From the NCBI GenBank assembly GCA_028281285.1, contig JANQKF010000015.1, forward strand, positions 186,001-250,000: 64,000 bases of DNA. The letters run 5' to 3'. Below the pieces are notes generated by a model. The model did not search any database. It was not told where the DNA came from and saw only the letters and a program-made list of their open reading frames with translations. A program made the translations under genes and the position numbers. This stretch comes from Cyclobacteriaceae bacterium (lineage in GTDB: Bacteria > Bacteroidota > Bacteroidia > Cytophagales > Cyclobacteriaceae). Positions 1 to 64,000 of this stretch are shown piece by piece; the first letter of the stretch is position 1; each line of letters begins with the position of its first letter.

Positions 1-34
1 ATCCTTTCTTCGGTATGGCGGTTGAGTCACTCAT
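1..34 (-). CDS. start of a further eCIS operon gene (cut by window edge)
   Basis: An ATG at position 34 overlaps the stop codon of the preceding fibre-like gene in an ATGA arrangement and opens a frame that runs off the window after 11 codons (MSDSTAIPKKG). The four-base overlap is the same translational coupling seen elsewhere in this operon, so it is probably the next eCIS component. Too little is visible to assign a function. Confidence 0.5.
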   Translation of the reverse strand, partial: MSDSTAIPKKG

Positions 35-900
35 TGTTCATCTTTAAAGATTCGAGTCATAGTCACCTCCGTAGGAAGATCTGCCGAAAACCATCCTCTG
101 GCTTTAATTTTTAAATCTCTTGTGCCGTCTTCATTTGGAAACCACTTTAATTTAAGACCAGAAGTGTTGGTTCTGATTTGTTGACTATGAACAGTAGCAT
201 CCAAAAAGTGAATCATAAATAACTCGGTCAGTATCCAATCAATCGCATGACCAAGCAGTGGTACTTTCGAAATTAAGGATAACAGTTTCTTCCACCATTT
301 GGGTTGGTGTACCTTTAGGATTTTTGCCCTAGCTTCTAAAATAGCATACCTGTATTTGTCCTCATCATCGACTCGAGCCGAAATGTGGAATATGGCATTT
401 GTGTTCAGGCCGGATATTAATGTGAGCCAACTTCTACCAACGGAAATTGAGCTTTCCCCATTCTCTGAAATTTCGGTATACGGGTAATTCATGATTGAAT
501 TACCTACCTCAAAAGATCCTTTTACATCCAGGGTTGATTGAGGATTATCATTATGAATTCCAACATTGCCGTCCTTACTTAAAAAAAGAACACTCGAATC
601 TATGGCAGGGTTGTTGAAGGCCAGTCCTCTTTCCCCTGATTTCGCAGTGCCCTTTTTACTTTGGTTTTCGATGGACCAGGCGACTTTATTGTTTGTCAGA
701 TTTTCCTCGTCTTCATAAAAACTCAGGTAAGTATTGCTCCCTTCTTTGGGAGTGACATGAAATCCATCTTCGGTGTTTGTAGGATATTTATCAGAGACAA
801 CATTGATGGTAGAATCTATTAAATGGTTAAAAGCCTCTGCATTCGGCTTGGTGCCGTTGGAGAATAACGCTTTCAATGATTTTCTACCAAGTAGCTTCAT
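31..900 (-). CDS. eCIS fibre- or baseplate-associated protein (putative)
   Basis: 289 aa, next to last visible gene of the leftward eCIS operon, 3 bp after the baseplate J gene. Near the N-terminus (residues 15-30) is an NGTKPNAEAFNHLIDS stretch, and residues 111-128 read NVGIHNDNPQSTLDVKG, the wording typical of phage and CIS tail-fibre shafts of Bacteroidota (GIGTTNPxxxLDVxG). Residues about 203-233 form an unusual hydrophobic patch rich in W, L and I in an otherwise soluble protein. There is no signal peptide, as expected for a particle assembled in the cytoplasm. I infer a role in host attachment or as a baseplate accessory (Afp13-like); the C-terminal 90 residues are not recognised. Confidence 0.6.
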   Translation of the reverse strand: MKLLGRKSLKALFSNGTKPNAEAFNHLIDSTINVVSDKYPTNTEDGFHVTPKEGSNTYLSFYEDEENLTNNKVAWSIENQSKKGTAKSGERGLAFNNPAIDSSVLFLSKDGNVGIHNDNPQSTLDVKGSFEVGNSIMNYPYTEISENGESSISVGRSWLTLISGLNTNAIFHISARVDDEDKYRYAILEARAKILKVHQPKWWKKLLSLISKVPLLGHAIDWILTELFMIHFLDATVHSQQIRTNTSGLKLKWFPNEDGTRDLKIKARGWFSADLPTEVTMTRIFKDEQ

Positions 901-903
901 ACC

Positions 904-3900
904 CTAATGTGTTGACGCGATAATGAAATCATCATCAATTTCCATATTACCTATGCCCATTCCCTGAGGCGTAACAGCCTCCTCATCTTCCAGTATTTTA
1001 ATCTCATGTTCCGACACAGAGGTCAATACAGACCATGGTTTGGTTGCTTTGACTTTTCCGTTAATGCCTTTCAAATTGCCAGCGGGTCCAACCGAATCTC
1101 GCAGACTATACACCTGATCTTCATCTATAATCTGAGCTAGTGCTAACCCGGTGACAAATTGAACATAAGGAAGTCTCTCAATCATATTGCTTACTTCGAT
1201 TGTGGAAATCGTGCCTCCTATTACCAACTTCTCCATATTTCCATTGATCCATGGGGAAATAAATGCTTTTAATGCTTCATTGAGCTCATTCACGAAGTAT
1301 CCGTTATTGTCCCCTTCAATAAACCTTACTGAACAGGTCACCTGAATATATTCGTAGAGCGGGTTAGTGATTTCCACCTCCACGAAAGCATTCTGATACT
1401 CTCCTAAATATTCTTTGACCTCATTGAGAAGCGTTGAATTCGCTCTTGGTGCATATATATTGCTCTGGGCAATTGAGGCCGGGTCTGGAACAACAGTCAC
1501 AAGAACGCTCCCACTTGCATTATCACTTTCCGTATTGGTGTGATTTATACACTTCACTGCATAAATCGATTGAAATCTTGAAAGCACCATTCGTTCATAG
1601 TCCCAAGCACAAATCGCACGTTGTTTGTGTCTGAGCGATTCACTTACGCGCTGATAAAAAGTACTGTGACTCTCTGCATTTTCTCCTCCAAAACTCGCGA
1701 GTGGATGAATGACCTTAGAAACTGCTGGAATTGGGGCAGCCAGCGATTTAATTGACCCTGCCGGGAGCGGGGCGCTTAAATCGGTTTCATTAGATTTTAC
1801 TATTCGACTGACCTTGATAGCATTCAAATTTATGGCCTGTGTATTACTCAATTGTGATGTGCCATTTGCCACACTAATCTTAATCCAAAAATAGCCTTGA
1901 GGCATAATTGAATTATTGTCAGTCATATCTGGCAAAAGACTCAAGCTCACCACTCCAGGCTCAGTAAAACCTTCAGTCCCGTCATTCAAGAGGTTTGATC
2001 CAAATTGTATCCATTCGTCATTGGCAAGGTATGTCCACTGAATATCAGGAGGGTCGATTAAAGTATGCTGCTCCTTGTAGTCACCAAGCTGGAAAAGCAG
2101 AGTAAGTTCCTGAGGAAGATCTAGTTGTGCAAAACCTAGAAGCAAATGGCCCTCCTCCTCCAAATAAGGAAACCAATAGCCGACAGGAGAATGTCCTTGA
2201 GCCACTTGTCCTGTGGAGAAGTTTGCCGAATAAGTCGTAAAAGGTCCATATTGATAAAAGGCCGCTGGAGCCAGACCTTCTACCCCCTTAAGGTTGTCGT
2301 TGGTAATCTCTTCTTTAGCAGAATAGTTGACAGCGACTGACTTTACTTGTGGAACAAAAGGAGTATTGGGAACGGCAAGCAGTTGCTTATGCTGAAAGAA
2401 AGACCACATCTTGACCTTAGCATTGTATAGCGCAACCTGGCCATTAATTACGGGATACTCATTCTGAGCAAAAGCATACGAAGGGTCAGAAAGTTCTAAC
2501 CTCAAAAAGCCATTTTTTGTCTTAATGCTATAAGTAAGATCTTGAGAAATGGTATAGTCAGGTTCAATAAGTCCTTGATTAAGATCAAGTGTAATGCTTG
2601 TGGCAGGCTCTAACTTTGAATCGCTACTTTCAGAAGAAAATAGCTCAACCTCTTGTCTCTGATCTTCTTGTGGCATCCATTTCCCTCCTGTTAATGCGCT
2701 GATGTTCACCTGAAAAGAATCGTTATCAATAGTCACCTTCGGAACAGTTGGCAATATATCCTGAACATCATAGGCTTGATAGTACTCTTTGAAACCACCT
2801 TCGCACTCAGGAAGATTAAACCAATCGATGTCAATTGACAACGATTCCAATTTCTTCTCAAAAAGTTCGGGAGACCCTATCATCAGTCCACTTCCCTTAT
2901 TAATCGGAGAAGGTTGAAAGGGCAGGAATGGCTTTCCAGGTTTAATCTTGGCCACGTCATTTACCAGTTCCAATTGATCAAGACCCACAACATTTACTTC
3001 GATATCAACTTTTTCAAGGACGAGCCCATCCACCAAACTGTAAGGATATTGTTGTGCTTTATTGTTGATTAGAACTTTAAGAACCGGCAGATCTGTAGTC
3101 AGGCCATCCTTTAGTTTCTTATCAACATAGCCAGTAATGCTCGGATCGTTGATGGATAGTGTAAACTCAAAATCGATTGTGTTATTTGATGGATCCAAGG
3201 TGTAGGTCACTTCAGGGATTGGGAGCCATTCTTTTTCTGTGCTCAGGAAAACATTAAAGCCCTCAGAAAAAATAGTTTGAATGGCAATAGCATCATTGAC
3301 ATACAGCTCCTGAAGGTTTTCCAAAATTGAACCGAGGCTCTCAAGTTGCTCATTCTCCTGTAGGTAAAAAGTGATTTTTACGTTCCTGGTCCCAGCTGCC
3401 AAGTAGAGTACCGGACTGGCTATAGCGAAACCCAGGGTGCTGTCTTCCATTGTTCTATCACCAGCGGTTAGTCCAAATTGATCTTCTCCAAATGTTGGCC
3501 AAAATGTATCCTCCTTATTGGTTCCATTCTTTGAGGGTGGTGTAGACTGGCTAAAGATGCCCGTTATCAAATCTGCACCGAGGTCAGCATCTATGATTTC
3601 ATTCCGTGCTATAAAGAGAGTATTCGCATAATCCAACTTCGCCTGTGACAACAACACCTGATTATCGGTCCGAAATACAATATCGTTACCTGAAGCGTCT
3701 TTCCCTGCCAACAATTTAGTGCCACCGGGAAGCGGATACATTTCAATATCCTTGTTCATCTGAAAATAGACATAAGCCGAATCCGGAATAGCTCCCAAAA
3801 GACTCATCTTCAGTGCCTTCTTAAAATAGAAATCCAAATGCTTCTTGGTGAGCCCGTTGAATCGAGCAATCAAAGGTTCTATCAGCTTGATGAATGTCAA

Positions 3901-4680
3901 ATAAAGCCCCACTTGGGGATTGAAATCATGCCGATCTTCGACTTCTTTTGGCCAGATAGTGGAAGCTGCATCTATTCGATTTTTGCGCGCTTTGGCAAAA
4001 TCCCAGAGGAACTCGGCAAACTTGGGTATAAGTACCTCAATCTTGTCGGAAATTAGAATCTCCTTATCTGGCTTTGATTGGTCAAACAGCTCAGGCGTTT
4101 GCACCCTATTTGCTGTAAACCAAATTCGTTCAAGTGCGGAATAGGCAAACAAAAAGTCCTCTGGTAAAAGATGCAATTGCACTGCATAACGCTGATAAGA
4201 TATAAGCTGCTGAACAATAATTGACAACTCGCCTTCAATCATCTTGATGAGGGCGACAGAGAAATTGTTTTCAACCTTTATCAAGTTCCCTTTGAAGAAT
4301 ACCAACCAGTCATTCATTTGATTGATCTGATCGAAAATACTGGAATTCAGGCGCTCAAAGCCGGCTAGCAGTTTCCGCTCATCTGTTTCACCCTCCAGTT
4401 TATTGATCATTCTGGAATAAGCATCACTCTCGCCAGATATGTCTATACTCGAAATCTTACATAGGTAGAGTGTGGGATCTGAAGCGAAAAAGTCATCCCA
4501 TTGTCCGTTCCACTTATAATCCAGGTCATAGTAATTTAAGAGTTTGCCATACTCCATAGCGAACATGGCGAGGTCCTTAAAGTTTCTTCCGTCCAAATTC
4601 ACCGCATCAGGACTGAGAGCCGCAGACATTCGCGTCACACGGTTTACTCCTAAATGGTCATATTTGACTTTTTGACTCAT
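904..4680 (-). CDS. eCIS baseplate J / gp6-like wedge protein (Afp11-like)
   Basis: Very large baseplate component, 1258 aa, following the gp25-like gene by 3 bp. The C-terminal third (about residues 1005-1200) carries the baseplate J signature: SFGGENAESHSTFYQRV, then LRHKQRAICAWDYERMVL and a YAVKC strand, followed by the ferredoxin-like VEVEITNPLYEYIQV domain. The N-terminal two thirds are predicted globular and beta-rich and are much less conserved. In Afp/PVC particles the equivalent protein builds the wedge that links the spike hub to the sheath. The family is fairly certain; whether it stands for Afp11 alone or an Afp11/12 fusion cannot be decided here, though its length would allow the latter. 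Confidence 0.85.
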   Translation of the reverse strand: MSQKVKYDHLGVNRVTRMSAALSPDAVNLDGRNFKDLAMFAMEYGKLLNYYDLDYKWNGQWDDFFASDPTLYLCKISSIDISGESDAYSRMINKLEGETDERKLLAGFERLNSSIFDQINQMNDWLVFFKGNLIKVENNFSVALIKMIEGELSIIVQQLISYQRYAVQLHLLPEDFLFAYSALERIWFTANRVQTPELFDQSKPDKEILISDKIEVLIPKFAEFLWDFAKARKNRIDAASTIWPKEVEDRHDFNPQVGLYLTFIKLIEPLIARFNGLTKKHLDFYFKKALKMSLLGAIPDSAYVYFQMNKDIEMYPLPGGTKLLAGKDASGNDIVFRTDNQVLLSQAKLDYANTLFIARNEIIDADLGADLITGIFSQSTPPSKNGTNKEDTFWPTFGEDQFGLTAGDRTMEDSTLGFAIASPVLYLAAGTRNVKITFYLQENEQLESLGSILENLQELYVNDAIAIQTIFSEGFNVFLSTEKEWLPIPEVTYTLDPSNNTIDFEFTLSINDPSITGYVDKKLKDGLTTDLPVLKVLINNKAQQYPYSLVDGLVLEKVDIEVNVVGLDQLELVNDVAKIKPGKPFLPFQPSPINKGSGLMIGSPELFEKKLESLSIDIDWFNLPECEGGFKEYYQAYDVQDILPTVPKVTIDNDSFQVNISALTGGKWMPQEDQRQEVELFSSESSDSKLEPATSITLDLNQGLIEPDYTISQDLTYSIKTKNGFLRLELSDPSYAFAQNEYPVINGQVALYNAKVKMWSFFQHKQLLAVPNTPFVPQVKSVAVNYSAKEEITNDNLKGVEGLAPAAFYQYGPFTTYSANFSTGQVAQGHSPVGYWFPYLEEEGHLLLGFAQLDLPQELTLLFQLGDYKEQHTLIDPPDIQWTYLANDEWIQFGSNLLNDGTEGFTEPGVVSLSLLPDMTDNNSIMPQGYFWIKISVANGTSQLSNTQAINLNAIKVSRIVKSNETDLSAPLPAGSIKSLAAPIPAVSKVIHPLASFGGENAESHSTFYQRVSESLRHKQRAICAWDYERMVLSRFQSIYAVKCINHTNTESDNASGSVLVTVVPDPASIAQSNIYAPRANSTLLNEVKEYLGEYQNAFVEVEITNPLYEYIQVTCSVRFIEGDNNGYFVNELNEALKAFISPWINGNMEKLVIGGTISTIEVSNMIERLPYVQFVTGLALAQIIDEDQVYSLRDSVGPAGNLKGINGKVKATKPWSVLTSVSEHEIKILEDEEAVTPQGMGIGNMEIDDDFIIASTH

Positions 4681-4683
4681 AAA

Positions 4684-5100
4684 TTAGCCGATGTTGGTGC
4701 CCTCTCTGAAATAGTATGGATAAACTACATTATGCCTTGTATTGGTCTGGCTAATCGAAAAGTCGATGTTGATTAGCAATACTCCATTCAAGTATCCGGA
4801 ATCATCAAGCTCAATTGAATTCAAAACAATGCGAGGTTCGTAGTTGAGGATTGCCATTTGAATTTGAGATTTCATTTTAGTCTTGGTAGTAGTGTCAAGT
4901 GGTGCAAAAACAAATGCTTTTAAATCGCAACCATACTCTTCCAGCATAATTCTCTCACCTGGGATTGTATTGAATAAAATATCCAGACTTTGTTCAATAT
5001 CATCCAGACCTCCAACCATCTCAACGCTATGGTTGTGTTTCGAAAAAGTAGGTGGAAAGCTCCATCCATGTCCGATGATATCGTCTTGCGCGCTATTCAT
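4684..5100 (-). CDS. GPW/gp25 family baseplate wedge protein (Afp9-like)
   Basis: 138 aa, the usual size for gp25-like lysozyme-fold wedge proteins. Residues 29-60 contain the conserved core: GGLDDIEQSLDILFNTIPGER followed by MLEEYGCDLKAFVF, matching the phage pattern of an initial D/E-rich helix, TxPGER and YG. The C-terminus has alternating hydrophobic strands (LLINIDFSIS). In contractile machines gp25 sits at the junction of baseplate and first sheath disc and triggers sheath polymerisation. The gene lies directly after the PAAR gene, with no gap, and 3 bp before the baseplate J gene. Confidence 0.93.
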   Translation of the reverse strand: MNSAQDDIIGHGWSFPPTFSKHNHSVEMVGGLDDIEQSLDILFNTIPGERIMLEEYGCDLKAFVFAPLDTTTKTKMKSQIQMAILNYEPRIVLNSIELDDSGYLNGVLLINIDFSISQTNTRHNVVYPYYFREGTNIG

Positions 5101-5400
5101 TTAACCTCCTATTTCTACTGTTGGAAATCCTGTCAAAATTGTTCCTCCGTGTGCAGTTTCATCACCCATTCTTGCCGCTGGCATCCCTCCTATCATTACG
5201 GTTGCTGATCCCATGGCAATACTATCAGGTGGACCAACACAAATCAGCATATCGCCCACCCGTGCTGCGGGCATTCCTCCAATTATGACTGTCGGGCATC
5301 CGGGGCCTATAATTGGCCCTCCAACATGTGGAATTGGAATTGGGGTTGGGTCCTCCATTGGACACTCGTGCATATCTGTCAATCTTGCTGCAGGTGGCAT
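5101..5400 (-). CDS. PAAR-domain spike tip protein (Afp10-like)
   Basis: 99 aa, made almost wholly of PAAR repeats: MPPAARLTDMHECP at the start, GGMPAARVGDMLICVGPPD in the middle and GGMPAARMGDETAHGG near the end, with glycine-rich beta turns between them. His and Cys residues in these motifs would hold the metal at the cone apex. In CIS particles this protein sharpens the VgrG trimer and can carry effectors; here there is no extension beyond the PAAR fold, so any toxin would have to be a separate protein. It lies 11 bp after the spike gene. Confidence 0.95.
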   Translation of the reverse strand: MPPAARLTDMHECPMEDPTPIPIPHVGGPIIGPGCPTVIIGGMPAARVGDMLICVGPPDSIAMGSATVMIGGMPAARMGDETAHGGTILTGFPTVEIGG

Positions 5401-5411
5401 CGCTTTAATTT

Positions 5412-7202
5412 TTAGTTAATATTCACCATTGCTCCACTGATCGAAACCATAGTTTCTCCTGACATCGAAGTGCTTGCACCGGAAAGTGATAGCTCAGATT
5501 CTCCACTAACCGAGACCGATAAGCCAGAGACTGAAACCGATGCATCCGAAGATCCTGTTATCCCCTCCGGACCAGTTAAAGTCATAGAGCTCGTGGCCTT
5601 TAGGGTCATCGCTGCCATACTTTCTATTTCAATACCCGATGATGACATCTTGATTGAATTTCCATTCTGGTCTTTTATCGTGATCCCTTCGTCCTCATCA
5701 CTAAAAGTCATCGTATTTCCTCCAGGAGTTTCTAGTTCGAGTACTTTCTTCTCATCATCGAATGTGATTTTTAGCTGACTATTGGTGACTATGGCTTTGG
5801 TGGAATTTTGTTCATCTGGTGTATATGGAGCGGCTTTTTTGTCATTACTGTATAGCGAGCCCAAAATAACAGGGTAACGTGGGTCTTCGTTGAGAAAGCC
5901 CAGGACCACCTCATCGCCTACCTCCGGATAAAAGAAAGTACCTGCCTTATTAGTGGCGTAGAGGTTGGAAAGGCGCGCCCAAATACCGTCTCCATCGGCC
6001 GAAATAATTGGAACATTCACCAAAACCCTAAGCTGACCATCGGGGTCTTCATTGATTTGTTTTACCGTACCATTTTGTAATCCCGTAATTGCTGGTAAAA
6101 GTCCGGATGCAGGAGGGGAATTGATATCAAACTCCTGCTGAAACCATTCATAGTTCAGACCCAACGTAACCTGCGTTACCCAATTACCATTGGATATATC
6201 ATGCTCAAAGCCAGAAATAAAGCCTGTACCATTGAAGCGTTCTCCTAACCCTGCCAGAGTGATTGTCTTACCCAGCCCCACTAATGAGCTTCCTTGAAAG
6301 CTGACCTTTCCTCGTATTTTGGATAGCTGTGATTTAAGCATTTTTGCTTTGGCCCATACTTCCAGTTGGCTTTGTTCTATGGGTGCAGTTGACTGTAGAT
6401 CAAAATCGGAAACGTCTAACACCCCTGCTAAAGTAGAATTGGAAATATTACCGGGGAGTGTTAGCGACTGATCACTTCCTTCCGCATTTACCAATTCCTG
6501 CGAAGAAAAATCCCAGGCATTTGATTTAACAGATGAAAGTTGAGTGCGAGCATCCATTTCAGCATCAAACTCGAGAATATCGTCCCCATAGGTCACCGTA
6601 AGAACAGGAGAACTACTTGTATCAGGTTTTTTGACACTGACCGTACCATCATTGACAGCAACGATTAACCCGTTGATTTCGGCCCTAGAAAGTGCAAAAT
6701 CCCAGTCTGTTGCATAATACTGAACAACTTCCTTGAGTTCAACAGAGGTACTCTCCACATCAGGTGTAAGTCCAGCATCACTGATTGCTTTGCTTATCAC
6801 ATCACTGTCCTTTGAGTTGGTGTAATAAGCATTTTTCCTACCCACCGTCATCTTTACCGCCTTATCCTGACATTCTACTTCGATAACAGACGGAGTTCCT
6901 CCTCTTACCTTTAGCCCTTGCTGAACCACAATTCCCTTAAAAATTGTGCTATTGTCCGAGTTGTATCCTGCCTTTACTTCAATTTCAGTTCCTGGGACGA
7001 AGGTTGAAGAATCACTAATCTTAAAGTCTTCCAGGGCTGGAACACCATCGTATAATGTCAATTTTGCTGTTGGAATTCTGTTAACATCATATCTCACCAA
7101 AATTGATTTTACTTCATAGGTATCATCAATAGGTGATCCATTCGATAAAATATCAAAGGATACTAAGTCAGTTTTCTCAGTTACGGGAGAAGGAGCAGCC
7201 AT
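5412..7202 (-). CDS. VgrG/Afp8-like spike protein of the eCIS
   Basis: 596 aa. The N-terminal part (residues 10-330) resembles the gp27-like hub (FDILSNGSPIDDTYEVKSI, then late-control-D type segments such as FKGIVVQQGLKVRGG), an OB-fold follows (residues about 370-450: DGDGIWARLSNLYATNKAG, VGDEVVLGFLNEDPRYPVI), and the tail (470-596) is a repetitive Ser/Gly/Val-rich beta-helix ending SISGAMVNIN. This is the classic fused gp27-gp5 layout of VgrG and Afp8/Pvc8. The last 130 residues show no extra effector domain. Downstream, the PAAR gene supplies the tip. The antisense strand of the repetitive 3' end also has a long open frame, which is an artefact. Confidence 0.95.
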   Translation of the reverse strand: MAAPSPVTEKTDLVSFDILSNGSPIDDTYEVKSILVRYDVNRIPTAKLTLYDGVPALEDFKISDSSTFVPGTEIEVKAGYNSDNSTIFKGIVVQQGLKVRGGTPSVIEVECQDKAVKMTVGRKNAYYTNSKDSDVISKAISDAGLTPDVESTSVELKEVVQYYATDWDFALSRAEINGLIVAVNDGTVSVKKPDTSSSPVLTVTYGDDILEFDAEMDARTQLSSVKSNAWDFSSQELVNAEGSDQSLTLPGNISNSTLAGVLDVSDFDLQSTAPIEQSQLEVWAKAKMLKSQLSKIRGKVSFQGSSLVGLGKTITLAGLGERFNGTGFISGFEHDISNGNWVTQVTLGLNYEWFQQEFDINSPPASGLLPAITGLQNGTVKQINEDPDGQLRVLVNVPIISADGDGIWARLSNLYATNKAGTFFYPEVGDEVVLGFLNEDPRYPVILGSLYSNDKKAAPYTPDEQNSTKAIVTNSQLKITFDDEKKVLELETPGGNTMTFSDEDEGITIKDQNGNSIKMSSSGIEIESMAAMTLKATSSMTLTGPEGITGSSDASVSVSGLSVSVSGESELSLSGASTSMSGETMVSISGAMVNIN

Positions 7203-7205
7203 AAT

Positions 7206-7859
7206 TTATTTTTTGAGTGGTGGAAAGTAAAGTTGAGTGCCAGGAGGAATATTTCTGAAGTGTTTCAGCTTATTTACCTTGGCAATTTCAATATAGCGAC
7301 TACTATCATTATAAATTTGGTGGCAAAGTAACGGCAGCGTTTCCCCACCCCTCATTATCCTCACATGAGATAAATCAGGTGATTTTTTGTTTGCTATCCT
7401 GGCGATTGTTCGAGCATCCAGAAACTCAATAAATTCAACATTTACCTCGGCCCTCAGTGGGGTTCCATCCGGCTTGAAAAGTGTGTATGAGATCTGCATT
7501 GAGGTCAAACGACCTTTAAAAAGGGTCGTACCCCAAGTCAGTTCCACGAAATACGGACTATGAATATCTCCATCATAGTCATAGACCAATCCTTGAAATT
7601 TTTTGATCTCGCTGGGCAGATCAGTGCTCGCTCCTTCCACCACTCCTGTAGAATCAAAAATGAGCTGAAACTTCACTGTCTCTGCTGGGACCTTGCTAAA
7701 CTTCGGACTCGATCCGGCCGCTCCAACAGGATTTCGCTTATTGTATTCTATGCTATAACCCTGCTCATATTTGGCCGGATTGATCATGACTTCATACGTA
7801 CCAGCCTGCTCAGAAAATCCCGCATCCTTGTATGCCGTTATGGTAAGTTTTTTGAGCAC
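7206..7859 (-). CDS. LysM-containing tube initiator protein (Afp7-like)
   Basis: 217 aa, GTG start one base after the DUF5908 stop (TAA A GTG). The first 150 residues match the CIS tube/baseplate adaptor family: YEVMINPAKYEQGYSIEYN, then KFQLIFDSTG, and a beta-rich domain ending in AEVNVEFIEFLD. Residues about 178-215 form a LysM module (HQIYNDSSRYIEIAKVNKL to IPPGTQLYFPPL). In Afp and PVC this protein sits between the spike hub and the first tube ring; the LysM module is structural there and not necessarily for peptidoglycan binding. Confidence 0.9.
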   Translation of the reverse strand: MLKKLTITAYKDAGFSEQAGTYEVMINPAKYEQGYSIEYNKRNPVGAAGSSPKFSKVPAETVKFQLIFDSTGVVEGASTDLPSEIKKFQGLVYDYDGDIHSPYFVELTWGTTLFKGRLTSMQISYTLFKPDGTPLRAEVNVEFIEFLDARTIARIANKKSPDLSHVRIMRGGETLPLLCHQIYNDSSRYIEIAKVNKLKHFRNIPPGTQLYFPPLKK

Positions 7860-7860
7860 T

Positions 7861-8028
7861 TTATCTTGTCATTTTCTTGAGTTGTATGTCTCTGACTTTG
7901 TCGAGACATTCCGCAATAATCTCTTTCTTGATTACCTCAAGACTCTCCTGATCTAAAGCGACCCTTTTTTTGGATTGACTATCAGCAATACTCGTTCGGA
8001 TGATCAATTCACGCACATGTATTGGCAT
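7861..8028 (-). CDS. DUF5908 family eCIS microprotein (55 aa)
   Basis: A 55-codon frame from ATG at 8028 to TAA at 7861 fills the gap between the second tube gene and the Afp7-like gene. The product starts MPIHVRELIIRTSIAD and continues with KKRVALDQESLEVIKKEII, and is predicted to be a short strand followed by a charged helix. From memory this start (MPIEIRELVIK-like) is the hallmark of DUF5908, a tiny protein found almost only in Bacteroidota eCIS loci and easily missed by gene callers. Its role is unknown; its place in the operon and size suggest an assembly factor or baseplate staple. Stop and next start are separated by a single base, implying coupling. Confidence 0.88.
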   Translation of the reverse strand: MPIHVRELIIRTSIADSQSKKRVALDQESLEVIKKEIIAECLDKVRDIQLKKMTR

Positions 8029-8030
8029 AA

Positions 8031-8501
8031 TCAGGAACTTTGAGTGAAATAGTCATAAGCAAACTCCATTGATTCAATTACCAGGGCATTGTCATTGGAT
8101 TTCAAGTCAGAAATTGACCACTTAATTGGATAGGCATTCACAAAATTCCAGCTCATCAGCGTATCTCCATTCTTGGAGTTTACATCAAGAAGTGAAACAG
8201 TAATGGCTTTAGGCTTAATAGGATTCTCGAAATTGCCCCCGATTGTTTCCTGGCACCATTTTGCAAGTTGAGATCCGCTTAGGACTTCTCCTCGCTTGAG
8301 TGTTAGATTTGAATACTTGGCTGGTTTAGGCAGTTTATGCCTATATCTATTCTCACCCCCTTCTTCTTGCTCCTGGACCTCAAGCTCCATAGAAATACCT
8401 GCGGCCTCTTGAAAGGCCGCATCTGTATCAGAAGAAATTCCGGTAAAACCCAATTTAAAATAATAGGCAACCGGAGGTCTATAAATTGGACTATCCGACA
8501 T
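8031..8501 (-). CDS. eCIS inner tube protein, second paralogue (Afp5-like)
   Basis: 156 aa, T4 gp19-like fold. Features: YYFKLGFTGISSDTDAAFQEA near the N-terminus, the central lysine/glycine loop LTLKRGEVLSG and a C-terminal strand MEFAYDYFTQSS. It is clearly related to the upstream 157-aa tube protein but diverged: here the loop after residue 35 is very acidic and Q/E-rich (VQEQEEGGENRYR). In related particles one paralogue forms the bulk tube and the other the first ring on the baseplate; the neighbour order (tube, this gene, DUF5908, LysM protein) favours the initiator role for this one. Confidence 0.85.
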   Translation of the reverse strand: MSDSPIYRPPVAYYFKLGFTGISSDTDAAFQEAAGISMELEVQEQEEGGENRYRHKLPKPAKYSNLTLKRGEVLSGSQLAKWCQETIGGNFENPIKPKAITVSLLDVNSKNGDTLMSWNFVNAYPIKWSISDLKSNDNALVIESMEFAYDYFTQSS

Positions 8502-8509
8502 AGCGACTA

Positions 8510-8983
8510 CTAACTACCAGAAGCAGGATTAGCAACAGTCAGACCTTCATGTGCAATTTCGATTGTCTCAACAGCCACTTCGTTACCATCAGACTTCAAA
8601 TCAGTTCCTTGAATCTTAGTAGGCCAAGCGTTCTTCAGTGTCCACTGCATAGTAGCTTTACCGTTTTCGTCCAACAACTGAATGACTACATCAATTCTGG
8701 CAATAGTGTTCATTTGTATCTGACTATACCATTTCCAGAAACTGTTATCATTGACAAAAATGCCTTTCTTCATGGTCACATTGCCATACTTTGCAATGCC
8801 GGGCATCTTGATCGTGGAGAATTGTTTGCTATTGCTGTGTCTATATTCAATAATCTGTGTCTCTGCTTCCAATCCGGTCACTTCCTGAAAGGACAGGTTG
8901 GTGGTTGATCCCCACGAAACCTGGAAATAAAATTTCGGTAAGGGCCAAATGGCATCTTCGACTTTTCCTGTAGTATCAGACAT
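8510..8983 (-). CDS. eCIS major inner tube protein (Afp1-like)
   Basis: 157 aa, gp19/Hcp-like tube protein. WPLPKFYFQVSWGSTTNLSF opens the fold; residues 38-50 hold the typical tube pattern EVTGLEAETQIIEYRHS, followed by KMPGIAKYGNVTMKKGIF and a C-terminal helix/strand VETIEIAHEGLTV. It lies 23 bp after the sheath gene and 8 bp before its paralogue. The position directly behind the sheath and the close fit to the family pattern make it the likely major tube subunit, through whose channel cargo would be loaded. Confidence 0.9.
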   Translation of the reverse strand: MSDTTGKVEDAIWPLPKFYFQVSWGSTTNLSFQEVTGLEAETQIIEYRHSNSKQFSTIKMPGIAKYGNVTMKKGIFVNDNSFWKWYSQIQMNTIARIDVVIQLLDENGKATMQWTLKNAWPTKIQGTDLKSDGNEVAVETIEIAHEGLTVANPASGS

Positions 8984-9006
8984 AATTTTCTAGTTTAAAT
9001 TGTGGA

Positions 9007-10584
9007 TTAAGCAGTTTGTTGCTGCTGGATAAATGTGATTACAATGAATTCTGCAGGGTGAGAAACAGCTACCATTACGGTGATGTTCATGAATCCCTGG
9101 GCTACGTCTTCCGCAGTCATCGTCTGGTTCAACCCAACGGCTACCTTGAACGCACTACCTTTGGCTCCCACCACTGCACCCTTACTCCATTGATCGGTCA
9201 AGAAGTTTTCAATCATCGTTTTGACCAATGCCCATGTATTCGCTGTATTCGGCTCAAACACATACGCCCTGGCTGCCAATTTGATGGATTGTTCGAGCAT
9301 GATCATGGTTCGCTTGACATTGGTATATCGCCAGTCATCACTATTGCCATCTAAGGTTCTCGCTCCCCATACCAAAGTACCAAGGCCCGTAAATAAACGG
9401 ATCGCATTAATCGACTTGCCAGTAAGTGCATCCACATTCAATGGTCCTTGCTGAGCATCAGTGAGATTGATGGTCGGGCCGGTAACGGAATTGATACTCA
9501 CATTGGCGGGAGCATTCCAAACGCCTTTGGTATTATCAACCATAGTATAAACGCCTGCCATTGCTCCGGAAGGTGGGAGATTATTTACCTGGAGCATGAG
9601 ATGCTTCATCATATTAGTATAGTCTTTACTCGCCACCATCAAAGCTTGGTTACTTTGAGCACTAGTGGGAGCATTGGTTGCAGGTGGCTTTTCAATTTGG
9701 CCAATGATATTCGCAACAGATGAGCCAGCTGCGGGCTGCAGTACAGTATTAACGGCTGTAATTCCGCCACCGATATTTGTGTAATCAATCTCAGTAGGTT
9801 GAGTGATCAGCGTATTCAGAAAAGGATAATAGGCATTCCCGTATTTGAGATCGTTCATTCCTGTGCCCGTTCTAAAAGCGGTGATGTCATTCATGAATTG
9901 TAGGGGGTCAGGTTCATTACCTCCAACCACATCAAAAATGGAAACAAGACTCTCCTGTTCACCACAGAAGTCCAACATTTTTTGAGTAAGCTCAGAGTAC
10001 CCATCTGCTCCCAGCAACGTTCCGTCCGGAACTACCAACATGGTTGGCATTGGGTCTTGCAAACTGGCCAGTTGGTCAATTCCATTCGACAGTTCGGTGA
10101 ACTGAATATTGGGATTAATCAATGGATCACCGTTGGCACTCGATTTTCCCGATGGGGAAGCATATGATCCAACGGATACGACATACGCCTGCCCTCCACC
10201 ATTCGCAAAGAAGAAACGAATACTATTGTACAAATAGTAAATCGTAGACATATCAGGGTTAACCGTATAGATGTTCCCATTGACCGTGAAATAATCTCCA
10301 ACGGTCGGTTTTTTAGTCTGTGCATTGAAGTAGTAGATCGGAGAATACTGTTGTAGAGGAGCCGCTGGAGCTACCGGTTCTATAACTCCGAAATAGGTCA
10401 TAAAGTCCTGAAGAGAACTGATCAATACAGGCTTGTTCAAATAAGACTTGCCTTCATAATCCGCTCGTGCCGTATATCCCACAAAAGCCGGTATTGCCGT
10501 TTGAACGGCCACCACCGAATTCGGAAACGCATTTTCCTCATCGATATAAACTCCAGGGGTGGTTGGTGTCACTGCTAAAGCCAT
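9007..10584 (-). CDS. eCIS contractile sheath protein (Afp2/3-like)
   Basis: 525 aa. The N-terminus (TPGVYIDEENAFPNSVVAV, then IPAFVGYTARA) and the C-terminus (LTDQWSKGAVVGAKGSAFKV, ending AEFIVITFIQQQQTA) are the two interlocking arms that mesh sheath subunits in phage tails and CIS. The middle insertion (residues about 60-330) is the variable, surface-exposed domain. There is a single sheath gene, in contrast to the three in Afp, which is usual for AlgoCIS-like loci. Contraction of this sheath drives the tube and spike forward. Confidence 0.95.
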   Translation of the reverse strand: MALAVTPTTPGVYIDEENAFPNSVVAVQTAIPAFVGYTARADYEGKSYLNKPVLISSLQDFMTYFGVIEPVAPAAPLQQYSPIYYFNAQTKKPTVGDYFTVNGNIYTVNPDMSTIYYLYNSIRFFFANGGGQAYVVSVGSYASPSGKSSANGDPLINPNIQFTELSNGIDQLASLQDPMPTMLVVPDGTLLGADGYSELTQKMLDFCGEQESLVSIFDVVGGNEPDPLQFMNDITAFRTGTGMNDLKYGNAYYPFLNTLITQPTEIDYTNIGGGITAVNTVLQPAAGSSVANIIGQIEKPPATNAPTSAQSNQALMVASKDYTNMMKHLMLQVNNLPPSGAMAGVYTMVDNTKGVWNAPANVSINSVTGPTINLTDAQQGPLNVDALTGKSINAIRLFTGLGTLVWGARTLDGNSDDWRYTNVKRTMIMLEQSIKLAARAYVFEPNTANTWALVKTMIENFLTDQWSKGAVVGAKGSAFKVAVGLNQTMTAEDVAQGFMNITVMVAVSHPAEFIVITFIQQQQTA

Positions 10585-10603
10585 AGTTAATTTTTTTTAT
10601 TTG

Positions 10604-11359
10604 TTACAAATAGACATATGTTTTGGAGGAGAACTTGGCGCTCTTTGAACTAGTCAGTGGAGCAATATTGGCCACACTTGGAGCTGGAAGAAATCTCTCC
10701 GGGTTGATATTTAAATAAATTTTGTTTTTCTGAGTCTGATATACCGGGACCTGCCCTCTTGATGCGAACAGCAAGGCAGCCTGTCCATTTTCCAAGGTTG
10801 TTGGCTTGGGCACACCAAATTTGATATCCCCTTCCATTCTTAATTCTGTATTGGAATAATTTAGGACGTAGTATTCCCAAATTGTCTTTCTTGAATCAAA
10901 TGAAATGTTGTAAGCTGCCGACTTGATAGAACTTGTCTTTTCTTCTATCAACTCACTCCATGATATTGAGGCAATTGCGAAACCCTGACGCTCCGAACCG
11001 ATGGTATAGCTCAATTTGCCATTACCAGACACACCCTTATTCGAGAAAATCAGAGTATTGAGATTGTTTTCAGGAAGGTCAGTGAAATTGCTGAAACTTA
11101 CATTTTGAGAATGGAAACCAAATTCACAAACTAAGCCTTCTATTTCTTTGAGTTGATTCTCAATCAAATTAGCTCGTTCCCAAAAATCGACATTATATAG
11201 CACAACCAAGCCTGAATCAGTTCTCCTGAAAAGAAGCCCAAACCTTTTCATAAGGCTGGTGCAAGCACTGGTAGGAGATACCACCAACTCATGGAACTTC
11301 CCATCGGTGTAGTAGGAATGAGAGAAGTTGATCTCAAAGAAAGTGGCGTAAGTACTCAT
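10604..11359 (-). CDS. unknown eCIS protein between tail terminator and sheath
   Basis: 251 aa, not recognised. Its ATG overlaps the stop of the Pvc16-like gene by one base (TAATG) and it ends 19 bp before the sheath start, so it is part of the structural operon. The sequence is soluble, without signal or membrane segments; the first 90 residues have a mixed alpha/beta look (FHELVVSPTSACTSLMKRFG) and the end is Pro/Ser rich (RFLPAPSVANIAPLTSSKSA). Genes in this place in related Bacteroidota loci code for cap or tube-plug proteins; this is inference from position only. Confidence 0.7.
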   Translation of the reverse strand: MSTYATFFEINFSHSYYTDGKFHELVVSPTSACTSLMKRFGLLFRRTDSGLVVLYNVDFWERANLIENQLKEIEGLVCEFGFHSQNVSFSNFTDLPENNLNTLIFSNKGVSGNGKLSYTIGSERQGFAIASISWSELIEEKTSSIKSAAYNISFDSRKTIWEYYVLNYSNTELRMEGDIKFGVPKPTTLENGQAALLFASRGQVPVYQTQKNKIYLNINPERFLPAPSVANIAPLTSSKSAKFSSKTYVYL

Positions 11360-11946
11360 TAGTTTAGGTTGTTGGGGGTCACTTGTGGAGATGTTCCAGA
11401 GATATTGGCGACCTCATTGGTGATCTGATCACCATCAACGCACAACATCTTCATTTTATATATGGCCGAAGGCAAATATTTAGCCCCTAATGATTCATAC
11501 AGGTGAGCTGCCTCTCTGTAAGACAACTTTTCCATATCGAAGATCAATTTGTTTATGTCACTGGGGAAGTCAGGATATTGCTGCCCTGTGAAAACTGGTG
11601 AAGATTGAAAATAGAGGATCGTCTTTGAAAGAAATTTCAGCGACTCTTCATAGAGGTCAAAATTCGCTGAAAACAACACGTCCAGATTTAAGAAAAGGGG
11701 TGGATAACTAATCGTTGATGTTGTTCCATTGGCCTGTTGCGAATGAAAACTCCCGTTGTACTTTGTGGAAGTCTCTTTTTCAACGTTGATTAGTGTGACA
11801 ACCACTTTATTGTGAGCGCCTACCGGAACCGAGCCATCTGAATTTACGATATTGGAAAGCACCGCTCCATCTGAAACCAAATCGAAAGACGACTTAAGAT
11901 AATTATTAAGTTTTTCAGTAATGAATTTCAATGCTTCATTAATCAT
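11359..11946 (-). CDS. Pvc16/DUF4255 family tail terminator (Afp16-like)
   Basis: 195 aa, first gene of the visible eCIS operon. The start MINEALKFITEKLNNYL, the VGAHNKVVVTLINVEKE strand and PPLFLNLDVLFSANF match the DUF4255 (Pvc16_N) family, whose members cap tube and sheath and fix particle length. The family's second half also fits (YREAAHLYESLGAKYLPSAIYKMKML). An AT-rich region of about 250 bp without genes lies upstream and should hold the operon promoter. In Afp and PVC the homologue is the last gene of the structural set; here it is the first. Confidence 0.88.
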   Translation of the reverse strand: MINEALKFITEKLNNYLKSSFDLVSDGAVLSNIVNSDGSVPVGAHNKVVVTLINVEKETSTKYNGSFHSQQANGTTSTISYPPLFLNLDVLFSANFDLYEESLKFLSKTILYFQSSPVFTGQQYPDFPSDINKLIFDMEKLSYREAAHLYESLGAKYLPSAIYKMKMLCVDGDQITNEVANISGTSPQVTPNNLN

Positions 11947-12200
11947 AATTGAACTAAATATATTATTTTCAATTAATTACTCAAACAAATAATAATAAAT
12001 TTAATGATATCAATAGATAATATAATTTCTTGAATATTATTATTTTTTGAATATGTCAACGAAGCCAGATTCTGCCCGGCTGTCTGGAAGTCCTGTTCTG
12101 GTTCATGTATAGGCAAAAAACCAAGCCGGCTACCATAAAATAAAGAATGTGATCACTTGTACTTTTCCGTTCCAGCGCGTATCCGGGATTTTATACGACC
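11947..12200. other. AT-rich leader of the eCIS operon, no gene seen
   Basis: The first 110 bases are extremely AT-rich with runs of TTATTATT; no exact TAnnTTTG box for the minus strand was found, though degenerate TATTTG-like matches occur at about 11980-12000. The promoter of the eCIS operon should lie here. No open frame of note on either strand. Confidence 0.4.
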
Positions 12201-12231
12201 GGAAAAAGAAAAGGCTGACGTGGGTCAGCCT
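12201..12231 (-). terminator. terminator, probably the original one of tRNA-Ala
   Basis: Read on the minus strand, AGGCTGAC and GTCAGCCT form a perfect 8-bp stem with a 4-base loop, followed by TTTTCTTTTT. It begins 9 bp after the displaced 15-bp tRNA 3' end at 12241-12255, the usual place for a tRNA terminator, and no other minus-strand gene ends close by. Confidence 0.75.
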
Positions 12232-12240
12232 CATTTGATG

Positions 12241-12255
12241 GTGGAGAATACCGGA
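12241..12255 (-). repeat. attachment-site-like copy of the tRNA-Ala 3' end
   Basis: The 15 bases gtggagaataccgga are identical to positions 15566-15580, the acceptor and T-arm end of tRNA-Ala(GGC); identity stops abruptly on both sides. By chance a given 15-mer is expected far less than once in 64 kb. The pair would be attL/attR of an element integrated into the tRNA gene. Confidence 0.75.
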
Positions 12256-12323
12256 CTCCCTTGTTCGTAGCTTTCTTACTCTTGTTATTGCTCATAATCA
12301 GCACTATAGGCCATTATTGATAA

Positions 12324-12390
12324 TGTGACAGCGTGTGACAAGTACGATTCACCGCACTTTTACTCCGAAATTGTGACAACCTTTGTGACA
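12324..12390 (+). repeat. four TGTGACA direct repeats
   Basis: The heptamer tgtgaca occurs at 12324, 12334, 12372 and 12384, as two close pairs (spacing 10 and 12 bp, about one helical turn). They lie about 70-150 bp inside the island's left end. This layout would suit arm-type sites of a recombinase or operators for the island's HTH protein; neither is shown. Confidence 0.55.
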
Positions 12391-12418
12391 AATCCACCCC
12401 AAAATCGTGCCCGTTTTT

Positions 12419-12444
12419 GGTCAGAATTTTCGAAACTTCTGACC
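12419..12444. repeat. 8-bp inverted repeat in the island's left non-coding end
   Basis: GGTCAGAA and TTCTGACC flank a 10-base loop. Nearby are two more small dyads (CCGAA-AA-TTCGG near 12484, TCCGG-TTCT-CCGGA near 12527). With the TGTGACA repeats they make 12256-12571 a structured non-coding region; no gene is seen in it. No T-tract, so not a clear terminator for the ASCH gene that ends at 12572. Confidence 0.4.
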
Positions 12445-12571
12445 ATCAAGGACTAATGTAAAACCTCACTACATATCCAATGTCCGAAAATTCGGTCAAC
12501 AAACACATAATTACGTACCTATTGTCCGGTTCTCCGGAATAACTTGAAACGTGCTTTACCTTAATTTGTGA

Positions 12572-12943
12572 TTATCGTATATATGCGAATGACTGAGGAG
12601 GTGTAATTCCGAATGTTTCTTTGATACACATTGGGCTGTCATATTTTTCAGCTTTTTTCACTTCGATGGCAAACCCACTTTCGATTCCTTCAAAATACTG
12701 TAAATAATAATCCTCTGATATTCCGGAATACTCATTGGTGTATTCCCATAAAGGTTTTATCTCATCATGAAGTACTGATCCAATTTCAAATTCGCCAATG
12801 ACCTTACTAATTGGAGCTGACGCATAGACGACCACCACCTTTACTTCTGTATTCTTATAAATTCTTCTCCTGAACTCAAAGCGTTTTGAACCATCAAAAA
12901 TCTTCTCAGCGAATTCAGGTTTAATCGATAATATAACTTTCAT
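12572..12943 (-). CDS. ASCH domain protein
   Basis: 123 aa. The start MKVILSIKPEFAEKIFDGSK with FEFRRR and the strand VVVYASAPISKVIGEFEI are typical of small ASCH (PUA-like) proteins, which bind RNA or modified nucleotides in a basic cleft; E22, R25 and K20 line the expected site. The tail PQSFAYIR closes the beta-barrel. The gene overlaps the end of the PIN-GNAT-EVE gene by 23 bp and is last in the island operon, so it probably works with that protein. Its exact ligand is unknown; a toxin or modified-base reader role is inferred from family and context. Confidence 0.85.
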   Translation of the reverse strand: MKVILSIKPEFAEKIFDGSKRFEFRRRIYKNTEVKVVVVYASAPISKVIGEFEIGSVLHDEIKPLWEYTNEYSGISEDYYLQYFEGIESGFAIEVKKAEKYDSPMCIKETFGITPPQSFAYIR

Positions 12944-14423
12944 TTGCTCTTGCTTCGGTCAACATTCTTTCAAATGTCCCTTGTTCTAAGGGTTCAAATC
13001 CTCTAGGCCATTCATTGAGGAGACCAAGTTCATTTAGTCTTCGATAATTCACTTTTGGTGTCGGCAGCGAATCTATATAAAGAAAGTAAACAATAAAAGG
13101 TCTCGATCTCGGATTATAATTCCAATATGCTCTTAATTCGTCATCATTGAAAACACTTCTCTTTCTGCACAGTTCAATGAAATGAGATTCGTCTCTGATG
13201 TCATGAACAGCTTTCTCCACCACCCCAATTGTCGAAATCACACTTCGATGAATACCTCCGGTTCTATAGAAGAGTATAATATCTCCAGGGTTCAAATTCC
13301 TGTTTACAGATCTAGATATATAGACTTTTCTAATTGCATTACGGTAAGGTTCATTTTCCATGAAATCATGAGGTGACTCATTATTCAAAATGGAATCTGG
13401 GAAAAGTTCCGTATGGTATTCGGGGTAAATGGGAACTATAAATCTAGGCCTAGATTTTGACACAAATGGATAGGTAAGTCTAGGGTTTTCAATATTGACA
13501 AATGGCCTAAAGTCTCTGACATAAACTAATTCATTTCCATTTTCTGTGATTTTCTCACCCCAGTAAACAAAACCCCAGTCTTCCAACAGCAATATCAATC
13601 TTTCCTGTTCGGATCTCCGATTGAAAATTGTGACATATATTTCATCCACTCTGTTGAGTAAAGCATTGTCGAAAACAATTTTCAAAAACCTCTCCCCCAA
13701 TTTGTACCCAGTAGATTCTACTTTAAAAGTGCCAATTTTTAACCGTTTCTTAGGGGCAAAATTGGGGTTTATGTCACCATAATTTTCTTCTTGATTTTCA
13801 ATTTTGACATACAAAAATGCACGTACTCTGTCATCTGAAACACATACATAACATTCGTCATCTGCCTTTCGTTGAAACCATTCCTCAAAGCCATTATAAT
13901 CTTCCTTGAAGCTATTAAAAAAGTCATCCCCCAGATTCACGTTGCCGAAATACTGCTTCTTGGCCGCTAGAACTTCATAATCTCTTAAACCAGGGTTTTC
14001 TACAATGACCTTTTGTAAAAAAGAATCGATAGTAAAGACCTTTTCTCCAATACCAAGAGTTCTGGCTTTGGCATGAACACCTCTGTCCTCTGAAATAAGA
14101 AGATCCACTCGTCTATTGTATACCTCTTTTATCAAATCTGTATCGACCGAATCGTTTACAGTTCTGTCGTTCGCACGGAGTGCAATTATTTGTTCGACTT
14201 CTTCTGAGATTGTTCTCAGTGCTTGATAGTTTTGAGCCTTTATAGTCATCGTTCTCACAACCTCTGGATCGTCATGTCTGGCAAATTCATCAATGGTTGA
14301 GGGGTGAATGCATTTCTCATATCCCAAAGTGTCCAACCAGTTGAAGAGTATTCCAATGTCTTCGTTGACTACTGTCCTTGCTTCTCGATGAATAATGATA
14401 TTCGTATCTAACAGTATTCTCAT
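12921..14423 (-). CDS. three-domain PIN nuclease - GNAT acetyltransferase - EVE/PUA-like protein
   Basis: 500 aa. Residues 1-150 are a PIN domain with all four acidic positions in sight: LLDTNIII (D6), STIDEF (E46), VDTDLI (D97 region) and ISEDRGVHAKA. Residues about 190-300 look like a GNAT fold, with FKVESTGYKLGERFLKIVF as the acetyl-CoA loop and a final LEDWGFVYWGE strand. Residues about 330-490 resemble EVE/PUA-like domains: VYISRSVNRNLNPGDIILFY, then ISTIGVVEKAV and PFIVYFLYIDSL. PIN domains cut RNA; EVE and ASCH domains read modified bases; the combination in one chain suggests RNA surveillance or phage defence. ATG overlaps the preceding stop by 4 bp. Domain calls rest on motif reading only. 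Confidence 0.75.
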   Translation of the reverse strand: MRILLDTNIIIHREARTVVNEDIGILFNWLDTLGYEKCIHPSTIDEFARHDDPEVVRTMTIKAQNYQALRTISEEVEQIIALRANDRTVNDSVDTDLIKEVYNRRVDLLISEDRGVHAKARTLGIGEKVFTIDSFLQKVIVENPGLRDYEVLAAKKQYFGNVNLGDDFFNSFKEDYNGFEEWFQRKADDECYVCVSDDRVRAFLYVKIENQEENYGDINPNFAPKKRLKIGTFKVESTGYKLGERFLKIVFDNALLNRVDEIYVTIFNRRSEQERLILLLEDWGFVYWGEKITENGNELVYVRDFRPFVNIENPRLTYPFVSKSRPRFIVPIYPEYHTELFPDSILNNESPHDFMENEPYRNAIRKVYISRSVNRNLNPGDIILFYRTGGIHRSVISTIGVVEKAVHDIRDESHFIELCRKRSVFNDDELRAYWNYNPRSRPFIVYFLYIDSLPTPKVNYRRLNELGLLNEWPRGFEPLEQGTFERMLTEARANESYIID

Positions 14424-14947
14424 AGGTTTAGCTTTTCTATCTCTTCAATCAATTCTTCAATATCATCCTGAACGATGACTGCCTTCACTCCAATTAATTT
14501 GGCCACTTCTAATCCATGCTCCACTTCCTTGTCTTGCATTTCTTTTAGGACGGCTTCTTCATACTTTCGGTGATCTCTATTTGACAATCGATCCGAAACC
14601 TCTTCCACATTACAAGTCTTGATTGCAATGAGTCTTGGAGATATCAATTCAAATGTCTTGACATCAACTTTGTTAATCTTTCCTTGAGAGTCGAACAGGC
14701 AAAAATGTCCATCTAAAATGTAACTGGAATTCATATCTACTTTACCCCTTAGTCCCGAGATCAATCTGTTTTGGGTATCGGAAATGTCACTTACCAATTT
14801 ATTGGTTTGGTCGGTGTTCAACTCTGACCACTTCAACACATCGCTTGCACTCAAATGAATTAAACCGAGCTTATCACTTATTTTTGACGCAATTATGCCT
14901 TTACCTGATCCATGAATACCCCCTAAAAAAACAATATTCTCATGCAT
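14420..14947 (-). CDS. P-loop ATP-binding protein, adenylate-kinase-like fold
   Basis: 175 aa when begun at ATG 14947; a TTG four codons upstream is less likely. Walker A is VFLGGIHGSGKGIIASKI; LGLIHLSASDVLKW resembles the NMP-binding region of nucleoside monophosphate kinases, YILDGHFCLFD would be the Walker B strand, and RLSNRDHRKY the lid arginines. Closest in style to small AAA/AK-like kinases found with ASCH proteins. It is first in the island operon and overlaps the PIN-GNAT-EVE gene by ATGA, so the products are probably made in a fixed ratio. Substrate unknown. Confidence 0.75.
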   Translation of the reverse strand: MHENIVFLGGIHGSGKGIIASKISDKLGLIHLSASDVLKWSELNTDQTNKLVSDISDTQNRLISGLRGKVDMNSSYILDGHFCLFDSQGKINKVDVKTFELISPRLIAIKTCNVEEVSDRLSNRDHRKYEEAVLKEMQDKEVEHGLEVAKLIGVKAVIVQDDIEELIEEIEKLNL

Positions 14948-15157
14948 GCTGTGTGGCAAAAATGACTGTTCATCTTAGTCTTTCAGATAACAAGATATAA
15001 AAACATACAAAATAAACTTATAATAGTTATATGAAATGCATCTAGTTTATGATGGTTAAAACCGCCCAACAAATCTGAACTAGTAACTTTTATGGTAAGA
15101 ATAGTTTCTCTCACTAACTGAGTCACAAATATCTCAACAAGAAATACTTGCGAGAAA

Positions 15158-15478
15158 ATGAAGCGCAACCACCAAAAACTAAAATATCGCTTGGCCCAAA
15201 TGGCTGTGATTTTGCCATTTAAGATGACTGAAAAAGAATTTTGTGAAAAACTCGGAATTCCGTGGTCTACTTATCAAAAAGACAAGAGCACCCTTAAAAC
15301 AGACAGGTTTTCAATGCCCGAATCTCGACTCTATAGATATGCAAAAGCATATGGAGTCAAAATGGAAGATATCCTAAATTACAAGATCGATGTCTTGTGC
15401 CTTGATCAAATGGATGAGGAAGAAATGGTCAGGCGAGTTGCTGCGGAATTTGGACTTTCACGGTCCATAAGTCCATAA
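15158..15478 (+). CDS. small HTH-like protein, possible island regulator
   Basis: 106 aa, divergent from the three-gene operon across a 198-bp AT-rich spacer. MTEKEFCEKLGIPWSTYQKD looks like a helix-turn-helix with a recognition helix, followed by SRLYRYAKAYGVKMEDILNY, reminiscent of XRE/Cro-type proteins that end in a short helix. The N-terminus is basic (MKRNHQKLKYR). The best guess is a DNA-binding regulator of the island. It reads toward the tRNA-Ala gene and ends 36 bp before that gene's terminator hairpin. No close family is recognised. Confidence 0.65.
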   Translation: MKRNHQKLKYRLAQMAVILPFKMTEKEFCEKLGIPWSTYQKDKSTLKTDRFSMPESRLYRYAKAYGVKMEDILNYKIDVLCLDQMDEEEMVRRVAAEFGLSRSISP

Positions 15479-15513
15479 TCATAGACGCATTCTAGGATGA
15501 TGGACTTTTTGTA

Positions 15514-15561
15514 TAAAAAAAATAAGCTCGTAATAATCTGATTTACAGATAGTTACGAGCT
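15514..15561 (-). terminator. terminator after tRNA-Ala(GGC)
   Basis: On the minus strand AGCTCGTAA and TTACGAGCT pair (9 bp), with an inner 5-bp stem CTGTA-region, followed by TATTTTTTTT. It starts 5 bp after the tRNA 3' end and lies inside the island, so it came with the element. Confidence 0.8.
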
Positions 15562-15565
15562 CTTT

Positions 15566-15640
<75 letters not shown>

Positions 15641-15706
15641 ATTGTCTATACATTCCCTTGACTCTACAAGGTCATCCGAAAAATCTGCCTTTACAACTCA
15701 ACGAAT

Positions 15707-15751
15707 GCTCAGCGAGCTGAGCCTGTCTGCCGACAGGCAGGCTAATTCCCC
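15707..15751 (-). pseudogene. decayed 5' half of a second tRNA-Ala, with palindromic insert
   Basis: On the minus strand GGGGAATTAG matches the tRNA-Ala start, is broken by a 20-bp imperfect palindrome (15722-15741), then resumes with CTCAGCT and a full D-arm (GCTC...GAGC). After the D-arm no anticodon or T-arm can be found, so it is not a working tRNA. It lies 67 bp upstream of the intact gene. Confidence 0.65.
15722..15741. repeat. 20-bp palindromic repeat element
   Basis: CCTGTCTGCCGACAGGCAGG folds as an 8-bp stem (one G-T pair) with a CCGA loop. It sits precisely inside the tRNA-like sequence and looks like a short interspersed repeat that inserts into, or is tolerated in, structured RNA genes. 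Confidence 0.6.
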
Positions 15752-15787
15752 AAACAGAGGCTAAATATAGGAGAGGGAAGATTTAAA

Positions 15788-16267
15788 TCAAAGCACTCTT
15801 CGTGCCCTTCTAAACCTTTTCATGTAGTAGTCAGAATACAAATTACTCTCGGTGACACCCAGCGAAGTAGATGCATGGATAAACCTTACCTCCTTACCAC
15901 CTTTAACTGAGGTAACAATGCCAGCATGAGTGATCTTGTTTTTCTTTTTCCCAGTTGCAAAAAATAACATATCACCGGGCCTTAAATCTTTAAGTCTCAC
16001 TTTCTCTCCCTTCTTTGACTGATCGGCTGAAACTCTAGGCAAGGTGACCTTGACACTTTTAAAAGCATGATAGAGCAATGCTGAACAATCGATCCCAACC
16101 CTGGTGGTGCCACCGTATTTATAAGGAGTACCCGTATAGGATCTGGCCGTCTGTATCACAATTTCGGACTTCTTGATCCTGGCCCTATTACCAACAACGC
16201 AACCGGTATTGATTAGGACTAAAAGCAATAAAAGGAGAGACAGTTTTGGCGAAAACTGAAGTTTCAT
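15788..16267 (-). CDS. NlpC/P60 (C40) cell-wall peptidase, lipoprotein
   Basis: Peptidoglycan endopeptidase cutting D-Glu-DAP type bonds. Start chosen at ATG 16267 (159 aa), since it gives a lipoprotein signal: MKLQFSPK, a leucine run and the lipobox LINTGC; the longer frame from a GTG is unlikely. The NlpC/P60 domain holds the catalytic Cys in VGIDCSALLYHAF, the first His in ITHAGIVTSV and the second His in VRFIHASTSLGV; RPGDMLFF is also conserved. It should be anchored in the outer or inner membrane facing the periplasm. Divergent from the CAP-domain gene, about 97 bp away; the shared region may hold both promoters. Confidence 0.93.
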   Translation of the reverse strand: MKLQFSPKLSLLLLLLVLINTGCVVGNRARIKKSEIVIQTARSYTGTPYKYGGTTRVGIDCSALLYHAFKSVKVTLPRVSADQSKKGEKVRLKDLRPGDMLFFATGKKKNKITHAGIVTSVKGGKEVRFIHASTSLGVTESNLYSDYYMKRFRRARRVL

Positions 16268-16363
16268 GATTTGAGTAGTTAGGCTTAACAAAAATAAAAT
16301 AATTCGCCTTAATCCGATGATTATAAGGAGGGTATTCACTTAATTAGTTGTAATCCTAGAGTC

Positions 16364-17029
16364 TTGAGAAGTCAAATTAGCCCCTTTCTGGTTCTGTTCT
16401 TTTGTGCTCTTAGCTTTCATACTTATGCTCAGCGTAAATGGGATAACAAGTATTATCAACGACTTAATAATCAGAATTTCAGGGAGTCGGAGCTTTTCAA
16501 AGCCCCGATCAACCTTAAAAAGATTGATTATGCCAGGCTGAACGCGGCAGTATTCTACGTAAGTAATGAAGCGCGAGATGAAGCTGGCTTACCTATGCTT
16601 GAATACCAGGAAAACCTTGAAATAATGGCATGGAATCATTCTCGATCCATGGGTGAGAAAAACTTTTTCGATCATATCAACTCAAAAGATAAAAAGCGCA
16701 AAAAACCAGAACAAAGAGCGCGATTGGCGGGAATTACTAACCCCAATGTTGGCGAGAACATTTCTTCGCAAGGTGGCTATCGCTATGCTTCTTACCTGGA
16801 ACTCGCTGATAATATAGTGGACGGATGGATCGACTCCCCCTCCCACAGAATGACTCTATACAGCCCGGGTGCCATACAATTAGGTTGTGGAGTCTACTAT
16901 TTCGCAGGGACATGGCAAAAGAATAAGGAGATCAAAAAACAGGGAGACGGCTTCTGGATTGCTACTCAAAACCTGCAAATTGGAACTAAAGTAAAGCCGG
17001 GTAAAGCCAAGGACAAAGGCCCAGGATAG
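16364..17029 (+). CDS. secreted CAP-domain (SCP/PR-1-like) protein
   Basis: 221 aa with a Sec signal peptide (LVLFFCALSFHTYAQ, cleavage after AQ). The frame has only a TTG (16364) in front of the signal sequence, so that codon is the likely start. CAP motifs: LNAAVFYVSNEARDEAGLPM, MAWNHSRSMGEKNFFDH (the two His plus Glu of the CAP cavity), NVGENIS and WIDSPSHRMTLYSP, followed by GCGVYYF and the final IATQNLQIG. Bacterial CAP proteins are exported; activity is mostly unknown, with sterol, lipid or wall binding proposed. A terminator follows directly. Confidence 0.92.
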   Translation: MRSQISPFLVLFFCALSFHTYAQRKWDNKYYQRLNNQNFRESELFKAPINLKKIDYARLNAAVFYVSNEARDEAGLPMLEYQENLEIMAWNHSRSMGEKNFFDHINSKDKKRKKPEQRARLAGITNPNVGENISSQGGYRYASYLELADNIVDGWIDSPSHRMTLYSPGAIQLGCGVYYFAGTWQKNKEIKKQGDGFWIATQNLQIGTKVKPGKAKDKGPG

Positions 17030-17031
17030 AA

Positions 17032-17060
17032 AAAAGGGAGGCCATCTGCTTCCCTTTTTA
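17032..17060 (+). terminator. terminator of the CAP-protein gene
   Basis: AAAAGGGA and TCCCTTTT pair around a 10-base loop and run into TTTTTA, 3 bp after the stop codon. Confidence 0.75.
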
Positions 17061-17089
17061 TTAGCCAAACTTTAACTCAATAACAAGAG

Positions 17090-17593
17090 TTAAGTAACCT
17101 TCTGACCCATTTGAGACTCCTTTAATGCCCTGGCCAGGGCAAACCCTCGTTGGTCAATTTTTTCTTCGGTTATTGGAATATGCAGTCGCTCAAATAACAC
17201 CATGTGTTCAGGCAGATGATCCGTCTTTTTATTCTGCTTCATATCCACATGAAGAAACTTTCCCCATAGCACTGCTTTCACATGTGTTTTATGTAGGTCA
17301 TACATCACCATTTCCGCCTGAACCCAATCTTTTGAGTAATTGATAAGCATGGTTTCCATATGCACCTTCTCCATCACAAAAGCCGGCTTCAAATAAATGA
17401 TCTCTGACTGTGCAGACATCCAGGATCGCCCCATGGTCTTGGCCATGCCGAATATATCCAGGTCATACTCATTTATCAGCTGATCTTCACGGGCATTGAA
17501 AAGGTAATCGATATAGCTTGAGTTATTAAGGTGACCAAATGGATCACAATCCTGAAATCGTATAGTCGCTGTGCTAGATGGTATTTTGTTCAT
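17090..17593 (-). CDS. hot-dog fold acyl-CoA thioesterase (4HBT family)
   Basis: 167 aa. IRFQDCDPFGHLNNSSYIDY is the 4HBT signature with the catalytic Asp (DCDPFGHLNN), followed by SEIIYLKPAFVMEKVHMETM, a typical central hot-dog strand set. It would hydrolyse acyl-CoA thioesters in the cytoplasm; chain preference is not visible. The gene lies 50 bp downstream of a TetR-family gene, and the gap holds a dyad (17611-17624) related to the one upstream of tetR, so it is probably under that repressor. Confidence 0.88.
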   Translation of the reverse strand: MNKIPSSTATIRFQDCDPFGHLNNSSYIDYLFNAREDQLINEYDLDIFGMAKTMGRSWMSAQSEIIYLKPAFVMEKVHMETMLINYSKDWVQAEMVMYDLHKTHVKAVLWGKFLHVDMKQNKKTDHLPEHMVLFERLHIPITEEKIDQRGFALARALKESQMGQKVT

Positions 17594-17610
17594 TGTTGTT
17601 GAGTTTAAAC

Positions 17611-17624
17611 AGACCGTTCTGTCT
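17611..17624. promoter_or_regulatory. TetR-type operator before the thioesterase gene
   Basis: AGACCGTTCTGTCT, an imperfect dyad sharing AGACCG and GTC with the perfect palindrome upstream of the regulator gene. It lies 18 bp before the thioesterase start. Confidence 0.6.
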
Positions 17625-17643
17625 AATTATAGATCAAAAAATT

Positions 17644-18195
17644 TTAACTGTTCAATATGATTGGAATAAACTTCTTCTGATTTTCCAGATACATGGTATC
17701 ACGATGCGCCTGACTTAGTACATAAGCTCCTTCGAACATCGTATAGAGTTGTTTGGCCTTTTCATCTGCGTCTGAAATCCCCCTGCGGTTCAAGTATCCA
17801 GCAAGATTCTCCTGCCAACCTTTGAATATTTCATGACACGCATTCTGGATTTCTTTTGTCATTGTATTGGCCGCTACTGCGACTGCCGTAATAGGGCATG
17901 CATCCCTAAAATCAGACTCTCTCAACTCTTTTATCATCACATCCACCATGCCGCAGAGTCCTTCATCTGCGGGTTTCCCTCTTAATGCTTCACCATATTT
18001 GAGCATTTGAGCTTCCCCTCCATGAAGGATGGCTTCCCGAATCAATCCATTTTTTCCATCTGGAAAATGGTGATACAGTGACCCCTTGGGTACGCCCACT
18101 TCATTGAGCACCTCATTAATACCCGTTCCAAAGTAACCTTTCCTACGAATCAACTTCGAGGCAGTACTTACCAACTTCTCTTTTGTAGAGATCAT
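17644..18195 (-). CDS. TetR/AcrR family transcriptional regulator (YxaF/LmrA type)
   Basis: 183 aa. N-terminal HTH: LVSTASKLIRRKGYFGTG, INEVLNEVGVPKGSLYHHF, with the SLYHHFPDGK turn typical of this branch. The C-terminal half (ACPITAVAVAANT, then FKGWQENLAGYLNRRG) is the ligand domain of the YxaF/LmrA type, whose members sense flavonoids or drugs. Operators lie on both sides: a perfect 12-bp palindrome 22 bp upstream and a related one before the thioesterase, so autoregulation and control of the thioesterase are likely. Ligand unknown. Confidence 0.92.
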   Translation of the reverse strand: MISTKEKLVSTASKLIRRKGYFGTGINEVLNEVGVPKGSLYHHFPDGKNGLIREAILHGGEAQMLKYGEALRGKPADEGLCGMVDVMIKELRESDFRDACPITAVAVAANTMTKEIQNACHEIFKGWQENLAGYLNRRGISDADEKAKQLYTMFEGAYVLSQAHRDTMYLENQKKFIPIILNS

Positions 18196-18216
18196 ATATC
18201 AAAGTAAATAAAATTA

Positions 18217-18228
18217 GACCGATCGGTC
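18217..18228. promoter_or_regulatory. TetR-type operator upstream of the regulator gene
   Basis: GACCGATCGGTC is a perfect 12-bp palindrome, extended to TAGACCGATCGGTCAA, 22 bp upstream of the TetR start; classic autoregulation site. Confidence 0.75.
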
Positions 18229-18252
18229 AAGTGAATTTTCAAATATTTAATT

Positions 18253-18479
18253 AGCATGTCATCCCAGACCGTAGTCGGGGATCTCAGTGGTTTGACATGT
18301 TTAGAGAGATTCCCGTCTACACGGGAATAACATCGGATGAAGGAAGCCAGCTTAGTGGCTTTTTCTTGTGACCGTGGTCAAGATTTCTCCGTTATTCACT
18401 GAAGAACTACGAAATGACATTGTGAGATACCAAACAAAACATCCAGCACGACCGAGAAGACCCTGAAACAAGTTCAGGG
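18253..18479. repeat. cluster of palindromic interspersed repeats
   Basis: The 348-bp gap between tetR and dnaK has no gene. It holds a perfect hairpin ATTCCCGTCTACACGGGAAT (18309-18328), another hairpin CCCTGAA-ACAAG-TTCAGGG (18461-18479), and before them atcccagaccgtagtcgggg (18262-18281). Such units recur as intergenic repeats in many bacteria; only one copy of each is seen here, so the family assignment rests on style. Confidence 0.5.
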
Positions 18480-18490
18480 TGACCTCTATG

Positions 18491-18520
18491 AAAAAAGGCC
18501 GCCCCTACGAGACGACCTTT
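18491..18520 (-). terminator. terminator of dnaK
   Basis: Read on the minus strand, AAAGGTCGTCTCG and the GGGGCGGCCTTT arm form a GC-rich stem with mismatch, followed by TTTTTTC, 23 bp after the dnaK stop. Confidence 0.75.
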
Positions 18521-18543
18521 GTAATCTATATTAAATCGAGTAC

Positions 18544-20466
18544 CTAATCTTCTTTGACTTCTTCGTACTCTACATCTGAAACATCATCAGCTCCACCTTC
18601 AGATGCACCAGTATCAGCTCCGGCATCCGCGCCTGGCTGTGCACCTGCGGCATCACCTTGAGTAGCCTGGTACATTTCCTGAGCAGCTCCTTCCCATGCT
18701 TTATTTAGTGCCTCCATAGCCGGATCAAGTCCGTCCATATCCTGATTTTGGTGTGCAGTTTTAAGATTGGCCAATGCTTCTTCAATAGGCTGTTTGTTGC
18801 CATCAGAAAGCTTGTCACCATAATCCTTCAATTGCTTCTCCGTTTGGAAGATCAATGAATCCGCAGTATTTAACTTCTCAATTTTCTCCTTCTCCTTCTT
18901 ATCTGCTTCAGCATTCGCTTCGGCTTCCTGCTTCATCTTTTCAATTTCCTCATCAGTTAATCCTGAAGATGCCTCGATTCGTATGTTTTGCTCTTTACCG
19001 GTTCCTTTGTCCTTCGCAGACACGTTCATAATACCATTTGCATCAATATCGAAGGTCACTTCAATTTGAGGAACTCCTCTTGGTGCCGGTGGTATATCAC
19101 TCAGATGGAATCTACCAATGGTTCTATTGTCTTTCGCCATTGGACGCTCTCCCTGCAATACGTGGATCTCAACTGAAGGCTGATTGTCAGCGGCTGTAGA
19201 GAATACCTCCGATTTCTTAGCCGGAATGGTGGTATTCGACTCGATCAACTTGGTGAATACACCACCCATGGTTTCAATACCCAATGAGAGCGGAGTAACA
19301 TCAAGAAGCAATACGTCTTTTACTTCACCAGTAAGTACACCTCCCTGGATTGCAGCTCCAATTGCCACAACCTCATCAGGATTCACTCCTTTTGAAGGTT
19401 TCTTTCCGAAGAACTTCTCTACTTCTTCCTGAATTTTAGGGATTCTTGTAGAACCACCTACCAGGATTACTTCGTCAATTTCTGAAGTGCTGTATCCGGC
19501 ATCATCCAATGCTTTCTTTACAGGCTCCATTGATCTCTTTACCAAATCATCAGCAAGTGATTCGAAGTTTGCTCTTGACAGCGTTCTTACTAAGTGCTTT
19601 GGAATCCCATCAACAGGCATGATGTATGGCAAGTTGATCTCAGTTGATGCTGAAGAAGACAATTCAATTTTTGCCTTTTCAGCAGCCTCTTTCAATCGTT
19701 GAAGTGCCATAGGATCTTTTCTCAAATCGATATTCTCGTCCTTCAAGAACTCCTCAGCCAACCAATCGATGATCACTTGATCGAAGTCATCACCACCAAG
19801 ATGAACATCACCATTAGTAGACTTCACTTCAAATACACCGTCTCCAAGTTCAAGGATAGAGATATCGAATGTACCTCCACCTAAATCGTAAACCGCGATC
19901 TTTTGATCGGTATCTTTTTTATCTAATCCATAAGCCAATGCCGCAGCAGTAGGCTCGTTGATAATTCTTTTTACTTCCAAACCAGCAATTTGTCCCGCCT
20001 CTTTTGTAGCCTGACGTTCTGCATCGTTGAAATAGGCTGGTACAGTTACCACCGCTTCAGTAACGCTTGTCCCCAAATAATCCTCAGCAGTAGATTTCAT
20101 CTTCTGAAGGATCATGGCAGAAAGCTCCTGAGGAGTGTAATTTCTGTCACCTATCTTGACACGGACTGTGTCATTATTTCCTTTTTCTACTTTGTAAGAG
20201 ATACCTCTTAGTTCTTCAGATACATTACCAAACTTCTTCCCCATGAATCGCTTCACAGAGCTGATCGTGTTTTCAGGATTGGTAATCGCCTGACGCTTGG
20301 CAGGGTCACCTACTTTACGCTCACCATTGCCACCATCCAAAAATGCTACAATGGATGGAGTAGTTCTCCTTCCTTCGCTATTTGGGATTACCACAGGCTC
20401 ATTACCTTCCATCACTGCTACGCAGGAGTTGGTTGTACCTAAGTCAATTCCAATAATCTTTCCCAT
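18544..20466 (-). CDS. dnaK: chaperone protein DnaK (Hsp70)
   Basis: 640 aa, full length. ATPase domain: [18 protein letters not shown] (residues 4-21), [46 protein letters not shown] and [13 protein letters not shown]; substrate domain with [13 protein letters not shown] and the linker DVLLLDVTP; acidic tail ending [10 protein letters not shown], close to the EEVKDDK tail needed for cofactor contact. Works with GrpE and DnaJ, encoded 34 kb away. A -24/-12 type promoter with an adjoining dyad upstream matches the one before grpE. Own terminator downstream; single-gene unit. Confidence 0.99.
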
Positions 20467-20517
20467 GATCTATTTTAAAATTCCTGTCTAAAATTCGTTC
20501 AAATACAGACCCTAGTT

Positions 20518-20534
20518 ATCAATGGTTGTGCCAA
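20518..20534 (-). promoter_or_regulatory. sigma-54-like promoter of dnaK
   Basis: Minus strand TTGGCACAACCATTGAT: TGGCAC-N5-TTG with GG and the -12 position 12 bp apart (GA instead of GC). About 50 bp before the start codon. The same element, in the same geometry to an upstream dyad, precedes grpE. Confidence 0.55.
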
Positions 20535-20545
20535 AGGGCATTTAA

Positions 20546-20560
20546 TGTCATTTGGTGACA
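20546..20560. promoter_or_regulatory. TGTCA/TGACA dyad upstream of dnaK
   Basis: Plus strand TGTCA-TTTGG-TGACA. On the minus strand its AATGACATT arm lies exactly 9 bp before TTGGCA of the promoter, as at grpE. It also overlaps the presumed -33 region of the divergent dipeptidase gene. Confidence 0.5.
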
Positions 20561-20579
20561 CTTTGACAGCATAAATTTG
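20551..20579 (+). promoter_or_regulatory. Bacteroidota-type promoter of the dipeptidase operon
   Basis: TTTG (20551-20554), 17 bp, TAAATTTG (20572-20579); matches TTTG/TAnnTTTG. Start codon 79 bp downstream. Confidence 0.45.
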
Positions 20580-20658
20580 AAATCAGCCTCCACTCTGCCC
20601 AAATGGGTTTGACGAACTGTCGCAAATTGATATTTTACGTCAGTAATCAACCCATACC

Positions 20659-21870
20659 ATGAGCCTGATAAAAAACTACAATGGCTACAAATCCTTTGAA
20701 TACCTTGAGGCCGGGAAAGACTATAAATCCTTCAAGCTTTCCAAACAACATGATCGTGTACCTGCTGATAAAGTGCCTTTAACGGAAGAACAGGAACAAC
20801 GAGTTCAAGATATTATCGTCAACAACATCAACATCTCCTTACATGAACATTTAGGTGTATTCCCGGAAGATGTCGCGGACACTCCAGAGTACATGCGTGA
20901 AGGCAGAATGGCCACGGCATTTGAAGGGCTGGCCAATTCGCATTGGGATTGTGTATTTGACAACCTTATGAATGGCTTATGCCGAATTCATTCCAAAAGC
21001 GGGTGGAAATGGTCAGAGGTGATTCATGACCTTGGCATGCGGCTTTGTGATATTGCACATCAGGATTTCCTTATTCACTGCAAAGGAGTAGAGGATATTG
21101 AGCGCGCACATCGTGAAGGAAAAATGGCCTGGGTAGCCTCCATGGAAGGTGCGGCTATGATTGAAAACGAGTTGGATCGCATCGATCTTTTGTATGGTTT
21201 TGGGGTTAGAGCATTAGGAATTACCTATTCAGAATCAAATGCATTGGGTAATGGATTGAAGGAAATCCGTGATGGAGGCTTGACAGCTTTTGGACGTCAG
21301 GCAGTAGAACGCATGAATAAAGTGGGTATGCTCATTGACTGTTCGCATACCGGAGATCAAACGGCTCTGGATACCATAGAAGTAAGTTCCAAACCCATCA
21401 TTCTCAGTCATATTGGTGCTCAGGCATTGTGGAACACCAAGCGTTTGGCTCCGGATGAGGTACTAAAGGCTTGTGCTGATAAAGGAGGCTTGATTGGCGT
21501 GGAAGCGGCACCACATACCACCTTGACTCCGACTAAAAGAGAGCACAATCTTGACGCTTATATGGAACATTTTGAGTACATCAAAGACCTGGTGGGTATC
21601 GATCATGTGGGTTTTGGTCCGGATACCATTTACGGAGATCATGTCGGGCTACATCATTATTATACTCAGGCTCTTTCATTAAAAGCCTCCAAAACCCAAC
21701 AAGCAGGCATGGAATATGATGAAGTGGAATATGTAAAAGGACTGGAAAACCCTTCCGAGGGATCTTACAATATTATCCGATGGCTTGTGAAACACAATTA
21801 CAGTGATGAAGACATCATTAAGGTAATCGGTGGCAATGCAATGCGATTATTTAGAGAAGTCTGGAAGTAG
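20659..21870 (+). CDS. membrane dipeptidase family (M19) peptidase
   Basis: 403 aa, no signal peptide. Zinc-site segments of family M19 can be followed: ISLHEHLGV (residues 59-67), ASMEGAAMI (Glu about 163), LIDCSHTGD, ILSHIGAQALWNTKR and VGFGPD. Known M19 enzymes have HxD at the first site; here it reads HEH, as in other amidohydrolases. Likely cleaves dipeptides in the cytoplasm. First gene of a four-gene run (this, a membrane-anchored protein, a 35-aa microprotein, a sodium symporter) joined by 1- to 4-bp overlaps, which suggests uptake and breakdown of a peptide or amino-acid derivative. Confidence 0.88.
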   Translation: MSLIKNYNGYKSFEYLEAGKDYKSFKLSKQHDRVPADKVPLTEEQEQRVQDIIVNNINISLHEHLGVFPEDVADTPEYMREGRMATAFEGLANSHWDCVFDNLMNGLCRIHSKSGWKWSEVIHDLGMRLCDIAHQDFLIHCKGVEDIERAHREGKMAWVASMEGAAMIENELDRIDLLYGFGVRALGITYSESNALGNGLKEIRDGGLTAFGRQAVERMNKVGMLIDCSHTGDQTALDTIEVSSKPIILSHIGAQALWNTKRLAPDEVLKACADKGGLIGVEAAPHTTLTPTKREHNLDAYMEHFEYIKDLVGIDHVGFGPDTIYGDHVGLHHYYTQALSLKASKTQQAGMEYDEVEYVKGLENPSEGSYNIIRWLVKHNYSDEDIIKVIGGNAMRLFREVWK

Positions 21871-22535
21871 TGCGATTCTATTTGACAGTCATATCGCTGT
21901 TTGTTGCTTTTTCACTGGCAAGTCAAGAGTCTACGAATATAATCAGGTCCTCTCTGAGGGCGGATATTAAAAAAGATGATGCCATTGAGGTAGATCTTCA
22001 GTTTCTCATTTCGGCCAATCAAGATACCATTGTAGACCTAAAAGCTTTAAGCTTCGAAAATTCCTCAATAAGCAATCTGAAATGCTTCTTGAATGAGATT
22101 GAAATAGCCATTGAATTTCAAAAAACGAAGAAAATATTTTCAGGTAGATTGAAACTCGAAGAGGGAGAAGATCAAGTCCTTCAGTTTATATATCAATTGC
22201 CCCTGGTTTCCTTGGATACAAAGCTTGTTTTGCCCTTAATCTATCCGGAGTTGCCCACGGTTGATCCGGAACAAGAGCTCTTTCACGGTTGGTTAAGAAT
22301 TTATCGACCTCTTGAAGTTTTCGAGGCTTTTCCAACAGCAGGTTGGCAGGTGAAACCGGAAAGTGTATTTGCAGATCATGATTTGCTTCTTCAGGCTATT
22401 CCTTCAATAATCACATTGCAACTTGGAGAGGGAGATAAGCCATTCTTCAGTGTGATGAGATTAGTTGATGGTTTTGTAATCCTGCTTTTGATCGGATTGA
22501 TGGTGGCAGGTTGGAAAAAAATCAGACAAATATGA
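21870..22535 (+). CDS. unknown exported protein with C-terminal membrane anchor
   Basis: 221 aa, GTG start sharing its G with the dipeptidase stop (TAGTG). N-terminal signal (LTVISLFVAFSLASQ), a beta-rich exported domain of about 160 residues (LSFENSSISNLKCFLNEIE, GEDQVLQFIYQLPL), and a single transmembrane helix at the end (VILLLIGLMVAGW) followed by KKIRQI. It thus looks like a type I membrane protein with its body in the periplasm. No family recognised. Coupling to the dipeptidase and symporter suggests a helper or binding component for the transporter. Confidence 0.75.
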   Translation: MRFYLTVISLFVAFSLASQESTNIIRSSLRADIKKDDAIEVDLQFLISANQDTIVDLKALSFENSSISNLKCFLNEIEIAIEFQKTKKIFSGRLKLEEGEDQVLQFIYQLPLVSLDTKLVLPLIYPELPTVDPEQELFHGWLRIYRPLEVFEAFPTAGWQVKPESVFADHDLLLQAIPSIITLQLGEGDKPFFSVMRLVDGFVILLLIGLMVAGWKKIRQI

Positions 22536-22639
22536 ATGTCGGTTTTTCATTTTGGGGTTTGTTTCTGGTTTTTGGCGTTATCGTGGTTGGCTATGTCATC
22601 TGGATGAAATTTAAAGAAAGAAAGGAGGACAAGGACTGA
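22532..22639 (+). CDS. 35-aa single-span membrane microprotein
   Basis: Frame from ATG 22532 to TGA 22637-22639, overlapping the previous stop by ATGA and the next start by TGATG. The peptide MNVGFSFWGLFLVFGVIVVG is a near-perfect transmembrane helix, followed by a charged cytoplasmic tail (KFKERKEDKD). Coupling on both sides argues for real translation. Its place just before a sodium symporter suggests an accessory subunit, like the small partners of some symporters; function is inferred only. Confidence 0.7.
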   Translation: MNVGFSFWGLFLVFGVIVVGYVIWMKFKERKEDKD

Positions 22640-24048
22640 TGCAACTGGTCATATTCGTTCTTTATTTCTTGGTGATCTTTGCTATCGGATGGTACAGCCT
22701 TAGGAGAACCAAAGATGAATCGGACTACTGGATTGCCGGTGGAAAATTGGGCTGGTTAGTCGGTGGGTCTACTATGGCGGCTACTCATACCAGTGCAGGA
22801 ACCTTTATCGGAACTATCGGTGTAATCTATACAGTAGGATGGTCCTTTGGATGGGTAGTCCTGTCGATACCATTAGCCTATTGGTTTATGGTTGCTTTTC
22901 TGGCTCCCCGATTTACCAAGGTCAAGCAGCTCACCTTACCGGCCTTTATTGAAGCTCGTTATGAAAGCAAAACAGCCAGAGCCGTAGCCGCTTCCATTAT
23001 TCTGATTGCAACTGTAGTCTATATTCAGGCTCAAATTATCGCAGGAGGATTGGTGGCCAACATCGTCTTTGGAATTCCGGCAATGACAGGAATGGTGGTC
23101 TTTACGATAATACTCCTCATATACACTGTGGTCGGAGGGATGATTGCAGTGGTTTATACTGATTTTCTCCAACTTATTATCATGTTTATTGGTGCGGTGA
23201 TATCAGTGCCGCTGGCCATTCGGCATTTCGACAGTCTGGGGAATCTTCTTCATTACGTAGAAGCTATTAAACCGACCACTTTCACTTGGGATGGGATGCC
23301 TGCAACCTTGCTCTTCACATTGGGATTGGCCTTTTTCCTGGGTTCCGTTTCGACTCCAGAGAAGGTAACTCGCTTATACGCCATGCGGAACATGAAGACG
23401 ATTCGCAGGGCGATCTTACTGACAATCTTAGTCGTTACCATCATCAACTTGTTGGTCTTTATTCTCGGCCTTTCAGGAATGGTGCTCTTCCCTACCCTAC
23501 CTTCCGGAGATTTGGCCATGCCAATAATAGCAAAAGCAGTGCTGCCAACATTTATTGGAACGTTAATGTTGGCTGCGATAACCTCTGCCATGATGTCGAC
23601 CGTGGATTCGTTGCTTCTTGTGGCTGGCTCAGCACTTAGTGAGGACATCTATAGCTCGTTGATCAAACCAAGAGCCTCTAAGAAGGAACGATTGAAAGTG
23701 GCTCGATTGGGTATTTTTATAGTTGGGGTAATTCCACTTATCTTAATCATTAGTGGGATCGGTGAAGGTGAGTTGATACAGTTTATTGTGGTCCTATTTT
23801 CTGCCTTAATGGCATCGGGCTTCTTCGTTCCTGTGGTCATTGGTGTTTGGTGGCGAGGAGCGTCCAAACAAGGAGCCATAGCTGCGATGATAGGAGGTGT
23901 CAGTTCGGCTATGCTTTGGAAAGCACTTGGCCCTTCCAGTATTGATCCCGTTCTTCCAGGCTTTGGAGTGGCTTTAATTCTGTTCTTTGTGATCAGCGTC
24001 TTAACAAAACGCCCAAGTGATGAAGCACTTAGCCGATATTTTGATTGA
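22639..24048 (+). CDS. sodium:solute symporter (SSS family)
   Basis: 469 aa, about 13 hydrophobic segments. SSS marks: WYSLRRTKDESDYWIAGGKL at the N-terminus, GSTMAATHTSAGTFIGTIG (unwound helix 1 with small residues for Na+), GGMIAVVYTDFLQ, and AITSAMMSTVDSLLLVAGSA (helix 8, second half of the Na2 site). Transports a substrate with Na+ into the cell. The substrate is not readable, but the linked dipeptidase suggests a peptide, amino acid or pantothenate-like compound. Last gene of the coupled unit. Confidence 0.93.
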   Translation: MQLVIFVLYFLVIFAIGWYSLRRTKDESDYWIAGGKLGWLVGGSTMAATHTSAGTFIGTIGVIYTVGWSFGWVVLSIPLAYWFMVAFLAPRFTKVKQLTLPAFIEARYESKTARAVAASIILIATVVYIQAQIIAGGLVANIVFGIPAMTGMVVFTIILLIYTVVGGMIAVVYTDFLQLIIMFIGAVISVPLAIRHFDSLGNLLHYVEAIKPTTFTWDGMPATLLFTLGLAFFLGSVSTPEKVTRLYAMRNMKTIRRAILLTILVVTIINLLVFILGLSGMVLFPTLPSGDLAMPIIAKAVLPTFIGTLMLAAITSAMMSTVDSLLLVAGSALSEDIYSSLIKPRASKKERLKVARLGIFIVGVIPLILIISGIGEGELIQFIVVLFSALMASGFFVPVVIGVWWRGASKQGAIAAMIGGVSSAMLWKALGPSSIDPVLPGFGVALILFFVISVLTKRPSDEALSRYFD

Positions 24049-24082
24049 AACATTCTTTCCTGAATACTCTTAACTTTATCAT

Positions 24083-25150
24083 ATGTGTAACCTCATCATA
24101 TCCGGCATCAGAGTCTTTGTGGGTTCTTTTTTGCTACTTCTGACAACGCTGGCTCAAGCCTATCAAATAGATGCGAGCAAGTTGGAAAAGTACTTGGATG
24201 AGGTTAATAGTGAAGGATTCATAGCCCTGGTCGCGCAAGGTGATAAAGTCATTTTTTCCAAGGCCTATGGCATGGCGGACAAAGAAAAGGGCATTAAAAA
24301 CACGCTAAACACAAAATTTCAAATTGGGTCGATTACTAAACAGTTTACGGCCATGGGGATTATGATCTTGAAGGAACGCAAACTTATAAACCTGCAAGAT
24401 CCTCTCTCCAAACTGATGGATAACATTCCTGAGATTTGGGAGACCATTACTATTCATCAACTTCTAACACATACTTCCGGTCTCATGCATTCCTGGCAAC
24501 TACCCAACTTCCTTGAAAAAGGAGCTTCTCCTAAGGCGTTGGACGAGGTACTGAATTATTTCAAAGATCAACCTCTTATTGCCAAGCCTGGTGAAAAATT
24601 TCACTACAGCGGATTAGGATACTTCCTATTAGCTAAGGTGATAGAAATCAAGTCGAGCAAGACTTGGAGTGATTTTATACAAACCGAAATATTTGATAAG
24701 CTGGGTATGACCAACTCCGGAGCCGGCAAAGATAACGCCCATGTGAATGACCTGGCCAAAGGTTATACCAAGACCAACGGAGAACTTTCTGAAGTGCCTT
24801 ATTTCTATATGCCGGTTCTGCGCGGTGGCGGAGACATGTATTCCACCGCTAAAGACCTACTCAAATGGGACAATGCATTGCGAGATAAAAAACTGATTTC
24901 GGAAGAATCTTATCAATTGATCTATACTCCTGAAAAGAATAATTACGGCTATGGCTGGACCATCAACAAGCATCATGGCAAAGAGAGAATAGCACACGGG
25001 GGTGGAGTGCCCGGTTTCAATACCTACAATGCCAGATATCCGGAAATCGATCTGGTAGTCATTGCCTTTACCAATGTTGTTGGCCCAGAAGGTTATGGAC
25101 TCAGATTGAGGCGTTTTACAAACTTTGTTCTGCAACAACTGGACAACTGA
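24083..25150 (+). CDS. serine hydrolase, class C beta-lactamase-related
   Basis: 355 aa with a Sec signal (GSFLLLLTTLAQA). Catalytic SxxK: SITK at residues 83-86; second motif YSGLGY around 176 in place of YxN; third motif HGGGVPG near 307. This is the pattern of the PF00144 group (esterases, D-aminopeptidases, penicillin-recognising enzymes), not of a true resistance lactamase. Periplasmic or outer-membrane-facing. It lies 34 bp after the symporter and may belong to the same transcript, which would add a further peptide-processing step. Confidence 0.88.
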   Translation: MCNLIISGIRVFVGSFLLLLTTLAQAYQIDASKLEKYLDEVNSEGFIALVAQGDKVIFSKAYGMADKEKGIKNTLNTKFQIGSITKQFTAMGIMILKERKLINLQDPLSKLMDNIPEIWETITIHQLLTHTSGLMHSWQLPNFLEKGASPKALDEVLNYFKDQPLIAKPGEKFHYSGLGYFLLAKVIEIKSSKTWSDFIQTEIFDKLGMTNSGAGKDNAHVNDLAKGYTKTNGELSEVPYFYMPVLRGGGDMYSTAKDLLKWDNALRDKKLISEESYQLIYTPEKNNYGYGWTINKHHGKERIAHGGGVPGFNTYNARYPEIDLVVIAFTNVVGPEGYGLRLRRFTNFVLQQLDN

Positions 25151-25158
25151 ATATGGGC

Positions 25159-25255
25159 TCAATTCTTCACTAAAGGGTTCCTCATTACTCTAAACGCTGG
25201 TCGATGATTCGCAATTAGCAGTAAGGATGATCTTATAATCCCACCAGCGAAACAT
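25159..25255 (-). pseudogene. decayed 3' end of a second BNR/sortilin-like gene
   Basis: On the minus strand this stretch encodes GDYKIILTANCESSTSV, then, after a one-base shift, FRVMRNPLVKN and a stop. This mirrors the last residues of the intact upstream gene (GDYKVTFTANGESSTSHFKV...DPLIKN). The nucleotide match extends over about 90 bases and fades near 25255. It is what is left of a tandem paralogue after deletion. Confidence 0.65.
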
Positions 25256-25307
25256 TCTTATACAATTAATCACGCACTTTGAAGGGAAGCGATAAACTAG
25301 AATCTCC

Positions 25308-28229
25308 TCAGTTTTTAATCAAAGGATCTTGTCTGACTTTGAAATGGCTGGTTGATGATTCTCCATTGGCCGTAAAGGTGACTTTGTAATCTCCTGGTGG
25401 CGCAGTAATCCTTCCAATCTTTGGTCCGAAAATTGGTTTGCCACCGGCATAAGCATTGAAATTATCAACAAGAAGTTTTCTCACTGCATTGAGCTGTCTG
25501 GAATTACTCGCACTACCCAAATCAGTTTCGGCCTTATCCAAAATTGATCCTAGTTCTCGCTTGTTTACGCGACTTCTCAGCGTAGAAATGGCAGTACTCA
25601 AATTGGATTTGAAATCAGCGACCTCTCTGTCGTTGGGGTTAAAAAACAAACGCCAGTTCACCCGATTAATCCCTTTCTTACCTCTATCTGTCATTTCCAT
25701 GCGATGTTCACCGGATATATCTTCGATCGTTACTTTGACCGAAGCATCCTCTTTCAAGTAATAGTGCAGTAGTGCTCCCGGCTGAGGATTTCGCCCACGG
25801 AACATAAAGGCCGGCTGTTTCCTACCTGTATTTACTGAAATCCAGGTAGTGGCAGTTTTTGGCTTGAAGGCATGAATATTTTTGTCTTCAACTTCTCCGA
25901 CCTGACGCAGCGCGGAAATGTCATCCATAATCCATAGGCTTCTTCCGTGGGTTCCTGCCACTAAATCACCCTCTCGGGGATGTATAACCAAGTCGTGTAT
26001 GGCAACAGTCGCCATATTATTCTTTATGCTCTCCCACGAATTACCTCCATCCACTGAGAAGTGTACCCCATACTCAGTGCCTACAAACAAAAGGTTCGGG
26101 TTGACCCTGTCTTCTTTGATCACATATACCGAATACTTGTCAGGCAGGCCAGCTGAAATATTGGTCCAGGTTTTTCCAAAATCAGTAGTTTTAAACACGT
26201 ATGGCTTATTATCATCATACCGATGATTATCGAAAGTGACGTAAGCTGTTCCTTCTTCAAAATGTGAAGCCTCTACCCTACTCACCCAGATTTGATCTGG
26301 TACTCCCTTAAAGTTGGGTTTCACATTGGTCCATGAAACTCCACCATTCTGCGTCACCTGTACCAATCCATCATCAGTCCCTACCCAAACTATATTGTCG
26401 TTGACCGGAGATTCATCGATAGTGATGATATTGAAATGATTCTCACCACCTGTATTACTATTGGTGAGCCCCCCACTTTTCGATGGATTTCTCCATTTAG
26501 GGTCATTTGTGGTTAAATCGGGGCTGATAATTCTCCAGTTGTCTCCCTTGTCTACTGACTTGAATAAGTAATTCCCTCCAAAATACACGGTGCTAGGGTT
26601 ATTTGGTGAAATGATAAAGGGAGAACTCCAATTGAACCTGAATTGAGGAGGAAGCAAAGGTCGATCCGGGCGTTCTCTGAAAAACCAGTGTTCACCTGGA
26701 TCAATTGTGTACACGCTCTTTGTTTCAGGAAAATCCGGATCTACATATTCATCAAAATTGACAATGGTTTCTGGTGTAGGTGTGATAAACTTGTATTGTC
26801 TGGTTTCCACATTCTGACGGGCCACAAAGCCCACATGATTCACGGTATAGACCGTTCTCCAATCTGTGGGATCAATTTGTGCATGGAAGCCATCGCCTTC
26901 AGCAATCCAGGTGCTATGCATGTTTAGAATACCTCGGTATTCCCGACTATTGCTTGGTGTCATCCATAGTCCATTGTCTTGTAACCCTCCAACAACCCAA
27001 TAAGGATCACGCATATCTACACCAATGGCATAATATTGTCCAATCGCCATGTTATTAAAGGAAAGCCAGGTTCTACCTCGATCAACAGACAGTTTGGCAC
27101 CTTGGTCTGTGGCTAGATAAATGATTTTGCTGTCTTGAGGAGAAATCCACATGTCATGATCGTCTCCCCCATCGGCATTCCATCGTCTTCCCTGAAACGT
27201 CTTACCACCATCCGTGGAATTCCGAGCATCTCGAGAAACCAAATAGACATAGTTGGGATCCAACGGGTCAATTTCGATTTGCCCATGATAAAAGGGGCGC
27301 GTGTTATGCTTCAAAAGAAACTGCCATGACTCGCCTCCATCGTCTGAGCGATAGGCACCAGTACCTGGCTCATCTTCAGGCAGGTTTTCATCAGCTTCAT
27401 AGGCCATCACCATAATATCAGGGTTTGCCCGATGAATTGAGATATCGATCATTCCACTGGCTCCTCTCGCTAAGCCCTTAGTGATCTTTCTCCAAGATTT
27501 ACCACCATCAGTTGACTTAAATAGTCCGCCTTGTTCTCCTCCACTTGTGAACGTATAGGGCTTTCTCAGTCTGTGGTAAAAGCCTGCAAAGAGCACGTTT
27601 GGATTCTCTGGATGCATGATTATTTCGGTACAACCTGTCTTCCCGTCATTGGGCAAGCCATTGGTGAGTTTTTTCCATGTTTCCCCACCATTTTCGGTCA
27701 TGAAAAGCCCTCTTTCTCCGGAATAGCCCCATAAATGACCGACAGCCGCTACATATACTATGTCAGGGTTTGTAGGATGTGTCGCGATTTCTGCGATCTG
27801 ATGTGTGGTTTCAAGTCCCATGTTCCTGAATGACTTTCCACCATCAGTCGACTTGTAAATACCATCTCCCCATGCACTACTGTTTCTATTGGCCGACTCA
27901 CCCGTTCCGACCCAAATGATATCCGGATTAGGCTGAAACATGGCAATTGAGCCAATGGAGCCAGCTCCATAGTCATCGAAAATGGCCTCCCATGTCATAC
28001 CGGCATTAGTAGATTTAAAGACACCACCAGAGGCTGAAGCCACTAAGACATGCCTGTAATCATTATCTAATGCCTTGATAGAAGCAATTCGCCCCATCAT
28101 ATTGGCTGGTCCGATGTTTCTCCAGATATAGTCCTGAGCCAGATCAGCGGTGGTTCGTTGTGCCTGGCTTAAAAAAGTCAGTAGAATCAGATGTACAATT
28201 ATCGCGTTAATCTTCCGCATCACAGTCAT
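25308..28229 (-). CDS. secreted BNR-repeat / sortilin (VPS10)-like beta-propeller protein
   Basis: 973 aa. Signal peptide (INAIIVHLILLTFLSQAQ); a second ATG three codons in (28220) gives a neater start. Many BNR/Asp-box motifs of the form SxDGGxTW: STNAGMTW, STDGGKSF, TENGGETW, STDGGKSW, SVDRGRTW, SVDGGNSW, spread over residues 40-760, which suggests two propellers; WIMDDISALRQ closes the fold and the last 200 residues form helical and Ig-like parts. In Bacteroidota these proteins are called glycosyl hydrolases, but catalytic activity is unproven. A fragment of a paralogue lies downstream. Confidence 0.9.
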   Translation of the reverse strand: MTVMRKINAIIVHLILLTFLSQAQRTTADLAQDYIWRNIGPANMMGRIASIKALDNDYRHVLVASASGGVFKSTNAGMTWEAIFDDYGAGSIGSIAMFQPNPDIIWVGTGESANRNSSAWGDGIYKSTDGGKSFRNMGLETTHQIAEIATHPTNPDIVYVAAVGHLWGYSGERGLFMTENGGETWKKLTNGLPNDGKTGCTEIIMHPENPNVLFAGFYHRLRKPYTFTSGGEQGGLFKSTDGGKSWRKITKGLARGASGMIDISIHRANPDIMVMAYEADENLPEDEPGTGAYRSDDGGESWQFLLKHNTRPFYHGQIEIDPLDPNYVYLVSRDARNSTDGGKTFQGRRWNADGGDDHDMWISPQDSKIIYLATDQGAKLSVDRGRTWLSFNNMAIGQYYAIGVDMRDPYWVVGGLQDNGLWMTPSNSREYRGILNMHSTWIAEGDGFHAQIDPTDWRTVYTVNHVGFVARQNVETRQYKFITPTPETIVNFDEYVDPDFPETKSVYTIDPGEHWFFRERPDRPLLPPQFRFNWSSPFIISPNNPSTVYFGGNYLFKSVDKGDNWRIISPDLTTNDPKWRNPSKSGGLTNSNTGGENHFNIITIDESPVNDNIVWVGTDDGLVQVTQNGGVSWTNVKPNFKGVPDQIWVSRVEASHFEEGTAYVTFDNHRYDDNKPYVFKTTDFGKTWTNISAGLPDKYSVYVIKEDRVNPNLLFVGTEYGVHFSVDGGNSWESIKNNMATVAIHDLVIHPREGDLVAGTHGRSLWIMDDISALRQVGEVEDKNIHAFKPKTATTWISVNTGRKQPAFMFRGRNPQPGALLHYYLKEDASVKVTIEDISGEHRMEMTDRGKKGINRVNWRLFFNPNDREVADFKSNLSTAISTLRSRVNKRELGSILDKAETDLGSASNSRQLNAVRKLLVDNFNAYAGGKPIFGPKIGRITAPPGDYKVTFTANGESSTSHFKVRQDPLIKN

Positions 28230-28319
28230 TATTTAGACTGGAATATGAAAAGATTAATCTAAAATTCAACTGCAAATTATATAAGTCGCAGGAAACAAAA
28301 TTTTCAAGACTCAATTAGA

Positions 28320-28898
28320 TTATCGTCCCTCTTCATGAGGATCATCAAAAGTCGGCTTTGTCTGAGCTGCTGATAGGAGAGCGTTCTCAAATTCAGCTGA
28401 ATTATATACACGATCAGCTTCCAATTCATTATTGACCGGACCAAACGGTATAAAAATGTCATTCGTTCTATCTTCATGTTGAAGCCATAATGACATTATA
28501 TAAAGTGATGGGATTTTGATCATTGCGACTTCAAATTCAAGATCCGCAACTGACTCAAGATTTTCCGCCATGGCCAGAACGCTACGAGTTCCCTCGACAA
28601 AAGGACCTTGATTAACTCCACCAAATTCATGGTTTTCATCATTTTCATCGCAATATCCCTCTAATACCTCATTAGCTTGATTCTCACCAAAGATTCTCCA
28701 GCCAATTTGTCTGGCCGCCCTTGTACCCGAGCCATCCAAGATGTCAGACTCATCGATTGTGAATACTTTGTGAGGAGCAAGATTTGAATCATAAGACTCC
28801 GGTTCGGTCAAAGCCACTTTCCTGTTATCCGTTAGAAACTCATTTTGACGTAACATATCGGCAAAACCGGATGACAAATTTGAATATTTGAGTGCCAT
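28320..28898 (-). CDS. unknown protein paired with cysteine protease
   Basis: 192 aa from ATG 28898, which lies 10 bp after the protease stop; the longer frame would overlap the protease and is less likely. Acidic, soluble, without signal peptide or membrane span (MALKYSNLSSGFADML at the start, DENDENHEFGG in the middle, DPHEEGR at the end). No family recognised. The tight pairing suggests an inhibitor, chaperone or partner of the protease, as is common for toxin/immunity or effector/chaperone pairs. That is inference from order only. Confidence 0.65.
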   Translation of the reverse strand: MALKYSNLSSGFADMLRQNEFLTDNRKVALTEPESYDSNLAPHKVFTIDESDILDGSGTRAARQIGWRIFGENQANEVLEGYCDENDENHEFGGVNQGPFVEGTRSVLAMAENLESVADLEFEVAMIKIPSLYIMSLWLQHEDRTNDIFIPFGPVNNELEADRVYNSAEFENALLSAAQTKPTFDDPHEEGR

Positions 28899-28908
28899 GT
28901 TTGAAGAC

Positions 28909-29397
28909 TTAAGGTTTTGTATAATAGGTATAATTCCAATAACCATTGCCCTGATAGTTATTCATAAAAGTATTATATGACAATCCGTTCGAATTGCCAT
29001 ACCAAGGATCACGCACGTCAACAGTATTTCCACCCGTATTATAGCCTGATAATACGACAAAATGTCCTCCTCTAGGGCGCCACTGAATTCGGCAACCTAG
29101 AGGTGTATTATTGTCAACTTCGGTCTGAACGGTACTGAGTGGCTGAGATCCTGAGGCGGCTGATTGAAAGTGTCCAACCGTGGTCAACGCATCATTTAAA
29201 TACCATGGTTTATTACAACTGGATGAACCTGGGTTTTTACAGCAAGTTGACAATCTAAGGGTCTGGTTGGCAACTTTGCACTGAGTCCAACTGCTTGATG
29301 AGTTATAAAAAAGGGCCATACTGGTGGAAACAGCTGCCCAACACCAGTTGTTCTCTGTCTGGTGCTGCATTGTGAAATTCAGACTCTTTGAAGGCAT
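28909..29397 (-). CDS. papain-like cysteine protease, AvrRpt2/C70-like
   Basis: 162 aa. QHQTENNWCWAAVSTSMALF gives the oxyanion Gln (13) and catalytic Cys19; GGHFVVLSGYN holds His112; VDVRDPWYG the third member (D130 or its neighbour). Q-x5-CW-A and GHxxVL match the AvrRpt2 (C70) and C39-like papain fold. Notably no signal peptide, and several extra Cys (57-58, 61, 102). AvrRpt2 itself is a type III effector of Pseudomonas; free-standing versions occur in toxin systems. Cytoplasmic or exported by an injection machine; cellular target unknown. Confidence 0.82.
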   Translation of the reverse strand: MPSKSLNFTMQHQTENNWCWAAVSTSMALFYNSSSSWTQCKVANQTLRLSTCCKNPGSSSCNKPWYLNDALTTVGHFQSAASGSQPLSTVQTEVDNNTPLGCRIQWRPRGGHFVVLSGYNTGGNTVDVRDPWYGNSNGLSYNTFMNNYQGNGYWNYTYYTKP

Positions 29398-29511
29398 ATA
29401 TTTTGTTTTGAATCAAATTATTTAATAATATCTTATTATACAATTTTTTTACAAAATATTTATAAAATAAACACAACTCACATACCAACCTATTGCAACT
29501 CAATAATTTCT

Positions 29512-29519
29512 TACTTTTG
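29512..29519 (+). promoter_or_regulatory. -7 box of the prfC promoter
   Basis: TACTTTTG fits TAnnTTTG; a TTG lies 16 bp upstream (ATTG at 29492-29495) as a weak -33 box. Start codon 20 bp downstream. Confidence 0.5.
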
Positions 29520-29539
29520 CTGCTCAATTTAAACGAATC

Positions 29540-31120
29540 ATGAGTCTGACCGAGGAGATCGCAAAGAGGAGAACATTTGGAATTATCAGCCACCCTGATG
29601 CCGGGAAAACCACGTTGACTGAAAAATTACTCCTTTTTGGTGGGGCTATTCAGAAAGCCGGTGCGGTAAAATCCAATAAGATTGATATGCATGCACGATC
29701 AGACTGGATGGAAATTGAAAAGCAAAGGGGTATATCTGTTGCCACTTCAGTAATGGCCTTCGAGTATGAAGGTTCAAAAATCAATTTACTAGATACCCCT
29801 GGTCACCAGGACTTTGCTGAAGACACCTACCGAACGCTAACGGCTGTGGATTCGGTGGTGATGGTGGTCGATTGTGTCAAAGGGGTTGAGATCCAGACAG
29901 AAAAACTTATGGAGGTGTGCCGGATGAGAAATACCCCGGTGATCTCATTTATTAACAAGCTTGACCGTGAAGGACAAGACCCGTATGATTTACTGGATGA
30001 AATAGAATCGAAGCTCGATATCAAAGTACACCCTTTGAGTTGGCCGATCGGAATGGGTAAGACCTTCCAGGGCGTATACTCGTTATATGACCAGAGTCTA
30101 AGATTGTTCACCGCGAGTCAGCAACAGCTTCATGAGGAAGCCACCAAAATTGAAGACATCAATAGCCCGGAACTCGACCAGCTAATAGGTGAAAATGAAG
30201 CAGCTCAGTTGCGCGAAGATGTCGAGTTTCTGGATGGAGTTTATGGTCCATTGAACCCGGATGACTACCTGAGAGGAGAAATCGCCCCGGTATTTTTTGG
30301 ATCTGCGATAAACAATTTTGGCGTTAAAGAACTGCTCGATACATTCTTGCGCATCTCTCCGGAACCGAGAGGAAGAGTTCTGGATGAAAGAGAAGTAGCA
30401 CCAAGTGAAAACAAGTTCTCCGGATTCGTTTTCAAGATTCACGCAAATATGGATCCGAAGCATCGCAACCGACTAGCCTTCCTTCGTGTATGTTCAGGTA
30501 AATTCGAAAGAGGCTCCAATTACTTCCATACTCGTCAGGATAAAAAATTTAGAATTTCACAGGCCACGGCATTTATGGCCCAGGATAAAGAAACGATCGA
30601 TGAGGCTTACCCTGGCGACATCATTGGTCTCTATGACACAGGAAACTTCAAAATTGGCGATACGCTGACTGAAGGCGAAAAAGGCATCTATAGGGGTATA
30701 CCAAGCTTTTCTCCTGAAATTTTTAGGGAAGTCATCAATAAAGACGCTATGAAAACCAAGCAATTGGAAAAGGGCCTGAGTCAGTTGATGGATGAAGGAG
30801 TAGCGCAGCTCTTTAATTATGAACTTGGATCGAGAAAAGCTGTCGGTACCGTGGGACAACTTCAGTTTGAAGTGATTCAATACCGCTTAAAAAATGAATA
30901 TGGTGCCTCTGCCGATTTTGTACCCATGCAATTGTATAAAGCCTGTTGGATTTCTGCAGATGATCCAAAAAAGCTGGATGAATTCATTGCATCCAAACAG
31001 CGGCATATTGCCAAAGACAAAGATGGAAAGTTGGTTTTCATGGCTGAGTCAAAGGCATGGCTACAGATGGTGCAAGAGAACTTTCCTGAAATCAATTATC
31101 ACTTTACCAGCGAATTCTAA
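29540..31120 (+). CDS. prfC: peptide chain release factor 3 (RF3)
   Basis: 526 aa, usual length. GTPase: G1 [13 protein letters not shown] (residues 17-29), switch [17 protein letters not shown]4 NKLDRE. The [18 protein letters not shown] and [15 protein letters not shown] segments separate RF3 from EF-G and TypA. RF3 releases RF1/RF2 from the ribosome after hydrolysis of the peptide chain. The downstream pseudouridine synthase gene starts on its stop codon (TAATG), so the two are co-translated. Confidence 0.97.
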
Positions 31121-31842
31121 TGAGTATCGTTCAGCCAATATATGAAGATAATCATCTGCTTATCGTTAATAAGCCAGCTGGAATTCTTGTGCAAGGCGAT
31201 CAAACAGGTGACAAACCATTAGTTGATTATTGCAAAGACTATATCAAAGAGAAATACAATAAACCAGGGGCAGTTTTTCTGGGGGTGGTCCACCGACTGG
31301 ATCGTCCGGTAAGTGGAGCGGTTATATTTGCACGAACTTCCAAAGCTCTGGAGCGCATGAACAAGCTCTTTAAAAACAGGAAGGTTCAAAAGACCTATTG
31401 GGCCGTTGTAAAGAGGAGGCCAAAAACCAAAGAAGACAAGCTTGTACACTGGTTGAAAAAGGATGAAAGACGAAATGTCACCGCTGCATTTGAGAAAGAG
31501 GTAGACGGAGCACAAAGAGCTGAATTGAACTACAGAAGCCTTGGTAAACTCAATGATCATTGGTTGGTAGAAGTAAAGCCAATCACAGGCCGACCTCACC
31601 AGATTAGGGTGCAATTGGCCTCAATGGGGTGTCCTATTCGTGGCGATCTTCGATACGGTTTCTCAAAACCAAATACTGATAAAAGTATCAACCTACATGC
31701 CCGTGGCCTCTATTTTGAACATCCGGTAAAAAAAGAGCCTGTCATTATTAGAGCTGGACTTCCAAATGATCAATTTTGGGAGCAGTTTCTGACTTTGGAG
31801 AATATCAAAGTCAAGGACAAGCACTTGAACAAACTCTATTAA
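31120..31842 (+). CDS. RluA family RNA pseudouridine synthase
   Basis: 240 aa. The RluA signature HRLDRPVSGAVIFARTSKAL holds the catalytic Asp; LLIVNKPAGILVQ begins the fold and PITGRPHQIRVQLASMG is the second conserved block. There is no S4 domain, so it belongs to the RluA/RluC-like catalytic-only group (related to TruC); the rRNA or tRNA site cannot be told. Its start overlaps the prfC stop by one base; a translation-linked operon. Confidence 0.95.
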   Translation: MSIVQPIYEDNHLLIVNKPAGILVQGDQTGDKPLVDYCKDYIKEKYNKPGAVFLGVVHRLDRPVSGAVIFARTSKALERMNKLFKNRKVQKTYWAVVKRRPKTKEDKLVHWLKKDERRNVTAAFEKEVDGAQRAELNYRSLGKLNDHWLVEVKPITGRPHQIRVQLASMGCPIRGDLRYGFSKPNTDKSINLHARGLYFEHPVKKEPVIIRAGLPNDQFWEQFLTLENIKVKDKHLNKLY

Positions 31843-31948
31843 ATTCGGTTGGTTTTCTAGTGATAGGATAACTCGATGAGTTACGTTTTCATTGAACAGA
31901 CTCTTTCGTTTCTTCCTTTGTCAGAATATTCAGAGTGACAATTAAAAA

Positions 31949-32638
31949 ATGAAGAAAGTATTCAGAATTCTGGGAATTGCTTTGCTGGCTCTCCTACTCT
32001 TCTTCTTTGGGTTTTACCTTGTCGAAAACGAGAAACTCCCACAAGGACAGGAAGGAGCTGAGGCCGATCGAATTGCGGAAGCTATGATGGCCTCATTAAA
32101 CAAAACTGCCTGGGATACAACACGAGTAGTGTCGTGGAATTTTAAGGGAATTCATGAATACATATGGGAGCGAGACAAAGACCTGGTAACAGCCACTTGG
32201 GGAGATTATGAAGTCCAATTCAGCACGCGAAGGAAATTTGGGAGTGTGATGAAGAATGGCGAAAAATTGTCCGTAGAAGAATCTGAACCTGTTCTCCAAA
32301 AGGCCTACGACTATTTCAACAACGACAGTTTCTGGCTGTATGCACCCTTCAAGGCATTTGATCCCGGAACTGAACGAAGGATAGTGACCTGTAAGGATGG
32401 ACAAAAAGGACTTATGGTGACTTATACTTCAGGTGGTACTGCTCCTGGTGATTCCTATGTCTGGATTCTAGATGAGAATAATCGGCCGACTTCAGTGAAA
32501 ATGTGGGTTTCGATTTTACCGATCGGTGGAATGGAATTTACCTGGGAAAACTACAAGACATTGCCTTCAGGTGCTTTGATTGCCCAAGACCATCACTTAT
32601 ATGGTGCTGTCAATGTTGACATCAAAAAACTTCAATAA
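31949..32638 (+). CDS. unknown membrane-anchored exported protein
   Basis: 229 aa. One N-terminal transmembrane or signal segment (VFRILGIALLALLLFFFGFYL) with no clear cleavage or lipobox, then a soluble domain: TRVVSWNFKGIHEYIWERD, then VQFSTRRKFGSV, TVSGGTAPGDSYVW-like turns and WVSILPIGGMEFTWENYKTL. The layout resembles Bacteroidota periplasmic proteins with a lipocalin- or LolA-like beta fold, but no family is certain. Single gene; next gene 120 bp away. Confidence 0.75.
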   Translation: MKKVFRILGIALLALLLFFFGFYLVENEKLPQGQEGAEADRIAEAMMASLNKTAWDTTRVVSWNFKGIHEYIWERDKDLVTATWGDYEVQFSTRRKFGSVMKNGEKLSVEESEPVLQKAYDYFNNDSFWLYAPFKAFDPGTERRIVTCKDGQKGLMVTYTSGGTAPGDSYVWILDENNRPTSVKMWVSILPIGGMEFTWENYKTLPSGALIAQDHHLYGAVNVDIKKLQ

Positions 32639-32758
32639 GGTTCAACTACTGTATTTCAGAACGGATATTTACCATTCGCATAAATCTCTGAATAAAGGTA
32701 TTTCACTCCGCAACTGTAGTTAATACAAGCCGTCTTAGGTGTATAGGTCAATCAAAAC

Positions 32759-33718
32759 TTGAAAAAACTCAACCCACATAGCGGAGTTGGTCTGTGCTTA
32801 GTCCTTTTGCTGTCATTACTTCTGGGCTGCACCGACCATCCATTCGAGAGTTTCGAAGAAAGTCAGAAGGGGGTATTTGCAAAGCAGCTCGAGTTAACGG
32901 GAAGCTTCAACCCGGCAGACAAATTTGGCTCAAAAATCAATGTTCGAGTAGAATTCCATGATGACGACCATGGCCGCACAGTTGACTCCTATGACTGGAC
33001 TGTTACGTTTATTTCAAACGGAGGAAATGATGGAAGAAATGTCGAAAAGACCTTGGTCCGACAAATACCTTCTTCGTTGTTCCACGAGAATGAAAGCGGA
33101 TTGCAAGAGGTTTCCTTTTCATTCGAACTATGGGAAATCCTTTACATCCTGAACATGGAAAAGAGCGACTTCAGGGAAGGTGATATTTTTCGCTTCGAAG
33201 CTTCCATAAAAACCAAAGATGGTCTGGTTCTGGACCGTTCCAATCTGGACCCTAACTTTGTTTCCCAACCTTCATTTAATGCATTATTCTTCTTTGATGT
33301 GTCAATAGATTGCTCACTGTCAGAGAACTCTTTTATTGGCCGTTATAAAGTGACCATACTACAGAAAGAAGGGGGGTTCGGAAGTCCATGGGGAGGTACA
33401 GGTAACGTGGTCAGCTTGAGATATGTGAGCCCTACAGAACGATCTTTTGTGACTCCCATTGAAGAACATGGGTTAATCGGAGCAAATCCTATCATCAATC
33501 AAATCCTCAAATTCAATTGCAGCGAGATTATAGTGCCCAACACTTCGTATGGCTTTGGATGTGACGACTCTGAAATCGTTATCGGACAGCAGGGAACTCC
33601 AGCCGGAAGTTTTGATATCAACGATGACTCCTCATTTACTGCGCAGTTTACTCAAGACATTTTTGATTCCTGTACGGAACGTGTGACCAACGTTCGTTAT
33701 TTGTTCGAGAAATATTGA
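32759..33718 (+). CDS. unknown lipoprotein
   Basis: 319 aa, starting at TTG (32759) since no ATG precedes the signal sequence. Lipobox: LLLSLLLGC (Cys about 24), with TDHPF next, so probably surface- or periplasm-facing on the outer membrane. The body is beta-rich, with VRVEFHDDDHGRTVDSYDW, a central linker and three later Cys residues (around 177, 248, 260, 295) that could form disulfides. The style is that of SusE/F-like or accessory lipoproteins of Bacteroidota, but no SusC/D pair is near. Function unknown. Confidence 0.75.
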   Translation: MKKLNPHSGVGLCLVLLLSLLLGCTDHPFESFEESQKGVFAKQLELTGSFNPADKFGSKINVRVEFHDDDHGRTVDSYDWTVTFISNGGNDGRNVEKTLVRQIPSSLFHENESGLQEVSFSFELWEILYILNMEKSDFREGDIFRFEASIKTKDGLVLDRSNLDPNFVSQPSFNALFFFDVSIDCSLSENSFIGRYKVTILQKEGGFGSPWGGTGNVVSLRYVSPTERSFVTPIEEHGLIGANPIINQILKFNCSEIIVPNTSYGFGCDDSEIVIGQQGTPAGSFDINDDSSFTAQFTQDIFDSCTERVTNVRYLFEKY

Positions 33719-33740
33719 TTGAATCTTTTCAAGTCGAGGT

Positions 33741-34499
33741 TTAATTCCCTGTTTGGCCAAGCCATTTTTTAAATTCTGTAATACGGCTTCTGCTTACCGA
33801 CAACAACTCTGAATTCAGGCCTTTCAGTTTAACAAAGTATTTACCGTGGTCATTCTGTACTGAATCAATAGCTGCTATGGCCACTATGGTTTGTCGATTT
33901 ATTCTGAAGAAGAGCGCTGGATCCAAGGTCCTTTCAAGTTCATCAAGGTATTCATCCACTACATATTGTTTTCCCGATAAAGTCTTTATAAAATTGACCT
34001 TTGCCTGGGTGTATAGACAGGCTATTTGATCAGGAGAGACATGATAAAAATTACGACCTGCCTTGACTAGAAATCGATCTTTATATCTCTTGAATTCATG
34101 AATCGACTGGGCCAATTTTGCGTAATCGATTAGTTCGGTTCTTCCCGAGATCATCCTAAACTTTTTTATAGCAATTTCCAACTCCTCTTTCTGGTAGGGT
34201 TTGAGTAAATAGTCTATACTGTTTAGCTTAAATGCCTCCAACGCATAATGGTCAAAGGCAGTACAGAAAATTACGGGAATAAGGCAGTCGACCTCTTTGA
34301 AAATATCAAAACTAAGTCCGTCCTTTAGCTGGATATCAAGAAAAATGAGGTCTGGCAGATTCTGAGTAGAAAGCCATGACACGGTATCTTGAACGCTTGT
34401 CAAATGAGCCAGGACCCGAATATCCGGGTCGATGTCTGCTAATAATTTTCGAAGCCCTCTTGCCGCAGTAATTTCATCTTCAACCAGTAAAACGTTCAT
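33741..34499 (-). CDS. LytTR response regulator
   Basis: 252 aa. Receiver domain with NVLLVEDEITAARGLRKLL (Asp pair), phospho-acceptor in LPDLIFLDIQLKDG, switch FCTAFDHYA and K in YLLKPYQKEEL; LytTR DNA-binding domain from about residue 145 (FLVKAGRNFYHVSPDQIACL, RINRQTIVAIAAI, SRSRITEFKKWL). Partner of the LytS-type kinase that overlaps it by 4 bp. Such pairs often control cell-surface or export genes; no target is visible in the window. Confidence 0.95.
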   Translation of the reverse strand: MNVLLVEDEITAARGLRKLLADIDPDIRVLAHLTSVQDTVSWLSTQNLPDLIFLDIQLKDGLSFDIFKEVDCLIPVIFCTAFDHYALEAFKLNSIDYLLKPYQKEELEIAIKKFRMISGRTELIDYAKLAQSIHEFKRYKDRFLVKAGRNFYHVSPDQIACLYTQAKVNFIKTLSGKQYVVDEYLDELERTLDPALFFRINRQTIVAIAAIDSVQNDHGKYFVKLKGLNSELLSVSRSRITEFKKWLGQTGN

Positions 34500-35539
34500 A
34501 GAGCCGATACTGAGATTAATGGAATTTTAACTGCAAAATGCTCTTTGCCATGAGTTATGGAAATCTGTTCTCCAGTAAGGTATTCATACCTGTTCTTAAT
34601 GTTCTGCAAACCGGTACCAGTAGACTCTGTTGATGCCATTGGGACAAGATTGTTGGTGAAAATCAGATACTTATCTTCAATACGAATATCTACGTTCAAA
34701 GGATGCTCAACTGATGATTGATTGTGTTTGATGGCATTCTCAAGCAAAATCTGCATGGTAAGTGGCGCTATAAAATATTTTTCCTGACTCGATTCAATTC
34801 TGTTTTTGAGGATGAAGTTGTTTCCGAACCGAATACTCAATAAATGGGCATAAGCATGAAAAACTTTCAGTTCTTCTGTCAATTTGATGATCTCAGATTC
34901 TTTGGTGTCTAGCACAAACCTGTAGACTCTACTTAATTGCTTTAAAAAAGTGGAGGCGCTTTTTTTCCCTTCATCAATCAGAACTGCCAATGTATTGAAG
35001 CAATTGAACAGGAAATGCGGACTGATTTGATTCTTGAGAATCTCATAACGCGCCTCAATGTTTTCCTTCTCTAGTTGCTCTTTTCTTTTCGATTCCGCTT
35101 CCCATTCACCATAATAATAAAGGCTTTCGGTGAGTCCATTGACGAATAGCGGAATGAACAATGCAATGACAATAAAATCAAACAAATATTCCGAAGTCAT
35201 TGGCATATTGAGAATCACATTCCAGAAAAACAGAGAGAATAAATAAGAGGCTATCACCGCATAAACAGAGGTGGCAGTTATCTGAAGCGAAAGTCTGACA
35301 ATAGGTCTGGAGTTTAGAGGGATTAGCCTTTTTAGTTGGGTTACTATGCGATCATGACCTAAAACGACCAATGTCGATAGCAAAAACCCAAAAGATATCT
35401 CCACGAGCGTGAGCCAGTGCCAAAGATCAGATAGTTCAAATTGCCCAAGTATAAAAAACTTAGTTTTATAATAAACCTGAATGCCTATTCCGACAATAAA
35501 AATAGCCACCAGATTAATCCGGTTGCGACTGACTTTCAT
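34496..35539 (-). CDS. LytS-type sensor histidine kinase
   Basis: 347 aa. Four or so N-terminal transmembrane helices (residues 10-165: VAIFIVGIGIQVYY, FLLSTLVVLG, YAVIASYLFSLFF, VIALFIPLFV), a short coiled linker (EAESKRKEQLEKENIEARYE), then the His_kinase block ISPHFLFNCFNTLAVLIDEG and HATPase motifs LLENAIKHN and GTGLQNIKNRYEYL. No separate sensory domain, so the membrane part is the sensor. Overlaps the LytTR gene by ATGA. Confidence 0.93.
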   Translation of the reverse strand: MKVSRNRINLVAIFIVGIGIQVYYKTKFFILGQFELSDLWHWLTLVEISFGFLLSTLVVLGHDRIVTQLKRLIPLNSRPIVRLSLQITATSVYAVIASYLFSLFFWNVILNMPMTSEYLFDFIVIALFIPLFVNGLTESLYYYGEWEAESKRKEQLEKENIEARYEILKNQISPHFLFNCFNTLAVLIDEGKKSASTFLKQLSRVYRFVLDTKESEIIKLTEELKVFHAYAHLLSIRFGNNFILKNRIESSQEKYFIAPLTMQILLENAIKHNQSSVEHPLNVDIRIEDKYLIFTNNLVPMASTESTGTGLQNIKNRYEYLTGEQISITHGKEHFAVKIPLISVSAL

Positions 35540-35571
35540 GACTCATTGTTTTTTCCTCACTTCAAATAGAA

Positions 35572-35602
35572 GGTAACTCCTAATTTAGTTTCAGAAGTTA
35601 CC
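35572..35602 (-). terminator. possible weak terminator after the two-repeat protein
   Basis: GGTAACT and AGTTACC (7 bp) flank a 17-base loop, followed on the minus strand by TTCTATTTG; just downstream of the gene ending at 35621. Confidence 0.35.
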
Positions 35603-35620
35603 CAATAATCCTACACAACC

Positions 35621-36382
35621 TCAGTCCATATTCACAAAAGCTGCTTTTCCCTCGATCCAGATTAGATCTGAAATACTCTTAGCATATAGATCTTCTATTT
35701 CTTTGTGCCTGGGGTCATTCTGCAGTTCCTCCTTCCTTGTTTCCCTGTCATGATAGAGGACACTAACCCTATCGGGCATTTCAATATTGCCAAAGACATC
35801 AACCGGTTTAAATACTCTTTCTGTAAACAGGCCATGCTTTTCATAAAAACTCTTCGACTTTTTCTTATAGCTGTTGTAGGCTCTTGAATTACCATCTTTA
35901 AAGTAGGCAAACTCCAACATGTAAAGACGGTCTGCCACGGCTCCTGACTTTATTTCGCCTTCTGTTGCAAAGCCTCCTATCCCAGCCATATCAATGGATT
36001 CTGTTCTGAGGTGTTTAATCTTTTGAAATTCAGGATCATTTTCAAACTTCTCATAAGCCTCTTTACTATCATAATAGACAATATTGATCATATCGGGCTG
36101 TTTAATACCCGCGTTACCAGCATAGATTGATTTAACGGGAGAAATAATTCTCTCACCATTTCCTCCGTATTTGGCTACTATTGGCCCCATTTTTCCAGCA
36201 TAGTCTTGAAACTTTGCCGGATCTTTCATCCAAATCATCACGACTTGATAATACTGTTTATCCTTGAACTCAGTTGTCGAGTCGCCTTCTGAGATATGAG
36301 CTGCACTCAAGCCAACAACCCCAATAACAAGGGTCAGGGATAACAATAGATTCCTGATAGGTTTTTTCATTTTTTTCTTCAA
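35621..36382 (-). CDS. secreted protein with two dimeric alpha/beta-barrel-like repeats
   Basis: 253 aa, signal peptide (RNLLLSLTLVIGVVGLSAAH). Two related halves: YYQVVMIWMKDPAKFQDYAGKM... with VKSIYAG, DMINIVYYDSKEAYEKFEND; and LYMLEFAYFKDGNSRAYNSYKKK... with DRVSVLYHDRETRKEELQND. Each has the DUF1330/NIPSNAP-like pattern of a ferredoxin-like alpha/beta barrel, so the chain may form an internal dimer. Exported to the periplasm. Ligand or enzymatic role not known. Single gene. Confidence 0.8.
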   Translation of the reverse strand: MKKKMKKPIRNLLLSLTLVIGVVGLSAAHISEGDSTTEFKDKQYYQVVMIWMKDPAKFQDYAGKMGPIVAKYGGNGERIISPVKSIYAGNAGIKQPDMINIVYYDSKEAYEKFENDPEFQKIKHLRTESIDMAGIGGFATEGEIKSGAVADRLYMLEFAYFKDGNSRAYNSYKKKSKSFYEKHGLFTERVFKPVDVFGNIEMPDRVSVLYHDRETRKEELQNDPRHKEIEDLYAKSISDLIWIEGKAAFVNMD

Positions 36383-36498
36383 ACCTAGATCGAAGAACTA
36401 AAGCGCGCAGAAAAACCATTTCAAGAGGGCATAAATGATAGCCAGTCTGTTGAATTATTGAGCTGAATGGGTGGGTTGATTTTTTTGAGTGTATAAAC

Positions 36499-36531
36499 AA
36501 AAAACCCTGACGATAATCGTCAGGGTTTTTT
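36499..36531 (-). terminator. terminator of atpDC
   Basis: A perfect 15-bp stem: AAAAAACCCTGACGA and its complement around loop TAA, with a T-run on either strand (bidirectional). 21 bp after the atpC stop. Confidence 0.9.
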
Positions 36532-36552
36532 AATATCTATTTGATCTATCGG

Positions 36553-36801
36553 TTAGTCTTCGACCACAGACTCCGCCAGTACAATAATGTTGTTGTTCAA
36601 TACTTCAACGACACCCCCATCGATAGTCAGCTCTTCGGTCTTTCCAGATGCTTTGATCGTAACTTTCCCCTTACCCAATGAACTGATCATGGGTGCGTGA
36701 TTGCTCAGTACCTGGAACTCTCCATCACTTCCAGGGAAAGTGACAGACGTCACTTCTCCTTCAAAAACCTTCTTATCTGGTGTTACAATATCCAGTAACA
36801 T
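36553..36801 (-). CDS. atpC: F1-ATPase epsilon subunit
   Basis: 82 aa, the short form without the C-terminal helical hairpin, usual in Bacteroidota. MLLDIVTPDKKVFEGEVTSV and FPGSDGEFQVLSNHAPMISS are diagnostic; ELTIDGGVVEVLNNNI ends the beta-sandwich. Part of the central stalk, coupling rotor to catalytic head. It follows atpD by 8 bp, and the two form a small operon apart from the other atp genes, an arrangement well known in the phylum. Confidence 0.96.
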   Translation of the reverse strand: MLLDIVTPDKKVFEGEVTSVTFPGSDGEFQVLSNHAPMISSLGKGKVTIKASGKTEELTIDGGVVEVLNNNIIVLAESVVED

Positions 36802-36809
36802 AGTATTTC

Positions 36810-38321
<1,512 letters not shown>

Positions 38322-38368
38322 TTATTTTTTGTCTAAATCGGGGAAAATGCGGTTCCTTTTTCTGGCTG

Positions 38369-38399
38369 CAAAGGTAATCCTAATATCGATTAAACCAAA
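38369..38399 (-). promoter_or_regulatory. Bacteroidota-type promoter of atpDC
   Basis: Minus strand: TTTG (38399-38396), 19 bp, TACCTTTG (38376-38369). Full match to the phylum's TTTG / TAnnTTTG consensus; start codon 51 bp downstream. Confidence 0.75.
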
Positions 38400-38437
38400 G
38401 GGTTAGAAAGAAATTAGAGAGGGATAAAATCGTCAAA

Positions 38438-39658
38438 TCAAGTTGTCAAAATTATGCGGAAAGTTGTACCCACATCAGCCTGTGAATTTTTGACAAAAAT
38501 CTTTCCCAAGTGGTAATTTTCAATTATTCTTTGCACCAATGTGAGTCCTAGTCCCCATCCTCTTTTCTTGGTGGTAAATCCCGGCTTGAATACATCTTTG
38601 ATTTTACCTTTGGCGATACCTTTTCCGTTATCCGTAATATCGATGAATGCCGTCTTGTCACTGTTCTTACCAATGACAATATTGATCTTGCCAATTCCAC
38701 TCATCGCATCGATTCCATTCTTGCAAATGTTCTCGACCACCCATTCGAACAGGGGACGATTCATTTTTGCTGTAATTGCCTCTTGCTCTGTCTTTATATT
38801 AAACTCCACTTTGGACGAAACCCGAGGTTTGAGATAATTAATGATATTGGAAACTGCCTCAAACACATTTTCATCACGCAACTGAGTCGTTGAGCCTATA
38901 TTGGAAAATCTTGAAGTAATCATTTCCAACCGTTGAACATCCTTTTGTAGTTCTAAGGTGATGTCATCGCGGCCCTGCATTTCAGGTAAGCCTTTAATAT
39001 ATTCTACCCAAGCCATTAGAGAAGTCAATGGGGTACCTAATTGATGGGCTGTTTCTTTGGCAAGTCCCACCCAGAGTTTGTTCTGTTCCGATGTTCTTGA
39101 ATAACTAAATGCCAGGTAGGCGATTATGCCAAATATTGCAATTACCGATAACTGAATATATGGATAGGCGCTGAGTTGCCTTAACAAAAAAGAATTTCGG
39201 TAATAGATGTATTGTACTGAATAAATCTGATTGGTCAATTCATCGAAGAAAGGCATGCGAATAGGATCATTTTCTGCCTTCATCCTTTCCAATGTCCTGG
39301 CCAATCGCCTCTCCTGTTTTGCAGCACTCCATGTACTATCTACCACGTTTTCATGGAGCACTATATCGTTTGTGGCAGAATCAACGAAGATAATCGGGAG
39401 GTTATATTCTCTATTGATTACGATATCAGATAAAAAATCCAGGACTGATCCATCGGGGGTGCTGCTGGCAAAAACCACAGCTTCTGCCCAAATATCCAAT
39501 TTTATCCGCTCCTGTTCTTTGAGGTTTTTAACCAGTCTTTGAGTATAGATAATTGACCCTACCCCTATCACCGCGGCAACTAACAGGATCATCCACTTCA
39601 CGGTAGATTGATTTTTATAAAAGTCTATGCCTAGCGGCTCCTTAAAGGGATTGCGCAT
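38438..39658 (-). CDS. membrane sensor histidine kinase
   Basis: 406 aa. Two transmembrane helices (MILLVAAVIGVGSIIYTQ near residue 24, IQLSVIAIFGIIAYLAF near 175) enclose a periplasmic sensor domain of about 130 residues. H-box in LAKETAHQLGTPLTSLMAWV, N-box VVENICKNGIDAMSG, G-boxes DITDNGKGI and KRGWGLGLTLVQRIIE. No HAMP domain and no response regulator beside it, so its partner is elsewhere. Divergent from the Crp/Fnr gene; a link to nos regulation is possible but not shown. Confidence 0.93.
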   Translation of the reverse strand: MRNPFKEPLGIDFYKNQSTVKWMILLVAAVIGVGSIIYTQRLVKNLKEQERIKLDIWAEAVVFASSTPDGSVLDFLSDIVINREYNLPIIFVDSATNDIVLHENVVDSTWSAAKQERRLARTLERMKAENDPIRMPFFDELTNQIYSVQYIYYRNSFLLRQLSAYPYIQLSVIAIFGIIAYLAFSYSRTSEQNKLWVGLAKETAHQLGTPLTSLMAWVEYIKGLPEMQGRDDITLELQKDVQRLEMITSRFSNIGSTTQLRDENVFEAVSNIINYLKPRVSSKVEFNIKTEQEAITAKMNRPLFEWVVENICKNGIDAMSGIGKINIVIGKNSDKTAFIDITDNGKGIAKGKIKDVFKPGFTTKKRGWGLGLTLVQRIIENYHLGKIFVKNSQADVGTTFRIILTT

Positions 39659-39789
39659 GGTGGAAATTAATCAAAAACAATTTACATAACGAGCTATCCT
39701 GACACATCGATACCTTATTCATGAATTCTTCCAAGGTTGGTAATTGTCATGGACATGGTTAAATTGTTCATCTACTTGTCAACCCTTTA

Positions 39790-40506
39790 ATGAGCGATAC
39801 AACCCAACTTCCTCTCCAATGTCAGATTTGTCTCTCTGGTCATATGTCACTTCTGGCAGAATTAGAGGATAGTGATCTTAGCACACTATCGTCAAGAAAA
39901 TCACGAATAACCTACAAAAAAGGTCAAGTGGTCCATCATGAGAACACCCCCCCAATGGGACTTTTTTGCATTCATTCCGGCAAAGTAAAAGTATCGAGCA
40001 CCCGGCCGGATAATACAGAAAGGATATTGCATATAGCCAAGGAAGATGAGTTTTTAGGCTATACTTCGCTCATCAGCGATGACGATTACACCACCACTGC
40101 GACTGTCATGGAAGAAGCAACGATCTGCTTTATACCAAAAGAGGATTTCCTGGCCGTATTGGGTCGAAACCCGGTTTTTATGGACAGGATGATCAAACTC
40201 GTATGCAAAGATCTGGGAATAGCCGAATTGAAATTGTCTCACTTTGTAGGTAAATCAGTAAAAGAAAGATTGGCCACCGCTCTTCTAATGCTTAAAGAAA
40301 CCTACGGATTGGATGGTCAGGATAGCCAACAAATCGACATAAATTTGTCTAGAAAGGATATGGCAAGTATTGTTGGGACCAGCACCGAAACTGTTATTAG
40401 GCTATTATCAGAATTTAAATCCTCTGGGCTCATCGACATAGAAGGGAGAAAGGTCCGGGTTTCAGATGCTCCAAACCTTGCCAAGGTAGCACACTTTTAT
40501 TCTTAA
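39790..40506 (+). CDS. Crp/Fnr family transcriptional regulator
   Basis: 238 aa. Cyclic-nucleotide-like domain (YKKGQVVHHENTPPMGLFCI, then HIAKEDEFLGYTSLISDD) and C-terminal winged helix: DINLSRKDMASIVGTSTETV, with recognition helix ETVIRLLSEFKSSGL (E-T-V-x-R). The N-terminus has CQIC but not the four Cys of FNR, so an iron-sulfur cluster is not assured; a haem/NO type like DNR/NnrR is possible. It faces the nos operon convergently, and two Crp/Fnr-type dyads occur upstream of that operon, which makes it the likely regulator. Confidence 0.92.
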   Translation: MSDTTQLPLQCQICLSGHMSLLAELEDSDLSTLSSRKSRITYKKGQVVHHENTPPMGLFCIHSGKVKVSSTRPDNTERILHIAKEDEFLGYTSLISDDDYTTTATVMEEATICFIPKEDFLAVLGRNPVFMDRMIKLVCKDLGIAELKLSHFVGKSVKERLATALLMLKETYGLDGQDSQQIDINLSRKDMASIVGTSTETVIRLLSEFKSSGLIDIEGRKVRVSDAPNLAKVAHFYS

Positions 40507-40530
40507 GCATTATATAGGTTTCAGGTTGAC

Positions 40531-41310
40531 CTAAAAATCTTTTCTGATCGCTTTTCTAAGTAATAGTTTGACCGGGACCACAGTCCAAAGAACTAACATG
40601 CCCAATGAAATGAACACACCGGATCCTTGGAAAAAATTCTGAAACAAAGCTCCTGTATACCCCAAAAGAGCAGAAATATCAAGTTTTAATAGGACGAGAA
40701 TTCGCGATAAATCGATAGGGTTAAACATGGTGGCGGCAAGTGTAAACCTATCCAGTGGATAATCATCGAAGAGGACAAGAGAAATAAGAAATATGCCATC
40801 GTAGATTACGGCCAGGACCAACCACAGCAAGATTGCATAGCCAAAACCCTTCACCTTGTTTTCATTTCGAAGAGAAATGTTTACCGACAGTGCTGTGAAG
40901 ATGAATGTGAGAAAAGTACCTACCAACAAAAGAAACCCGAAGTCCCAAATCTCAGACGATTGGGCAATACCATAAATGAGAAAAGGGATACCCAAACCTA
41001 GCACAAGACTTAAAGATAGGCTTAACGCTATACCTAAATATTGACCCAAAAATATATTTCGCCTCTTGATGGGTTGTGCTAAAAGCAGTTCTGTGAATTC
41101 TCGTGCACTGTAGAAGTACATGATGCCAAAGATGGTTCCAATCATAGGCGTCAATACCACCACAATATTCATCAGTGTGATTACTGTCTTTGACAGGTCA
41201 TTATTGAGGAACAACAGGGAAAAACCTAAAATGAGATAGAAGGCCAGGTATACATAGCTCCATCTACTCCTGACGAGGTCAGCAAAACTATATTTTAGTA
41301 TCTTCCACAT
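40531..41310 (-). CDS. nosY: NosY, ABC permease for nitrous oxide reductase maturation
   Basis: 259 aa, six membrane spans (FYLILGFSLLFL, IVVVLTPMIGTIFGIMYF, LGIALSLSLSLVLGLGIPF, LLLVGTFLTFIFTALSV, ILLWLVLAVIYDGIFLISLV, GMLVLWTVVPVKLLL). The stretch FYSAREFTELLLAQPIKRRN is typical of NosY. With NosF it forms an ABC complex that, with NosD, delivers sulfur and helps build the CuZ centre. Last gene of the nos operon, overlapping nosF by 23 bp. Confidence 0.92.
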   Translation of the reverse strand: MWKILKYSFADLVRSRWSYVYLAFYLILGFSLLFLNNDLSKTVITLMNIVVVLTPMIGTIFGIMYFYSAREFTELLLAQPIKRRNIFLGQYLGIALSLSLSLVLGLGIPFLIYGIAQSSEIWDFGFLLLVGTFLTFIFTALSVNISLRNENKVKGFGYAILLWLVLAVIYDGIFLISLVLFDDYPLDRFTLAATMFNPIDLSRILVLLKLDISALLGYTGALFQNFFQGSGVFISLGMLVLWTVVPVKLLLRKAIRKDF

Positions 41311-42007
41311 CGTTCTTAAAAATTTGCGCTATTGCATGTTCAAGGTCAGGTTGACCCGTTTTTTCCTCCAATTCCTTGACTGTTCCTTGAAAGTATATCT
41401 TGCCTTCCAGCAGAAAAATGATCTGGTCTGCTAACTCCTCTACCAGGTTCATGATATGTGTAGTAATAAGGAGTGTTTTTCCTTTCTCGCGCTCCTCCAC
41501 TATCAATTCCTTAAGAGAAATTAAGGAGACTGGATCGAGGCCTGCCGTAGGTTCGTCCAATATTAGCAACGGACAATCAAACATGAACGTGAGGACTATG
41601 TTCACCTTTTGTTTTGTGCCTCCTGAAAGGCTGCTCAATTTTTTATTTAGTGATGGTCTGAGACCAAAGCGATCCACTAGTTCGGATTCATCTCTTGATG
41701 AGCCACGAATATTTTTGATCATGGCTATCAATTCCCGTACTGAAAGGTTATCAGGAAAACGAGCGATCTGAGGCAGATAGGCAATTTGATCTCGATAAGT
41801 ATATTCACCAAGCACTGGATCCCCTTTTACATAAACCTGACCTTCTTGTGGGATTACCATTCCAAGAATTGTTTTCAAAATAGTTGTCTTTCCGGAGCCA
41901 TTTGGTCCCAGAACCGCTACAACACCCTGGGACCCTATCTCGAAATCCACACCATCAAGCACTTTTAGCTTACCGAATCCCTTATGTAGGTTCTCAATTC
42001 GAATCAT
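41288..42007 (-). CDS. nosF: NosF, ABC ATPase for nitrous oxide reductase maturation
   Basis: 239 aa. Walker A VLGPNGSGKTTILKTIL, Q-loop YLPQIARFP, signature LSSLSGGTKQKVNIVL, Walker B CPLLILDEPTAGLDPV, H-loop ITTHIMNLVEE. Opening IRIENLHKGFGKLKVLDGVD is standard. Drives the NosY permease. It overlaps nosD by 14 bp and nosY by 23 bp. Confidence 0.95.
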   Translation of the reverse strand: MIRIENLHKGFGKLKVLDGVDFEIGSQGVVAVLGPNGSGKTTILKTILGMVIPQEGQVYVKGDPVLGEYTYRDQIAYLPQIARFPDNLSVRELIAMIKNIRGSSRDESELVDRFGLRPSLNKKLSSLSGGTKQKVNIVLTFMFDCPLLILDEPTAGLDPVSLISLKELIVEEREKGKTLLITTHIMNLVEELADQIIFLLEGKIYFQGTVKELEEKTGQPDLEHAIAQIFKNDVEDTKI

Positions 42008-43277
42008 TAGTGATGGATTTCATGGCCGGAGCATTATCGACCAAATTGTCAGGTGTGAATACCGGTGAAACACGTTCGGAAAAATTGATGATATCAACAA
42101 ATAAGCTTCGCAACAATATGATGGTTTCGGGAGTCCGATTAACAACATAAGAAAAAAGTTTAACCGGCCGATAAGGAACATCTCCAATATTATCCTTGTC
42201 AAGATCATAGCCTGAGTAACTACTCCAGTAATTACCCTCAAACTTGTTATCATTCATCTTAGAATTGTACGACACATCAAATGAGTTGCTCACAAAATCG
42301 TTTTGGGAGAAAATATTAGTATAGCATCCACCACTCACTTTGATTGCCCACCCATTTCTCTCGAATCGATTTTTGCGGTAATTGATTCTGGTAGATCCCT
42401 CTAGAAAGATTCCGACTGTATTCTGTTGAAATTTATTTTCCTCAACTTCCGCATCATAGATCTCCTTGAGCAAAAGACCATAGGAGGCAGTTCCCCAGTT
42501 TTGAACAAAATGATTCCTCCTCATTTGAATAAACTTGGAAAACATTACTGCTACCCCAGCCCCATTATCTCTAAATGTATTCTCTATATAATCATCATGG
42601 TTGGAAAACATGAAATGCAGGCCATATCGGATATTGCCGTGGCTATTGTTATTCTGAATCACACTTTCTTCAACAAACTCGAGGTAAATCCCATCTCTCA
42701 ACCCACTAAGTTCATTATTCTTTATCCGCAATTTGGAACAATGCCAGCCATGAATTCCATTACCGGAATCATCCTCCCTGACTCGATCGCTGAGGACTGT
42801 GTTGTTCTCAACCAACCCTTTATGTGATTTCTCCAGAAGAATGCCGAAAAAAGGGTCAATGATCGTGTTGTTGGTAATGACAAAATTGTTGGCTCTTGAA
42901 GAGTATATGGCAGCAAAATCCTTGGTATAACTTCTACCCGCATTTATGAACTTCAGTCCTGAGATGGTCACATTATCAGCAAGTATTTTGAGAATATAGC
43001 CCTCTGACTGCCCATCAAGTATGGCCCCCTGTTCACCTAAGACAGTTATTGGCTTTTTCAATTCCAGGTTTACACAAGCATAGGTACCGGACTTCACCAA
43101 CACGGTATCTCCCGGTTGAGCCAAATCATACGCTTGATTGATTGTTTGTACAGGGCAACCCTCACAAACGAAAATGGTCTTACCCCAACCAGACACAGCA
43201 GTCAAGGATAATACCAATACTATGAACCCTGTCTTACCTAATGAAATCAATGAAAGCCCTTTAACAGTTCTTCCCAA
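41994..43277 (-). CDS. nosD: NosD, periplasmic beta-helix copper/sulfur-site maturation protein
   Basis: 427 aa, with signal sequence (VLVLSLTAVSGWG). The only start before it is TTG (43277), 31 bp inside nosL; a second in-frame TTG lies a few codons on. It starts the mature part as IFVCEGCPVQTINQAYDLAQ and then shows right-handed beta-helix repeats with NNxI/IxNN spacing (FVITNNTIIDPFFGILLEKS, IQNNNSHGNIRYGLHFMFSN). Needed for CuZ assembly with NosFY. Confidence 0.93.
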   Translation of the reverse strand: MGRTVKGLSLISLGKTGFIVLVLSLTAVSGWGKTIFVCEGCPVQTINQAYDLAQPGDTVLVKSGTYACVNLELKKPITVLGEQGAILDGQSEGYILKILADNVTISGLKFINAGRSYTKDFAAIYSSRANNFVITNNTIIDPFFGILLEKSHKGLVENNTVLSDRVREDDSGNGIHGWHCSKLRIKNNELSGLRDGIYLEFVEESVIQNNNSHGNIRYGLHFMFSNHDDYIENTFRDNGAGVAVMFSKFIQMRRNHFVQNWGTASYGLLLKEIYDAEVEENKFQQNTVGIFLEGSTRINYRKNRFERNGWAIKVSGGCYTNIFSQNDFVSNSFDVSYNSKMNDNKFEGNYWSSYSGYDLDKDNIGDVPYRPVKLFSYVVNRTPETIILLRSLFVDIINFSERVSPVFTPDNLVDNAPAMKSITNDSN

Positions 43278-43675
43278 GATAATGAATCACCACCACTCCG
43301 AATACGCTCATTATCTCGTCTTTGTTTATCCTTGAATGAACTCAAAAAAGCCCCCATTGGACTGGGAATAGCCTCACTGATGAGGTAGTGTGCCTGAGTT
43401 GCATCGATGAGTTCACCGGCATCAGCATAGTCTGTAACCAGATATAACTTGATTGGAGGACCCATCCAGGTCTTCGTGTGATTCAACATGCACTCAATTG
43501 CATCGTACTTATAAGCCTTGCCTTTTTCGGTTACCACCTCAGCGGCATGCTTTGAATCCACGATAGTCATTTTGCAAAAACTGCAGGCATCTGCGCCATA
43601 GTTAATTTCCTGGGGTTTGACTTCACAGGAAAAGACCAGGAAGGCAACACTAAGCAACAGCCAAATCTGCCTCAT
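43247..43675 (-). CDS. nosL: NosL, outer-membrane-type copper chaperone lipoprotein
   Basis: 142 aa from ATG 43675, which gives the lipoprotein signal RQIWLLLSVAFLVFSC; the longer frame from 43711 runs through the previous gene and is rejected. The Cu(I) site is in GADACSFCKMTIVD (CxxCxM). Then YDAIECMLNHT and TQAHYLISEAIPSPMG, both typical. NosL hands copper to apo-NosZ. Overlaps the membrane-protein gene by 26 bp and nosD by 31 bp. Confidence 0.93.
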   Translation of the reverse strand: MRQIWLLLSVAFLVFSCEVKPQEINYGADACSFCKMTIVDSKHAAEVVTEKGKAYKYDAIECMLNHTKTWMGPPIKLYLVTDYADAGELIDATQAHYLISEAIPSPMGAFLSSFKDKQRRDNERIRSGGDSLSWEELLKGFH

Positions 43676-44258
43676 GGCTTTCTTCTTTTTTGGCGATGTA
43701 AAATGCAGCAAGCGATAAGCCCATTCCCAAAAACATCAAGTAGGCTCCTCCTCTTGGCATTGAAATAGCCTTGAAGTTTAGGATGACTTTACTACCAATC
43801 AGGGGTGGTTGATAGGCCATGGGCTCTCCATCGGGAGTGGTGAACTTCATGGCTGCATTCTCTTTCAAGTTGTGGCCATAGTCGTATTCCCATAGATAGA
43901 AATCATACATACCCGCGGAGCCCAAAGCAACCATCACAACGAACCACGCTACATACAACCTTCTCTTGCCAATTAAGGCTGCAATCAATCCGAGTGCAAC
44001 CATGGCCAATATTACTTTTGGAAAAATACCGAACTCAGGTATGGTCTCCGGAATATCCTTCATTCCCACATAGTGGTTCATGATATTGATATTCTTGATA
44101 TCGTTGGGATTGGCATCTTCAAACTTGTTGATATGGATATCCATACCAATTGCATCAGGATATTGAGGAGCTTCCAGCGTAATATTCCAAATAGGTAGTA
44201 CAAACAGAGGCAAAAGCAGCAATGCGCTCAACACCATGATTAATCTTGATTTCTTCAT
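43650..44258 (-). CDS. nos-cluster membrane protein (unknown role)
   Basis: 202 aa. About four transmembrane helices: LIMVLSALLLLPLFVLPIW, VILAMVALGLIAALIG, LYVAWFVVMVALGSAGMYDF and GGAYLMFLGMGLSLAAFYIA. A periplasmic loop of about 50 residues after helix 1 (DIHINKFEDANPNDIKNINI), with MNHYVGMKDIPE, is striking: H, M residues suggest copper or haem handling. Such a gene is regularly found between nosZ and nosL in clade II clusters. It may relay electrons or copper; unproven. A 131-bp gap with a hairpin separates it from nosZ. Confidence 0.8.
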   Translation of the reverse strand: MKKSRLIMVLSALLLLPLFVLPIWNITLEAPQYPDAIGMDIHINKFEDANPNDIKNINIMNHYVGMKDIPETIPEFGIFPKVILAMVALGLIAALIGKRRLYVAWFVVMVALGSAGMYDFYLWEYDYGHNLKENAAMKFTTPDGEPMAYQPPLIGSKVILNFKAISMPRGGAYLMFLGMGLSLAAFYIAKKEESHEADLAVA

Positions 44259-44347
44259 TTTTGGGATGTTTTATACCATCATGGGCAATTGATATACCCA
44301 CATTAACATATTGGATGTGTTCTGATTTAGGTCAAGAAATCATAGGC

Positions 44348-44375
44348 GGGTGGCTTGCTAGACCTCAAGCCACCC
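44348..44375. other. strong hairpin between nosZ and the downstream nos genes
   Basis: GGGTGGCTTG and CAAGCCACCC form a perfect 10-bp stem with an 8-base loop, 15 bp after the nosZ stop. No T-tract on either strand, so it is more likely an mRNA-stabilising or processing element than a full terminator. Confidence 0.6.
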
Positions 44376-44389
44376 AACCATTAATCAAC

Positions 44390-46351
44390 CTAGTCTCCGT
44401 CCAAGCTCCATTTCAATTGAATATTGGAGTTACGAGGAGATACTCTCACATAGCCCTGCATTTCCTGGTGAAGGGCTGAGCAGAAGTCAGTACAGTAGAA
44501 TGGCCAAACACCCACTTTCTTTGGTTCCCAGATAAACGTTTCAGTCTGTCCGGGCATAATCAAAAGTTCGGAAGTATTGGCTCCTATCATACTGATACCG
44601 TGTGGAACATCATAGTCCTGTTCCAGGTTGGTGACATGGAAATATACCTTGTCGCCTACCTTGATTCCCTCAATATTGTCGGGTGCAAAGTGACTACGGA
44701 TTGTTGTCATATAGATATGTACCTCTCTTCCATTCCGTTCCACTCTGGTATCCCTTTCATTCTTCACAGCGTAAGGGTGATTATTGTCTTCAAGCCTGTA
44801 GATCTTGGTCTGTCTTGGTTTGACGAGATCAGCAGGAATCCCCGCAGCATAGTGAGGTTCACCAACGGTAGGGAAGTCGAGAAGCAACTCCATTTTATCA
44901 CCTGAAATATCATAAAGCTGAGCAGATTGTGTCAACTCCGGACCAGTTGGCAGGTACCTGTCCTTGGTGATCTTGTTCATCGCCAAGACGTATTTACCAA
45001 ATGGTTTTCTTGAGTTGCCTCCAGGTATCATCAAGTGACCCACGGAGTAATAAGTAGGTTGACGATCAAGCACCTCCCAGGTACCCAATTTCCATTTTAC
45101 AACTTCGGAACTAATGAAGAAGGTAGTATAAGCATTGCCATTGGCATCAAACTCGGTGTGCAATGGACCTAATCCGGCTTGCTGCACAACTCCTGCTACT
45201 ACATCATCATAGTTCAAAATTGGAATACCATAGGCCTCACCATCAAATTTCTCGTTTTCAATCGCATCCAACATCTTAGTAAATGAATGTGCCGTAAGCG
45301 CAGCTGCTAACTTACCACTACCGATGATGTATTCTCCAGATGGATCAACATCACAACCGTGAGGTGATTTCGGAGTAGGAAGGAAATAAACCAATCCGGG
45401 ATGCTTCGAAGGATCCAAGACCCTCACTTGCCTTTTGATGGTGGAAGTCGCAGAATGAGTCGATTCATCGTATACATTATGTGCATACTCCGAAGGCATG
45501 ACATCAAACTCGCCAGCCTCAATTAGCTCCTCTGCCTTTTTCCAATTTATTGCAGCAATAAAGTCCTTGTCATTCTGTGAAGCATTCACTTCGAGCAAGC
45601 TATTCGCCTCTTCCGTATTGTAAGTGGAGAAGAACATCCATCCATGAGATTTGCCTCTTCCGGGGTGTGCTAAATCATAGTTGAAACCAGGCATCATGAT
45701 CTGGAATGACAGATCCATATGACCAGTTTCCTGATCAACACTGATAAAGGACATTGCTCCTTTAAACTTCCCCTTATACTCATCAATTGGGATATCTGCC
45801 TGCGGTACTGGAACCGAGAAACGCGTACCAGCCACTACGTACTCCGTGTTTTCAGTCACAAATGAGGAACTGTGATTACCAGCACTATTCGGGAGTTCAA
45901 TAATCTCCTCCGTTTCAAAGGTTGAAAGACTGATTCGAGCAATACGCGGAGTGTTGTTACCATTAATAAACACCCATCGTCCATCTAACTCTCCATTCGT
46001 TTGCGAGAGATCAGGGTGGTGGGCATCATCCCAGGGAATGAATCCATGAGAAGTATTCAACATTGGTTTGGTTTCTTCATTGAAGCCGTAAGCCTTCTCT
46101 GCGTCAACGGAGAAAACCGGAATTACCCTGAATAGACGTCCTGATGGAAGTCCATATACTGATAATTGGCCACTGAATCCACCGGAAACAAAGGCGTAGA
46201 ATTCGTCATGTTCGCCTGGAGCCACGTAGACACGTTGTGCAATATCACTTCCGAGGGCACCGGAACCATTTCCGTTTTGGTTGCAGCCCACAAAAAGCAA
46301 TAGCAAGCAACTACCCAGGATTGCTGAAATGTTTCTTATTGTTATCTTCAT
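44390..46351 (-). CDS. nosZ: nitrous oxide reductase, clade II, lipoprotein form
   Basis: 653 aa; reduces N2O to N2 in the periplasm. N-terminus is a lipoprotein signal (LGSCLLLLFVGC) with no twin-arginine motif, the mark of clade II enzymes. CuZ ligands: WDDAHHPDLSQ, AHPGRGKSHGW, SPHGCDVDP, TAHSF and GPLHTEFD. CuA domain at the C-terminus: DVPHGISMIGANTSELLIMP then GVWPFYCTDFCSALHQEMQG, giving both Cys, His and Met. It is the third gene of the nos operon, after a cytochrome c and a fasciclin protein. Confidence 0.97.
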   Translation of the reverse strand: MKITIRNISAILGSCLLLLFVGCNQNGNGSGALGSDIAQRVYVAPGEHDEFYAFVSGGFSGQLSVYGLPSGRLFRVIPVFSVDAEKAYGFNEETKPMLNTSHGFIPWDDAHHPDLSQTNGELDGRWVFINGNNTPRIARISLSTFETEEIIELPNSAGNHSSSFVTENTEYVVAGTRFSVPVPQADIPIDEYKGKFKGAMSFISVDQETGHMDLSFQIMMPGFNYDLAHPGRGKSHGWMFFSTYNTEEANSLLEVNASQNDKDFIAAINWKKAEELIEAGEFDVMPSEYAHNVYDESTHSATSTIKRQVRVLDPSKHPGLVYFLPTPKSPHGCDVDPSGEYIIGSGKLAAALTAHSFTKMLDAIENEKFDGEAYGIPILNYDDVVAGVVQQAGLGPLHTEFDANGNAYTTFFISSEVVKWKLGTWEVLDRQPTYYSVGHLMIPGGNSRKPFGKYVLAMNKITKDRYLPTGPELTQSAQLYDISGDKMELLLDFPTVGEPHYAAGIPADLVKPRQTKIYRLEDNNHPYAVKNERDTRVERNGREVHIYMTTIRSHFAPDNIEGIKVGDKVYFHVTNLEQDYDVPHGISMIGANTSELLIMPGQTETFIWEPKKVGVWPFYCTDFCSALHQEMQGYVRVSPRNSNIQLKWSLDGD

Positions 46352-46375
46352 TTTGTACTTAGTTTGGGTTCTATT

Positions 46376-46951
46376 CTATTTGGGTAAGATCACTTGATCC
46401 ACCACATTAATAATTCCATTGGAAGTCTGTATGGTGGCAATCACTTTTGCCCCTCCAACTCTCACTTCATCGCCATTCACTTCAACTTCCAGATAATCTC
46501 CAGTTGCCATATAAATCTTTCGTCCTTTGCTGGCCTCTCTTTTTAGCCCTTCCAAATTGAAAGACCCGGGAGCTGCATGACGAGTAAGAATTGTAGCCAG
46601 ATCTCCTTTGTTTTCAGGTTTCAAAAGGTTTTCTACCGTTCCTTCAGGCAAAGCCGCAAAGGCATCATTGGTTGGAGCAAAAACTGTCAATGGTCCTGCA
46701 TTCACGAGCACGTGTTCAATTTGCGCTGCTTCAACTGCAGCAACCAAAGTGGTATGTGCATCTGAGCCTACAGCAACCTGGAGAATGTTTTTATCCGATA
46801 CATCATCCTCTACAGAGGCCTGACCTTTCGGGTGTGACGTTGACGCCACAGCAGCGCTTTCCGTTCCTTCCTTCTCTGAATTGCCACAGGCAAACAGAAT
46901 GCATGTGCTTATCAGCAGAAAGAATATCTTTTTAAATAAAGCCGTTTTCAT
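46376..46951 (-). CDS. fasciclin-domain lipoprotein in the nos cluster
   Basis: 191 aa. Lipoprotein signal (FFLLISTCILFAC), then an FAS1 domain: TTLVAAVEAAQIEHVLVNAG, PLTVFAPTNDAFAALPEGTV, LATILTRHAAPGSFNLEGL, and TIQTSNGIINVVDQVILPK. FAS1 proteins are surface or periplasmic adhesion modules; within clade II nos loci they occur near nosZ, but their job is not settled. Gap of 24 bp to nosZ, 28 bp to the cytochrome gene, so one transcript. Confidence 0.9.
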   Translation of the reverse strand: MKTALFKKIFFLLISTCILFACGNSEKEGTESAAVASTSHPKGQASVEDDVSDKNILQVAVGSDAHTTLVAAVEAAQIEHVLVNAGPLTVFAPTNDAFAALPEGTVENLLKPENKGDLATILTRHAAPGSFNLEGLKREASKGRKIYMATGDYLEVEVNGDEVRVGGAKVIATIQTSNGIINVVDQVILPK

Positions 46952-46979
46952 AGTCTTGATTTAAGGGTTGATATTTTAT

Positions 46980-47450
46980 TTAAAGCGATCGGAAATATTC
47001 CAAAATCGCTCTTGCTTCTTCTTCCGACAAATTCTGATTCGCCATGGGAGACCCATTGTACTCGATCAGAAGTTTTTTGGCGATCGGATCTTTCTGAACC
47101 ATTTCTTCAGGATTCAAAATCATATTCATGGTCCAGGCCGGAGTCCTTCTTTTCAATATGTCTTTTGGAGAAGGACCGATGAATCGCTTTTCAACTTTAT
47201 GACAAGCCGTGCACATCGATTCATAAACCTGCTGGCCTTTGGAAACCAATTCCTGATCTATCGTTGCAGGTAGCTCAAAAGCCTTGATGGGGCCTACTCC
47301 GTGATTGGATTCCCAATTGGCCATCGGATCGGCCGGCTCCTTGAAGGACTTCGCCTTTATTTCGTCAATCTTGCTCTGTCCTCCTCCACAACTCGCCAAA
47401 CAACAGGCAAGAACCGCGGTAAAAATTAGGGTTAATGGCAATTTTTTCAT
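46980..47450 (-). CDS. lipoprotein cytochrome c, probable electron donor to NosZ
   Basis: 156 aa. Lipoprotein signal ACCLASC with GGGQ after; mono-haem site CTACHKV; distal Met probably in GSPMANQNLSEEEARA. The layout matches small class I cytochromes c. It is first in the nos operon, so a function in electron transfer from the quinol pool to NosZ is likely. Two Crp/Fnr-type dyads lie upstream (47507-47520 and 47572-47589). Confidence 0.92.
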   Translation of the reverse strand: MKKLPLTLIFTAVLACCLASCGGGQSKIDEIKAKSFKEPADPMANWESNHGVGPIKAFELPATIDQELVSKGQQVYESMCTACHKVEKRFIGPSPKDILKRRTPAWTMNMILNPEEMVQKDPIAKKLLIEYNGSPMANQNLSEEEARAILEYFRSL

Positions 47451-47506
47451 GGTATTCTAGGTTGTGATTAATGATTCAAATCTACTCCCGGATCTACCAA
47501 AATACA

Positions 47507-47520
47507 GTGACTCACATCAC
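47507..47520. promoter_or_regulatory. CRP-type dyad upstream of the nos operon
   Basis: GTGA-CTCACA-TCAC, arms as in the CRP consensus TGTGA-N6-TCACA; centre about 64 bp upstream of the first start codon. Confidence 0.45.
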
Positions 47521-47571
47521 GCCATTTCATGATCTACAGCAACCGAAAACATGACGGATTTAGATTTTCAT

Positions 47572-47589
47572 TTATGACATCCGTCATAA
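47572..47589. promoter_or_regulatory. Crp/Fnr-type dyad upstream of the nos operon
   Basis: TTATGACATCCGTCATAA is a perfect 7-bp dyad with a 4-bp spacer, the FNR/DNR geometry (TTGAT-N4-ATCAA type). A half-site ATGACGGAT precedes it at 47551. It abuts the terminator of the neighbouring ABC operon. Confidence 0.55.
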
Positions 47590-47618
47590 AAAAAGCCCGA
47601 CCCAAAGGGTCAGGCTTT
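47586..47618 (-). terminator. terminator of the NatAB-like ABC operon
   Basis: AAAGCC(T)GACCC and GGGTC(G)GGCTTT form a 12-bp stem with one mismatch and loop TTT on the minus strand, followed by TTTTTTTATG. 26 bp after the permease stop. Confidence 0.85.
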
Positions 47619-47643
47619 AACCTGAAATTTTAAAATTGGATTG

Positions 47644-48963
47644 CTAAACTTTCATGGTAAACCACTTAGCAATAGTCTTATAATTAACCTTTGCTCCATA
47701 CATTAGAATTCCAACTCTGTAGATTCTTCCGGCCACCCAAATCGTACCAATAAAGCCGGCCACAAGGAAGAGCATAGAAAGAAGCAACTGCCACGTGGGG
47801 ACACCAAATGGCAATCTGGCCATCATTATTATTGGTGATGTAAATGGAATCATGGATAACGTCACAGCCAGTCCACTATGGGGATCCTGGAGGACAAAGC
47901 CAAGCGCCACAATTCCAGCGATGATAGGGATCATAATAGGGAACATAAACTGTTGAGCATCCTGAAGGCTATCGACCGCTGATCCTACGGCAGCATAGAG
48001 AGCACCATAAAGGAAGTAAGCGCCAAGGAAGTAGAACAAAAAGGAAATCAGGATTTGTACCACTGGCACAGTCGATAGCATGTTCTGAACGTTGGCCGCC
48101 ATCTCCTGAGCTTGTGTCAATTCAACCTCCTGTGGCATTTGATTCGCCATCATCTCCATGCCTTCACCGCCACCCAAAATACTCAGTCCGACTGTGGATA
48201 AAGTGAACATCAACACAATCCAAATGAGTAACTGAGTGAAACCGACAGCCCCTACACCAAGTACCTTGCCCATCATGAGCTGGAAAGGCCTGACGGAAGA
48301 AACAATCACCTCCACGATTCTACTCGTCTTTTCATCCAATACAGATTGCATGATCTGACTGCCATAAATGAATATGAACATATAGATTAGGAAACCGAAT
48401 ACATAGCCAATGACCGAACTCAGCCCGGAATTACTTTCTTTGGCTTCTCCCGTCTCGCTCAGGTTGAACGAGTCCAAGTCCACCCTGACTTTCAACGAAT
48501 TGATTACGGCCGGATCAATGCCTGACCGATCAAGTTTAATCTTCTCTAATGCCCTCCGAATGGAACCCTCAAAGTCTTCCATAACCTGGAGCCCAGGGTT
48601 AGTTCTCGAGAAAAAGGAGAAGTCATCATAAAACGTTTTTGTGGCATCTTCCAGGTCAATTTCCGGAATGTGAATCAAGCCATAAGCCCCATCCTCCTGG
48701 AATTTAGCCTTAGCATCATCCAAGCTTCCGGTAGTAAACTGAAAGTTATAATCCGCTCCCTGAAAGGCATCACCAAACAGCCCACTTTCATCCAATACTA
48801 CAACTTCCTTATCCTCATTACCGCTGTCTCTGGTAGCGATATAGGCAATACCAAAGATGATAGCCGGAAAAAGAAGGGGTGTCAAAATGGTAGCGAGCAA
48901 AAAGGACTTTTTCTTAACCCTTGTTAGATACTCTCTTTTTAATACTAAAATTATCTGTTTCAT
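47644..48963 (-). CDS. ABC-2 type permease (NatB-like)
   Basis: 439 aa. One N-terminal span (FLLATILTPLLFPAIIFGIAY), a periplasmic domain of about 150 residues, then five more spans (VIGYVFGFLIYMFIFIYG, LLIWIVLMFTLSTVGLSIL, ILISFLFYFLGAYFLYGALY, FPIMIPIIAGIVALGFVLQ, LLLSMLFLVAGFIGTIWVAG). Matches YhaP/NatB permeases: IMQSVLDEKTSRIVEVIVSS is highly typical. Probably exports Na+ or a toxic compound with its ATPase; overlaps the ATPase gene by 4 bp. Confidence 0.92.
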   Translation of the reverse strand: MKQIILVLKREYLTRVKKKSFLLATILTPLLFPAIIFGIAYIATRDSGNEDKEVVVLDESGLFGDAFQGADYNFQFTTGSLDDAKAKFQEDGAYGLIHIPEIDLEDATKTFYDDFSFFSRTNPGLQVMEDFEGSIRRALEKIKLDRSGIDPAVINSLKVRVDLDSFNLSETGEAKESNSGLSSVIGYVFGFLIYMFIFIYGSQIMQSVLDEKTSRIVEVIVSSVRPFQLMMGKVLGVGAVGFTQLLIWIVLMFTLSTVGLSILGGGEGMEMMANQMPQEVELTQAQEMAANVQNMLSTVPVVQILISFLFYFLGAYFLYGALYAAVGSAVDSLQDAQQFMFPIMIPIIAGIVALGFVLQDPHSGLAVTLSMIPFTSPIIMMARLPFGVPTWQLLLSMLFLVAGFIGTIWVAGRIYRVGILMYGAKVNYKTIAKWFTMKV

Positions 48964-49871
48964 GATTGGCCCTCCTGTACTACTTGAATGAAAATGTCAT
49001 TAATTGATGGAATAATTTCGATGAAGCCGTGCACCTCAGTTTTGGAAATGAGCTCGCTCAAAAGCTCGTTGGGATTCTGACCTGCTTGTGTCTGAATTAC
49101 AGCTTGAGAAAGATCATCTTCTAAAACACCAGACTCTAAAACAGAAAAGCCCGAACTTAAGTGGCTTAATTGACCTTTATAGTTGACTTGATATTTGTTA
49201 CTCTTGAATGATTTTTGAATTTCCTTTTTAGGGCCATCCAGGATCTTCTTCGATTTGTTGATCAAAGCAATATCATCACAAAGTTGCTCAACAGATTCCA
49301 TTCTGTGAGTAGAGAAGATCACGGTAGCTCCTTTTTCCCTCAATTCAAAAATCTCGTCCTTGATAAGGTTAGCATTCACGGGGTCAAATCCAGAAAAAGG
49401 CTCATCCAAGATCAGTAGATCAGGTTCATGAAGCACTGTGGCAATGAACTGGATTTTCTGAGCCATCCCCTTGGACAAGTCTTCTACCTTCTTCCCTGCC
49501 CATTCAGTCAACCCAAGTTTCTCCAACCAGTGCTTAATTCTTTTTCTACTTTCTCCGGAAGAGAGTCCTTTCAATTGAGCGAGATACATCAACTGTTCTC
49601 CCACCTTCATCTTTTTATAAAGACCGCGTTCTTCAGGAAGGTAACCAATCACCTCAATGTGTCGTGGATGCAGTTTCTCCCCATTGATGGAGATTTCACC
49701 ACCATCAGACATGATAATTTGATTGATAATTCGAATCAGGGTCGTCTTACCTGCTCCGTTAGGCCCCAGAAGCCCGAAAATGGACTGTTTTGGGATAGCA
49801 ATGCTTACGTCTTCTAAAGCCCTATGCGCGGCATAAGCTTTCGAAACGTTGTTGGCTTCAAGAATATTCAA
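48960..49871 (-). CDS. ABC transporter ATPase (NatA-like)
   Basis: 303 aa. Walker A GLLGPNGAGKTTLIRII, Q-loop GYLPEERGLYKKM, signature VEDLSKGMAQKIQFIATVL, Walker B LLILDEPFSGFDPVN, H-loop IFSTHRMESVEQL. The C-terminal 80 residues (after LINKSKKILDGP) form the extra domain found in NatA/YhaQ. It is coupled by ATGA to the permease gene. Confidence 0.95.
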   Translation of the reverse strand: MNILEANNVSKAYAAHRALEDVSIAIPKQSIFGLLGPNGAGKTTLIRIINQIIMSDGGEISINGEKLHPRHIEVIGYLPEERGLYKKMKVGEQLMYLAQLKGLSSGESRKRIKHWLEKLGLTEWAGKKVEDLSKGMAQKIQFIATVLHEPDLLILDEPFSGFDPVNANLIKDEIFELREKGATVIFSTHRMESVEQLCDDIALINKSKKILDGPKKEIQKSFKSNKYQVNYKGQLSHLSSGFSVLESGVLEDDLSQAVIQTQAGQNPNELLSELISKTEVHGFIEIIPSINDIFIQVVQEGQS

Positions 49872-50014
49872 TGTTTCAGTTTTTGGTTATTACTAAAATA
49901 GGTGACGACTGTCACTTTTAAGTCAACCAAAGATGAAAAAACTGTGATGAGTGGAGATTAGATTTATGGCGAAAGGTTTTTTAACCCGCTTTGCGGAATC
50001 AAACGGGCATGGGA

Positions 50015-50902
50015 TTATTTAGTAGCAAAGACCACACTACCCATCGACAGGTCGATATTAAAAGTCAACAAATTCTCGGCATCGGGATCGTAGGCCTCAC
50101 TGACATAGACATTCTCTTTGATCATTTTGAAGTCAGCCGGAATCTTCAACTTCCTGTAGGAGGTGTTTTTCATAAAGATAATCATAGGAATTGGCTCATT
50201 AGGTAAATCTACTTGCAGACTTCCAGCACCTACTCTAGCCCATATCTCACCTGCTATTTGAGGCTGCTTTGCAAAGTTTAACAATAGTGATCCGAAACCT
50301 ACCTCCGCCATTACCACTTTGGCCCTTGATAAGTTCAGTTGATCAATTTCAATATCACCTAAGTCAACATTTACCTGGAACGTATCCATCTCAACACGAT
50401 TACCTTCCTTAGAATGATAGCCTACTTTCACATGAGCATTACCTGACGAAATTTTTAAATTTTCGACCGCTATATCAGACAGATCGACATATGACTTACC
50501 TAATCCATAATTAAGATTCAGTCGATAAGGTTTGTAGTTGGTGAGATATATATTCCAATAGTTTTCGCTATCGGTTTTCTTCTTACCCAATATCCTACTC
50601 ACTTTCTTTCCGAAGCCTTCCTTTCCTTTATCATGGAGTGTCAACCAGGCTTTTAAGGTTTTACCTATGTGTTCCTTACCGAATTCGGGTTCGATATAAT
50701 CCCGATTTGCATGTCCCAATATATTGATAGGTACCTTCCCATTCCTTGTTCTGATATCACAAGTTCCGGAAGAAGATTTGAGATAAAAATATACTTGATC
50801 ACACGAATCATCGTCTTCCACTTTGAAGTGGCTTTTCTCCTGACCAATGATTTCCAACCCCGCTACCCCTAAAATGGCAACCAGCAGTAATACTTTTTGC
50901 AT
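50015..50902 (-). CDS. exported DUF4097-like (toastrack) beta protein
   Basis: 295 aa from ATG 50902, which begins the signal peptide (VLLLVAILGVAGLEIIGQ); 16 codons upstream in the frame look like leader. The rest is a beta-solenoid-like run of strands: LNYGLGKSYVDLSDIAVENL, VNVDLGDIEIDQLNLS, VMAEVGFGSLLLNF and ARVGAGSLQVDLP, as in DUF4097/adhesin toastrack proteins. Exported; envelope stress or surface role is possible. Near an AraC regulator gene transcribed away from it. Confidence 0.7.
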   Translation of the reverse strand: MQKVLLLVAILGVAGLEIIGQEKSHFKVEDDDSCDQVYFYLKSSSGTCDIRTRNGKVPINILGHANRDYIEPEFGKEHIGKTLKAWLTLHDKGKEGFGKKVSRILGKKKTDSENYWNIYLTNYKPYRLNLNYGLGKSYVDLSDIAVENLKISSGNAHVKVGYHSKEGNRVEMDTFQVNVDLGDIEIDQLNLSRAKVVMAEVGFGSLLLNFAKQPQIAGEIWARVGAGSLQVDLPNEPIPMIIFMKNTSYRKLKIPADFKMIKENVYVSEAYDPDAENLLTFNIDLSMGSVVFATK

Positions 50903-51083
50903 ATACTCGACTACGGTTTGTTTAATATTTGGGTTACAATCAATAAACACCCAATGCGCAGTTTAAAAGGAATTTGTCAGTTTTCACACTCCAAATGATA
51001 AAAATGGACGGTACAAAATTCCAAAAAGGTCACAATTAGGGGATTTTGAAAACTGTTTGGCATTTTTGCGTTTAACACTGACA

Positions 51084-52199
51084 ATGACTCTCATGCAATT
51101 CGACATATGGTCATTTATGTTAATCATTGGTATAGGCCAAGGCATATTTGCTTTAACCCGGCTTAAGCGAGAGCATCTGACCAAGTTAAGTGTAAACATA
51201 CTTGGGCTCTTAATCGTCATACTTTCTCTTCACTTGACAGAGTTCCTCATACTAAATTCAGGCTATTATCGGACTTGGCCACATTTGATGCGCTTGACGG
51301 AGCCGTTGCTATTCCTGATTGGTCCGGCATTTTATGTATTTACAGTAAGCTCACTTAAAACAGATTTCAGGCTCAGTTGGAGGCACTCGATACATCTTGT
51401 CCCATTTGTGTTGTCGGTCATTTACATTTGCCCTTGGTTTTTTACTGGTGCCGAATCCAAAATTATCGGTTACGAACGCATGCTTACCGGGGGTCCGACC
51501 GGGATCGGAATCAGTGGTTTCATTTATGCCTTCGCTCATATAATAATCACACTGGCTTACTCATATGGGGCTCACAGAGAACTTAGAAAAACAAATGTTC
51601 TCATTAGTTCATCTGCCTACCGATTCATAAAAAGGTTCACTTCAGTATTCTTGGGTTATTGGATCATTCAATTGACGGGACTGGTTGTGATCACCTTGGT
51701 TCAGTATTACATTTTCTATATCGACTATACATTGGCACTGATCAACGCCTTTTTTATTCAATTTCTGGCATACAAAATGTCGAAAGGAATTGATTTGACT
51801 CTCACAGTACAAGGGAGGATGAAGTATGAAGGGTCAAAGCTTAGCGAGGAAGGTCACAAAGTATTAGTGGATGGAATCATATCCTTGGTGCAACAACAAG
51901 TATATCTGGATAGCGAATTGAACATGCAGAAGTTTGCCAACATGTTGAATATCAACAAATCCTACCTTTCACAGGTAATCAACAAAGAGTTCGGATGTGG
52001 TTTTCCCGAATTCATCAATGAGAAAAGGATCAATCATGCTACACTACTGATGTCTGATCCAGATTATATGAACACCAAGTTATTGGCCATTGCACTCGAC
52101 AGTGGTTTTAATAACAAGACCAGTTTCAATCGCGCATTTACCAGGCAAATGGGCCAAAGTCCATCAGAATTCAGGAAAGAGCTTTCAACTTCTCATTAA
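51084..52199 (+). CDS. AraC family regulator with N-terminal membrane domain
   Basis: 371 aa if it starts at ATG 51084 (another at 51093; the longer frame begins with TTG). About seven transmembrane segments fill residues 10-225 (FMLIIGIGQGIFALT, ILGLLIVILSLHLTEFLIL, LLFLIGPAFYVFTV, FVLSVIYICPWFF, LGYWIIQLTGLVVITLV, ALINAFFIQFLAY), then an AraC double HTH: MQKFANMLNINKSYLSQVIN, FINEKRINHATLLMS, LAIALDSGFNNKTSFNRAF and QSPSEFRK. This 7TM-AraC design is common in Bacteroidota; the membrane part is presumably the sensor. Confidence 0.92.
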   Translation: MTLMQFDIWSFMLIIGIGQGIFALTRLKREHLTKLSVNILGLLIVILSLHLTEFLILNSGYYRTWPHLMRLTEPLLFLIGPAFYVFTVSSLKTDFRLSWRHSIHLVPFVLSVIYICPWFFTGAESKIIGYERMLTGGPTGIGISGFIYAFAHIIITLAYSYGAHRELRKTNVLISSSAYRFIKRFTSVFLGYWIIQLTGLVVITLVQYYIFYIDYTLALINAFFIQFLAYKMSKGIDLTLTVQGRMKYEGSKLSEEGHKVLVDGIISLVQQQVYLDSELNMQKFANMLNINKSYLSQVINKEFGCGFPEFINEKRINHATLLMSDPDYMNTKLLAIALDSGFNNKTSFNRAFTRQMGQSPSEFRKELSTSH

Positions 52200-52280
52200 A
52201 TCAGGGTGCAATTGATAAGTTGTTACCAATGAGATATTTCTTATTCACATCATTGTGTCAAAACCAAAAATTCAGATATA

Positions 52281-52859
52281 ATGAAAGTGAAAATGTTTAG
52301 TACCATTCTGCTTATCACCCAGAGTTTCTGTGCCACGGCACAGGATTTCAGGAGTTCGAAAGAAGATTATTTGAAAATGGCAAGATACCTTGCAGCCGGT
52401 TCAGGTAAATGGATGGCGGCCAATCCAAATCACGATCCATCTAACCCCAGGTCCTCTCATGCATTAGGTCTATGGTTTGATCTTAGTAACAATGAGAATG
52501 TACTTCGACTTTCCATAGTAGGTTACCGAGGTGATACGGCACATATTGCTTCCGATGCACTTTGGATCTGGCATCCTGGCGAGCAAAAAATCAAATATTA
52601 CGATATGAGCAGAGGCGGTGCTTTCCAGGAAGGTGAAACATACTTTAATACCGACCAATTGTTCGTCACAAGGAGTTTCACTTATATTCCGAGTGGCGAG
52701 ATGTATTTTTCGAGGGGAGAAAATGTGATGAACTCACCCACAGAACATTATACTCGTACGTTGCGGTGGCGTGATGGAAAATGGGAAGAACAGGGTAGTT
52801 TCACCTGGAGATTGTCCCGTGAAGGAGAAGGGTACAAAGTCGTTAACCGAATAAAATAA
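52281..52859 (+). CDS. unknown secreted protein
   Basis: 192 aa, signal peptide (TILLITQSFCATAQ, cleavage after AQ). The mature part is a lipocalin- or calycin-like beta-barrel in style (ALGLWFDLSNNENVLRLSIV, ALWIWHPGEQKIKYYD, GEMYFSRGENVM, WEEQGSFTWRLS). Its regular strand pattern with W/Y ends suggests ligand binding. It lies 81 bp after the AraC gene on the same strand, so may be its target. No family named with certainty. Confidence 0.75.
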   Translation: MKVKMFSTILLITQSFCATAQDFRSSKEDYLKMARYLAAGSGKWMAANPNHDPSNPRSSHALGLWFDLSNNENVLRLSIVGYRGDTAHIASDALWIWHPGEQKIKYYDMSRGGAFQEGETYFNTDQLFVTRSFTYIPSGEMYFSRGENVMNSPTEHYTRTLRWRDGKWEEQGSFTWRLSREGEGYKVVNRIK

Positions 52860-52870
52860 GTTTGCTGAGT

Positions 52871-52912
52871 CTCGCCATTATGCTGTCATATAAGTCTCAG
52901 CATAATGGCGAG
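52871..52912. terminator. long hairpin between two converging genes
   Basis: CTCGCCATTATGCTG and CAGCATAATGGCGAG are a perfect 15-bp inverted repeat around a 12-base loop. It lies 11 bp after the secreted-protein stop and 15 bp after the dnaJ stop on the other strand; no strong T-run. Probably a two-way transcript end. Confidence 0.6.
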
Positions 52913-52927
52913 CCAGCTCTACTTTTG

Positions 52928-54040
52928 TCAAAAGAATTCTCGAATTTTCTCGAAGAACCCTTTCTCTCCTTTACCAGGTTGCGGCTGGAAGTTTTCAGAG
53001 GCTCTTAACTTTTCAAGGACCGCTTTTTCATCGCTGGACAGCTTTTTAGGTGTCCAAACATTCACGTGAATTAGCTCATCTCCTTTGCCATAGCCATTGA
53101 TATCTTTGATGCCCTTTCCTCTCAAACGAAGGATTTTCCCGCTCTGTGTACCCGGATCAATTTTGATGCGCACTTTGCCATCAATAGTTGGCACCTCTAC
53201 TTCAGACCCTAATGCAGCATCGACAAAATTCACATAGAGGTCGAATACCACATTATTCCCATCTCGTTTCAGTGTATCGTGCTCTTCTTCTTCAATAACG
53301 ATGAGTAAATCGCCCGGAGAGCCACCACCTGGAGCCATATTTCCCTTACCTGACATGGACAGTTGCATGCCGTCACTTACACCTGCAGGTATTTTGATCG
53401 GAATAACCTCTTCTTGCATTTCCAATCCCGTGCTATCTACTCCCGGAGGACGTTTATCAATTACTTTTCCGGAACCACTACAAGTATGACAAGTCGATGC
53501 TGATACCATTTGGCCAAGCATGGTATTAACCACTTTCTTTACTTGACCTGAGCCTCCACATGTAGGACAAGACTTAAACGTGACGCCATCTGCATTTACC
53601 AGGCGGTTCACTTTAATCTTCTTTTCTACACCGTTGGCAATCTCATCAAGACTAAGCTTCAGTTTGATACGAAGGTTGGTCCCCCTCCTTTGACGACTTC
53701 TACCGCCACCGCCTCCAAAGAAACTCTCAAACGGACTGCCACCTCCAAAAATATCTCCGAACTGTGAGAAGATATCTTCCATGTTCATTCCGCCACCCTG
53801 GCCACCAAAACCGCCTCGCATACCGTCATGACCAAAGCGATCATATTGAGCACGCTTCTCAGCATTACTTAAAACTTCATACGCTTCAGCAGCCTCTTTG
53901 AACTTCTCTTCAGCAGCTTTGTCGTCAGGATTCTTATCGGGGTGATATTTGATGGCAAGTTTTCTGTAGGCCTTTTTCAGCTCATCATCACTTGCCGACT
54001 TGCTTACCCCTAAAATATCGTAGTAGTCTCTCTTTGCCAT
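52928..54040 (-). CDS. dnaJ: chaperone protein DnaJ (with reduced zinc domain)
   Basis: 370 aa. J-domain with HPD at residues 33-35 ([11 protein letters not shown]), G/F linker ([20 protein letters not shown], 76-118), zinc region, then two beta domains ([18 protein letters not shown]) and the C-terminal dimer part. The zinc region keeps only two CxxCxGxG repeats (C158-C161 and C184-C187); the outer two, which hold zinc site I in canonical DnaJ, are gone. It stimulates DnaK ATP turnover. Follows grpE by 1 bp in a grpE-dnaJ operon. Confidence 0.97.
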
Positions 54041-54041
54041 T

Positions 54042-54617
54042 TTATGCGCCTATAACCACCTTGGCGAAGCGCACTACCTTATCTCCGAGGTAATAACCCT
54101 TTTCTACGGTGTCTACAATTTTCCCTTTAAGCTCTTCATCTCCCGGAAACTGCGTTATCGCCTCGTGAAGCTCTGCATCAAAATCGGCACCTTTTTCCGT
54201 GTCCATTACTTTCAAGCCCCGAGTTTCCAAAGTTTTAAACAGCTTACTATTTATAAGTTCGAAGCCTTCTTTGACGGCTTCAATATCTTCTTGTTTTTCA
54301 TTGGCTGCTTGTGCACGCTCAAAGTCATCTATGACAGCAAGTAGGTCAACAACGAGGTCTGAGGTTGCCACTTTTGTCAGTTCGAGTCTTTCTTTGGCAG
54401 TTCTTCTTCTGAAATTTTCGAACTCAGAATAAAGTCTTAAGTATTTGTCCTTCGCCTCGTTTAATTCAATTTTCAGCTTCTCTTCCGTGCTCAGCTCGAC
54501 AGTTTCTTCAGCCGTCATCTCTTCATTTTCAGCATTTTCAGTTGCCTCAAGTACATCTTGAGCTGATTCCTGCTCCTTGTTTTTTAAAGTCTCTTTTTTC
54601 TCCTTTTTCTTCGCCAT
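54042..54617 (-). CDS. grpE: GrpE nucleotide exchange factor
   Basis: 191 aa. Charged, disordered first 45 residues ([18 protein letters not shown]), a long helix ([32 protein letters not shown]), and the head with [32 protein letters not shown] and the final [20 protein letters not shown]. Exchanges ADP for ATP on DnaK. First in the operon with dnaJ and preceded by a sigma-54-like promoter equal in build to that of dnaK. Confidence 0.97.
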
Positions 54618-54648
54618 TGTATTACTGCTTCAAAAACATGTCGGAATC

Positions 54649-54665
54649 AGCAATTATGCTGCCAA
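54649..54665 (-). promoter_or_regulatory. sigma-54-like promoter of grpE-dnaJ
   Basis: Minus strand TTGGCAGCATAATTGCT: TGGCA(G)-N5-TTGCT with GG and GC 12 bp apart, a full match to the -24/-12 spacing. Start codon about 32 bp downstream of the -12 element. Confidence 0.65.
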
Positions 54666-54676
54666 GGGCAAATCAA

Positions 54677-54689
54677 TGTCATTATGACA
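54677..54689. promoter_or_regulatory. TGTCA/TGACA dyad upstream of grpE
   Basis: TGTCA-TTA-TGACA on the plus strand. Minus-strand arm AATGACATT ends 9 bp before TTGGCA, identical to the spacing before dnaK. Confidence 0.5.
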
Positions 54690-54868
54690 TGACCTTCTTT
54701 CTTCAAATTTCAGTAGGTTTTCATTAACACCGTATATCACTGATTTTTACCGACCATAACATCAACTTGATTGCTAGTCACTTAATATCCATCGAAGTAT
54801 TTGACCCTCGTTTGACTCGAAAGACTCAAAAGGAGTCATAAAAAGGATAGTAACATAAACTCAAAACC

Positions 54869-55996
54869 ATGAAGACCAACAAACTGAATAGGGTGACCTA
54901 TACTCTATTAGCGCTGCTATTGATTGGCGCTGCATCTTATGCACAAACTACTATCACCACTCCTAGAGCCGGGAGCCCGGCAGCCGAAGTAAAACAGACC
55001 ATCGGAATTTCAGACGTTACCGTGAGTTATTCACGACCTGCCGTGAATGGCAGAGAAGGAAAAATTTGGGGTCAGCTTGTTCCATATGGTTATACCAATC
55101 TCGGATTTGGAAATGGTGGTAATAACCCATGGCGAGCCGGAGCTAATGAAAACACGGTTATCTCATTTTCTCATGATGTGAAAGTCGAAGGACAAGATCT
55201 TTCCGCAGGAACTTACGGTTTGCACTTAGCGGTTTTCGAAAATGGTGATGCGGATGTGATCTTTTCTAACAACTCTACTTCCTGGGGTAGCTTTTGGTAC
55301 CAAGAAGAGGAAAATGCGCTTGTAGTAAAAGTAAAGTCTCAGGACAATGTATTTACAGAACGACTAACATTTGACTTTGTAAATGTGACATCAACTTCAG
55401 CAGATGTAGTATTGGACTGGGAAAACAAGCGCTTTCCGTTTAAGGTAGAATTTGCGGTTCACGACATCGTTGTGGAAAATGCCAAGAACCAAATGAGAAG
55501 TACACAAGGATTTGGTTTCCAGGGTCCGTTAAGTGCAGCTCAGTATTGTGTTAACAACAATGTCCATTTGGATCAGGCCTTAATCTGGGCGGATCAGGCG
55601 GTTAATGCTACCAAAAATGCAAATACACTCAGTGTAAAAGCACAAGTTCTTTTTGCCACAAACAAATCAGAAGAAGGTTATGCCGTGATGGACGAAATGT
55701 TGGATCATCCGACAGCTCAGCCAAATAATTACTATACCTACGGCACCAATTTGATCGCACAAGATCAGGATGAAAAAGCCTTAAAAGTATTTCAAAAGAT
55801 GATCAAAAAGTGGGAAGGAAATGTCTTTGCACAGCATGGACTTGCAAGAACCTACTCATCGATGGGTGACTTCAAGAAAGCACTGAAGTATGAAAAGCAA
55901 GTACTTGAAAATCCAGGTTTGCCTGCCAACAACAAGCCGGCAATCGAAAATTTCATTGCGAAATTGGAAAAAGGGGAGGACATCAACCCTAACTAG
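54869..55996 (+). CDS. DUF2911 domain secreted protein
   Basis: 375 aa, signal peptide (LLALLLIGAASYAQ). DUF2911 in residues 30-195: SPAAEVKQTIGISDVTVSYS, RPAVNGREGKIWGQLVPYG, WRAGANENTVISFS, LSAGTYGLHLAV, STSWGSFWYQEEEN. The remaining half is a TPR-like helical region (NTLSVKAQVLFATNKSEEGY, AQHGLARTYSSMGDFKKALK). Common in Bacteroidota envelopes, function unknown. A GC-rich hairpin follows. Confidence 0.9.
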   Translation: MKTNKLNRVTYTLLALLLIGAASYAQTTITTPRAGSPAAEVKQTIGISDVTVSYSRPAVNGREGKIWGQLVPYGYTNLGFGNGGNNPWRAGANENTVISFSHDVKVEGQDLSAGTYGLHLAVFENGDADVIFSNNSTSWGSFWYQEEENALVVKVKSQDNVFTERLTFDFVNVTSTSADVVLDWENKRFPFKVEFAVHDIVVENAKNQMRSTQGFGFQGPLSAAQYCVNNNVHLDQALIWADQAVNATKNANTLSVKAQVLFATNKSEEGYAVMDEMLDHPTAQPNNYYTYGTNLIAQDQDEKALKVFQKMIKKWEGNVFAQHGLARTYSSMGDFKKALKYEKQVLENPGLPANNKPAIENFIAKLEKGEDINPN

Positions 55997-56018
55997 TATA
56001 GTTGAACTTTTGAAAATG

Positions 56019-56046
56019 AGGCCTGTCAATGACGGGCCTTATTTGT
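56019..56046. terminator. bidirectional terminator between DUF2911 gene and obg
   Basis: AGGCCTGTC and GACGGGCCT pair over 9 bp with loop AAT, then TATTTGTTT on the plus strand; overlaps the obg stop codon. Confidence 0.7.
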
Positions 56047-57031
56047 TTATGGACTTCCAAATCAAATCCTTCAATTCGGTAAGTCCTTGATTAGCCACAG
56101 AAGAGATAAATAATGTTGAAACTCCCTTAGGTAGAAGCTCCTTCATTTCATTGATCATCTCCTCATCCAACATATCCGATTTAGAGATGGCCAAAAGTCT
56201 TTCTTTGTCAAGCAATTCGGGGTTGTACTTCTCCAATTCGTTGAGAAGTATCTGGTACTCTTTCTCAATGTCATCGGCATCTGCGGGTATAAGAAACAGG
56301 AGAATGGAATTTCGCTCGATATGACGAAGGAAGCGAATCCCTAATCCCTTGCCCTCTGCTGCTCCCTCAATAATTCCGGGAATATCGGCCATTACAAATG
56401 ACTTATGATCACGATAAGCCACTACACCTAAATTGGGTACGAGTGTGGTAAAGGGATAATCTGCTATTTCTGGTTTAGCAGCAGACAGCACGGAAAGAAG
56501 CGTTGATTTTCCAGCATTCGGAAAGCCTACCAAACCAACATCGGCAAGAAGTTTTAACTCAAGTACAAACCAACCCTCCTGTCCATCTTCACCCGGCTGG
56601 GCATACCGCGGTGTCTGATTTGTAGCCGTCTTGAAGTTTTCGTTGCCTAATCCACCCCGACCACCCTGGGCCAGAATCTTTTCCTCATCATGTTCATTGA
56701 TTTCAAAAAGAATCTCATTGGTTTCAGCATCCCTGGCCACCGTGCCCAAAGGTACCTCAAGTACAATATCTTCACCGTCAGAGCCGGTACTCCGTTGTCC
56801 GCTCCCGTTTTCACCATTACCAGCGATCACATGTTTTCTATACCTCAAGTGAAGCAACGTCCACATCTGGGTGTTGCCTTTGAGAACTATATGTCCTCCT
56901 CGGCCACCATTGCCTCCGTCAGGGCCTCCTTTAGGCACATGCTTCTCTCTTCGAAAATGCACCGAACCTGCTCCACCATTTCCAGAACGGCAGTGAATTC
57001 TTACATGATCGATGAAATTGGATTGTGCCAA
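56039..57031 (-). CDS. obg: GTPase Obg/CgtA
   Basis: 330 aa. Glycine-rich Obg fold ([36 protein letters not shown]), then the G domain: [20 protein letters not shown] (G1), [30 protein letters not shown] (G3), [10 protein letters not shown] (G4). No C-terminal OCT domain, as usual in Bacteroidota. Ribosome assembly (50S) and stress control. A terminator lies between it and the upstream adk. Confidence 0.97.
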
Positions 57032-57044
57032 AAGGTTTTGCTCT

Positions 57045-57076
57045 AAAAAACAATGATCGGGAAATACCCGACCATT
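57045..57076 (-). terminator. terminator of the M42-hpt-adk unit
   Basis: Minus strand AATGGTCGGG and CCCGATCATT pair (10 bp with a G-T/mismatch) around TATTT, followed by GTTTTTTAG. Between adk and obg. Confidence 0.8.
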
Positions 57077-57101
57077 CTCAAATTCTTATGTGTCGTGAAG
57101 T

Positions 57102-57677
57102 TTAGAAATGGCTATCCAATGCAGATGAAATATTTGCGAAGATCTCATCGATGGTACCTACTCCATCAATTTTACAATCTTTGCTCTGCCCGGCATAAAA
57201 CTCTGCAACCGGCACCGTTTTATTCAAGTACTCCTGGATACGGATATTGATCTTTTCCTCATTCTGATCGTCAGTACGACCTGAAGTTTTACCTCTTTCT
57301 AAAAGCCTTCTCTTCAACTCGTCCTGCGGAACATCAAGCATAACCATGCACGAAATTGCTGTAGACCTCTTATCTAAGAGCTTATCCAATGCTTCAGCTT
57401 GAGCTACAGTTCTTGGAAAACCATCGAAGATGAACCCTGCAGCTCCTTTTTGATTTTCGATGTGGTCGTCAACCATACCGATCACCACCTCATCAGGCAC
57501 CAATTTGCCATTGTCCATGTAGCTTTGGGCCAGTTTGCCCAATTCTGTTCCTTCTCCTAAATGTTTCCTGAAAAGGTCTCCAGTGGAGATGTGGTTTAGC
57601 CCATACTTCTCAATGATGTTTTCGCTCTGGGTTCCTTTACCCGCTCCCGGAGGGCCAAAAAGTACAATGTTTACCAT
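57102..57677 (-). CDS. adk: adenylate kinase (short lid form)
   Basis: 191 aa from ATG 57677; eight extra codons upstream are not conserved. G1 VLFGPPGAGKGTQSENI, AMP site ISTGDLFRKHL and GFIFDGFPRTVAQAEAL, lid RLLERGKTSGRTDDQNEE without zinc Cys, RIQEYLNKT. Converts ATP + AMP to 2 ADP in the cytoplasm. Follows hpt by 42 bp in a purine-metabolism group. Confidence 0.97.
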   Translation of the reverse strand: MVNIVLFGPPGAGKGTQSENIIEKYGLNHISTGDLFRKHLGEGTELGKLAQSYMDNGKLVPDEVVIGMVDDHIENQKGAAGFIFDGFPRTVAQAEALDKLLDKRSTAISCMVMLDVPQDELKRRLLERGKTSGRTDDQNEEKINIRIQEYLNKTVPVAEFYAGQSKDCKIDGVGTIDEIFANISSALDSHF

Positions 57678-57719
57678 ATATAAATGGATTAGAGTCGGCA
57701 AATATAGTGAAGGATCATT

Positions 57720-58259
57720 TCAGTCGTCCTTCAATTGATAAATATCTCTCAGATTACGCCCTTGAGCATCATAATCAAGCCCATAACCTACAACAAACCT
57801 GTCTGGAATCTCGAATCCGATATACTTCAGTGGCACATTTTCTTTCAAGCATTCTTTTTTGAAAAGTAATGTGGCCACTGCCAAAGAAGCCGGATTTTGT
57901 TTTGAGAGGTCAGCTAAAGCTCTTGACATAGTCAATCCCGTATCCACAATATCTTCAATAATCACAACGTGACGTCCTTCGATACTCTCTCTGAGACCTA
58001 AAAGCTGTTCAACATTGCCAGTGGTTTGGGTACTCTGATAAGAGGCCATTTTCACAAAGGTGATCTCACAAGGAATATTAATATTCTGAAGCAAGTCGCT
58101 CGCGAACATGAATGCCCCGTTTAAAACACCAATGAATAATATATCTTTCCCTTCATATTCTTCATTGATTTGAGCTGCAATTTCTTCTACACGATTCTGA
58201 ATTTGTGAAGCTCCCAGGTATTGAACAAAATGCCTATCGTGTACTTTAACTTCTTTCAT
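57720..58259 (-). CDS. hpt: hypoxanthine(-guanine) phosphoribosyltransferase
   Basis: 179 aa. PRPP loop VVIIEDIVDTGLTMSRAL, active-site loop region MASYQSTQTTGN, LFIGVLNGAFMFASDLL and the C-terminal IPDRFVVGYGLDYDAQGR typical for hypoxanthine enzymes. Salvages hypoxanthine or guanine to IMP/GMP. Starts 1 bp after the peptidase stop, so these two are co-transcribed. Confidence 0.96.
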   Translation of the reverse strand: MKEVKVHDRHFVQYLGASQIQNRVEEIAAQINEEYEGKDILFIGVLNGAFMFASDLLQNINIPCEITFVKMASYQSTQTTGNVEQLLGLRESIEGRHVVIIEDIVDTGLTMSRALADLSKQNPASLAVATLLFKKECLKENVPLKYIGFEIPDRFVVGYGLDYDAQGRNLRDIYQLKDD

Positions 58260-58260
58260 T

Positions 58261-59175
58261 TTAAAGGTGCTTCATTAATTCTTTGTACAGAGCAATCATG
58301 GTAAGGATATCATGCTTATGCACTTTCTCATCAGGGCTGTGAACATGGTCTTCCGGAGCTCCTACAAAACACCAATCAAATGGATAGGGTGAAAGCTGCA
58401 ATTCCCGGCCATCACTTGATCCTGCTCCCTCTACCTCAAGTTGATAATCAATTCCGGATTTAAATGCTACCTCAATCACTCTCTCAACAAAAGCCCTTCT
58501 TGGAATATTCCGGTCACGCATTGATATAGCGACACCTTGTCCGTGCAATACCCCATCGGTTACCCAAGTGATATCCGATATCAACGCCTGTCGGACCCCC
58601 CATTTCTCGTTGATCATCTTCGCTAAATAGGGGACCGAACCTCCTCCATGTTCTTCCCAGCAGGAAAAAACAATGACACCATCTTCCAGCGTTGCTGCGA
58701 GCTGAAGAGCATTGAACACTCCAAGTCGATTATCCAAATAACAGGATTGTACATAGTCATCGGTCTCTCGGAAATCAGGCTTAAAAGTAAGCTCCGTTCC
58801 TCGATCGATTCCTCGAGGAAACTTGTAGAACACATTTCCATCATTCTCGAGCAACTCGCATTCAATTGGCCCCATACTGTCGCGACCAACTAGTCGATAT
58901 CCTGATTTTGCTTTTGGTCCTCCTATCGGAACAAGCTGATCTTGATACCTGACTGTAAACCCTACGCTATCCATATGGGCAAAAACGGCCGTTCGAGGTT
59001 TTCCAAATTTCAAAATGATGCAGTCCTGAAGATCTTCGCCATGAAATACCTCGGGTGAGTTTTTCCATTTAGAGGAATGGGTCTCCACGTACTCAAGCAC
59101 GAAATTTTTCATGGCCACCTCATTTCCCGATGGTGCATGAATCTTACAAAGTTCTTTAAGGAGATTGAAGTCCAT
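58261..59175 (-). CDS. M42/M28-like metallo-aminopeptidase
   Basis: 304 aa. [15 protein letters not shown] (first zinc His/Asp), [16 protein letters not shown] (bridging Asp), [15 protein letters not shown] (Glu pair; M42 usually EEVG), LISDITWV and [13 protein letters not shown], then [19 protein letters not shown] with the last His. The frame PSGNE near the start and the chain length fit glutamyl-aminopeptidase/FrvX-type M42 enzymes. Cytosolic release of N-terminal residues from peptides. First gene of the unit with hpt and adk. Confidence 0.88.
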
Positions 59176-59265
59176 AATTGAATTTGCTCAAAAATAGAAT
59201 AAGGGTTCCAATATCATAGAGTTCAACAAATATTTAAACATGCGGTGTACATTATCGGAATAAAT

Positions 59266-59273
59266 TATCTTTG
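59266..59273 (+). promoter_or_regulatory. -7 box of the upp promoter
   Basis: TATCTTTG fits TAnnTTTG; lies 17 bp before ATG 59290 and inside the longer frame, which supports the shorter start. Confidence 0.5.
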
Positions 59274-59289
59274 GCATCCAATTCCAATA

Positions 59290-59928
59290 ATGTTCATTTT
59301 AAATCAACATAACTCCATTGCCAATCACTACTTGCGTGAGCTGAGAGATGTTGATATTCAAAAAGATCGGCTTCGATTTAGAAACAACCTTAAGCGATTA
59401 GGGTTCTTGCTTGGTTATGAGCTTTCAAAAAAGCTCAAGTACAATTCAGCATCCGTTCAGTCTCCACTTGACAAAGTTGAAGTAGATGTACTTACTGAGG
59501 AAGTGGTTGTCATCACCATAATGAGAGCTGGATTACCTTTTCAGGAAGGATTCCTTGAATTGTTTGATTCTGCCGATGCCGGCTTCGTTGGGGCTTGGAG
59601 AGAAGAAGGAGATGAAATTCAAATCGCTCTCAATTACCTCGCCAGTTGTGATTTGAATGAAAAAACGGTAATCATTGTTGACCCTATGCTTGCTACTGGT
59701 AAATCGTTGGTGAAGGCGGTAGAACACCTTTTAAAGAATGGGTCACCTAAATCATTGCACCTCGCTGCAGTGATTGCCGCACCAGAGGGAGTAAGCTATT
59801 TGAAGGAAAACCTAACATTAAATTATGAGTTGTGGGTCTGCGCTTTGGATGAAAAATTGGATAACAACTCGTATATCGTTCCTGGCTTAGGAGATGCCGG
59901 GGACTTGGCCTTTGGCACAAAACTATAA
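59290..59928 (+). CDS. upp: uracil phosphoribosyltransferase
   Basis: 212 aa from ATG 59290 (MFILNQHNSIANHYLREL); the longer frame starting at 59245 contains the promoter's -7 box and is rejected. Motifs: VVITIMRAGLPFQEGFLEL, IALNYLASCDL, the PRPP loop VIIVDPMLATGKSLVKAV and IVPGLGDAGDLAFGTKL at the end. Makes UMP from uracil. It is followed at 3 bp by the antiporter gene. Confidence 0.95.
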   Translation: MFILNQHNSIANHYLRELRDVDIQKDRLRFRNNLKRLGFLLGYELSKKLKYNSASVQSPLDKVEVDVLTEEVVVITIMRAGLPFQEGFLELFDSADAGFVGAWREEGDEIQIALNYLASCDLNEKTVIIVDPMLATGKSLVKAVEHLLKNGSPKSLHLAAVIAAPEGVSYLKENLTLNYELWVCALDEKLDNNSYIVPGLGDAGDLAFGTKL

Positions 59929-59931
59929 TAA

Positions 59932-60873
59932 ATGCTTCTAGACATTCTCATTTTACTGGTTGGACTAGCCACTCTGATACTTGGAGGTGAAGTGCTGGTT
60001 CGCAGTGCTTCGAGAATGGCATTAAGGTTTCAGGTAAGCACTTTGGTAGTTGGTCTTACCATAGTGGCATTCAGTACTTCAGCACCAGAATTATTGGTAA
60101 GCATCAAAGCGGCCTATAAAGGTGTCCCCGATTTTGCACTAGGCAATGTGGTTGGGTCCAACATATCAAATTTGGCTTTGGTTTTGGGCATTGCCGCAAT
60201 TGTTGGGAAAATTCCCATAGGAAAAATCACAGCCAGAAGGGATTGGCCAATGACTTTTGTTGCCTCAATCATTCTGTATCTCTTTTCCAGAGATGGTCAG
60301 CTGCAGCATTATGAAGGATACATTCTATTCTCCTTGCTCATTGTCTACCTGGTCTCTCTATTTATCTATACCCGTAAGGATCAGGTAAAGCTTGATGTCG
60401 AGAAACCCAGTGATGATGAAAGTCGCTTCGAGAAATTTAAAGATGGTGGCTTGATTGCCTTTGGGGGATTATGCCTCTACTTCGGATCGGAATGGTTTAT
60501 CATCGGGGGTGAATCATTAGCTACTGACCTCGGTGTCTCGGAACGAATCATTGGCTTGACCGTACTGGCTATTGGCACAAGCCTTCCCGAGCTCATAACG
60601 TCAATCATCGCAGCTAGAAAAGGAGATACAAATTTAGCACTGGGCAATTTACTCGGGTCGAATATTTTCAACATCTTTTCCATTCTAGGCATTACCACAA
60701 TCATTAAAGAACTGAATGTAAACCAAACCATTATAGATACGGATATGATTTGGATGCTAGCTTTAACTTTTGGCATCCTACCCCTAATGATTTTCCGTAA
60801 AAGACTTGGTACGATGGCAGGAGTAATTCTACTGTCATTTTATTGTGTTTATGTTTTTCTAATCCTGAGGTGA
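59932..60873 (+). CDS. calcium/sodium antiporter (CaCA, YrbG-like)
   Basis: 313 aa, ten membrane spans in two inverted halves. Alpha-repeats: VAFSTSAPELLVSIKAA and GNVVGSNISNLALVLG in the first half; TVLAIGTSLPELITSIIAA and GNLLGSNIFNIFSILG in the second. These carry the ion-site Glu and Asn. It exchanges Ca2+ for Na+ or H+ across the inner membrane. The last codon overlaps the following gene by one base. Confidence 0.95.
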   Translation: MLLDILILLVGLATLILGGEVLVRSASRMALRFQVSTLVVGLTIVAFSTSAPELLVSIKAAYKGVPDFALGNVVGSNISNLALVLGIAAIVGKIPIGKITARRDWPMTFVASIILYLFSRDGQLQHYEGYILFSLLIVYLVSLFIYTRKDQVKLDVEKPSDDESRFEKFKDGGLIAFGGLCLYFGSEWFIIGGESLATDLGVSERIIGLTVLAIGTSLPELITSIIAARKGDTNLALGNLLGSNIFNIFSILGITTIIKELNVNQTIIDTDMIWMLALTFGILPLMIFRKRLGTMAGVILLSFYCVYVFLILR

Positions 60874-61322
60874 TGCTTGAACAAATCGGGGCTTATTTTG
60901 GCATCTACTTACTCTGTTGCCTTAAGTCAATCTTCGGACCACTCCTTGGTCCTGCAGCTGGTATGAGCAAATTGGAGATTATCATTGTTACGGTAGCGGG
61001 TTTAATGACAAGTGTGGCCTTATTTACACTGGTAGGTGAAAGAATTAAAAAGAACATCATTCCTATATTTATTAAAAACCCTAAAAAATTCTCGCCATCA
61101 AGTAGGAAAATGGTTAGAATCTGGAAAAAATATGGAATTATTGGTACCTGCTTCCTGACACCATTAATTCTCTCTCCAGTGGGTGGATCACTGCTGGTTT
61201 CTTCAGTTGGTGCGCCTAGAAAACAGGTATTCTTCTATATGCTGGTATTTGGAATCTTTTGGGCCGTGGTCTGGACTTACTCCGTTGGCTGGTTGATCGA
61301 CATCGGGTTGATCAGGAAATAG
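60873..61322 (+). CDS. small membrane protein, SNARE/DedA- or small-multidrug-export-like
   Basis: 149 aa from ATG 60873, which overlaps the antiporter stop (TGATG). Three or four transmembrane helices: IYLLCCLKSIFGPLLGPAAG, IIIVTVAGLMTSVALFTLVG, GTCFLTPLILSPVGGSLL and VFFYMLVFGIFWAVVWTYSV, with a basic cytosolic loop (KNPKKFSPSSRKMVRIWKK). The arrangement with glycine/proline kinks resembles re-entrant loops of DedA/VTT or small multidrug export proteins (PF06695). Assignment uncertain. Ends 10 bp within the convergent serine dehydratase gene's 3' end. Confidence 0.7.
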   Translation: MLEQIGAYFGIYLLCCLKSIFGPLLGPAAGMSKLEIIIVTVAGLMTSVALFTLVGERIKKNIIPIFIKNPKKFSPSSRKMVRIWKKYGIIGTCFLTPLILSPVGGSLLVSSVGAPRKQVFFYMLVFGIFWAVVWTYSVGWLIDIGLIRK

Positions 61323-62220
61323 AATCTTCATCAGGCAGCATCTCTATATCCTGAATCAAAACTCTGTTGGAAATTGCTTTACCTGTTGTGGTAGCGGCCA
61401 ATCCTCCAAGGGCAGTTTCTTTGTAACGGGTTTCCATGCTTTGCCCAACTTCTCCCATTGCCTCCACACATTCGTCAACGGGAATCACAGCGCTCACGTC
61501 AGCAAGTGCAATTTGAGCAGAGCTATTCGCGATGGCAGCAGCACTCGCATTCCTTACAACACATGGTACTTCAACCAACCCAGCCACAGGATCACACACC
61601 AATCCAAGCATGCACTGAATCGTGATGGCAACTGCATTAAAGACCTGATCTACATTTCCGCCAAGGCAGTATACTATAGCCCCAGCACCCATCGCTGCTG
61701 CACTTCCTGTTTCTGCCTGGCAGCCTCCAACTGCCCCGGCAATGGAAGCCCTTTTTTCCATAATAAGAGCGATTCCAGCTCCAATCAGAAGCCCCTCCAT
61801 GATCTTCTTGTCTGGCACATCGTGGAGTTCTTGAAGAGTAACCATTACTCCAGGCAAAATGCCAGACGCACCAGCTGTGGGGGCCGCAACTACTCTTCCC
61901 ATGCAGGAGTTCACCTCTTTGGCAGCGAGGGCTCTAGAGATCAACAGTTGGAATTCCTTGGATAAAACAGGCGTAGGGTAAGCATGAACCTTCTTTGCTC
62001 CATTGTTAATCATCCCTGACCTGGAGATCATGTCCTCCGATAAACCGGTTTGGACAGCCTCTTTCATCACCTGATAAGCCGCTTCCAAGCCGGTCCAAAT
62101 CTCTTCTTCCGTTCGTTGCTTTTGTTCAACTTCGTACTCCAACACCGCCTCAAATAACTCCTGGTTATTTTCTGAACAGTATTCTTTCCAACCCCTGAAA
62201 TCCTCAAACAGAAAGCTCAT
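61312..62220 (-). CDS. L-serine ammonia-lyase, Fe-S type, alpha domain
   Basis: 302 aa, SDH_alpha only. The active-site and cluster residues can be seen: CMGRVVAAPTAGASGILPG, AGAVGGCQAETGSAAAMGAG, MLGLVCDPVAGLVEVPCVVR and ETALGGLAATTTGKAIS; three Cys in GGC, LVCD and VPCV bind the 4Fe-4S cluster. Turns L-serine into pyruvate and ammonia. The beta domain fused to it in E. coli SdaA is missing here and must be separate (or the enzyme is single-domain). Opposite strand to the small membrane protein, with a 10-bp tail-to-tail overlap. Confidence 0.9.
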   Translation of the reverse strand: MSFLFEDFRGWKEYCSENNQELFEAVLEYEVEQKQRTEEEIWTGLEAAYQVMKEAVQTGLSEDMISRSGMINNGAKKVHAYPTPVLSKEFQLLISRALAAKEVNSCMGRVVAAPTAGASGILPGVMVTLQELHDVPDKKIMEGLLIGAGIALIMEKRASIAGAVGGCQAETGSAAAMGAGAIVYCLGGNVDQVFNAVAITIQCMLGLVCDPVAGLVEVPCVVRNASAAAIANSSAQIALADVSAVIPVDECVEAMGEVGQSMETRYKETALGGLAATTTGKAISNRVLIQDIEMLPDEDSIS

Positions 62221-62259
62221 AGTACCTTTTTTGTAAAACTACATGAAATTAACCAAAGG

Positions 62260-62970
62260 CTAGTTGATATGGTTTTTTAAAAACTGTTTAAAGGCTTGTT
62301 TGTAGGTCTGACTAATAGGAATGAACCGATTCCCGATTTCGACCTTGTCGTTTGCGATTGACCTTATATGTTGGGTACCAATAATATAAGATTGATGTAC
62401 TCGCAAAAAGTACTTCGAGGGTAGGTTTTTCTCTAATTCTTTCATTGTCATCAAAGACGTCACTCGCCTATCTTCACAATGAAAGGTGACGTAATCCTTC
62501 ATCCCTTTAACAAACTGGATTTCTCTGAGATAAATCTTAAGAAGTGTTCTTCCATCCTTCACAAATAAAAAATCTTGACTTCCATGTTCTTGCTCTCCTT
62601 GTTTTAATTGGTCATGACTTGATGGTGACACTTTATTGACGGCCTTCAAAAATCTGTGAAAATCGAATGGCTTTAGCAGATAATCGGTGGCATCTAGTTC
62701 AAAGCCTTCCACCGCATATTCCCCAAAAGCGGTGGTAAAAATTACCATTGGCTTGGTTTCAAGAACTTTTATCAACTCTGTTCCTCTGATATCGGGCATT
62801 TTAATATCCAGAAAAATTAGGTCCACCTGATTACCTCTCAAAAAGCTAAGTGCATCCATTCCATTAGCAAAATCTCCCTTCAAGTCGATGAATGGAACAC
62901 GAGCGCAATAATCAACCAACAGCTTTCTAGCCATCGGTTCATCGTCCACTATTATACATTTTACACTCAT
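62260..62970 (-). CDS. LytTR response regulator
   Basis: 236 aa. Receiver: CIIVDDEPMARKLLVDYCAR, VDLIFLDIKMPDIRGTEL (phospho-Asp), FTTAFGEYAVEGF, YLLKPFDFHRF; LytTR domain: LFVKDGRTLLKIYLREIQFV, RRVTSLMTMKELEKNLPSKY, RVHQSYIIGTQHIRSI. Coupled to its kinase by a 4-bp overlap. A second LytS/LytTR pair in the window besides the one at 33.7-35.5 kb; their targets are unknown. Confidence 0.96.
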   Translation of the reverse strand: MSVKCIIVDDEPMARKLLVDYCARVPFIDLKGDFANGMDALSFLRGNQVDLIFLDIKMPDIRGTELIKVLETKPMVIFTTAFGEYAVEGFELDATDYLLKPFDFHRFLKAVNKVSPSSHDQLKQGEQEHGSQDFLFVKDGRTLLKIYLREIQFVKGMKDYVTFHCEDRRVTSLMTMKELEKNLPSKYFLRVHQSYIIGTQHIRSIANDKVEIGNRFIPISQTYKQAFKQFLKNHIN

Positions 62971-63992
62971 TCAATGTCCAATTTAAGACTCACTGAATAG
63001 GTTTCATTGGATTGATTGATTTCGAGTCGGTGTCTTTCAGGATAGCTTAAGGCCAGTCTTTTCTTAAGATTAATGAGCCCAAACCCTGATTTTTCATTGT
63101 TAAGAACTGGTGCAATGATACTATTCTCAACATTGAATTCGAGTCGATCTGATTTCGAACTTAGCTTGATATGTACCCAACTGTCCGGATGTTTATCACT
63201 TACCCCATGCTTGAATGCATTTTCGACAAAAGGAATTAAAATCAACGGAGCAATTTCAATGGCTGTGTCTACTTGGCTGACATCAAATTGAATATCAAAC
63301 TTATGGTTAAGTCGAAGTCCCTCTAAATCTAAATAGTCACGGATATAGGCAATCTCTTTACTCAACACGACATTAGGTTTATTGGACTCATAGATCATGT
63401 AGCGCATGATATTCGACAGCTTAATGATCACCTCTGTCGCGTGATCACTTTTGGATTGAGACAAATAATTCAGGTTATGCAGTGTGTTAAACAAAAAGTG
63501 CGGATTAATCTGTGCCTTGAGGTAATTCAATTCCGCATTGAGTTTCTGATTCTCCAATTCCTTCTTTTTGTTTTGAATCTCGAACCAATCCGCGGCAAAC
63601 TTGATCATTCCGGTGAAGATCATAAAACTCATTTGATCCCATAATGTGCTCACAAATCGCACCCAACCAAAGTGTTCATAGTAGTCAGAAGAAGTAAATT
63701 GACTCAATACAGCATTCTCCGTAATAACCTGAAAAAACATTACTACAGCTATGGTTGGAACTAGCTTGGAGAGATAGGGAAGTATCTTCTTGGTTCGCAG
63801 CAAGTCAGGAAGTATAAAAAAGTAGTGGGCATAACTCAATATGATATGGAAGAACATGGGCAGGCCAATTCTAACGAATGCCACCCATGGCGACATAAAC
63901 ACGGTAAAGTCATAGAACTTATAACTGAAGAAGAGTACCCAGAAGGCCAGGTTTAGCCAAAAAATCCGATTCTTAAGCAGCGAAAATTTCAT
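62967..63992 (-). CDS. LytS-type sensor histidine kinase
   Basis: 341 aa, four transmembrane helices in the first 130 residues (IFWLNLAFWVLFFSYKF, LPMFFHIILSYAHYFF, LVPTIAVVMFFQVI, MSFMIFTGMIKFA), then LNYLKAQINPHFLFNTLHNL (phospho-His), a linker rich in K/E, and the HATPase: LILIPFVENAFKHGVSD and GFGLINLKKRLALSYP. Partner of the LytTR gene just downstream. The start lies 8 bp from the right edge of the window; the gene is complete. Confidence 0.94.
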   Translation of the reverse strand: MKFSLLKNRIFWLNLAFWVLFFSYKFYDFTVFMSPWVAFVRIGLPMFFHIILSYAHYFFILPDLLRTKKILPYLSKLVPTIAVVMFFQVITENAVLSQFTSSDYYEHFGWVRFVSTLWDQMSFMIFTGMIKFAADWFEIQNKKKELENQKLNAELNYLKAQINPHFLFNTLHNLNYLSQSKSDHATEVIIKLSNIMRYMIYESNKPNVVLSKEIAYIRDYLDLEGLRLNHKFDIQFDVSQVDTAIEIAPLILIPFVENAFKHGVSDKHPDSWVHIKLSSKSDRLEFNVENSIIAPVLNNEKSGFGLINLKKRLALSYPERHRLEINQSNETYSVSLKLDIE

Positions 63993-64000
63993 ACTTCCTC

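Follow-up and report, generated by a model that had tools for sequence, protein, structure and literature searches.

A PIN-GNAT-EVE/ASCH/AAA_17 cassette as cargo of a small tRNA-Ala island in a Cyclobacteriaceae genome

The window (the whole stretch of 64,000 nucleotides that we analysed) contains an operon of three overlapping genes transcribed from the minus strand, the kinase-like gene first, then PIN-GNAT-EVE and ASCH, as the initial annotation had described it. The first gene (14420..14947, with an alternative TTG start possible at 14959) encodes an adenylate-kinase-like P-loop enzyme, recognised by AAA_17 (E = 2.7e-15), AF2 and Foldseek. It overlaps by 4 bases with the gene for a 500-residue PIN-GNAT-EVE protein (12921..14423), which matches the PADLOC model PDC-M11A (E = 9.5e-211). 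The latter gene in turn overlaps by 23 bases with that for a 123-residue ASCH protein (12572..12943), presumably an antitoxin or regulator, which matches PDC-M11B (E = 5.5e-50) and falls just under the cut-off of Pfam ASCH (E = 6.5e-4). A combined promoter and terminator scan gave no more promoters than shuffled sequence.

The PIN-GNAT-EVE protein consists of a PIN domain (residues ~1-142), a GNAT domain (150-306) and an EVE/ASCH-like domain of PUA fold (322-494). Fusion of GNAT to the C-terminal EVE domain is confirmed by PADLOC, Pfam, AF2 and VIA-align, and VIA-align places the C-terminal domain as a fold relative of ZmASCH (see below). Among the 73 family members, Pfam finds PIN_3 in 61 and EVE in 38 (both at E up to 0.1); the window protein itself has no PIN_3 match. 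PIN is an RNase fold, and its acidic set is conserved in the family alignment, in keeping with the early claim that the acidic residues are present. The domain reading of the initial annotation was right, with PADLOC and Pfam matches and with GNAT and PUA-like folds predicted as it had expected; the PIN domain is the part of that reading assigned from sequence only. No structural match confirmed PIN, either in the VIA-align table, which scarcely probes residues outside 148-308, or with a solved-structure profile. The cofactor loop of GNAT domains has the motif R/Q-x-x-G-x-G/A. The loop of the present family is unusual in that the expected middle Gly is replaced by Lys or Arg in 72 of the 73 members, which makes the use of acetyl-CoA uncertain.

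The closest solved relative of the ASCH protein is ZmASCH (PDB 5guq, 5gus, 5y6b, 5y6c), which the ASCH family profile matches at E = 9.6e-25. In the accessible part of its literature, ZmASCH is reported to be a Mg-dependent single-strand RNase. Tyr47 and Ser128 of ZmASCH align with Y40 and S118 of the window protein, kept in 36/36 and 34/36 sequences of the ASCH alignment, respectively. The position aligned with Lys53 is K in 6 of the 36, and the neighbouring next position is K or R in 29.

The AF2 model of the kinase (pLDDT 94.7) is matched in Foldseek by archaeal adenylate kinases with TMq up to 0.78. The kinase fold and the P-loop are present, and K20, D83-G84-H85 and R128 (counted from the TTG start at 14959) are each conserved in 41/41 sequences. 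The protein scores below the cut-offs of curated nucleotide kinases, reaching at most 30.1 bits with NCBIfam (cut-offs 102 bits and more) and 24.3 with Pfam ADK (cut-off 26.8). It has no PDC-M11 match; its weak PADLOC matches are to PDC-M51B (E = 0.002) and VakA (E = 0.0041).

A genome scan with alignment A1 gave at least 587 stretches and at least 229 relatives of the PIN-GNAT-EVE protein. We examined the best-scoring 80, and the survey is therefore biased to close relatives. Within these best 80 of at least 229, an ASCH gene lies no more than 150 bases downstream of PIN-GNAT-EVE in 73 and no more than 1500 bases in 5, the two loci without ASCH both end within 830 bases, and the genes overlap in 67. 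The kinase gene is directly upstream of PIN-GNAT-EVE in 32 of the same 80 and within 2.5 kb in 4; it is absent at 40, with none farther away in those loci, and undecidable at 4. Since 40 of the 76 testable loci in this sample lack it, the kinase appears to be dispensable. The initial expectation that the three genes keep together thus held for PIN-GNAT-EVE and ASCH (78/80) and in part for the kinase (36 present, 40 absent, 4 undecidable). By hand labelling, the 36 kinase-positive loci among the best 80 of at least 229 relatives comprise 30 from Bacteroidota, two from Firmicutes, one from Nitrospirae, one each from a gammaproteobacterium and a cyanobacterium, and one unlabelled; none of the seven archaeal loci in this hand-labelled sample has a kinase.

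Genome searches added 14 loci (L046-L059), of which all have ASCH and eight have the kinase; L055, without kinase, is cut by a contig end. The kinase profile matches 15 of 59 related genomes at E 1e-3 (own genome included), strong matches (E 1.1e-61 or better) being confined to the four genomes that have PIN-GNAT-EVE and the next best being 1.4e-6. Moreover, ASCH and kinase form a single ORF at L056, L057 and L059, in three genomes of one related genus. This fusion and the confinement of the strong matches rule out the kinase as a chance neighbour. When ORFs of at least 90 residues within 5 kb were counted at 87 loci, just two neighbours recurred at more than 8 of them: ASCH at 81 and the kinase at 39.

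PDC-M11A matches occur in 15 of 395 genomes of the phylum, 12 of them strong (own genome included), and PIN-GNAT-EVE relatives are also found in archaea and many bacterial phyla. There are 33 matching plasmid records, 17 of which cover at least 80% of the query, and 16 phage records, which include duplicates of one phage; two of the 16 reach this coverage. Viral contigs gave seven loci in the alignment scan and none in the single-protein scan.

Three rarer neighbours were seen near PIN-GNAT-EVE genes. A family of ~370 residues (for example L083:8524-9645) recurs in 7 of the 87 loci, in six of them downstream of PIN-GNAT-EVE; the L083 member has no Pfam or PADLOC match and precedes a displaced ASCH gene. 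A 362-residue family (L129:5080-6165; eight loci, no Pfam match) and a separate gene with an HNH-like start by eye (L129:6165-7001; six loci) are mostly upstream.

The operon is enclosed in a 3.3 kb island (12241-15583) between two copies of the tRNA-Ala 3' end, 3325 bp apart. The initial annotation had spoken rightly of a mobile island, which is now bounded. One end is the 3' end (15566-15583) of the tRNA-Ala(GGC) gene itself (15566..15640, minus strand), the presumed integration site; the distal end is a copy at 12241..12258 (plus strand), identical at 17 of 18 positions. This 18-mer, like the TGTGACA pattern below, was picked after being seen. With up to 3 mismatches allowed, chance would give 0.04 occurrences in the window; there are two, one of them the tRNA, and genome-wide there are only these two exact pattern matches and one with 2 mismatches. 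Four direct TGTGACA repeats on the plus strand (12324..12390; starts 12324, 12334, 12372 and 12384) are presumed to be binding sites of a recombinase or of the HTH protein. The latter has 106 residues, is encoded at 15158..15478 (plus strand), convergent with tRNA-Ala, and has a weak HTH_26 match (E = 5.8e-4) under the cut-off. The ORFs of at least 45 residues between the island repeats are the operon, the HTH gene and one 61-residue ORF of no known meaning; there is no integrase among them. We rejected the HTH gene as a member of the operon because it recurs with other cargo (see below), which assigns it to the island frame.

Genes of a contractile injection system (904-11946; CIS_tube, two gp19 tube proteins, sheath, Pvc16_N, gp25, Baseplate_J and Phage_base_V) directly adjoin the island, and NlpC-like and CAP-like genes (by eye) lie on the other flank of the operon. 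For comparison, we used 11 other tRNA-Ala loci of the same genus (L035-L045). No clean empty site for the window island was found among them, because the injection genes of the distal flank (three ORFs, tblastn) are unmatched near their tRNA-Ala. A PafA-like gene is a common far flank only in L035, L036, L037 and L043. At up to 3 mismatches, the 18-mer is single-copy in L035, L036, L039, L041, L042, L044 and L045, and present in more copies in L037, L038, L040 and L043. Two of these were not counted as siblings of the window island: L038, where two copies 346 bp apart surround a GIY-YIG-like gene with no HTH gene, and L040, with three imperfect copies.

Among 118 genomes, the HTH protein is found in 4, its own genome among them, at five places. 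All are in the window's genus, and each place adjoins a tRNA whose 3' end is present a second time. Across 291 genomes of the order, the HTH profile is strong only in sampled members of this genus, with weak matches in G639 (8e-5 and 7.2e-4). Three genomes of this genus thus hold four sibling islands, which have the HTH gene and the TGTGACA-repeat ends in common with the window island and differ in their cargo. These islands are located in genome G010 (L043, 2355-4819; end copies 2447 bp apart, 18/18 identical), at tRNA-Ala in G002 (L037, 13600-16568; 2951 bp, 15/18), in G016 (L158, 1537-4737; 3183 bp, 17/18) and at tRNA-Ser(GCT) in G002 (L159, 7713-10355; 2628 bp, 15/15). In the distal ends of all five islands, the first TGTGACA (in L037 just TGTGAC) begins between positions 83 and 86. 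It is followed by a pair of TGTGACA copies spaced exactly 12 bases apart, with starts ranging from 131/143 to 154/166; four islands have this pair without mismatch, L037 with one. Shuffling the distal ends gave no such pair in 2000 trials per end. On both strands of 694,022 bases there are four pairs, the number of islands therein (matched by count, not one by one).

The cargo of the window island is PDC-M11. The G010 island carries PDC-M19A (5.6e-118) and PDC-M19B (1.1e-116), the tRNA-Ala island of G002 AbiH (Pfam 9.1e-27, PADLOC 4.6e-6) and HEC-09 (1.5e-39), and the G016 island PD-Lambda-2_C (8e-34), cll (1.4e-25) and DUF3800 (2.7e-17). The tRNA-Ser island of G002 gave weak matches only (PDC-S05, 6.2e-4). 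The cargo of four of the five islands (three of the four siblings) thus has a PADLOC match below 1e-30, a rate for which there is no random-gene baseline. A gene pair that looks PDC-M19-like by eye, resembling the G010 cargo, adjoins a PIN-GNAT-EVE/ASCH pair at L053:10889-12632.

The exact TGTGACA pair occurs in 9 of 118 genomes at 10 places, four of which are islands; a reversed-pattern control gave two places. The others are in G004, G005, G011 (two), G449 and G500; the G449 pair lies inside a long ORF and may be a chance occurrence. At L184, where a tRNA-Ala 3' end is ~56 bases away, the pair covers the called start of a tyrosine integrase ORF (L184:917-2289), and L182 has two pairs just upstream of another tyrosine integrase gene (L182:5210-6748). 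At L180 and L181 the pair adjoins tRNA-Ser(GCT), with no island seen. In G040, an L184-like integrase adjoins a stretch that shares 76% identity with tRNA-Ala of the window. The island genomes G000, G002, G010 and G016 have no homologue of the L184 integrase at E 1e-3. Presumably, the islands are moved in trans by the tyrosine recombinase of passing elements that use the same tRNA and repeats. We consider it probable that, within one Bacteroidota genus, such integrase-less mini-islands of 2.4 to 3.3 kb form a family, each with two copies of a tRNA 3' end, a distal TGTGACA array, a gene for a small HTH protein that converges with the tRNA gene, and a single cargo that can be exchanged (a PADLOC defence or candidate match in 4/5).

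The less expected part of our analysis is this tiny island at a tRNA end, with look-alikes in related bacteria that carry other, mostly defence-type cargo. If real as a family, the islands would offer a simple natural means of exchanging defence cassettes, with the same frame, mostly the same tRNA and different cargo. Because the island ends are common to the family, a search for further cargo, and hence for unknown defence systems, is directly possible.

Operons with a (PIN)-GNAT-EVE fusion, an ASCH partner and often an AAA_17 ATPase were described by Bell, Wolf & Koonin (2020; PMC7641849) as putative toxin-antitoxin operons, in which, in the part of the article available to us, no module had been experimentally characterised at that time. 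Judged by its sequence, the window operon is a further copy of this already described, putative toxin-antitoxin or phage-defence cassette. On balance, we lean towards a (PIN)-GNAT-EVE/ASCH/AAA_17 cassette, carried as cargo of the small tRNA-Ala island, in which an RNA-targeting toxin would be restrained by ASCH, with the kinase as an accessory. The PIN-GNAT-EVE protein would be the toxin: its C-terminal EVE/PUA domain may dock on RNA, probably modified or phage-altered, such as tRNA, the PIN domain would cleave the docked RNA, and the GNAT domain may acetylate either the RNA or an aminoacyl group that the RNA carries. By binding this RNA or the toxin itself, the co-translated ASCH protein would hold the toxin inactive until an infection disturbs the balance. 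The kinase, on the ASCH side, could be an accessory phosphotransferase or a nucleotide sensor that sets the control by ASCH. In favour of this reading are the PDC-M11 matches, the domain matches with the conserved acidic set of PIN, the near-constant ASCH neighbour, the toxin and antitoxin labels of a phage GNAT-EVE/ASCH pair (see below), the RNase report on ZmASCH, the association and fusion of the kinase, and the PADLOC-matching cargo of three siblings. Against it count the loci that lack the kinase, the absence of a structural match for PIN, the unusual GNAT loop and the poorly kept position aligned with Lys53.

It is less likely that the operon is a modification-type system, nearer to restriction-modification (RM) than to toxin-antitoxin, in which an acetyl mark placed by GNAT on a base of DNA or RNA would let EVE and ASCH tell self from non-self, and PIN would destroy RNA that is unmarked or foreign. 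According to Bell et al. (PMC7641849), who credit Iyer et al. (2013) and report their proposal of DNA-base acetylation, PIN-GNAT-EVE frequently occurs with type I RM operons; both points favour such a system. In the same direction, the genes at L056, L057 and L059 adjoin ORFs that look like type I RM by eye. However, no RM gene was seen directly adjoining the window operon, the GNAT loop is altered, and the PIN fold is that of an RNase. A selfish addiction module that secures the maintenance of the island and protects little or not at all against phages would suit an operon that is the main cargo of a small repeat-flanked island, but we think it improbable: the island frame persists in four siblings that have no PIN-GNAT-EVE module, and the cargo of three of the four matches PADLOC models. 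Most doubtful is a two-nuclease abortive module, with ASCH as a second RNase effector like ZmASCH instead of an antitoxin, for which the ZmASCH report and the conserved Y40 and S118 speak, but against which stand the non-conserved equivalent of Lys53 and a phage pair, GevT/GevA, whose labels make ASCH the antitoxin.

The initial annotation was right in its conflict or defence flavour but wrong in knowing no named system with this set: the PDC-M11 matches, the GevT/GevA labels and the description in PMC7641849, as far as available, rule out a new, nameless system. The core proteins match PDC-M11A and PDC-M11B of the PADLOC phage defence candidate PDC-M11, whereas the kinase gets no M11 match; PADLOC candidate models and GenBank labels are annotations, not proof of function. 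No experiments on the operon or its relatives were found in the open-licence literature searched. The window operon shares with those of Bell et al. the domain order, the ASCH partner and the often present AAA_17 gene, but it sits in a tRNA island with no type I RM gene seen adjoining, and the ASCH-kinase fusion of L056/L057/L059 is absent from the available part of their description. New here are the bounded operon copy, the kinase survey, the link of kinase and ASCH including the fusion, and the mini-island family. Escherichia phage PhiR47_2 (PV340567.1) has a GNAT-EVE/ASCH pair labelled GevT/GevA in its GenBank record; we found no paper behind these names, and one on the similarly named phage PhiR47.1 has no mention of Gev. 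Its GNAT-EVE part is 40.5% identical over 69% of the window PIN-GNAT-EVE protein, its ASCH partner is 49% identical to the window ASCH, and the genes overlap, but no PIN part is matched and no adjacent kinase gene is annotated. ZmASCH is related in sequence to the ASCH gene and in fold to the C-terminal domain of the PIN-GNAT-EVE protein; in contrast to both, it is characterised in the accessible sources as a stand-alone protein of 148 residues, and its Lys53 is not conserved at the aligned position in the window ASCH family.

Cis-mobilisable elements (CIMEs) have flanking att repeats and no integrase of their own. The window island resembles CIMEs and tRNA-targeted islands in being integrase-less and flanked by att repeats, but islands of its type differ from them in their common HTH gene, TGTGACA end array and exchangeable cargo.
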